DNA from: Oscillospiraceae bacterium
GTDB lineage: Bacteria > Bacillota > Clostridia > Oscillospirales > Acutalibacteraceae
Assembly (NCBI GenBank): GCA_022779945.1
Contig: JALEYA010000062.1
Span: 1-32,403 of the forward strand
Length of the DNA stretch: 32,403 nucleotides
Direction: 5' to 3'
Shown: one piece after another, positions 1 through 32,403 of the stretch
Layout: each line of letters begins with the position of its first letter
Numbering within the stretch: the stretch's first letter is position 1
Program-made: the position numbers and the translations under genes
The notes under the pieces: model-generated
What the model was told of the DNA's origin: nothing
Database searches by the model: none
What the model saw: the letters and a program-made list of their open reading frames with translations, nothing else

Positions 1-169
1 GGTAACAAAGGTAACAAAGGAACAAAGTTTCTATAAACCTCTGTAAATATTTTTGAAATGTTTATAGGAAATCTCTGTTACCTTTGTTCCCAAAGCCCGA
101 AATCCCTTTATTTATAAGGGTTTACGGCGGAACAAAGTGGGTAACAAAGTGGTAACAAAGGTAACAAAG

Positions 170-1258
170 TCAGCTTTTTCCGCCCTTAATCCGTATCGCC
201 TTGCCGTCCTTGAGGTTCTTTACCGAGCCCGGGTCACAACAGGTAATAAACACCTGCCAGTCCTTGATGTGATTGAGAATATAATTCTGTCTCGACTCGT
301 CAAGCTCACTCATCACGTCGTCCAAAAGCGCTACAGGCTGTTCTCCGGAAAATTCCTTTATCACCGCCGCTTCGCCGAGCTTTAACGCCAAAGCCGCCGA
401 ACGCTGCTGACCCTGTGAGCCATAGCTTCTTGCCGTGAGTCCGTCTATCTTGATTTCGATATCGTCCCGGTGCGGTCCTATTGAGGTCGAGCCGGTTAAA
501 ATATCATTTTTTCGGGAAGCGAAAAGTAAGTTTTTGAAGCTTTCGTAAAGCTCCGTTTTATTGTCTCCGACGGCAGGGCAGGTCTGCACATAACTGACGC
601 TTAATTCTTCTTTTTTGTTCGAAATACCGCCGTAAATCTCACCGCAAAACGGGGCAAGACGATTGACGTAGCCGATTCGCTGACGGACGACCTCGCCCGC
701 ATAAAAGGCGATGCGTTCCTCCCACACGTCAAGCATATCATAAAGCTCGCCGTGGTAGGCGATGTCTTTTAAAAGAATGTTCCGCTGTGCGATCGCCTTG
801 TTATACTGGGAAAGCGAAACGGCATATTTCGGCTTGAGCTGACTGATAGCAATATCAAGAAATTTCCGTCTTTCGTACGGTCCGTCTTTAATCAGTGAAA
901 GATGAACCGGAGAAAACACCACCGCAAGAAATTCACTCATGATTTTTGACGGAGATTTGAGACTGACGCCATTGAGAGCAAATTTTCTGCCCTTTTCGAT
1001 TTCAAGCGAAATGTTCTGATCCCGGTCATAGCCGTAATAATCAAGCGAAAGCAAGGCTTTTCTTGCATTGAAGTTGATCAATTCCGAATCCTTTGAGCCC
1101 CGGAAAGAACGGCAGCCGGTAAAAAGCCAGATACTCTCAAGAAGGTTGGTTTTTCCCTGGGCATTGTCGCCGTAAATGACGTTTACACCCTCGCAAGGCT
1201 CGATTCTCAGATTTCGGATGTTCCGGAAATCAACACATTCAAGTCCCGTGACTTTCAT
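170..1258 (-). CDS. recF: DNA replication and repair protein RecF
   Basis: N-terminal Walker A 'IYGDNAQGKTNLLESI', 'YGSQGQQRSAALALKLGEA' signature, Walker B 'PVALLDDVMSELDESR'; order recF-S4-dnaN-dnaA. Confidence 0.97.
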   Translation of the reverse strand: MKVTGLECVDFRNIRNLRIEPCEGVNVIYGDNAQGKTNLLESIWLFTGCRSFRGSKDSELINFNARKALLSLDYYGYDRDQNISLEIEKGRKFALNGVSLKSPSKIMSEFLAVVFSPVHLSLIKDGPYERRKFLDIAISQLKPKYAVSLSQYNKAIAQRNILLKDIAYHGELYDMLDVWEERIAFYAGEVVRQRIGYVNRLAPFCGEIYGGISNKKEELSVSYVQTCPAVGDNKTELYESFKNLLFASRKNDILTGSTSIGPHRDDIEIKIDGLTARSYGSQGQQRSAALALKLGEAAVIKEFSGEQPVALLDDVMSELDESRQNYILNHIKDWQVFITCCDPGSVKNLKDGKAIRIKGGKS

Positions 1259-1506
1259 TTTCTGACCTCGTAGATAACGTACTTATATTCAAAGCAGTCG
1301 CCTTCGTGAAGCTTCTTTCCTCTGACGGTGCAGATTTCGCCGTTTACCCTGACTTTTTCGTCGTTTATCAGCATTTTGGCTTCGCCGCCGGTCGCTGCCG
1401 CACCGGAAAGCTTCATGGCGGAATCCAGACGGATAAAATCGGTCGAAATCGTAAGATTTTTATTTTCTTTTTGTTTCAGCTTAACAACATATTTTTTCAT
1501 TGGCAT
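1255..1506 (-). CDS. S4-domain RNA-binding protein (YaaA/RlbA-like)
   Basis: Small ORF between dnaN and recF with S4 motif 'RLDSAMKLSGAAATGGEAKMLINDEKVRVNGE'; overlaps recF start by 4 nt. Confidence 0.9.
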   Translation of the reverse strand: MPMKKYVVKLKQKENKNLTISTDFIRLDSAMKLSGAAATGGEAKMLINDEKVRVNGEICTVRGKKLHEGDCFEYKYVIYEVRK

Positions 1507-1516
1507 CTGTCCTGTC

Positions 1517-2611
1517 TTAAATTCTGACCGGTAAAATCAGATAGAGAAAAGAATCGGAATCGATGGGTGTGATGATAATCGGCTGACTCGGCGAATTGAA
1601 CTGCATTTTTACCGTCTCGGCGTCACAGACCTTCAGGGCATCGAGCACAAACTTGTTGTTAAAGCCGATTTCAAGGTCACAGCCCGTAATGTCTGCCGGC
1701 ATTTTATCGTTGGCGGTACCGACTGTTGTCACGCACGAAAAGCTCATCACTGAATTTTCGATGGAACAGCGAAGCGGACTTGAACGGTCGGTGATAATCA
1801 AAGACGTTCTTTCTATGCATTCGATTATCCTTTTTGTCGGCGCAACAACCGTTGTTGAATAAACGTGCGGAATGGCGGATTTATAGTCAATGAAGTTGCC
1901 TTCAAGAAGTCTCGAAATGACACGGTATTCGCCGATTTCAAAGCAGATATGTCTTTTTCCGACACTGATGGAATAAACGCCGTCGTCATCTTCGCCGAGC
2001 TTGACGACTTCACCGAGGGTTTTTGCCGGAACAACGAAACCGACATCCTCACCGCTGTAATCAATGTCCTCGCGTCTTACGGCAAGTCTTGCACCGTCAA
2101 CGGCCACAAGAACGATCTTTCCGTCCGAAATTTCGAACTTGACACCGGAATGAACGGGATTTCTTTCGCTTGTCGAAACGGAAAAAATGGTTTTCCGGAT
2201 CATATCTTTCAAAAGACCCTGCTTGACGACAATCGGAAAACCGCTTGTGACGGTCGGAACGTCGGGATATTCGTCCGCACTGGTTCCGATAATCGAATAC
2301 TTGGCTTCACCGCTGACGATTTTACAGATATTTCTTTCATCGCTTTCGAGCGATACCGTATCGTCGGGCACCATTCGTAAAATATCGCAAAGATGTCTTG
2401 CATTCAGGATAATACTGCCGTTTTCCTCCACTTCAGCCGGAATGAAAGTATCCGTTCCGACTTCAAGGTCATAACCCGTAAGACGGATACTGTCTCCAAG
2501 CGCTTTGATGAGAATACCCTCTATTGCGGGGATCGTCGATTTTGACGAAACGGTTCTTTGTACATTCATACAGGCTTTTGCCAGAACCGCACTGTCACAG
2601 ATAATTTTCAT
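1517..2611 (-). CDS. dnaN: DNA polymerase III beta sliding clamp
   Basis: 'MKIICDSAVLAKACMNVQRTVSSKSTIPAIEGILI', C-terminal 'PIDSDSFLYLILPVRI'; synteny with dnaA/recF. Confidence 0.97.
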   Translation of the reverse strand: MKIICDSAVLAKACMNVQRTVSSKSTIPAIEGILIKALGDSIRLTGYDLEVGTDTFIPAEVEENGSIILNARHLCDILRMVPDDTVSLESDERNICKIVSGEAKYSIIGTSADEYPDVPTVTSGFPIVVKQGLLKDMIRKTIFSVSTSERNPVHSGVKFEISDGKIVLVAVDGARLAVRREDIDYSGEDVGFVVPAKTLGEVVKLGEDDDGVYSISVGKRHICFEIGEYRVISRLLEGNFIDYKSAIPHVYSTTVVAPTKRIIECIERTSLIITDRSSPLRCSIENSVMSFSCVTTVGTANDKMPADITGCDLEIGFNNKFVLDALKVCDAETVKMQFNSPSQPIIITPIDSDSFLYLILPVRI

Positions 2612-2639
2612 TTTTTTCGTTCCTCCTGCTTTTCGGCGT

Positions 2640-2844
2640 AATGAGATAGAAATAAATTCAGTAGTAGTAGTAGGGGCTGTTAAAAGTTAGTAAAACCGGA
2701 AAAAACTGAGATTTGAAAAGCCTTGTCGGCTGTTTTTTCGTGTGGAACACAACGTTTATAACTTTTGTCATTCCACATCGCAAAATATCCCCGGTATGGA
2801 AAATGTGAAAAACCGATGTGGAATGTTAATTAAAATGTTAAAAA
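2640..2844. other. oriC: Predicted oriC segment (dnaA-dnaN intergenic) with DnaA-box-like sites and a DnaA-trio-like repeat
   Basis: (TAG)4 at 2662-2673, GGGGC at 2673-2677, then TGTGGAACA 2741-2749, CATTCCACA 2769-2777 and TGTGGAATG 2817-2825; AT-rich flank toward dnaN. Confidence 0.75.
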
Positions 2845-4158
2845 CTACTGTTCGTTGATATTTTTGATAATATCGTCAACCGTTGCCTTTAAAGCGACAT
2901 TCTGAGCAAGCTTGTCTTTGATCTCATTGAGTGAGTAAATAACGGTGGAATAATGCTTTCCGCCGAATTCCTTGCCGATGGCTTTTAAAGACATATTGGT
3001 CATTTCGCTGACAATATACATTGCAACCTGACGCGCCTGGGAAATGTTGGCGTTGCGTTTATCGGAGCGAAGGTCGGCGGGGTTGACATTAAACGAACGG
3101 GAAACCTCGTTCATGATTTTTTCAATCGTCATCGGAATCGGCTGATCGTCGTTGATAATGTCGGCAATCGCTCTTTTGGCGAGGGCGACGGACGGTCTTG
3201 CGTTTTCGACGTCCTGATAGGCCTTGATTTTTTTGACCGCACCTTCCAGCTGACGGACGTTATTTTTGATGTTGTCGGCAAGAAAGTCGATCACGTCTTC
3301 ACTCAGACTGATTCCGAGATCCTCCGCCTTTTTGTTGATGATCGCCATTCTTGTTTCCAGTGACGGAGGCTGAACGTCGGCAATCAGACCGGATTCGAAA
3401 CGGGTACGAAGTCTTTCTTCCAGCGTCAGCATCTCTTTCGGCGGACGGTCGGAAGTCAGAACAACCTGTTTTCCGGCGTTGGTGAGGGCATTGAAGGTAT
3501 GGAAGAATTCCTCCTGTGTGGCTTCTTTTGCGGCGATAAACTGAATGTCGTCTATAAGAAGCACGTCACAGCTTCTGTACTTTTCGTGAAAAGCGTAGTT
3601 GCTCTGATTTCTCAGGCAGTTGACAAGCTCGTTCGTAAAGTATTCGCCGCTTGTGTAAATGATATCGGCCGACGGATCGTTCTTTTCGATTTCGTGCTTG
3701 ATTGCGGAAAGAAGATGGGTTTTGCCCAGTCCCGAATGACCGTAAATGAAAAGCGGATTATACGCCTTTCCGGGATTCATGGCAACATTCATCGCCGCCG
3801 CGTGAGCAAATCGGTTCGACGAGCCGATAATGAAATTTTCAAAGGTGTATTCATATTTGTTCAAGGAAAGACCGCCGGCGGAGCTTTCACGGTCGGACGA
3901 AGTCTCATTGACCGTATCCGCAGAAATGATATTCAGATTGACGGGAAATCCCATTGTCATTTCGCAGGCTTTTAAAATAAGAGGGGTGAACTTATCCTCA
4001 ACGACCTTTTTTTTGAAATTGGCAATCGAAAGAGTGATCGTATCATTTTCGAACTTGATAAATTCAAGCGGTCTCAGCCAGACGTTAAAGGCAACTTCGG
4101 TTACCTGCGTTTTCATGTATTCCAGAATCATTTCCCAGATTTCATCAAATGAATCCAT
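2845..4158 (-). CDS. dnaA: Chromosomal replication initiator DnaA
   Basis: 'PLFIYGHSGLGKTHLLSAI', 'VLLIDDIQFIAAKEATQEEFFHTFNAL', C-terminal 'ISQARQVAMYIVSEMTNMSLKAIGKEFGGKHYSTVIYS'. Confidence 0.98.
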   Translation of the reverse strand: MDSFDEIWEMILEYMKTQVTEVAFNVWLRPLEFIKFENDTITLSIANFKKKVVEDKFTPLILKACEMTMGFPVNLNIISADTVNETSSDRESSAGGLSLNKYEYTFENFIIGSSNRFAHAAAMNVAMNPGKAYNPLFIYGHSGLGKTHLLSAIKHEIEKNDPSADIIYTSGEYFTNELVNCLRNQSNYAFHEKYRSCDVLLIDDIQFIAAKEATQEEFFHTFNALTNAGKQVVLTSDRPPKEMLTLEERLRTRFESGLIADVQPPSLETRMAIINKKAEDLGISLSEDVIDFLADNIKNNVRQLEGAVKKIKAYQDVENARPSVALAKRAIADIINDDQPIPMTIEKIMNEVSRSFNVNPADLRSDKRNANISQARQVAMYIVSEMTNMSLKAIGKEFGGKHYSTVIYSLNEIKDKLAQNVALKATVDDIIKNINEQ

Positions 4159-4443
4159 AAATACCTCCGCAAATTAGATATGAGATTTCAGACGACAGAA
4201 TTCAGAATTATTCAGATAAAATAAATTAACAAAAACGAAAAATAATTTTATTTTATCAGAGTATAATTGATAAAGTAAAACCAAAAATTTTTACCGGATT
4301 TTTCACCCTGTTTTTTAATATTATATATTTATATATATTTAAATTTTATAGAGGGCAGAAAATCACAAGGTACACTATATATAATTGTACCACAAAAAAA
4401 GCAATCGTGCAAGTGTTTGCTGTAATCATAAAGGAATGAAAAC

Positions 4444-5286
4444 ATGAAATATGAAATGATCGGAAACGATACGGTGCTGACCGATGTAAAATGCTTTGAT
4501 CTTGATTTATGCACCGACTGCGGACAGGCTTTCCGATGGAAAAAAACACAGGAAGGAACGCAAAAAGCGGTCGTCCGAAATATCGTCGGAGAAATCTTGC
4601 AGAAGGACGGTGTCACCGTTTTTAAAAATACGGACAGAAAGACCTTTGAAACAATCTGGCTGCCTTATTTCGACCTTGACCGGGATTATGAAACGATTCT
4701 TTCCGGTTTCGATGATGAATACCTCAAAGCCGCGATAAATGCCTATCCGGGAATCCGGATTCTTCGTCAGGATTCATGGGAAGCACTTTGTTCTTTCATC
4801 ATTTCTCAAAATAACAATATTCCGAGAATCAAGGGAATTATTGAAAGGTTCTGCGTTTCGTTCGGCGACCGGATCGGTGAAAATGATTTTACGTTTCCGT
4901 CGTTTGAAAAAATAGCCGGACTGACCGAAAATGACCTTGCGCCGCTTCGGGCAGGCTTTCGGAACAAATATATCCTCGACGCGGCAAAAAAGCTTGCACG
5001 GGGCGAAATATCGCTTGATACGATAGAAACAATGCCGATTGAACAGGCGAGAGAAGAACTGATGAAAATAAAAGGCGTCGGGAAAAAGGTTGCCGAATGT
5101 ACACTTCTTTACGGGTTCGGCCGTGTCGAAGCCTTCCCGGTTGACGTCTGGGTAAACAGAATCATGGCCGAGCTTTATCCCGACGGGCTTCCCGGATGTG
5201 TAAAAGGATATGAGGGAATCGCCCAACAGTATTTATTTCATTGGAGACGCAACACGGACGAAAAGGAGAGAGAAAGAACAGTATGA
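4444..5286 (+). CDS. 8-oxoguanine DNA glycosylase (OGG1-type, HhH-GPD)
   Basis: 'CTDCGQAFRW', 'SFIISQNNNIPRIKGIIERFC', HhH-GPD 'LMKIKGVGKKVAECTLLYGFGRVEAFPVDVWVNRIM'. Confidence 0.9.
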   Translation: MKYEMIGNDTVLTDVKCFDLDLCTDCGQAFRWKKTQEGTQKAVVRNIVGEILQKDGVTVFKNTDRKTFETIWLPYFDLDRDYETILSGFDDEYLKAAINAYPGIRILRQDSWEALCSFIISQNNNIPRIKGIIERFCVSFGDRIGENDFTFPSFEKIAGLTENDLAPLRAGFRNKYILDAAKKLARGEISLDTIETMPIEQAREELMKIKGVGKKVAECTLLYGFGRVEAFPVDVWVNRIMAELYPDGLPGCVKGYEGIAQQYLFHWRRNTDEKERERTV

Positions 5287-5915
5287 CAAAAAAACAAAGA
5301 GCAGAAATATGCACGGAAAGATTAAAAAAAGAATATCCGGACGCGTTATGTTCCCTCAATGCGAATAATCCCCTGGAATTATTGATTGCCACGAGACTTT
5401 CCGCACAATGTACCGACGCAAGGGTCAACCTTGTGACGCCGGCACTTTTTGAAAAATACAAAACGCTCGACGATTACTGCAACGCCGAGCTCAAGGATGT
5501 GGAAAATCTCATTCGTTCCTGCGGCTTTTACCACACCAAGGCCGCCGACATTATCGGTATGGCAAAGAAAATCAAAGAGGATTTCGGCGGAGAAGTGCCC
5601 GACAGCATTGAAAAGCTGACAACGCTTCCCGGTGTAGGAAGAAAAACCGCAAATCTTATTATGGGAGATATCTACAAACAACCGGCGGTTGTGGCCGACA
5701 CCCATCTGATCCGAATTACCAATCTTTTGGGTCTCACCGACAGCAAAGATCCGTACAAGGTTGAACTTCAGCTGAAAAAGATTCTTGCGCCCGAAGAAAG
5801 CAACGATTTTTGCCACAGAATGGTGCTTCACGGAAGGGCGGTCTGTATTGCAAGAAGACCGCAGTGTGATAAATGCTGTTTACGGGATGTTTGCAAAAAT
5901 GCGTCAAAAAAGTAA
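5283..5915 (+). CDS. nth: Endonuclease III
   Basis: 'LIATRLSAQCTDARVN', 'LPGVGRKTANLIMGD', 'VVADTHLIRITN', C-terminal [4Fe-4S] Cys motif. Start placed at ATG 5283 (RBS-like ggag upstream; overlaps upstream stop), not the 5241 start in the track. Confidence 0.95.
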   Translation: MTKKQRAEICTERLKKEYPDALCSLNANNPLELLIATRLSAQCTDARVNLVTPALFEKYKTLDDYCNAELKDVENLIRSCGFYHTKAADIIGMAKKIKEDFGGEVPDSIEKLTTLPGVGRKTANLIMGDIYKQPAVVADTHLIRITNLLGLTDSKDPYKVELQLKKILAPEESNDFCHRMVLHGRAVCIARRPQCDKCCLRDVCKNASKK

Positions 5916-6018
5916 GGGCAGCCACACGGGGCTACCAAAAACAAGGCACCATTTAATTTCAGGCAAAAGAAAATAGGCGTACAACCTCTTCAATAAATAG
6001 ACTGATTAATTTTAGTTC

Positions 6019-6487
6019 GGTCGCATGGCGACACCAATGCCGGGGTGCACGGTGCTTGATTGAAAACAAACAGCCCGAGCCGTGAGTCGAGCGGTAAATT
6101 TTTGTTTGTCGGTCGCAAGGCGACACCAATGCCGGGGTAGAGAACAATGCGGAATTCGTAATGCGTAATGCGTAATTGTGGTCGCGGGCTTACCCGGTGC
6201 TGGTGGGAAGCTGTCCCCGCAGAACGGATTTTTTTGTGTCGGGAAGTCTATCGATTATAAGAGGCGGCAAGATGGCAGCTTTGGGGCAAAATTCATCTGT
6301 CAGCCGGGCGGCGGCTCCAATCCCGGGGCGCACGGTGCTTAACGAAAGCCGAGTGCCCGAGCCGTAAACTGAGCGACCAATTTTAGTTTGTCGGTCGCAT
6401 GGCGACACCACTGCCGGGTCAGGCAGTGCTAAATTGAAAATCGAGTGCCCGAGCCGTGAGCAGGTCGATAAATTTTAGTTTGTCGGG
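6019..6487 (+). repeat. Copies of a ~92-bp repeat (full 6019-6110; partial 6111-~6140; partial ~6303-6392; full 6393-6487)
   Basis: Recurring 'GGTCGCATGGCGACACCAATGCCGGGG...GTGC...GCCCGAGCCGTGAG...AATTTTAGTTTGTC' visible at each coordinate. Confidence 0.85.
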
Positions 6488-7311
6488 ATAAAAGCCGTCC
6501 CCTTTGGGGAAGGTGGCGGCGAAGCCGTCGGAAGGGGTTCTGACCTCCACCGCGCTGTTCATCTTATCAATCGATCAGTCGGTTCTCTTCTGCTATAACT
6601 TCTTCTATATCTCTACCTTTGCGCTAATGCCGAGCGGGCACATACCAATTAGCAGAAACTGCCTACACGGGAGAAAAAGCCCGACCAAGCAGAAACTATG
6701 GCGGCAGTGATGCCGTCCAACGGCCTTTCAGACGAAAAAGAAAGTATGCAAAGAAGTTCTTTAGGTGCGCATTTTCTCAGCTGAGTTTTTTCTCACCCTT
6801 TAGGGGCGGAGAAAAAACTGCGGGTCGAAAATGCTATTGGGACTCTGTTCTATCGCCCCATATCCTTTGGAGTCAGGCATAGTGGGATTCAATTGAAAGG
6901 TACTAAGTTCTCTAACGGCTTTTTCTGTGTCGGTCAGCCACAGCCCCTCAATACCTGACGTGCCGTTGGTTTAATTTGGCTCTTTTTGTGACTCTGCTTT
7001 CAGTTAGCAGAAAGCTTTAAATATACAGGAAAAAACAGGAGAGAACAAACTATCCGAAACATAACCACCGAGACCACACTTAGTGTTTTTCCTCCGCGAA
7101 AAGCGTTCTTTGCTTACTTTCTGACGCGCTTGTCAGGCCGTTAGACGGCATCACTGCCGCCGTGATTTCTGCTATGTTGGACTTTTTCTCCCGTGTGGGT
7201 AGTTTCTGCTAATTGGTCAGTGCCCGCGCGGCATTAGCGCAAAGGTAAAAGAATAGAAGAAGTCATAGCATAAGAGAACAGACTAACATTTACCCCGATA
7301 AACTAAAATTT
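6470..7311. repeat. Nested inverted-repeat element, non-coding, ~0.85 kb
   Basis: Outer IR AAATTTTAGTTTGTCGGG (6470-6487) / CCCCGATAAACTAAAATTT (7293-7311); long arms ~6573-6755 versus reverse complement of ~7103-7289 align with high identity, e.g. 'ACCTTTGCGCTAATGCCG' and 'CCAATTAGCAGAAACT' on both. Confidence 0.8.
6769..6834. repeat. Internal hairpin within the inverted-repeat element
   Basis: GCATTTTC...GAGTTTTTTCTC-acccttta-ggggcg-GAGAAAAAACTG...GAAAATGC. Confidence 0.7.
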
Positions 7312-7512
7312 GTGCCGAGAATGGGTATAAACCTCAGTGTAGCAACATAGAGGATAACAATTCCTGCATGAGTCTTCACCTGTTGTATTTTTACAGCGGG
7401 TGCTTTTCTTTGGCGAACAGGGTTTATTTTAGGTTAGCTTTAGGTAAAACATTTACCTTAAAAGTACCACGGCAGGAAAATGCCGGAAGTTAAAATCAGG
7501 AGGTAAATACCC

Positions 7513-8661
7513 ATGGCAAACAGATTTGTATTGAATGAAACAGGATATCACGGCAAAGGTGCCATCAATGAAATTGCAACCGAAATCAAGGCAAGAGGCT
7601 TCAAAAAGGCTTTTGTCTGCTCCGACCCCGATCTTATCAAATTCGGCGTAACCAATAAGGTTACCGACGTTCTTGACAACGCTTCGATCGATTATGAAAT
7701 TTACAGCCAGATCAAGCCCAACCCGACCATTGAAAATGTTCAGACCGGTGTTGCCGCATTCAAGGCTTCGGGTGCTGACTGCCTTGTTGCCATCGGTGGC
7801 GGTTCCTCCATGGATACCGCAAAAGCAATCGGTATTATCATCGCCAATCCCGAATTTGCCGATGTCCGCTCCCTTGAGGGCGTAGCACCGACCAAGAATA
7901 AGTGTGTGCCGATCATCGCCGTTCCGACTACCGCAGGTACAGCCGCTGAGGTTACGATCAACTATGTTATCACCGACACTGAAAAGAACCGCAAAATGGT
8001 TTGTGTTGATGTTCATGACATTCCCGTTGTTGCCGTTGTTGACCCGGATATGATGTCCTCAATGCCGAAGGGACTCACCGCCGCAACCGGCATGGACGCG
8101 CTTACTCACGCAATCGAAGGCTATATCACAAAAGGCGCGTGGGAAATGAGCGATATGTTCCATCTCAAGGCGATCGAACTGATTTCCAAGCACCTTCGCG
8201 GTGCCGTTGAAAACACCGCAGAGGGCAGAGAGGGTATGGCTCTCGGTCAGTATATTGCCGGCATGGGCTTCTCAAACGTCGGTCTCGGCATCGTTCACTC
8301 CATGGCTCATCCTTTGGGAGCTGTTTATGACACACCACACGGTGTTGCCAACGCGATCATTCTTCCGACTGTTATGGAATACAACGCACCGGCAACCGGC
8401 GAGAAGTATCGGGATATTGCAAAGGCCATGGGTGTTGACGGCGTTGACACCATGAGCCTTGATGAAGCAAGAAAGGCTGCCATCGATGCCGTTAAGAAGC
8501 TTTCCGAAGATGTCGGCATTCCTGCCGATCTCAAGGATATTGTAAAGCCCGAGGATGTTGACTTCCTTGCGCAGTCCGCTTACGACGACGCTTGCCGTCC
8601 GGGCAATCCGAGAGACACCAGTGTTGCAGAAATCAAAGAGCTTTATCTCTCCCTTATGTAA
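7513..8661 (+). CDS. Iron-containing alcohol dehydrogenase
   Basis: 'AIGGGSSMDTAKAIGII', 'PTTAGTAAEVTINYVITD', 'GMDALTHAIEGYI', 'GIVHSMAHPLGAVYDTPHGVANAIILPTVMEYN'; RBS aggagg upstream. Confidence 0.95.
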   Translation: MANRFVLNETGYHGKGAINEIATEIKARGFKKAFVCSDPDLIKFGVTNKVTDVLDNASIDYEIYSQIKPNPTIENVQTGVAAFKASGADCLVAIGGGSSMDTAKAIGIIIANPEFADVRSLEGVAPTKNKCVPIIAVPTTAGTAAEVTINYVITDTEKNRKMVCVDVHDIPVVAVVDPDMMSSMPKGLTAATGMDALTHAIEGYITKGAWEMSDMFHLKAIELISKHLRGAVENTAEGREGMALGQYIAGMGFSNVGLGIVHSMAHPLGAVYDTPHGVANAIILPTVMEYNAPATGEKYRDIAKAMGVDGVDTMSLDEARKAAIDAVKKLSEDVGIPADLKDIVKPEDVDFLAQSAYDDACRPGNPRDTSVAEIKELYLSLM

Positions 8662-8679
8662 GAAGCTTGAATACAGTAA

Positions 8680-8712
8680 AAAGCCTGTCGGTTCAGTTCC
8701 GGCAGGCTTTGA
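8680..8712. terminator. Bidirectional terminator between convergent ADH and flavodiiron genes
   Basis: AAAGCCTGTCGG-ttcagtt-CCGGCAGGCTTT. Confidence 0.8.
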
Positions 8713-8726
8713 TATTATTTGTTTGT

Positions 8727-9887
8727 TTATGCAAACTGCTTGGCAATTTCCGAAAGCTGTTTTTCGTTCTCTTCGCTGAGTTTGACCTTTACGGAAACGG
8801 TCGGCTCGATGATCGTGATGTTCTTCATCGTTTCCAGAAGTCCCTTCATTGTGCGGATTGCGCTCGGTGCCCACGAGGTGTTTTCGATCAGAGCAACGGT
8901 TCTGTTCTGGTAATTCTTCGCTTTCAGATGGTGAAGGAAGTCTTCCATCTTCGGCATGACGCCGGCATCGTAAGAGGAAGCGGCGAGCACGATTTTGCCG
9001 TACTTGAAAGCATCCTCAACACATTCGGCAATGTCGTCTCTCGAAAGATCGGCGATTGCGACCTTCGGGCAGCCCTCGGCAAGAAGCATTTCGCGGAGCT
9101 TTTCGGCAACTGTTCTTGTATGACCGTGAAGCGTCGCATAGGCGATGAATACACCCTCGGCTTCGGGTTTGTAGCTGCTCCAGGTATCATAAAGTCCGAT
9201 GTAGTAGCCGAGATTCTCTTTCAGGATCGGACCGTGAAGCGGACAGATCGTCCTGATGTCAAGACCGGCGGCTTTTTTCAAAAGAGCCTGAACCTGTGTG
9301 CCGTATTTTCCGACAATGTTGAAGTAATAGCGTCTTGCTTCGCACGCCCAGTCCTCGTCCGCGTCAAGTGCACCGAATTTTCCGAAAGCGTCGGCGGCGA
9401 AAAGCACCTTTTCGCTGTCCTCATAAGAGAGGATAACCTCCGGCCAGTGCACCATCGGAGCCGTAACGAAATGAAGCGTGTGAGTGCCTAAGCAAAGTGT
9501 GTCACCTTCGCCGACGGTGATTGCTCTTTCGCTGATATCCGTATCAAGGAAGTTTTGTACCATCGACTTTGCCTTGGCGGACAGAACAACCTTCGCTTCG
9601 GGATAAAGACTGACAAGTGCTTCCAATGAACCGGAATGATCCGGCTCGAGATGCTGAACGACGATATAGTCAAGCGCTCTTCCGTCCAGTTCTTTTTTGA
9701 TGTTTTCCAGGTATTTTTCCTGAATCAGTTCGTCAACCGTGTCCATAACGGCTGTCTTTTCGTCAAGAATCAGGTAGGAATTATACGCCATGCCTTCGGG
9801 CAGGATATACTGCCCCTCGAAAAGGTCAAGCGATCTGTCACTTGCACCGACATATTTTATGCTTTCCGAAATAAACGTATCTTCCAT
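8727..9887 (-). CDS. FprA-family A-type flavoprotein (flavodiiron protein)
   Basis: Metallo-beta-lactamase-like 'VQHLEPDHSGSLEAL', 'HWPEVILSYEDSEKVLFAADAFG', followed by flavodoxin domain 'GVFIAYATLHGHTRTVAEKL'. Confidence 0.95.
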   Translation of the reverse strand: MEDTFISESIKYVGASDRSLDLFEGQYILPEGMAYNSYLILDEKTAVMDTVDELIQEKYLENIKKELDGRALDYIVVQHLEPDHSGSLEALVSLYPEAKVVLSAKAKSMVQNFLDTDISERAITVGEGDTLCLGTHTLHFVTAPMVHWPEVILSYEDSEKVLFAADAFGKFGALDADEDWACEARRYYFNIVGKYGTQVQALLKKAAGLDIRTICPLHGPILKENLGYYIGLYDTWSSYKPEAEGVFIAYATLHGHTRTVAEKLREMLLAEGCPKVAIADLSRDDIAECVEDAFKYGKIVLAASSYDAGVMPKMEDFLHHLKAKNYQNRTVALIENTSWAPSAIRTMKGLLETMKNITIIEPTVSVKVKLSEENEKQLSEIAKQFA

Positions 9888-9940
9888 TTTGTCACCCTGC
9901 GGTATAAAAACGATACCGCCCTTTCTGTCATAGTTATATT

Positions 9941-10546
9941 TTATACGATTTTTTCAAAGTCCGTAGCGGGATGCTTGCAAAGAGGACAGATGTAGTCCTC
10001 GGGAAGCTCGTCGCCCTCGTATACATAGCCGCAGATTTTACAGCGGTAGCCTTTTTTGACTTCCTTTTTCGGCTTCGGCTTGATGTTCTTATGGTAATAG
10101 TCGTAGCTTAATGACGGAGCGTCGGAAAGCACCTCGGACTGTGTGACTTTCGCGATAAAAATCGTATGCGTACCGTAATCGTGCTGTTCGATGACTTCGC
10201 CCGAGAAGAACGCATTCGTACAGCTCGGTATGTATATTATTCCGTTTTCGCTTCTTGTTACGCTTTGTGACGGGAAAAACTTTTCCGTGTCCCGTCCGCT
10301 CTGGAAGCCGAAATGCTCGAAAACGCCGAACGGTGTTTCGGTTGTCAGTACGCTGACGTTGAATTTTTTCGTTTTGTCGATCATATCACGGGTGAAGTTC
10401 GCTTTGTTGACCGTGATGCTGATCAGGTCGGGATTGCTTGTTACCTGTGCTAACGTATTGATGATACAGCCGTTGTCCTTTTCACCGTCTTTTGCGGTAA
10501 GAACATAAAGACCGTATGTTATGTTGAACATCGGGTTAGCTGCCAT
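9941..10546 (-). CDS. Flavin reductase-like protein fused to rubredoxin (Hrb-type)
   Basis: FMN-binding split-barrel N-term 'MAANPMFNITYGLYVLTAKDGEKDNGCIINTLAQVTSNP' and C-terminal rubredoxin 'GYRCKICGYVYEGDELPEDYICPLCKHPATDFEKI'. Confidence 0.95.
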   Translation of the reverse strand: MAANPMFNITYGLYVLTAKDGEKDNGCIINTLAQVTSNPDLISITVNKANFTRDMIDKTKKFNVSVLTTETPFGVFEHFGFQSGRDTEKFFPSQSVTRSENGIIYIPSCTNAFFSGEVIEQHDYGTHTIFIAKVTQSEVLSDAPSLSYDYYHKNIKPKPKKEVKKGYRCKICGYVYEGDELPEDYICPLCKHPATDFEKIV

Positions 10547-10755
10547 AAAAATTCCTCCTTTATATAATTGGCTTGCTTATAAATTATAGCCTATTTTTTT
10601 ATCTGAGTCAATCAGTAGGTTTGTTTTAAAGGATCCTTCAAAATAAAATTTTGTCGAAAAAGGTGCTTTTTGCTGTTTAAGCCTTAATTTTGCCCAAACA
10701 GCGACAGCTGTAAATATACACTATTAACAAAAATTAAAATTTTTTGAATTTTTGA

Positions 10756-10784
10756 TTGACAATTTGAAGTAAATAAGATAAACT
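10756..10784 (+). promoter_or_regulatory. Putative sigma-A-type promoter for the small-ORF pair
   Basis: TTGACA (10756-10761), 17-bp spacer, TAAACT (10779-10784); small hairpin AGAGTA-tgaag-TACTCT follows in the 5' UTR. Confidence 0.65.
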
Positions 10785-10853
10785 TATATCATCTTAGAGT
10801 ATGAAGTACTCTCAAACGTTGTAATTTAAGTTTAACGAAAGGAGTTTAACACG

Positions 10854-11006
10854 ATGAAATTCGGTACTATCGAAGAACTTTGGTATGAATGGCTTCATTT
10901 CCTTGACAGAGTTATGGGCTGGCTCAACTATGTAATCGGCAACGCAGAAGATCCATACAGCTATGATGGTTTCTGGGAGAATGTCTTTGGTCAGCCTCAA
11001 AAATAA
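10854..11006 (+). CDS. Small aromatic-rich protein, 50 aa (absent from ORF track)
   Basis: MKFGTIEELWYEWLHFLDRVMGWLNYVIGNAEDPYSYDGFWENVFGQPQK; RBS gaaaggag upstream of ATG. Confidence 0.75.
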   Translation: MKFGTIEELWYEWLHFLDRVMGWLNYVIGNAEDPYSYDGFWENVFGQPQK

Positions 11007-11030
11007 GTGTTTTGAAAGGAGAAACTCAAT

Positions 11031-11192
11031 ATGCTTTACGGTTCACCTGATTTTGATGTTGCAATGAAGTTTTATGAGCTCTGGAGAGGTATTGCTACTG
11101 CTTTCTTCCAGTTCATTAAACATGTTTGCATTCTTTTCGGCGTTGATGTTGAGGAAGGCAAAACTCCTTCCGAAACAACAAATGCTCAGTGA
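11031..11192 (+). CDS. Small aromatic-rich protein, 53 aa (absent from ORF track)
   Basis: MLYGSPDFDVAMKFYELWRGIATAFFQFIKHVCILFGVDVEEGKTPSETTNAQ; RBS gaaaggag upstream of ATG; 24 nt after the previous stop. Confidence 0.75.
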   Translation: MLYGSPDFDVAMKFYELWRGIATAFFQFIKHVCILFGVDVEEGKTPSETTNAQ

Positions 11193-11210
11193 TGTTTTGA
11201 TTCTCAACTG

Positions 11211-11241
11211 CCCTGTGCTGACGGCACAGGGTCATTTTTTG
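11211..11241 (+). terminator. Rho-independent terminator after the small-ORF pair
   Basis: CCCTGTGC-tgacg-GCACAGGG-tcATTTTTTG. Confidence 0.85.
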
Positions 11242-11280
11242 TTGCATGAAATCTTATTTATCTAAAAAGGCGGTGAAACT

Positions 11281-14200
11281 GTGTCAGGCTTTTCGAATAT
11301 ACTCGGTCAGATGAGCGAATACCGCTCCGCTCTCAGCTTTATTCAAAATAGACATCTTCCCTTCGGTATAATCGGACTTTCAAATGTTCATAAGGCGCAC
11401 TTTATCTCTTCCTTTTGTCAGGACGCCGACCGAAAGGCGCTTATCATCTGCCGTGACGAAGCGAGCGCAACCAAATTATGCGAGGACTTGAACGTTTTTT
11501 CTTCGGACGCACTCGTTTATCCGGCAAGAGATTTTAATTTCCGTTCCGATGACGCCTGCTCAAGAGAATATGAACAGCAGCGGATCGGAATTCTCGGAAG
11601 AATTCTTGACGGAAACTATCAATATATCCTTTGCAGTCCTCTTGCCGCCTGTCAGCTGACCATTCCGCCCGAGGAGCTGAAAAAACGTTCGCTTACCTTA
11701 AAAGAGGGTGCAGAAATCAAGATAGACGATGTGGTATCGTCTCTGCTTCTTGCCGGGTACAGCCGCTGTGAGCAGGTCGAGGGGCAGGGTCAGTTCTCCG
11801 TAAGAGGCGGTATTGTCGATTTCTTTCCGCCGCATCTGAATGAGCCTGTACGGGCAGAATTCTGGGGGGACGAGATTGATTCTCTGACTTCGTTTGACAT
11901 TGAAAGCCAGAGACGAACGGACCGACTCTCTGAAATTAAGATCACACCGGCAACCGAAGTGCTTTTTGAAGATGATGAAGCGCTTCTCGGTGTATTAAAA
12001 GACTTCGTTAAAACAGTCAAAGGTAAGGGCAGTGTCAAAGCCAGGGCAAGTATCAACGCTGACATTGAAAAGCTGGAAGCGCAGGTGCATCTTCCGTGCA
12101 TCGACCGTTATCTTCCGCTTGCCTATGAAGAGAAAGCAAGCCTTTTTGATTATCTGAAAGATGATTTGCTTTTTGTGGAAGAAACCGCAGACGTCAAACA
12201 GCAATTTTTATCCTCACTCAAGCTTTTGAACGAGGACATGAAAATGATGTTCGAGGAGGGAACGCTGACAAAAGGTCTTGACTGTTACACATTGACATCG
12301 GCCGAATTTTTCGGTAAATATGAATCACAGGGTGCGATTTTCATTGACAACCTTGCAAGAGGAAGCTTTGATGTTCCCGTGAAAGAGCTTGTCACGGTCA
12401 ATGCACAGCAAAGCTCCGGCTGGGACGGAACGCTGTCGTTTCTTGAAGATGACCTTCGGACGGCAATGCGATCGGGTTACACCTGCGTTGTGATGGCGGG
12501 AACAGAAAAGAACGCCAAGGAGCTTGCCTATGATCTTGAGACCGAGGACTTCAAGGCGCATTACTTCCCTGTTTGTCCGGCGGAATTTCCGAAGAATACG
12601 GTCAGCGTGCTTTCGGGTACGCTCGGCGGAAGAATTGAATATAACGCCATTAAATTTATGCTGATTTCCCTTCGGAAAGCATCTTCCGGCGAAAACAGAA
12701 AGACAACACAGAAAAAGTTCAAAAAGGGAAAGGCGGTTGCAAGCCTTGACGAGCTGGCGAGAGGCGACTACGTTGTTCATGCGCTTTACGGAATCGGTAT
12801 TTTCGACGGCATCAAAACCATGACCGTCGAGGGCAAGGTCAAGGACTTTATCAAGGTCAACTTCCGGGGCACGGACGTGCTGTATATTCCTGTCACTCAG
12901 CTTGATATGATTTCGAAATACATCTCGCCGAGAGACACCGATAAGCCCGTCAAGCTGAATAAGCTCGGGACGGACGAATGGCGAAAAACCAAGTCCCGGG
13001 TCAAAAAGGCGGTTGCCGACATGGCGGCACAGCTGACTGAGATTTACGCAAAGCGCCTGAACACGCCCGGGTATGCTTTTTCACCCGACACGGATATGCA
13101 AAACGATTTTGAACGCCGCTTCACCTTTGATGAAACGGACGACCAGCTGGCTTCCGTGAACGAAATCAAGGGAGATATGGAGCGAAACTGCCCGATGGAT
13201 CGGCTTCTTTGCGGCGATGTCGGCTTCGGCAAAACCGAGGTGGCGCTTCGTGCGGCGTTTAAATGTGTCGCCGACGGAAAACAATGCGCGATTCTGGTTC
13301 CGACGACGATTTTGGCTTTTCAGCATTATCAGACCATCAAAAAGCGGTTTGACGGCTTCCCGATTGAGATCGAAATGATGTCACGATTCCGCACCGTCAC
13401 CGAACGGAATAAAATCAAGAAAGCACTGAAACGCGGCAGTATCGACATCGTTGTCGGTACGCACAGCATTATTGCATCAAGTGTCGAGTTTAAGGATCTC
13501 GGGCTTCTGATCGTTGACGAGGAACAGCGCTTCGGCGTGGCGCAAAAGGAAAAACTCAAGGAGCGTTTTCCGCTTGTTGACGTGCTCACCCTTTCGGCAA
13601 CGCCCATTCCGAGAACGCTTAACATGGCGATGACGGGCATCCGGGATATGTCGGTGCTTGAAATTCCGCCGCAGGACAGGCACCCGGTACAGACCTACGT
13701 TCTGCCGTTTGATATGCAGGTGCTGTCTCAGGCGATGGAACGGGAAATCCGCCGCGGCGGTCAGGTTTATTTTCTACACAACCGCGTTGACGACATCGAA
13801 CGCACCGCGGCAAAAATCCGTGACGCTCTCCCTGAGGCAAAGATCGGGATCGGTCACGGCAAGATGAGCGAGGAACAACTCAGTGAGGTCTGGCGACAGC
13901 TTCTTGAGGGCGAAATTGACGTTCTCGTCTGCACGACGATCATCGAAACGGGTGTCGACGTGCCGAATGCCAACACGCTCATTATCGAGGACGCTGACAA
14001 GCTGGGTCTTGCCCAGCTTCATCAGATCCGTGGACGCGTCGGAAGAAGCGCAAGAAGAGCGTTCGCTTATTTCACCTACGACAACCGCAAACAGCTTACC
14101 GAAATCGCACAACGGCGGCTTTCGGCGATCCGTGAATTTACGCAGTTCGGCTCCGGTTTTCAGATTGCGATGCGTGACCTTGAAATCCGCGGCGCCGGCA

Positions 14201-14778
14201 ACATCTTAGGTGCGCAGCAGCACGGGCACATGGAGGCCGTCGGCTACGATATGTATCTGGAGCTTTTGTCCGAAGCCATCAACGAAGAAAAGGGCGAAGC
14301 CGATACACAGAAGACGTCAGGCGAAAAGGAATGCCTGATCGACCTTGCGATCGACGCGCATATTCCCGAAGCCTACATTGACTCGGTTAAGAACCGTTTG
14401 GGTATGTACAAGCGAATCGCTTCGATCCGGAACGAAGAAGATGCGATGGATGTGCTCGACGAATTTATCGACCGTTTCGGCGAACCGCCCGAAAGCGTCA
14501 AGGGCCTGATCGATGTTGCGCTGATACGGAACAAGGCGAGTGCTGTCGGCATTTATGAAATCGTCCAGAAGGGCGGAATGATCCTTGTTTTCATCAACGA
14601 CATCAAACCCGGACATATTGCTCTTTTAGGTAAGTTCCTGCGGGGCAGAGTCATGATCAGTGCTGTGTCAAACAAGCAGTATATTTCGGTAAAGCTTCTC
14701 AAGCACACGGCAACAGACACGATAAAAGACGTTATTAAGGTACTTTCGATGTATGAAGAAAAGGAGGAGACACCATGA
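11281..14778 (+). CDS. mfd: Transcription-repair coupling factor
   Basis: 1165 aa; CarD-like domain 'LARGDYVVHALYGIGIFDGI', 'DRLLCGDVGFGKTEVALRAAF', 'DEEQRFGVAQKEKLKE', 'TLSATPIPRTLNMAMTGIRDMSVLEIPP', 'QIRGRVGRSARRAFAYF'; GTG start. Confidence 0.98.
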   Translation: MSGFSNILGQMSEYRSALSFIQNRHLPFGIIGLSNVHKAHFISSFCQDADRKALIICRDEASATKLCEDLNVFSSDALVYPARDFNFRSDDACSREYEQQRIGILGRILDGNYQYILCSPLAACQLTIPPEELKKRSLTLKEGAEIKIDDVVSSLLLAGYSRCEQVEGQGQFSVRGGIVDFFPPHLNEPVRAEFWGDEIDSLTSFDIESQRRTDRLSEIKITPATEVLFEDDEALLGVLKDFVKTVKGKGSVKARASINADIEKLEAQVHLPCIDRYLPLAYEEKASLFDYLKDDLLFVEETADVKQQFLSSLKLLNEDMKMMFEEGTLTKGLDCYTLTSAEFFGKYESQGAIFIDNLARGSFDVPVKELVTVNAQQSSGWDGTLSFLEDDLRTAMRSGYTCVVMAGTEKNAKELAYDLETEDFKAHYFPVCPAEFPKNTVSVLSGTLGGRIEYNAIKFMLISLRKASSGENRKTTQKKFKKGKAVASLDELARGDYVVHALYGIGIFDGIKTMTVEGKVKDFIKVNFRGTDVLYIPVTQLDMISKYISPRDTDKPVKLNKLGTDEWRKTKSRVKKAVADMAAQLTEIYAKRLNTPGYAFSPDTDMQNDFERRFTFDETDDQLASVNEIKGDMERNCPMDRLLCGDVGFGKTEVALRAAFKCVADGKQCAILVPTTILAFQHYQTIKKRFDGFPIEIEMMSRFRTVTERNKIKKALKRGSIDIVVGTHSIIASSVEFKDLGLLIVDEEQRFGVAQKEKLKERFPLVDVLTLSATPIPRTLNMAMTGIRDMSVLEIPPQDRHPVQTYVLPFDMQVLSQAMEREIRRGGQVYFLHNRVDDIERTAAKIRDALPEAKIGIGHGKMSEEQLSEVWRQLLEGEIDVLVCTTIIETGVDVPNANTLIIEDADKLGLAQLHQIRGRVGRSARRAFAYFTYDNRKQLTEIAQRRLSAIREFTQFGSGFQIAMRDLEIRGAGNILGAQQHGHMEAVGYDMYLELLSEAINEEKGEADTQKTSGEKECLIDLAIDAHIPEAYIDSVKNRLGMYKRIASIRNEEDAMDVLDEFIDRFGEPPESVKGLIDVALIRNKASAVGIYEIVQKGGMILVFINDIKPGHIALLGKFLRGRVMISAVSNKQYISVKLLKHTATDTIKDVIKVLSMYEEKEETP

Positions 14779-15536
14779 TCTTCTATTTTTCGGGAACCGG
14801 TAACACAAAATACCTTGCCGAAAGAATCGGTGAAAAACTCGGCGAACCGATCATAAGCATAGCAGACGCACTCAAAAGCGATAAAACCGACTTTACCGCC
14901 GAAAAAGGCAAAAGCATCGGTTTTGTGATTCCGGTCTATTTTTCGGGCGTACCGAAATGCGTCCGGGAGTTTATCGGAAAAATGAATCTTTCATTTGGCG
15001 GCGACAACTATATTTTTACCGCTCTTTCCTGCGGAGGCAATACGGCAAACGCCGGAAAGATGCTTCATAAGCTGCTCATCGAAAAAGGAGTGACGGTAAA
15101 CGCTTCGTATTCTGCGGTGATGGTGGATAACTACATTCCGATGTATAACATTCAGACGCAACAGGAAGCGGACAAGATGCTTCTTGAGATCAACCCGAAA
15201 ATCGAGCTTCTTGCGGACAAAATCGCCCGGAAAAAAGACGGCGACTTTGACGATAACAAGGGCGCCAAAATTATGACAGCCGTGATGTATCCGTTTTATA
15301 GGATTTTCAGTAAGACCAAAAGGTTTTACGTCACGGACAAATGTATTTCCTGCGGCAAGTGTGAAAGCGGCTGTGTTGACAGAGCAATTGAAATGAAGAA
15401 CGGCAAGCCTGTCTGGGTAAAAAGCGAGTGTACGCAGTGTCTGCGGTGTATCAATGCCTGCCCGACAAGGGCGATACAGTTCGGGAAGGCGACCGAAAAG
15501 CGTAATCGGTTTATCAATCCGAATACCGATCTATAA
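14775..15536 (+). CDS. EFR1-family protein (flavodoxin + two [4Fe-4S] ferredoxin motifs)
   Basis: N-term 'MIFYFSGTGNTKYLAERIGEKLG', C-term 'CISCGKCESGCVDRAI' and 'CTQCLRCINACPTRAIQF'; ATG overlaps mfd stop. Confidence 0.92.
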   Translation: MIFYFSGTGNTKYLAERIGEKLGEPIISIADALKSDKTDFTAEKGKSIGFVIPVYFSGVPKCVREFIGKMNLSFGGDNYIFTALSCGGNTANAGKMLHKLLIEKGVTVNASYSAVMVDNYIPMYNIQTQQEADKMLLEINPKIELLADKIARKKDGDFDDNKGAKIMTAVMYPFYRIFSKTKRFYVTDKCISCGKCESGCVDRAIEMKNGKPVWVKSECTQCLRCINACPTRAIQFGKATEKRNRFINPNTDL

Positions 15537-15545
15537 ACAGAAAAC

Positions 15546-15586
15546 AACACTGCGGGGCTGTCTGACGAAGACAGCCCCGCAGTGTT
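15546..15586. terminator. Strong hairpin terminator between EFR1 gene and the hydrolase fragment
   Basis: Perfect 18-bp stem AACACTGCGGGGCTGTCT-gacga-AGACAGCCCCGCAGTGTT. Confidence 0.8.
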
Positions 15587-15590
15587 GAAA

Positions 15591-16115
15591 CTATCTGATG
15601 AAAATACTGAAAAGACGCTTAAAAAACGCAATGATCTTGTTGATGAAGGATTTCAGACCGGATCTGCCGTTGCTGTCGTCAGCCTTTATATTTGTCTGCT
15701 GCGAAAGCCATGAGATGACACCCTCTTCCGGATTCTCAAAGCTGATTGTTTTGCCGTTTCCGTCAACGGTGGTTGCGTATTGATAAGGCGTAACATGATC
15801 GTTCATATGCATATCATAGGTGACGGTTTCCCATGTGTAGTGCTCCTGCTGGTAACTTCCCTGCTTTTCGCCGTTGGCAAGCACAACCTGAGAAAGACTC
15901 GTCAGTCTGACGCCGTCTTTGCGGTGGGACGATTTTTTGATCGCGTTGAAAACAGGCTTGATGGAACTTGTCTTAGCACCTGCCCAGAAATCGATATCGC
16001 AGTTTATCATCCACACGGAAGTGTCACAGAGCTTTGAAACCTCTGCCGCTGTCGGAGGTGTGATGGCGGAACAAGGGATACCGGCGGCAAAGAAATCAGG
16101 ATAAGCAAGAAGCAT
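15591..16115 (-). pseudogene. C-terminal fragment of a secreted alpha/beta hydrolase (5'-truncated) with amphipathic C-terminal tail
   Basis: Begins mid-domain at 'MLLAYPDFFAAGIPCSAI', preceded in frame by 'SGGADMT*S' (TAG); no signal peptide or nucleophile elbow upstream; C-term 'GLKSFINKIIAFFKRLFSIFIR'. Confidence 0.7.
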
Positions 16116-16139
16116 ACTCTACGTCATATCCGCGCCGCC

Positions 16140-16238
16140 GGAAAGCTGAACACCCCGATGCTCCTGATGGCGGCGGCATTTGCGGCGGTGGGAATCGCGG
16201 CGGCATACCTGAAGTATAATAAAAAAGATATTCATTGA
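16140..16238 (+). pseudogene. Remnant of a surface-protein C-terminal transmembrane anchor
   Basis: 'GKLNTPMLLMAAAFAAVGIAAAYLKYNKKDIH*': hydrophobic stretch with basic tail, no associated start or upstream domain. Confidence 0.5.
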
Positions 16239-16332
16239 TGAAAACCTCCTTCGGGAGTCTTTTGTTTTTATCCTGTGTTGAAAAAAGAATAAAAATGTGC
16301 TATGATAAAATCCTGATTTTAACGGAAAAGGG

Positions 16333-17457
16333 GTGGAACCTATGCCGCTCAGGATTGTCCGGAACGATATTACGAAAATGACCGTTGATGCGATCGTCAA
16401 TGCCGCAAACAGTACGCTTCTCGGCGGAGGCGGCGTGGACGGCTGTATTCACAAGGCTGCAGGCAAGGGTCTTCTGGAGGAGTGCAAAACACTCGGCGGC
16501 TGTAAGACCGGAGACGCCAAGGTTACCGGCGCGTATAATCTTCCGTGTCAATATGTCATTCATACCGTGGGACCGGTCTGGAGAGGCGGCGTATTCGGAG
16601 AAAAGAGACAACTGACGTCGTGCTATCGGCGGTCGCTGGAAATTGCAAGGGAAAAGAACTGCGAAACCGTTGCGTTTCCGCTGATTTCCGCAGGGGCTTA
16701 CGGGTATCCGAAGGAAAAGGCACTGCGGGTTGCGGTGGATACAATCGGTTCGTTTTTGCTTGAAAATGAAATGACGGTATATCTTGTTGTGTTCGACAAA
16801 GCTTCATACGGGATCGGAAAACGTCTTTTTGACGATATCAGCGAATACATCGATGATCGGTATTATGAAGAAGCGAAAGCCGGCGAGAGTGAAAGACTCA
16901 ACCGGGATATCAGAGAGGAAGAGGTTTCCAAAACCATTGCCAATAGGATGCCCTCGTCTGAGCCTGAACCCACCTTCGATGCGATGCCGTCCCTTGTGCC
17001 GCGCGAAGAAGCAAGAAGAAGCGGACGCCGCAGGGAAAGAAATCCGGAGAGCATATCGTTCGGCGCTTCTCAGAATACGACAGAGCTGCCGAGTCTTGAC
17101 GAAATGCTGAAAATGCTTGACGAAAGCTTTTCTCAGATGCTGCTTCGCAAGATTGACGAACGCGGTATGACCGATGCCGAATGCTATAAAAAGGCGAATA
17201 TCGACCGGAAGCTGTTTTCGAAAATCCGGAGCGATATTCATTACAAGCCGAGAAAGCAGACCGCGATTGCGTTTGCGATTGCGTTGGAGCTGTCGCTGCC
17301 CGAAACGGAGCAAATGCTCAAAAAAGCCGGGTACGCGCTTTCGCACAGCAACAAGTTCGATATCATCATTGAATACTTCATCCGGAAAGGCAATTACAAT
17401 ATTTTCGAAATCAATGAGGTTCTTTTTGCTTTTGACCAGAACCTTTTAGGCGCATAA
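16333..17457 (+). CDS. Macrodomain (ADP-ribose-binding/hydrolase-like) protein with C-terminal helical extension
   Basis: 'VDAIVNAANSTLLGGGGVDGCIHKAAG', 'YVIHTVGPVW', 'AFPLISAGAYGYPKEKAL'; C-term 'FDIIIEYFIRKGNYNIFEINEVLFAFDQNLLGA'. ATG at 16342 may be the true start. Confidence 0.93.
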   Translation: MEPMPLRIVRNDITKMTVDAIVNAANSTLLGGGGVDGCIHKAAGKGLLEECKTLGGCKTGDAKVTGAYNLPCQYVIHTVGPVWRGGVFGEKRQLTSCYRRSLEIAREKNCETVAFPLISAGAYGYPKEKALRVAVDTIGSFLLENEMTVYLVVFDKASYGIGKRLFDDISEYIDDRYYEEAKAGESERLNRDIREEEVSKTIANRMPSSEPEPTFDAMPSLVPREEARRSGRRRERNPESISFGASQNTTELPSLDEMLKMLDESFSQMLLRKIDERGMTDAECYKKANIDRKLFSKIRSDIHYKPRKQTAIAFAIALELSLPETEQMLKKAGYALSHSNKFDIIIEYFIRKGNYNIFEINEVLFAFDQNLLGA

Positions 17458-17473
17458 AAAGGAGGAAATCATA

Positions 17474-17827
17474 ATGCTTGAATTTATCTGTTACCCGAAA
17501 TGTACGACCTGTAAAAAGGCGCAGAAATGGCTTGATGAAAACCATATCGAATATGTTCTTCGGGACATTAAGACCGAAAACCCGACATTTGACGAGCTTT
17601 CGGTCTGGAAAAAACGCAGCGGACAGCCGCTGAAGAAATTTTTCAACACAAGCGGGCTGTTATATAAGTCCATGGAGCTGAAAAACAAACTGCCCGATAT
17701 GAGCGAAGAAGAGATGTTGTCGCTTCTTTCGTCGGATGGAATGCTTGTCAAAAGACCGCTCTTGGTTGCCGATGATTTTGTGCTGATCGGCTTTAAAGAG
17801 GCACAGTGGAGCGAGAAGCTCTTGTAA
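17474..17827 (+). CDS. ArsC/Spx-family thioredoxin-like protein
   Basis: 'MLEFICYPKCTTCKKAQKWLDENHIEYVLRDIKTENPT', 'SSDGMLVKRPLLVADDFVLIGFKEAQWSEKL'. Confidence 0.92.
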   Translation: MLEFICYPKCTTCKKAQKWLDENHIEYVLRDIKTENPTFDELSVWKKRSGQPLKKFFNTSGLLYKSMELKNKLPDMSEEEMLSLLSSDGMLVKRPLLVADDFVLIGFKEAQWSEKLL

Positions 17828-17878
17828 AGAATGATTTGTCGCTTTTCGGGCGACCAAAGAAAAATCAAATTCTCCTAT

Positions 17879-17920
17879 AATGTGATTGTAAGGCAAAAAC
17901 CTGCAATCACATTTTATATT
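17879..17920 (+). terminator. Hairpin between the Spx-like and VWA genes
   Basis: AATGTGATTG-taAGGcaaaaaCCTg-CAATCACATT followed by TTATATTTTA. Confidence 0.6.
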
Positions 17921-17937
17921 TTACGGAGGAATACACC

Positions 17938-18597
17938 ATGAAAAACAACAACAATAACATTACCGAACTTGTATTTATTCTTGACAGAAGCGGTTCGATG
18001 ACCGGACTTGAGAAGGACACGATCGGCGGTTTCAACTCCATGATCGCAAAGCAGAAAAAGCAGGACGGCAAGTGCTATGTTTCGACGGTCTTGTTCGATC
18101 ACGAAACTGAGGTGATTCACGACAGGATTCCGCTCGACGAGGTCGGCAAGATGACAGAAAACGAATACTACACAAGAGGTAGTACGGCACTGCTTGACGC
18201 CCTTGGCGGTGCGATCCACCATATCGGAAACATTCACAAATACGCAAGAAAAGAGGATGTACCCGAGCATACCTTGTTCGTGATCACCACGGACGGTATG
18301 GAAAATGCGAGTTGCAAATACTCTGCCGAAAAGGTCAAAAGGATGATTGAAAAGGAAAAGTCTAAACACGGCTGGGAATTCTTGTTCATCGGTGCGAATA
18401 TTGACGCGGTTTCAACGGCGGCAAGATATGGAATCTCCGAGGACAGAGCCGTCAACTATAACGCAGACAGCGAGGGGACGGGAATTGTTTATGAAGCGGT
18501 CGAAGCTTCCATCAGTGCGGTAAGAAGCGGAGAAGTGCTTGCGCCAAGCTGGTGCGCAAGTATCAACGAGGACTATGAAAAGAGAGGGAAAAGATAA
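17938..18597 (+). CDS. VWA-domain protein
   Basis: MIDAS-like 'FILDRSGSMTGLEKDTIGGFN', 'TRGSTALLDALGGAI', 'FVITTDGMENAS'; RBS acggagg. Confidence 0.93.
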   Translation: MKNNNNNITELVFILDRSGSMTGLEKDTIGGFNSMIAKQKKQDGKCYVSTVLFDHETEVIHDRIPLDEVGKMTENEYYTRGSTALLDALGGAIHHIGNIHKYARKEDVPEHTLFVITTDGMENASCKYSAEKVKRMIEKEKSKHGWEFLFIGANIDAVSTAARYGISEDRAVNYNADSEGTGIVYEAVEASISAVRSGEVLAPSWCASINEDYEKRGKR

Positions 18598-18603
18598 AAC
18601 CAA

Positions 18604-18636
18604 GCCGCCGGGGAGCATTTTTCCTCGGCGGCGTTT
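18604..18636 (+). terminator. Terminator after VWA gene
   Basis: GCCGCCGgggagcatttttcctCGGCGGC-gttt. Confidence 0.7.
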
Positions 18637-18687
18637 GCTTGTTGGAAGAAATTACGATTTTACCTGCAAAAATTTTTTACAAACCTA

Positions 18688-18718
18688 TTGACTCTTACGT
18701 TACGTCATAGTATATACT
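18688..18718 (+). promoter_or_regulatory. MerR-type promoter with 19-bp spacer and central dyad
   Basis: TTGACT (18688-18693), 19-bp spacer, TATACT (18713-18718); dyad around TTACGTTACGTCA. Confidence 0.7.
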
Positions 18719-18738
18719 CTCCTTGGAAGGTGAGACAG

Positions 18739-19476
18739 ATGAAAATGCCTATCAAACAATTCAGTACCCTTACGGGCGTCAGCGTGCGCACGCTTCACTA
18801 CTATGACGAGATCGGCTTGCTCAAGCCCGAAGCGGTTGACGAACACAACGGGTACCGGTACTACGGGGAAGAGTCTTTCAAAAGGCTTTCGGAAATTTTG
18901 TTTTACCGTGAGTTGGACTTCTCGCTCAAAAGCATTTCGGAAATCTTGCTTCTCCCGAATTATGACAGAAAAGCGGCACTGCAAGGGCAACGAGAATTGC
19001 TGATTCTGAAAAGGAACCGTCTGGATAGGCTGATTGCGGCTCTTGACGACGCAGAGAAAGGAAGGATAGAAATGAACGTATTTGATAACAGTGAATATGA
19101 AAAGGCAAGAAATGAATATAAAGAAGAAGCCGAAAAGCGGTGGGGAAAGACCGACGAATACCACCGGTTCAGTGAAAAAACCAAGGACTACGGAAACGAA
19201 AAATGGGGTGAAGTGAACGACGGCATGAACGTGATCTTCCGACGCTTCTCGGAATTGAATGAAGGGAGATTTTCTCCTGATTCTGAAGAGGCGATCAAAA
19301 CCGCCGAAGCACTTCAAAGCTTCATTACGGAAAATTACTATGACTGTAATAAGCAGATCCTGTCGTGCCTCGGACAGATGTATGTAAGCGACGAACGGTT
19401 CAAAAACAACATTGATAAACACGGCGAGGGAACGGCGGATTTTGTTGCGCAGGCAATTGAAGCTTACTGCGGATAA
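18739..19476 (+). CDS. MerR-family regulator with TipAS-type effector domain
   Basis: 'MKMPIKQFSTLTGVSVRTLHYYDEIGLLKPEAVDEHNGYRYY'; C-term 'YVSDERFKNNIDKHGEGTADFVAQAIEAYC'. Start moved from 18688 (inside the -35 box) to ATG 18739. Confidence 0.92.
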   Translation: MKMPIKQFSTLTGVSVRTLHYYDEIGLLKPEAVDEHNGYRYYGEESFKRLSEILFYRELDFSLKSISEILLLPNYDRKAALQGQRELLILKRNRLDRLIAALDDAEKGRIEMNVFDNSEYEKARNEYKEEAEKRWGKTDEYHRFSEKTKDYGNEKWGEVNDGMNVIFRRFSELNEGRFSPDSEEAIKTAEALQSFITENYYDCNKQILSCLGQMYVSDERFKNNIDKHGEGTADFVAQAIEAYCG

Positions 19477-19492
19477 GATTTAACGTTATAAA

Positions 19493-19534
19493 AAAAGACA
19501 GAGATGGGTGTATCGGCTCATCTCTGTCTTTTAT
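19493..19534. terminator. Bidirectional terminator
   Basis: AAAAGACAGAGATG-ggtgtatcggct-CATCTCTGTCTTTT. Confidence 0.8.
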
Positions 19535-20512
19535 TCAGTTTTGGTACTTTATCTGCTCCCCCGTAATCAGCGGATAACGGACAAGACTGCTTGCGTCAAG
19601 GTTTTCTTTGTTCATATCGACCGCCGAAATCTGATGATTTTCATAGGTCGTGTAGTAGTAAATACCTTTGCTTGCGTTACAGCAGGAGGTGTAAAGAGTG
19701 ATTTCATATTCTTTGTCGCCGACGTCACAGCAGCCCCTCTGCTGGTCTACCGAGCCTAATATATGGAAGAACTGACTGATGCTTTCGCTTTCACTGTCAC
19801 CCGAAACGGCGTTCATTTTTGTAAAGGCGACTTTTACAAAACGTGACTGCGACGAAAGATCACCGGGAAGCCCCATGGCACCCATGCCGCGGCTGTAAGT
19901 GTGAAGCCGGAGATCTTTTGAAAAACGGTTTTCGGGGGATTTCGGCGAAAGATGCATAAAGTCGTTGAGACGGAACATCTGCTCGGGGAAAGGCGGATTG
20001 TTTGTCAGTACACCGACGGGATTATCGTAAATCTTGACACCTTCTTCGACCGATTCAACAACGATACAGCCGCTTTTGTCGGCAATGATCCAATGAAGTT
20101 GAGCGGTCGGAAGCTGCCGGCTGAATTGTGTGTTGGTGATGTTGACGTTACTTAAAAGCTTTTTCGCTTCTTCAAGGTCGGCACATTTCGCGAGAACCCA
20201 CGGGATAAACTCAAACTGGGCGACATTGCTTTTGTCCTCGGCTTTCTCACGGTAAACGGCGTTGCTGACAAAGTTGAGTCCTGCCATGCCGAGCCCTTTT
20301 TCGTTTATTGCATCGTAATAAAGCGGATAATTGCCCGCAACGTGCGCCATGCCGATAAGAGCATAATGGTTGTCAAGCATTTCGCCCGAATCACGGAATG
20401 GGAACGGATAGTTTCTCGGTGTGACCGTGATTTCGTCGCCATAGGAAAATTCATAGTCAAGCGTCCGTCCGAAATAAAAATCTTTTGTCTGATAGGTTGC
20501 TGCAGTACACAT
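19535..20512 (-). CDS. Choloylglycine hydrolase family (bile salt hydrolase / penicillin V acylase-like)
   Basis: N-terminal nucleophile 'MCTAATY', 'FGRTLDYEFSYG', 'GMAGLNF', 'GVLTNNPPFPEQ', 'GLPGDLSSQSRFVKVAF'. Confidence 0.93.
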   Translation of the reverse strand: MCTAATYQTKDFYFGRTLDYEFSYGDEITVTPRNYPFPFRDSGEMLDNHYALIGMAHVAGNYPLYYDAINEKGLGMAGLNFVSNAVYREKAEDKSNVAQFEFIPWVLAKCADLEEAKKLLSNVNITNTQFSRQLPTAQLHWIIADKSGCIVVESVEEGVKIYDNPVGVLTNNPPFPEQMFRLNDFMHLSPKSPENRFSKDLRLHTYSRGMGAMGLPGDLSSQSRFVKVAFTKMNAVSGDSESESISQFFHILGSVDQQRGCCDVGDKEYEITLYTSCCNASKGIYYYTTYENHQISAVDMNKENLDASSLVRYPLITGEQIKYQN

Positions 20513-20765
20513 GGATAAAGCCTTCTTTCGGTTTTATTAGCATTGTTGCTTGTCTGTCGGGGAATTATACGTTTCGTTCTTTAAGAAAAGCTAAAATACC
20601 CGAAACTCCATCGGACTTTCTGTTCTGTTTTCTTGAATTGTGACAAATGTCGGGTTTTCGTGTATAAATTTATTCATAAATTTGCAAAAGTTCATACATA
20701 ATTCATTGACTGCGGCACCTCTTGGTGATATCATACAAATATATTGAAACAGAAGGAGAATTTTT

Positions 20766-23381
20766 ATGAAGAAAATCATTTCATTGCTTCTTGCTTGTCT
20801 GCTTGTGCTTATGCCTTGTATGAGCGCGGCGGCAATCTGCGGCGGGGAAGCGGAGCAAACGCTCAGACTGGTTGTTCCCGAAAATTGGGAGATGGATGTC
20901 GGAGACAGCCGGAGCGTTGAAGGCGTTTTTTCCGAATCGGTCAGCAACCGTGTGCTTTCCTGGACAGCGGAACCCGAATCGGTTGCGACAGTTGACGAAT
21001 GGGGCAGAGTGACGGCAAAGGGCGAGGGAACAGCAACAATTACTGCTGAAAATTCCGACGGCGTCAAAGACTCCGTTACTCTTACCGTTGTGAAAACCGC
21101 AACAAAAGGCGTGACCAATAAGGCGAAACACGACTATGCACTCGGTGCCGTAAACGAGGTCGGAAATCTTCAGAAGCTGGTTGACCGCTATGCGGTTGAC
21201 GATGCAAAAGGCGTGCCGGAAAACGTCAAGGACGAAAACAGCTACAAGGATGCACAGACGGCAACCACCGCCGACGGTGCTGTATGGACAATCACAAATT
21301 ACGGTGTTCTTCGTACCGATAATAACGCTCCGACTGAAAGAGACAAAGAACAGCGTTTTATGGGCGACCGGTATTTCTATTCCGCCGACACGGGTGACGG
21401 CAAGGTGCTTGCGATCTTTCCCGATGGGGAATACGGAATCTGGACCGCTATGGCTGAGGGCTACACCCATATCAGAATGGTCAAAATGAACGGCACAGAT
21501 AAAGCCGCTCTGATGAGTGAAGAAACACAGGAAAACGTGGCAAGGCGGGGCATGGTTTCCAACGCAACCTTGACTGACGGCGAATGGAGACCGGATGAAA
21601 CCGATAACGACGGTCTTTGGACCTCGATGTACGGTGCAGGCGAGCTGATGCGCTACGCGGTTTTACGGGACGATCCGACCGCAACAAGAAAGGAAATCGC
21701 CGAGGCGAGAAAGACCGCTTATCTTTCGACCGAAGCCGTTTTGCTTCTTACTTATATCTCGATGCGTACAGGCACCGTTGAAGCGCTTGTTCACGCACAG
21801 AGAAACGGCAGTGTGGCCGATGCCTCCATCGGTAAATGGTACGGAAAGGACGTGCTTAAAGAGGGCGGAGACTATTCGCAGTTCGTTCCCGAGGGCAGCC
21901 CGGCTTCCGAATTTCAGAGTATGTTCGATCGCTATCTCAAGGTCGGTATGAGTTCGTATGTGATGAAAGACAAGAACCTTTCGCTTTATTCTAAGGACTC
22001 GTGGTTTGATCCGTCAACCGACAGCGAAACGGCACCCTCCACAAGAACAAGACTTCTCGAAGGCTTCTGGGCAAGAACGTATTCGTTCAAAGAGGAAAAC
22101 AATCCCGTTGACGGTTACATTTACTGGAGCCATAACGGCGACGGCACGGCGACCGGCGTTTCGACGAAACCTGAAACGGACCAGGGATATCTTCTTAACG
22201 GCGAAAACCTGAGAGGTGTTACCGTAGACGCTTCGGGCGAAGTTCCGGCAAGACTCTGGAACGATCTGATCGGTGCCGGCTATGACGTTGAAGATATAGT
22301 CTACAAAGGTGATACAAGCTCCGATGAGATTATCGGTCACCTGTTTATTTACAAACTTGCTTACGATATCTTAGGACCCGAAGATCCCGAAATCAAATCG
22401 CTCATTGAGCGCACCATGGATTCGTTCGCTCAGCATATCGTGGACAACGGCTATTCGCTTTGCGACGGTACGGGACAGCCGACAACCTGGAGCAAGTTTA
22501 ACCGCACCTATCTTCACAACGGTCAGGTCTTAGGCGGTGCTCCGCTTCAGACGGCGGTTATTCTAAGTGCTCTCAAGCTTGCCGCTTATGTAACGGGCGA
22601 CAAGAAGTGGGAAAACGAATACAAGATGGCGGCGCTTGACCCGGCGTATGAATATGCCAAGGTCATGACGCAGGAATGGGAACGCTATCAGATGTCGATT
22701 CTTGAATACGCGAACAGTGTTTCGGGCGTGATTGGTTTTATTTTGCGTCCGCTTGTAAACACAAAGCTGTTCCGGCTTGTTTACCGTCTGATTCTCAACT
22801 ATTCGGATGAAGAGATGGGAATGCTTGCTTACTATCTGCTGTTCCAGATGGAGGACGACGAAACCCTGCTTTCGTATTATAGAGAAGGCATTGACGATTG
22901 GTGGTATTCGATTTCTCACAGTGAAAACCCGCTTTGGTATTATATTTATCAGCTTGCCTATCCCGACAAGGAGGTTAAAGACGTTTACGGCAACAGCCTT
23001 GTTGAAACGGCGGCGTGGTCGCTTTCCCGTCATCCGGTCAGCACTGTCCGGTACTTAGCGTCCAACGAAAACCGGGACGATATCGCAACGATCGATTTCT
23101 CGAAAGCAGGAATCAGCGGTACGGCTGTTTTAAGCTACGATCCGAATGTCAGAAAACCGTTGTTTGCCGACAGTAAAAACGGTATTCTTCAGGTTATCGG
23201 TGTTGTTCTTACGGGAACGAAGCTTCAGTGGAAGGTTGCCGCTCCGGACGAAAGAGAGCTTCATAAGTATAACGGCTCTTCCTACCGTCTCGGAACGGAA
23301 TCTCAGGCTAATGAAATGGAAGGCTCGACGACCTATACCCTGCCGTACTGGATGGGCAGATATCACGGACTTCTCAAGTAA
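20766..23381 (+). CDS. Secreted protein: signal peptide + Big_2 Ig-like domain + large alpha-helical (toroid-like) domain
   Basis: 'MKKIISLLLACLLVLMPCMSAAA'; 'WTAEPESVATVDEWGRVTAKGEGTATITAENSDG' (Big_2-like); helical 'SDEEMGMLAYYLLFQMEDDETLLSYYREGIDDWWYSISHSENPLWYYIYQ'. Confidence 0.8.
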   Translation: MKKIISLLLACLLVLMPCMSAAAICGGEAEQTLRLVVPENWEMDVGDSRSVEGVFSESVSNRVLSWTAEPESVATVDEWGRVTAKGEGTATITAENSDGVKDSVTLTVVKTATKGVTNKAKHDYALGAVNEVGNLQKLVDRYAVDDAKGVPENVKDENSYKDAQTATTADGAVWTITNYGVLRTDNNAPTERDKEQRFMGDRYFYSADTGDGKVLAIFPDGEYGIWTAMAEGYTHIRMVKMNGTDKAALMSEETQENVARRGMVSNATLTDGEWRPDETDNDGLWTSMYGAGELMRYAVLRDDPTATRKEIAEARKTAYLSTEAVLLLTYISMRTGTVEALVHAQRNGSVADASIGKWYGKDVLKEGGDYSQFVPEGSPASEFQSMFDRYLKVGMSSYVMKDKNLSLYSKDSWFDPSTDSETAPSTRTRLLEGFWARTYSFKEENNPVDGYIYWSHNGDGTATGVSTKPETDQGYLLNGENLRGVTVDASGEVPARLWNDLIGAGYDVEDIVYKGDTSSDEIIGHLFIYKLAYDILGPEDPEIKSLIERTMDSFAQHIVDNGYSLCDGTGQPTTWSKFNRTYLHNGQVLGGAPLQTAVILSALKLAAYVTGDKKWENEYKMAALDPAYEYAKVMTQEWERYQMSILEYANSVSGVIGFILRPLVNTKLFRLVYRLILNYSDEEMGMLAYYLLFQMEDDETLLSYYREGIDDWWYSISHSENPLWYYIYQLAYPDKEVKDVYGNSLVETAAWSLSRHPVSTVRYLASNENRDDIATIDFSKAGISGTAVLSYDPNVRKPLFADSKNGILQVIGVVLTGTKLQWKVAAPDERELHKYNGSSYRLGTESQANEMEGSTTYTLPYWMGRYHGLLK

Positions 23382-23398
23382 AAGTCAAAGAAAAACTG

Positions 23399-23436
23399 AA
23401 CGTGAAGTGTCAGAACCGGCACTTCACGTTTTGCTT
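23399..23436 (+). terminator. Terminator
   Basis: AACGTGAAGTG-tcagaaccgg-CACTTCACGTT-ttgctttt. Confidence 0.8.
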
Positions 23437-23503
23437 TTCTAAAAACAAAAAATTATATATGATTAAGATGTCAGCGGACGGCTGTTTTTTTGTTGATATT
23501 ATG

Positions 23504-23531
23504 TTGACATTGTGAAGAAAACGTTTATAAT
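23504..23531 (+). promoter_or_regulatory. Putative sigma-A-type promoter
   Basis: TTGACA (23504-23509), 16-bp spacer, TATAAT (23526-23531), RBS aaaggagg upstream of ATG 23562. Confidence 0.7.
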
Positions 23532-23561
23532 ATATTACAAATAAATAAAGGAGGATTTTTT

Positions 23562-25154
23562 ATGAAAACGCTTAAAAAGTTGACAGCTGTTTTGCTTGCC
23601 GTTGTAATGACCCTGGCGATGGCTTCCGTTTCATTTGCGGTCGCTGCCGAATCGGACATTCCGACACTCATTATTTACGGAAGAAAAAACCAGCCGTTTT
23701 ACAAGGCGGACGGAACTCCGGTTGCCGATACCGCAACACCCTGCGGTATGTCGAGAGAAGAATACATCAAGAAATGGATAAAGCCCGTTCTCAAAGAGCT
23801 TGCCGTCGGTGTTGCAACCGACAATTACGATAAGTATGTCGATACGCTGATTGAATGTGCTCGGCCGATTTACGAGGAAGAGGTTCTTCCTGCAAGCGGT
23901 GAGGCCGACAACGGTACGCACATCAAATGGGATTATCAGAAAAATATGTCGACCGCTGTACACGGCGGAAAGAGATGCTATGTTTTCTATTATGACTGGA
24001 GACTGTCGCCTGTTGATATCGCCGATCAGCTTGACGTTTATATTGAGCGGATTCTTGCCGCCAACGGAGCGGATAAAATCAACATCACGGCGCGCTGTCT
24101 GGCTTCCAACATGGCGATGGCTTACGTCGCAAAAAGCCATGAGGGTGCATACGGTCATCCGTTCCGGGTCGCCAATCTCGCTTTCGATACGCCGGCTCTT
24201 GCAGGCTATATCACCGTCGGTGCCCTGATGTCCGGCTCGATTCACTTTGACGCTGATGTGATTGACCGCTTTGTAACAAGCTATCTGAACAACAACGACC
24301 TTTTCGAAGATGAGTCCATGGAATTGCTTGCTTCGACGCTTGTCACTTTTATCAATCACGCAAAAGTACTCGGTCTGACTGCCGGTATGGTCAACAAGAT
24401 TTATAAAAAGGTCAGCGACAAGCTGATCTCCGGCATTGCCCTTGTCAGCTACGGTCGATACCCGTCCTATTGGAGCATGATCAGCGACGAGTATTACGAT
24501 AAGGCTGTGGCACAGATCTTTAACACGCCTGAGCTTGCCGAAGAATATGCGGGTCTTATCGCCAAGGCAAACGAATATCACGAACTGCTCAGTGATACCA
24601 ACGAAGAAACCGGCCGCCCGAAATATGCGGATCTTCTTCTTGAACTGAAAGAGGAGGGCGTAAACACAGCGGTGTTCGGAAAATACGGTGTTGCTACCGT
24701 GCCGATGTTTGATGGCTGTGAAATCACCGGAGACACAAGAGGAACCGTTACAGAGACCACGCTCGGTGCAACCGCCACAACGGTTTACAAAAAATTCTCG
24801 TCTGCCTATATGACGAAAGCCGAAGCAAACGGCACGATCCAGTATATCGCCGCCGACAGAACGGTGGATACGTCAACTTGTCTTTTCCCTGATTCAACAT
24901 GGGTTATGAAGAATGTCGCACACGATGTGTTCCTCGATAGCACCTATGCTTTGATCAATGACTTCTTTGCTTCGGACGGAAGCCTTACCGTTGAAGAATC
25001 CTCACGGGCACGCTTCACCGATTACAATAACGGTGACCTCAAGCCTGTTGAAACCGCCGACAATGGTACATGGACAAAGAATCCGCTCGTACTTCTGCTG
25101 AAGCTTCTGACAGCACTTTTCAAGGTGTTTGTCAATATGCTTAATAAACAATAA
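23562..25154 (+). CDS. Secreted alpha/beta-hydrolase (lipase-like) protein with amphipathic C-terminal tail
   Basis: Signal peptide 'MKTLKKLTAVLLAVVMTLAMASVSFAVAA'; 'CYVFYYDWRLSPVDIADQLDVYIERIL', 'INITARCLASNMAMAYVA' at elbow position; C-term 'NPLVLLLKLLTALFKVFVNMLNKQ'. Confidence 0.75.
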   Translation: MKTLKKLTAVLLAVVMTLAMASVSFAVAAESDIPTLIIYGRKNQPFYKADGTPVADTATPCGMSREEYIKKWIKPVLKELAVGVATDNYDKYVDTLIECARPIYEEEVLPASGEADNGTHIKWDYQKNMSTAVHGGKRCYVFYYDWRLSPVDIADQLDVYIERILAANGADKINITARCLASNMAMAYVAKSHEGAYGHPFRVANLAFDTPALAGYITVGALMSGSIHFDADVIDRFVTSYLNNNDLFEDESMELLASTLVTFINHAKVLGLTAGMVNKIYKKVSDKLISGIALVSYGRYPSYWSMISDEYYDKAVAQIFNTPELAEEYAGLIAKANEYHELLSDTNEETGRPKYADLLLELKEEGVNTAVFGKYGVATVPMFDGCEITGDTRGTVTETTLGATATTVYKKFSSAYMTKAEANGTIQYIAADRTVDTSTCLFPDSTWVMKNVAHDVFLDSTYALINDFFASDGSLTVEESSRARFTDYNNGDLKPVETADNGTWTKNPLVLLLKLLTALFKVFVNMLNKQ

Positions 25155-25160
25155 AAAACC

Positions 25161-25198
25161 TGCCGGCATGATCGTTTCGGATCATGCCGGTACTTGTT
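25161..25198. terminator. Terminator between convergent genes
   Basis: CCGGCATGATC-gtttcg-GATCATGCCGG. Confidence 0.8.
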
Positions 25199-25943
25199 AT
25201 GGCGGGCAGCTGACTTTCTCTTGTCCCGGTGTTTTGCCGTATTCTTCCCGATAGCACCTGATAAAATAGCTTTCCGAACCGAAGCCGACGGTGTAGGCCG
25301 CCTGAGAAATTTTCATGCCGTCTTTGAGCATCTCTCTGGCCGCCGAAAGGCGCTCTTTTTTGATGTAATCGGGAATTCCCATGCCGATATATTCTTTAAA
25401 AAGCTTAGAAAGGTGGTCGCGGCTCATGCCGACGCTTTCGGCAACAGTCTGAACATTCAGTTTTTCAAAAAGACGGGCATCAATCACGTTCAGACACTTT
25501 TTGACCGCATACGGATAGCCGGCGGTTTTGCTCTCCTTGACGATTGCGGTCAGTTCCTCACTCTTTTCCAAAAGAAAAGCGATCATTTCCTCTTCATTTT
25601 TCATTTTGTCGATTTTCATGATGCATTCGTCCGCAAAGTTGTAAGCCGTGCGCTCCTTTGCTCCGCCGTCGATGGCATACCGCATCCCAACGGCAATACA
25701 GCAGACCGCCCAGTATTGGATCTGTCTTAACTTGTCATCGGACATCTTTCCGACGGTGATTTTGCTTTCCAGAAGCTTTTGCGCCTGTATTTTCATTTTT
25801 GTAACGTTGCCCTCTCGGATCGAGGAATAAAACGCTTTTTCAATTTCGTACGATGTGTGAAACATTGCGTTTTCGCGCTCGTCAGCCGGCTTTGCGCTCG
25901 GCAAAACAATAATGGAATCCTTCAGATTTTCCGTATGGATCAC
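25197..25943 (-). CDS. AraC-family transcriptional regulator
   Basis: C-terminal HTH 'QTVAESVGMSRDHLSKLFKEYIGMGIPDYIKKERLSAAREMLKDGMKISQAAYTVGFGSESYFIRCYREEYGKTPG'. Confidence 0.95.
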   Translation of the reverse strand: MIHTENLKDSIIVLPSAKPADERENAMFHTSYEIEKAFYSSIREGNVTKMKIQAQKLLESKITVGKMSDDKLRQIQYWAVCCIAVGMRYAIDGGAKERTAYNFADECIMKIDKMKNEEEMIAFLLEKSEELTAIVKESKTAGYPYAVKKCLNVIDARLFEKLNVQTVAESVGMSRDHLSKLFKEYIGMGIPDYIKKERLSAAREMLKDGMKISQAAYTVGFGSESYFIRCYREEYGKTPGQEKVSCPP

Positions 25944-26086
25944 CGCCCCTTCTCTTTGATTTTATGATAAATCGGACGGTTCGTCAATAAAATTTACACA
26001 AATCACTGAATTTTGATATCAGGATAAGTCTTTACGGCTTACAATCAAATCAGCGAAGAAAACGAAGAGTGCAAAGGAGCGATAAT

Positions 26087-27022
26087 ATGGAATTTCTTGA
26101 ACTGAATAACGCAAAACTGATGGAACGGTTGCCTCAAACAGTGAAAGTAAACATGGGCGAAACGGTGACCGGATTAAAATTTGTCGGCGGCGGAAGCTAC
26201 GGACGGGTATTTAAAGGTACACTCCCGAAAAGCGGCGAGAAAATCATTCTGAAAGCCTACCGCCGTAAGGGGCTGCAAAACGAAGAAGCCGAACAGCTTG
26301 AAACGCTGAGACGGCACACATCGGTCAAAATGCCCGAGGTTTATTTTACCCACGAGGATGAAAACACGGCAGTGCTTGCAATGAGCTTTATTGAGGGCGA
26401 AAACGCCATGAATCCGAAATTTATCTTGAAATCCAAGGAGAGAAAGTCGGATTTCGCTTTTCAGGTCATTGACGGTATGCTCGGGTGGCACAGCGTCAAA
26501 AATAACCGTTACGGCTTTTTGAAAAATCCCGAATCCGGAAGCTGGAAAACGTTTTATCTTGAAGGCTTTTTTGAGCCGAGAATGGAGGGACTGAAAGCAC
26601 TTTGCAGGGATGGCAAATATCCCGAAAAGGACCTTGAACGACTCCTTACAGGGGCAGAAATCTTCCGGAAAGAGGTTGCCGAGCCGGAAGCCCCCGTACT
26701 GATTCACGGCGACCTGAACATCATGAACATTATGGTTGATCCGAAAACGATGCGCGTAAACGGATTTATTGATCCGCTCGACTCGATGTGGGCGGACCGG
26801 GAATATGACCTGTTTCAGCTTCGGAATATGTGGGGCGACAAGTTCGGGCTGTTCGACGAGTATAAACGCAGGGTCAAGCTCAGCGATGATGTCGGATTCA
26901 AGCTTGCTTTTTACGGGGCGGTGAATGAAGCATCGTGCCGCCTGCGGTCGGGAGCAAGTATTCACTTTTTTGAAAAGCTTTGGAATGACAGATTGGAAAA
27001 GGCAATTAAGGAGTACCGATAA
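26087..27022 (+). CDS. Aminoglycoside-phosphotransferase-like kinase (APH fold)
   Basis: 'GGGSYGRVFKGTL', 'IILKAYRRKG', 'VLIHGDLNIMNIMVD', 'GFIDPLDSMWADREYDLFQL'; ATG 26087 with RBS aaggag preferred over 26069. Confidence 0.85.
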   Translation: MEFLELNNAKLMERLPQTVKVNMGETVTGLKFVGGGSYGRVFKGTLPKSGEKIILKAYRRKGLQNEEAEQLETLRRHTSVKMPEVYFTHEDENTAVLAMSFIEGENAMNPKFILKSKERKSDFAFQVIDGMLGWHSVKNNRYGFLKNPESGSWKTFYLEGFFEPRMEGLKALCRDGKYPEKDLERLLTGAEIFRKEVAEPEAPVLIHGDLNIMNIMVDPKTMRVNGFIDPLDSMWADREYDLFQLRNMWGDKFGLFDEYKRRVKLSDDVGFKLAFYGAVNEASCRLRSGASIHFFEKLWNDRLEKAIKEYR

Positions 27023-27026
27023 AAAT

Positions 27027-27066
27027 TCACCGCAGAAAGCCGTTTGCTTTCTGCGGTGAGGCTTTA
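27027..27066 (+). terminator. Terminator
   Basis: TCACCGCAGAAAGC-cgttt-GCTTTCTGCGGTGA. Confidence 0.8.
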
Positions 27067-27109
27067 TTGCAAGCAAGGTGAATACCGCCCGGGTTTCAGT
27101 TAATCTTCA

Positions 27110-27475
27110 GCAAGGCGGCTGTGTGCGGCGAAGCCGCAGGTTTGCCGCTTTCGCAGGCAGCGGCAAAAACAAAACCTTTTGGTTTTGTCAGCCGCCGTCC
27201 CGCCTTCGGATGGATTTTACCCGAAACCGCACGGCTGACCGTCACTTATAATCGACAGACTTGCCGTACAAATAAGCTGTTTCTGCGGGTGGAATCTTTC
27301 CGCCGGCAAAGAATAACCCCGCGACCGCAATATGCCTGAAGCGAAAAAAGTCGTTAACTCCAAGCATGTTGTTGGCTTCGACTTTCTACCGCCAGAAAGC
27401 TTTCCCGGGCATATTTCATGCGCCGCAAGGCGTATTTCATTCTTCATATGCCGCAGGCATATTTCATTTATATAA
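27110..27475. repeat. Intergenic run of short palindromes and repeats
   Basis: GCGGCgaaGCCGC; GCCGCtttcgcaggcaGCGGC; AAAACctttTGGTTTT; recurring 'CATATTTCATGCGCCGCAAGGCGTATTTCAT...ATGCCGCAGGCATATTTCAT'. Confidence 0.65.
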
Positions 27476-27516
27476 AGTTACTGCCCGACTCAAAAACAAG
27501 CCGGGCAGTGATTCTT

Positions 27517-28956
27517 TTATTTTGCGTCGTTTACCGCCTGGGTAATCGACTTTGTTTTTTCCATCGCGTCTCTTCCGTAGCGGTCAACGTCGGCACGGTT
27601 TTTGTCGGAATGGGTCAGACAGCCGGCACCGCCGACACAGCCTTCTACGCATGCCATACCCTCAACGAAGTTGGCAGGAAGCACATTCTTCGATTTTCGC
27701 ATCAGGGCGGTTCTGCACTCTTCGATGCCGTTGCAGGTCATCGGCTTGTATTCAAAATCGGCTCCGTGCTCATAAATGCCCTGTCTGACAGCGTCGGTAA
27801 GTCCGCCGCTTCTTCCGAAGATTCTTCCGAAGTAGGAAGCACCCTCAAGCGGCTCTTCTTCAATTTCGGTAATGTCGATATCGCGGCTGTCGAACAGCGC
27901 TTGAAGCTCCTCAAAGGTGATAACCGCGTCGATATACGGTCGGACCTCCGGCTTTCTTGCTTCGGCCTTTTTCGCCGTGCACGGTCCGATGAATACGATC
28001 TTGGCGGTTTTGTCCTGTTCTTTGATGTGCTTGGCAATCGTTGCGGCAGGCGAAAGATTGTCCGAAATATGCTCGGAAAGCTGCGGGAAGTTCTTTTGCG
28101 TATAGGAAACGAAGGCCGGGCAGCATGAGCTTAACAGGAAGCCTTTTTCCGTAAGCTCCTTCGATTCCTTGAATGCAACCATGTCTGCGCCGAGAGCAGC
28201 TTCCTCAATCCGGTTGAAGCCGAGCATTTTAATGCCCTTGATGACTCTTCCGAGTGTCGTGAACTTAAACTGGCTTGAAATAGCCGGCGCGACAATGGCT
28301 ACCATGTTGTATTTTGTGTTGTTTTCGCTCTTTTTGATCAGGTCAATCACGTCAATAATGAACGATTTATCCATGATGGCGCCGAACGGGCACTGATAGA
28401 CGCACGCACCGCAGGCAATGCACTTGTCGTTGTCGATTTTTGCCGCAAATGTCTTTTCGTCCATGGATATGGCCTTGACCTTGCAGGATAATTCGCACGG
28501 ACGGCGGCGGTTAATGATGGCGTTGTACGGGCAGGCTTTGGCGCACTGACCGCAGTTGACGCACTTTGTTTTGTCAATATGGGCTTTCTGCTGGTTGTCG
28601 AGGGTGATTGCCCCCATCTTGCAGACCTCCATACAGCGGTGTGCAAGACAGCCGCGGCAGGCGTCGCCGGTTTCGTAGCCGCTCGACGGACATTCGTCGC
28701 AGGCGATGTCGATGACCTGAATGACGTTCGGGTTGTCGCTGTTGCCGCCGATAGCGATCCGCACTCTTTCGGTGAGGATGGCTCTTTCCTTGTAAACACA
28801 GCAGCGCATGGTCTGTTCTTTTCCGGGAATGATCGTTTTCGGAATGTCAAACATTCTTTCGATCAGCGTATCGTCCCATGCGTGTCTCGATACTTCCCGT
28901 AAAACCTTATATTTCAGGTGCTGAACCTTGGTGTCAAATTTTCTGATTTTATTCAT
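27517..28956 (-). CDS. [FeFe]-hydrogenase family protein with N-terminal ferredoxin clusters (group-B-like)
   Basis: 'CVNCGQCAKACPYNAI', 'CIACGACVYQCPFGAI', H-cluster motifs 'LSSCCPAFV', 'IGPCTAKKAEA', 'GMACVEGCVGGAGCL'. Confidence 0.92.
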   Translation of the reverse strand: MNKIRKFDTKVQHLKYKVLREVSRHAWDDTLIERMFDIPKTIIPGKEQTMRCCVYKERAILTERVRIAIGGNSDNPNVIQVIDIACDECPSSGYETGDACRGCLAHRCMEVCKMGAITLDNQQKAHIDKTKCVNCGQCAKACPYNAIINRRRPCELSCKVKAISMDEKTFAAKIDNDKCIACGACVYQCPFGAIMDKSFIIDVIDLIKKSENNTKYNMVAIVAPAISSQFKFTTLGRVIKGIKMLGFNRIEEAALGADMVAFKESKELTEKGFLLSSCCPAFVSYTQKNFPQLSEHISDNLSPAATIAKHIKEQDKTAKIVFIGPCTAKKAEARKPEVRPYIDAVITFEELQALFDSRDIDITEIEEEPLEGASYFGRIFGRSGGLTDAVRQGIYEHGADFEYKPMTCNGIEECRTALMRKSKNVLPANFVEGMACVEGCVGGAGCLTHSDKNRADVDRYGRDAMEKTKSITQAVNDAK

Positions 28957-28983
28957 ACTGCTTTTTCATTCCTTTCTAAACAT

Positions 28984-29246
28984 ACAAAAGCATGATTCAT
29001 GGCTCGGGCTGTCAGGTAAAGCATGGCACGAGTTACCCCGGAATTGGAATCGCCACGCGATCAGTCGAACACAAAAGCATGATTCATGGCTCGGGCTGTT
29101 AGGTGAAAGTATGGCACGAGTTACCCCGGGATTGGAATCGCCACTCGATCAGTCGAACACAAAAGCATGATTCATGGCTCGGGCTGTCAGGTGAAAGTAT
29201 GGCACGAGTTACCCCGGGATTGGAATCGCCACGCGATCAGTCGAAC
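28984..29246 (-). repeat. Three tandem ~87-88-bp repeats, same family as 6019-6487 in inverse orientation
   Basis: 'ACAAAAGCATGATTCATGGCTCGGGCTGTCAGGT...' begins at 28984, 29071 and 29159. Confidence 0.92.
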
Positions 29247-29995
29247 AGATCAAAGCTTTCTACCCATGAAATCAGCTTGTCGTGTTCCTCGCCGCTGACT
29301 TCGACGGAATAGGAAGCGGCAACGATCGGGATCCACTTTTTGATAAATGATTTCTCTGTTCCTGTTTTTTCACAGTAGATGTCTACATATTTCTTCGCGG
29401 TTTCGATTTCTCCGTCAAGACAGAATAAAAGGCAGGTCATGGCGGCGTCTCCGGCGGCGTTGCCCTGGGTTGCCTTTGACCAGTCAAGAATATAGGCCTT
29501 GCCGTCTTTGTCGAGAATGATGTTCGACGGGTTGAAGTCGCCGTGACAGATCTGCTGACTTTTCGGCATGGCGCTTAGTTTTGAATGCAGGCTGTACCTC
29601 ACTGTTGCGGAAAGCTCGGCTTCGTTGATCTGACGGTTGAGCTTGTCGCGAAGTCTTGTAAGAAAACGCGAACTTTTGCTCTGAAGCTCAATCTGGAGGT
29701 CAATGAACATATTGAAGTATTCGTCAAAGCGGTCGGGATTGTTTTTCATTACACGGTCGAGCGTTTCGCCGTCGATATATTCCGATTCGGTTACCGGCTT
29801 TCCGTCAAGAACGTAAAACGACAGAATGGCCGGAACATTCATACCCGCTTCTTCGACGATGGCCTGATTGAGTGCCTCGTTGAGAATAGCTGCCTTGGAG
29901 CTTGTGGGGGAAAAGATCTTGATGGAACGGTCACCGTCGCGGTAAACCGTTTTGTTGTCTCTTTCGGCAATTACTTTTTCAAAATTCATTTTCAT
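29237..29995 (-). CDS. APH-fold small-molecule/protein kinase-like protein
   Basis: 'QQICHGDFNPSNIILDKDGKAYILDWSKATQGNAAGDAAMTCLLF'. Confidence 0.85.
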   Translation of the reverse strand: MKMNFEKVIAERDNKTVYRDGDRSIKIFSPTSSKAAILNEALNQAIVEEAGMNVPAILSFYVLDGKPVTESEYIDGETLDRVMKNNPDRFDEYFNMFIDLQIELQSKSSRFLTRLRDKLNRQINEAELSATVRYSLHSKLSAMPKSQQICHGDFNPSNIILDKDGKAYILDWSKATQGNAAGDAAMTCLLFCLDGEIETAKKYVDIYCEKTGTEKSFIKKWIPIVAASYSVEVSGEEHDKLISWVESFDLFD

Positions 29996-30128
29996 ACCTC
30001 CGTTTTCAAAACCGCTTTATTTTAACATATAGCCGGTAGTGTTTCAATACCTGTCAAACAAAAAACCGAAGCAAACCGTATGTAATTTGCTCCGGTATTT
30101 CCAGACGTTTCAATATTTGTATAAAAAA

Positions 30129-30767
30129 TCAGTCTTCCGCTTCAAGAAGCTCCTTGTCCTCAAGCTGTTTGGTCAGAAGTGCCAGCGATGCCGCCATGTT
30201 CTCGTCGTGGACAAGAATGTCCGACGGAAGATTCAGATGGATCGGTGCAAAGTTCCAGATCGCCTTGATTTCGCTTTCATACATCAGGTCGGCGACCTGC
30301 TGGGCGGCAAAGTGAGGGACGGTGATAACGCCGATTTTGATGTTCTCTTTTTGGCAAAAGTCTTTTAGCTCGGTGATGTTGTAAATCATCTTGCCCGAAA
30401 CCTCCTCGCCGAAGTTCCGGTTGTCGAAGGCGGCCACGATATCAAGTCCGTAATCACGGAACCCGCCGTAGCCCATAAGAGCCTCTCCCAATTTTCCGGC
30501 ACCGACCAGTACGGCTTTTTTAACCTCACGGTAGCCTAAAAACCGTTCAAGCGTTTCGATAAGCTCCACCCGGTTATAGCCGACCTTGGGTTTTCCTGCG
30601 CCGCTGACGGCGCCTAAGTCTTTCCGGACCTGCACGTCGCCGTACCGGAGCGCGGTGGCAATGGCGGTTGCGGAAATATTGACCTGTTCTTCGGGAAGCT
30701 GTTTGAGATAATTGAGATAGACCGGTAAACGCCTTAGTGTGCTGATTGAAATCTTCATTTTCTCCAC
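30129..30767 (-). CDS. rex: Redox-sensing transcriptional repressor Rex
   Basis: 'ISTLRRLPVYLNYLKQL', 'VNISATAIATALRYGDVQVRKDLGAVSGAGKPKVGY', Rossmann 'AVLVGAGKLGEALMGYGGF'. Confidence 0.97.
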   Translation of the reverse strand: MEKMKISISTLRRLPVYLNYLKQLPEEQVNISATAIATALRYGDVQVRKDLGAVSGAGKPKVGYNRVELIETLERFLGYREVKKAVLVGAGKLGEALMGYGGFRDYGLDIVAAFDNRNFGEEVSGKMIYNITELKDFCQKENIKIGVITVPHFAAQQVADLMYESEIKAIWNFAPIHLNLPSDILVHDENMAASLALLTKQLEDKELLEAED

Positions 30768-30891
30768 CTCACAGTATTCGAATCCATGTTTTCTTTTTTC
30801 AATATAATAGCACAGATTTAAAAATAAGTAAAATATAAAAATTGTATGCCGTTATATCGATAACGGCATATTGATAAAGGAGGGCGAAATA

Positions 30892-32082
30892 TTATGACTT
30901 CGTTTTCTTGTTCTCCCGTATAAAGCGAAGCAGAACCGTAAGAAGAAGCGGAAACAGTACGGCAAACAAGATTCCGTACCGCAGTGTGTCCGAAAATACA
31001 CTCGTGATAAAGCCGACCGCCGCAGGACCCGTGGAGCAACCGAGGTCTCCGAATAAGGCAAGCAGAGCAAACATGGCGGTTCCGCCGTCCGGAATCTGCT
31101 TTGTCGAAAGACTGAACGTACCCGGCCACATCACGCCGACCGAAAGTCCGCAAAGACCGCAGCCGACAAGCGACAGAATCGGATTTTTCGAAAGCGAGCA
31201 TAAAAGATAGCTTGCGATACAAAGCAGAGAGGAGGCGGTCATAACGGTTTTGAGCGAAATTCTTGTGCTGAATTTTGCGTACATCACCCTTGCCGTTCCC
31301 ATTAAAAAAGCAAACATACACGGTCCCAACAGGTCGCCGACGGCTTTTGAAACTCCGAGCCCCGATTCGGCAAATGCCGACGCCCATTGACTCATGGCGA
31401 TTTCGCTGGCTCCCGCGCAAAGCATAATGCCGCCCAAAAGCCAGAAAACGGGTTTTCGAAGAAGAGTGCGGATACCGAGTCCCTTTTGTTCACTTAAAAG
31501 CTTCGGCATCGGAACAGCGGAAAGGTAAAAACCGTTCAGAAACGGAACGATTGCCCAAAGAAACGAAAGAATCCGCCAGTTCTCCGTTGTGAAAAAGCCG
31601 AAAAAGACCGTAGAGAGAAGAACGACGCTCATCTGACCCCAGCAATAGAACGAGTGAAGCAGACTCATTGAGCCGGACTTGTTTTCGGTCGGGCAGGCTT
31701 CGACAAGAGGACTGATGATGACTTCGATCAATCCGCTTCCGGTCGCATAAATAAAAATCGAAATCAAAACGCCGACATACGGATTCGGCAGACAAAACGG
31801 CAGAACACCGAGACAGCAAAGCCCGCCGGCGGCAAGAAAATGCGCGCCGACAATGCTCTTCCGGTAGCCGATTTTATCGACAAAGCCTGCCGACAAAAGG
31901 TCGATAAAAAGCTGCACGGTGAAATTGACCATAATAAGAAGCGAAATCTGACGGTAGGAAAACCCGAACGAGTTTTGCATCGTCAGAAAAAGCAGAGGCA
32001 CAAAGTTGTTGATAATCGCCTGAACAAAATAGCCGATATAGCTTGCGTAAAGGGTGTGTTTAAAATTATTTCTGATAGTCAT
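30892..32082 (-). CDS. MFS transporter
   Basis: About 12 hydrophobic segments; 'DLLSAGFVDKIGYRKSIVGAHFLAAGGL', 'CGLCGLSVGVMWPGTFSLSTKQIPDGGTAMFALLALFGDLGCSTGPAAVGFI'. Confidence 0.9.
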   Translation of the reverse strand: MTIRNNFKHTLYASYIGYFVQAIINNFVPLLFLTMQNSFGFSYRQISLLIMVNFTVQLFIDLLSAGFVDKIGYRKSIVGAHFLAAGGLCCLGVLPFCLPNPYVGVLISIFIYATGSGLIEVIISPLVEACPTENKSGSMSLLHSFYCWGQMSVVLLSTVFFGFFTTENWRILSFLWAIVPFLNGFYLSAVPMPKLLSEQKGLGIRTLLRKPVFWLLGGIMLCAGASEIAMSQWASAFAESGLGVSKAVGDLLGPCMFAFLMGTARVMYAKFSTRISLKTVMTASSLLCIASYLLCSLSKNPILSLVGCGLCGLSVGVMWPGTFSLSTKQIPDGGTAMFALLALFGDLGCSTGPAAVGFITSVFSDTLRYGILFAVLFPLLLTVLLRFIRENKKTKS

Positions 32083-32259
32083 TTGAAATTGAGAGAGGGT
32101 CCTTTCTTGTATTGTCGATGTGTCGGAACGTTTTCTATACTAACATATATCCTGTTTTTTTGCAAATTCAGAGAAAACCGAAAAATATTAACAAACTGTT
32201 AAAACTATTCGGAATTTTGCACAAAGATTGAAAAAATAATGAAAATGTAATAGAATATA

Positions 32260-32403
32260 ACCATAGGCGATCTCTAAAAACCTAAAGGCGTTCGGCATAG
32301 TGCACAAATGATGTCGGATTTTAGGCGAAAATCCGCAGGAATCCTTCCGGATTTCAAGGATTTTCAACAACAAAGACGGCATTAGTTGGGCATTATGACG
32401 AAT
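32260..32403. repeat. Structured intergenic sequence, truncated by window edge
   Basis: GGATTTTaggcgAAAATCC overlapping AAATCCGcaggaatccttCCGGATTT. Confidence 0.4.

What the first reader, a model, noticed from the sequence alone, without database searches (positions are those of the whole stretch)
10756..11241. Unannotated transcription unit encoding two ~50-aa aromatic-rich small proteins
A near-consensus promoter (TTGACA-17-TAAACT), a 5' UTR hairpin, two ATG ORFs each with a GAAAGGAG RBS, and a strong terminator define a self-contained unit that the ORF track omits. Both peptides share an 'ELW' segment followed by an aromatic amphipathic stretch ending in G (EELWYEWLHFLDRVMGWLNYVIG / YELWRGIATAFFQFIKHVCILFG) and a polar, partly acidic tail, suggesting related or interacting partners. 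Hypotheses: membrane-associated regulators, a leaderless two-peptide bacteriocin, or a toxin/partner pair.
Basis: partly seen in the sequence, partly recalled or inferred. Interest (0 to 1): 0.7.

Follow-up and report, generated by a model that had tools for sequence, protein, structure and literature searches.

The report
Paired helical micropeptides conserved across genus
A genus of uncultured Clostridia carries a real, conserved two-gene unit for two tiny, related, membrane-seeking helical proteins that belong to no described family; it is one of several such units in these genomes, their strong promoters suggest they are made in quantity, and what they do is unknown.

Summary
The unit is real. 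Promoter, 5' hairpin, two ORFs with GAAAGGAG sites and a terminator are at the stated places. Independent profile searches of 34 genomes of the genus found ORF1 in 21, with ORF2 20-40 nt downstream in 19. Promoter, RBSs and terminator recur in essentially all, the 5' hairpin in most, although flanking genes change. Both ORFs are under strong purifying selection (G000 versus G003: dN/dS about 0.02/0.54 and 0.04/0.52). Searches of about 400 family and 400 order genomes and of the family, structure, phage and plasmid collections found no convincing relative.

Both peptides lack a signal peptide and are predicted as single amphipathic helices. The two families align in one register, so they are probably paralogues. 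They are acidic, and no genome of the genus has a bPH_2 protein, so a leaderless bacteriocin is unlikely. Other loci of the genus carry further small units for leaderless helical peptides, several with perfect promoters and beside small secreted proteins with amphipathic C-termini. Best reading: abundant surface-active helices that co-assemble, phenol-soluble-modulin-like in design. Export and function are not shown.

The parts
10756..10784 (+). Promoter TTGACA-17-TAAACT
   Evidence: a promoter of 10-11 of 12 consensus bases lies upstream of ORF1 in all 21 genomes, with 17-nt spacing in 20 (for G289 and G318 the promoter called gives a UTR of only 30 or 25 nt)
10796..10812 (+). Hairpin near the 5' end of the transcript (AGAGTA-TGAAG-TACTCT)
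   Evidence: present at the same place in most relatives with different stem sequences; mean longest stem 6.7 bp in 19 UTRs against 4.8 (sd 0.28) in shuffled sets. G306 and G311 are weak; the G289 and G318 UTRs were not scored
10837..10844 (+). Ribosome-binding site GAAAGGAG of ORF1
   Evidence: same or similar site in the relatives
10854..11006 (+). ORF1, 50 aa acidic Trp-rich amphipathic helix peptide with acidic Pro/Tyr tail
11014..11021 (+). Ribosome-binding site GAAAGGAG of ORF2
11031..11192 (+). ORF2, 53 aa amphipathic helix peptide, probable paralogue of ORF1 (29-54 aa in relatives)
11210..11241 (+). Intrinsic terminator (10-bp stem, T-rich tail), separating the unit from mfd
   Evidence: a terminator-like hairpin follows the last ORF in the relatives (read by eye)

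Best explanation
The locus is a conserved two-gene operon for two related, leaderless, amphipathic alpha-helical micropeptides, probably made in large amounts. SHOWN (by sequence): gene reality, conserved pairing and order, purifying selection, lack of a signal peptide, high hydrophobic moment, recurrent strong promoter, mostly with a 5' hairpin, and probable common origin of the two peptides. INFERRED: the two helices lie on membrane or other interfaces and co-assemble, the conserved D-R pair and the invariant Trp (ORF1) and Tyr (ORF2) making the contacts; they act as bulk structural or surface-active peptides, in design like the beta-type phenol-soluble modulins and LspU of staphylococci, possibly at the cell surface together with secreted proteins that end in amphipathic helices. 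The export step is the least supported.
For: ORF1 and ORF2 profiles, searched independently, land next to each other in 19 genomes. dN/dS about 0.04 (ORF1) and 0.08 (ORF2) between G000 and G003. Maximum hydrophobic moment averages 0.65 for both, against 0.40 (ORF1) and 0.36 (ORF2) in shuffles. AlphaFold2: helix 3-27 (ORF1) and 6-35 (ORF2), pLDDT about 90 over the core. ORF1-ORF2 profile alignment score 21.6, against 8.0 (sd 1.9) for column shuffles and 11.9 reversed. W23 of ORF1 is invariant (21/21), D18 18/21, R19 17/21; Y15 of ORF2 19/19. Expression signs: near-consensus promoters and 5' hairpins; codon adaptation above the null mean in 8 of 8 tests, though clearly so in only two or three. 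Similar small units at other loci: perfect 12/12 promoters in front of leaderless helical peptides of 31-51 aa beside secreted proteins with amphipathic tails, and a row of seven such ORFs in G325. Precedent: LspU, a PSM-like small helix that traps lipases at the cell surface (PMC12607899).
Against: No transporter or secreted partner is consistently adjacent to this unit; recurring neighbours are mfd, a cytidylate-kinase-like gene or gltX. The conserved D-R pair and the WPPxDYP-type tail (12 of 21) suggest a specific partner more than a generic surfactant. No match to any family. No transcript, ribosome or protein data. Likeness of ORF2 to secreted tails is only suggestive (20.1, shuffles up to 21.2). 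Codon bias is not significant for most ORFs.
Confidence: 0.45

Rival explanations
1. Intracellular membrane-peripheral pair: the two helices stay in the cell, lie on the inner face of the membrane and scaffold or regulate a specific protein, as SpoVM does in sporulating Bacillus.
For: No signal peptide and no exporter recognised nearby; specific conserved residues; generally one copy of the pair per genome and strong purifying selection.
Against: Many divergent small units of similar design in the genus, some in tandem and beside secreted proteins, look more like bulk or secreted peptides than regulators.
Confidence: 0.33
2. Two-peptide leaderless bacteriocin: the two peptides are exported and permeabilise competing cells.
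For: Two leaderless Trp-containing helical peptides encoded together.
Against: Median net charge -6 (ORF1) and -2 (ORF2), none positive, whereas known leaderless bacteriocins are cationic (PMC6131525); no bPH_2 protein in any of 34 genomes; no recurrent adjacent transporter or immunity gene; present in most of the genus instead of sporadically.
Confidence: 0.06
3. Toxin-antitoxin or other toxin/partner pair.
For: Two small genes in one operon.
Against: No PADLOC, Pfam or NCBIfam match; strong promoter and terminator; paralogous peptides; found in 21 of 34 genomes, many of them incomplete drafts.
Confidence: 0.04
4. Dual-function regulatory RNA whose short ORFs are secondary (RNAIII-like), or a structured leader.
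For: Recurrent 5' hairpin and terminator on a short transcript.
Against: Amino acids are conserved while synonymous sites diverge strongly; no Rfam match above threshold; UTR sequence varies.
Confidence: 0.05
5. Chance open reading frames in an intergenic region.
For: Short; below usual annotation limits.
Confidence: 0.01

Closest known systems
Phenol-soluble modulins of staphylococci (beta-type PSMs) and LspU
   Same: Small secreted amphipathic helices without a leader; the beta type is 43-45 aa (PMC12607899) and is encoded as related peptides in tandem (tandem layout and anionic character from memory).
   Different: No sequence family match; Trp-rich with a conserved D-R pair and an acidic Pro/Tyr tail in ORF1; no Pmt-like exporter identified; host is an uncultured Clostridia lineage; function unknown.
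Leaderless two-peptide bacteriocins (enterocin L50 / DD14 type)
   Same: Two leaderless peptides encoded together.
   Different: Acidic instead of cationic; no bPH_2 protein in the genus; no recognised transporter cluster.
SpoVM-type membrane-binding small proteins
   Same: Small in-plane amphipathic helix without signal peptide.
   Different: Paired genes, acidic, no sporulation context shown, not homologous by any search made.

Membership tests
Phenol-soluble modulins | Small leaderless peptide forming an amphipathic helix | tested here: met
   Sequence, hydrophobic moment and predicted helix only:
Phenol-soluble modulins | Match to a known PSM family model | tested here: not met
   No Pfam or NCBIfam match for either query peptide; A5 scanned on Pfam and A6 on NCBIfam without a significant match
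Phenol-soluble modulins | Export by a Pmt-type ABC transporter | not tested
   Generic ABC families cannot single out Pmt; no recurrent transporter among the flanking gene clusters
Phenol-soluble modulins | Surfactant, lytic or aggregating activity | not testable with these tools
   needs peptide chemistry
Leaderless bacteriocins | Cationic peptides | tested here: not met
   net charge -9 to -1 for ORF1, -6 to 0 for ORF2; definition from PMC6131525
Leaderless bacteriocins | bPH_2-domain (PH) transport/immunity proteins, as reported for enterocin DD14 | tested here: not met
   0 of 34 genomes; 4 of 14 control genomes positive. Not universal for the class
Toxin-antitoxin systems | Homology to known toxin or antitoxin families | tested here: not met
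Toxin-antitoxin systems | Growth inhibition relieved by the partner | not testable with these tools
   needs expression in a laboratory strain
SpoVM-type proteins | Curvature-dependent membrane binding in sporulation | not testable with these tools
   needs localisation experiments

The most novel reading that the evidence does not exclude
The genus runs a multi-locus system of leaderless amphipathic micropeptides, many made from their own consensus promoter with a 5' stabilising hairpin, that is exported and co-assembles outside the cell with signal-peptide proteins ending in matching amphipathic helices, forming a surface layer or enzyme-trapping matrix; the pair in this window is its most widely conserved two-component part found here.
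Probability: 0.2. Interest if true: 0.85.

Novelty: new variant of a known kind. Interest (0 to 1): 0.6.

Why it matters
Genes of this size are skipped by annotation, yet here promoter strength suggests some of them may be among the more highly expressed genes of an uncultured lineage. If the peptides are exported and surface-active, leaderless amphipathic peptides would be a more general bacterial tool than the staphylococcal cases suggest; if intracellular, they are a new paired membrane-binding module. Either is directly testable with synthetic peptides and with existing metatranscriptomes or metaproteomes.

Tried and rejected
Single-sequence search of genome contigs found only the sister genome; profiles were needed. 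Out-of-genus hits of the ORF1 profile were chance frames and large unrelated proteins; those of the ORF2 profile were membrane permease-like proteins and chance frames. The PHROG holin hit of ORF2 (E 0.029) and the Rfam nuoG hit (17.5 bits against a cut-off of 33) are below significance. MAFFT did not align the 5' hairpins structurally, so no formal covariation count was made. Rotations of the ORF2 profile are not a proper null because they keep most of the local alignment (up to 20.8). Ribosomal protein L2 is missing from the window's own draft genome, so codon bias was measured in four relatives.

Full report
OBSERVATION. A promoter or terminator match in a 2-kb stretch is weak evidence by itself (6 promoter-like sites against 3.2 expected, 4 terminator-like against 1.8), so the case rests on comparison.

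CONSERVATION. A single-sequence search gave the sister genome G003 (96% identity) and weak same-genus hits. Two of these (G138, G224) lie at another chromosomal place, yet show the same order: promoter, ORF1, ORF2, terminator. Profiles built from these seeds, searched separately over the 34 genomes of the genus, found ORF1 in 21; ORF2 follows 20-40 nt downstream in 19 of them. G289 and G310 have ORF1 without a recognised ORF2. Thirteen genomes lack the pair or were too incomplete to show it. Outside the genus, about 400 family and 400 order genomes gave no convincing ORF1 relative and 398 family genomes no convincing ORF2 relative. P0001 had no match in phages or plasmids, and neither alignment a significant PDB match.

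SELECTION. Between G000 and G003 ORF1 has 10 synonymous and 3 nonsynonymous differences (dN 0.02, dS 0.54), ORF2 12 and 5 (dN 0.04, dS 0.52). Most other close pairs also show dN well below dS, with a few ORF2 pairs nearer to it (G301-G300: dN 0.30, dS 0.39).

TRANSCRIPT DESIGN. A promoter of 10-11 of 12 consensus bases was found before ORF1 in all 21 genomes (17-nt spacing in 20). In 19 the UTR is 49-76 nt; in G289 and G318 the called UTR is 25-30 nt and was not scored for a hairpin. In most of the 19 a hairpin sits some 8-14 nt after the assumed start, with stems of different sequence (AGAGTA/TACTCT, ATGGGGC/GCCCTGT, GGGGA/TCCCC and others). The mean longest stem is 6.7 bp against 4.8 (sd 0.28) in dinucleotide shuffles. 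Individual values are mostly P 0.05-0.4, G306 and G311 are weak, and the genomes are related, so the set-level figure overstates independence. Terminator-like hairpins follow the last ORF (read by eye). Codon adaptation to ribosomal-protein usage exceeded the null mean for all eight ORFs tested, but was clearly significant only for ORF1 of G224 and ORF2 of G003, borderline for ORF1 of G003. High expression is therefore an inference.

THE PEPTIDES. ORF1 (39-57 aa, net charge -9 to -1) and ORF2 (29-54 aa, -6 to 0) have high hydrophobic moments (mean 0.65 each; shuffles 0.40 and 0.36) and are predicted as single main helices. ORF1 conserves W23 (21/21), D18 (18/21), R19 (17/21), F16 (19/21) and P34 (20/21), with a WPPxDYP-type tail in 12; ORF2 conserves Y15 (19/19) and F28 (17/19). 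Profile-profile alignment places both in one register; its score of 21.6 exceeds all 150 column shuffles (8.0, sd 1.9, maximum 16.6) and the reversed profile (11.9). Common origin is likely, though two helices of one kind could also converge.

SURROUNDINGS. Flanks differ: mfd in five genomes (G000, G003, G289, G321, G311), a cytidylate-kinase-like gene (PF13189) near about ten, gltX in others. The unit has therefore moved or its neighbours have, and it does not depend on them.

A WIDER CLASS. The window's own genome has, on contig C29, a single-ORF unit with a perfect 12/12 promoter, a 10-bp 5' hairpin and a 51-aa leaderless peptide (MSAIEIKTFEDVWKMIWEFLYKIIAWLSGK...), with a terminator. G003 has its close homologue (96%), and weaker matches led to comparable 28-42-aa helical peptides in about ten other genomes, several with 12/12 promoters and 5' hairpins. 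The scan lists also some spurious ORFs, and several genomes with a weak match (G319, G315, G326, and less clearly G311) showed no convincing unit. Of 23 perfect promoters in 461 kb of fetched sequence (0.11 expected by composition), about a dozen precede such peptides; the sequence was chosen around them, so this is not a genome-wide rate. In G325 seven small ORFs lie in a row, and a similar row was seen in G302.

SECRETED NEIGHBOURS OF THE SECOND LOCUS. In nine genomes (G000, G003, G320, G303, G313, G317, G316, G309, G319) the stretch fetched around the second-locus match holds a Cys-rich secreted protein with 14-18 Cys and a conserved amphipathic C-terminus; in eight of them a micropeptide unit was recognised beside it, in G319 not. 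Four of the nine (G000, G003, G313, G316) also showed a second small secreted protein upstream. The other second-locus stretches scanned (G321, G300, G311, G301) did not show the Cys-rich protein, but they are only about 2-3 kb long, so absence there is not established. The signal-peptide test was a simple rule of mine, not a trained predictor. Similarity of ORF2 to the secreted tail is suggestive only. Larger proteins of the genome also end in amphipathic stretches.

MECHANISM. The shown facts fit paired helices acting at an interface. I place PSM-like bulk peptides slightly ahead of an intracellular membrane-peripheral pair because of the number and tandem layout of the related units and their secreted neighbours; but those neighbours belong to other loci, not to this one, and export is untested. 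A leaderless bacteriocin is disfavoured by charge and absence of bPH_2 (PMC6131525). LspU offers a precedent for a small PSM-like helix that traps secreted lipases at the surface (PMC12607899).

TAXONOMY AND LITERATURE. Literature searches found no description of this pair, within an open-access library only and by words, not by sequence.

Noticed in passing
G000 contig C29, L125 3014-3169 (-): Second leaderless micropeptide unit in the same genome: perfect TTGACA-17-TATAAT promoter, 10-bp 5' hairpin, 51-aa amphipathic peptide, terminator; weaker relatives in about ten other genomes of the genus.
   Followed up: partly
L125 3362-3817 (-); also L157, L158, L159, L160, L162, L163, L164, L168: Cys-rich secreted protein (14-18 Cys, 151-198 aa) with conserved amphipathic C-terminus at the second locus in nine genomes (G000, G003, G320, G303, G313, G317, G316, G309, G319); not seen in the short stretches of G321, G300, G311, G301.
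   Followed up: partly
L126 6818-8820 (G325); L070 (G302): Row of seven small leaderless amphipathic ORFs of 51-56 aa, several with their own 5' hairpin and terminator, in G325; a similar row in G302.
   Followed up: partly
window 15591-16115 (-) and 23562-25154 (+): Larger proteins ending in amphipathic stretches (FINKIIAFFKRLFSIFIR; LLKLLTALFKVFVNMLNKQ), the second with a signal-peptide-like start; no Pfam match.
   Followed up: no
window 29018-29281: Three tandem 88-nt repeats between genes.
   Followed up: no
window 6017-6510 and 6577-7284: Dispersed 75-96-nt direct repeats and a 179-nt imperfect inverted repeat (84% complementary, 350 nt apart) in a gene-poor stretch.
   Followed up: no
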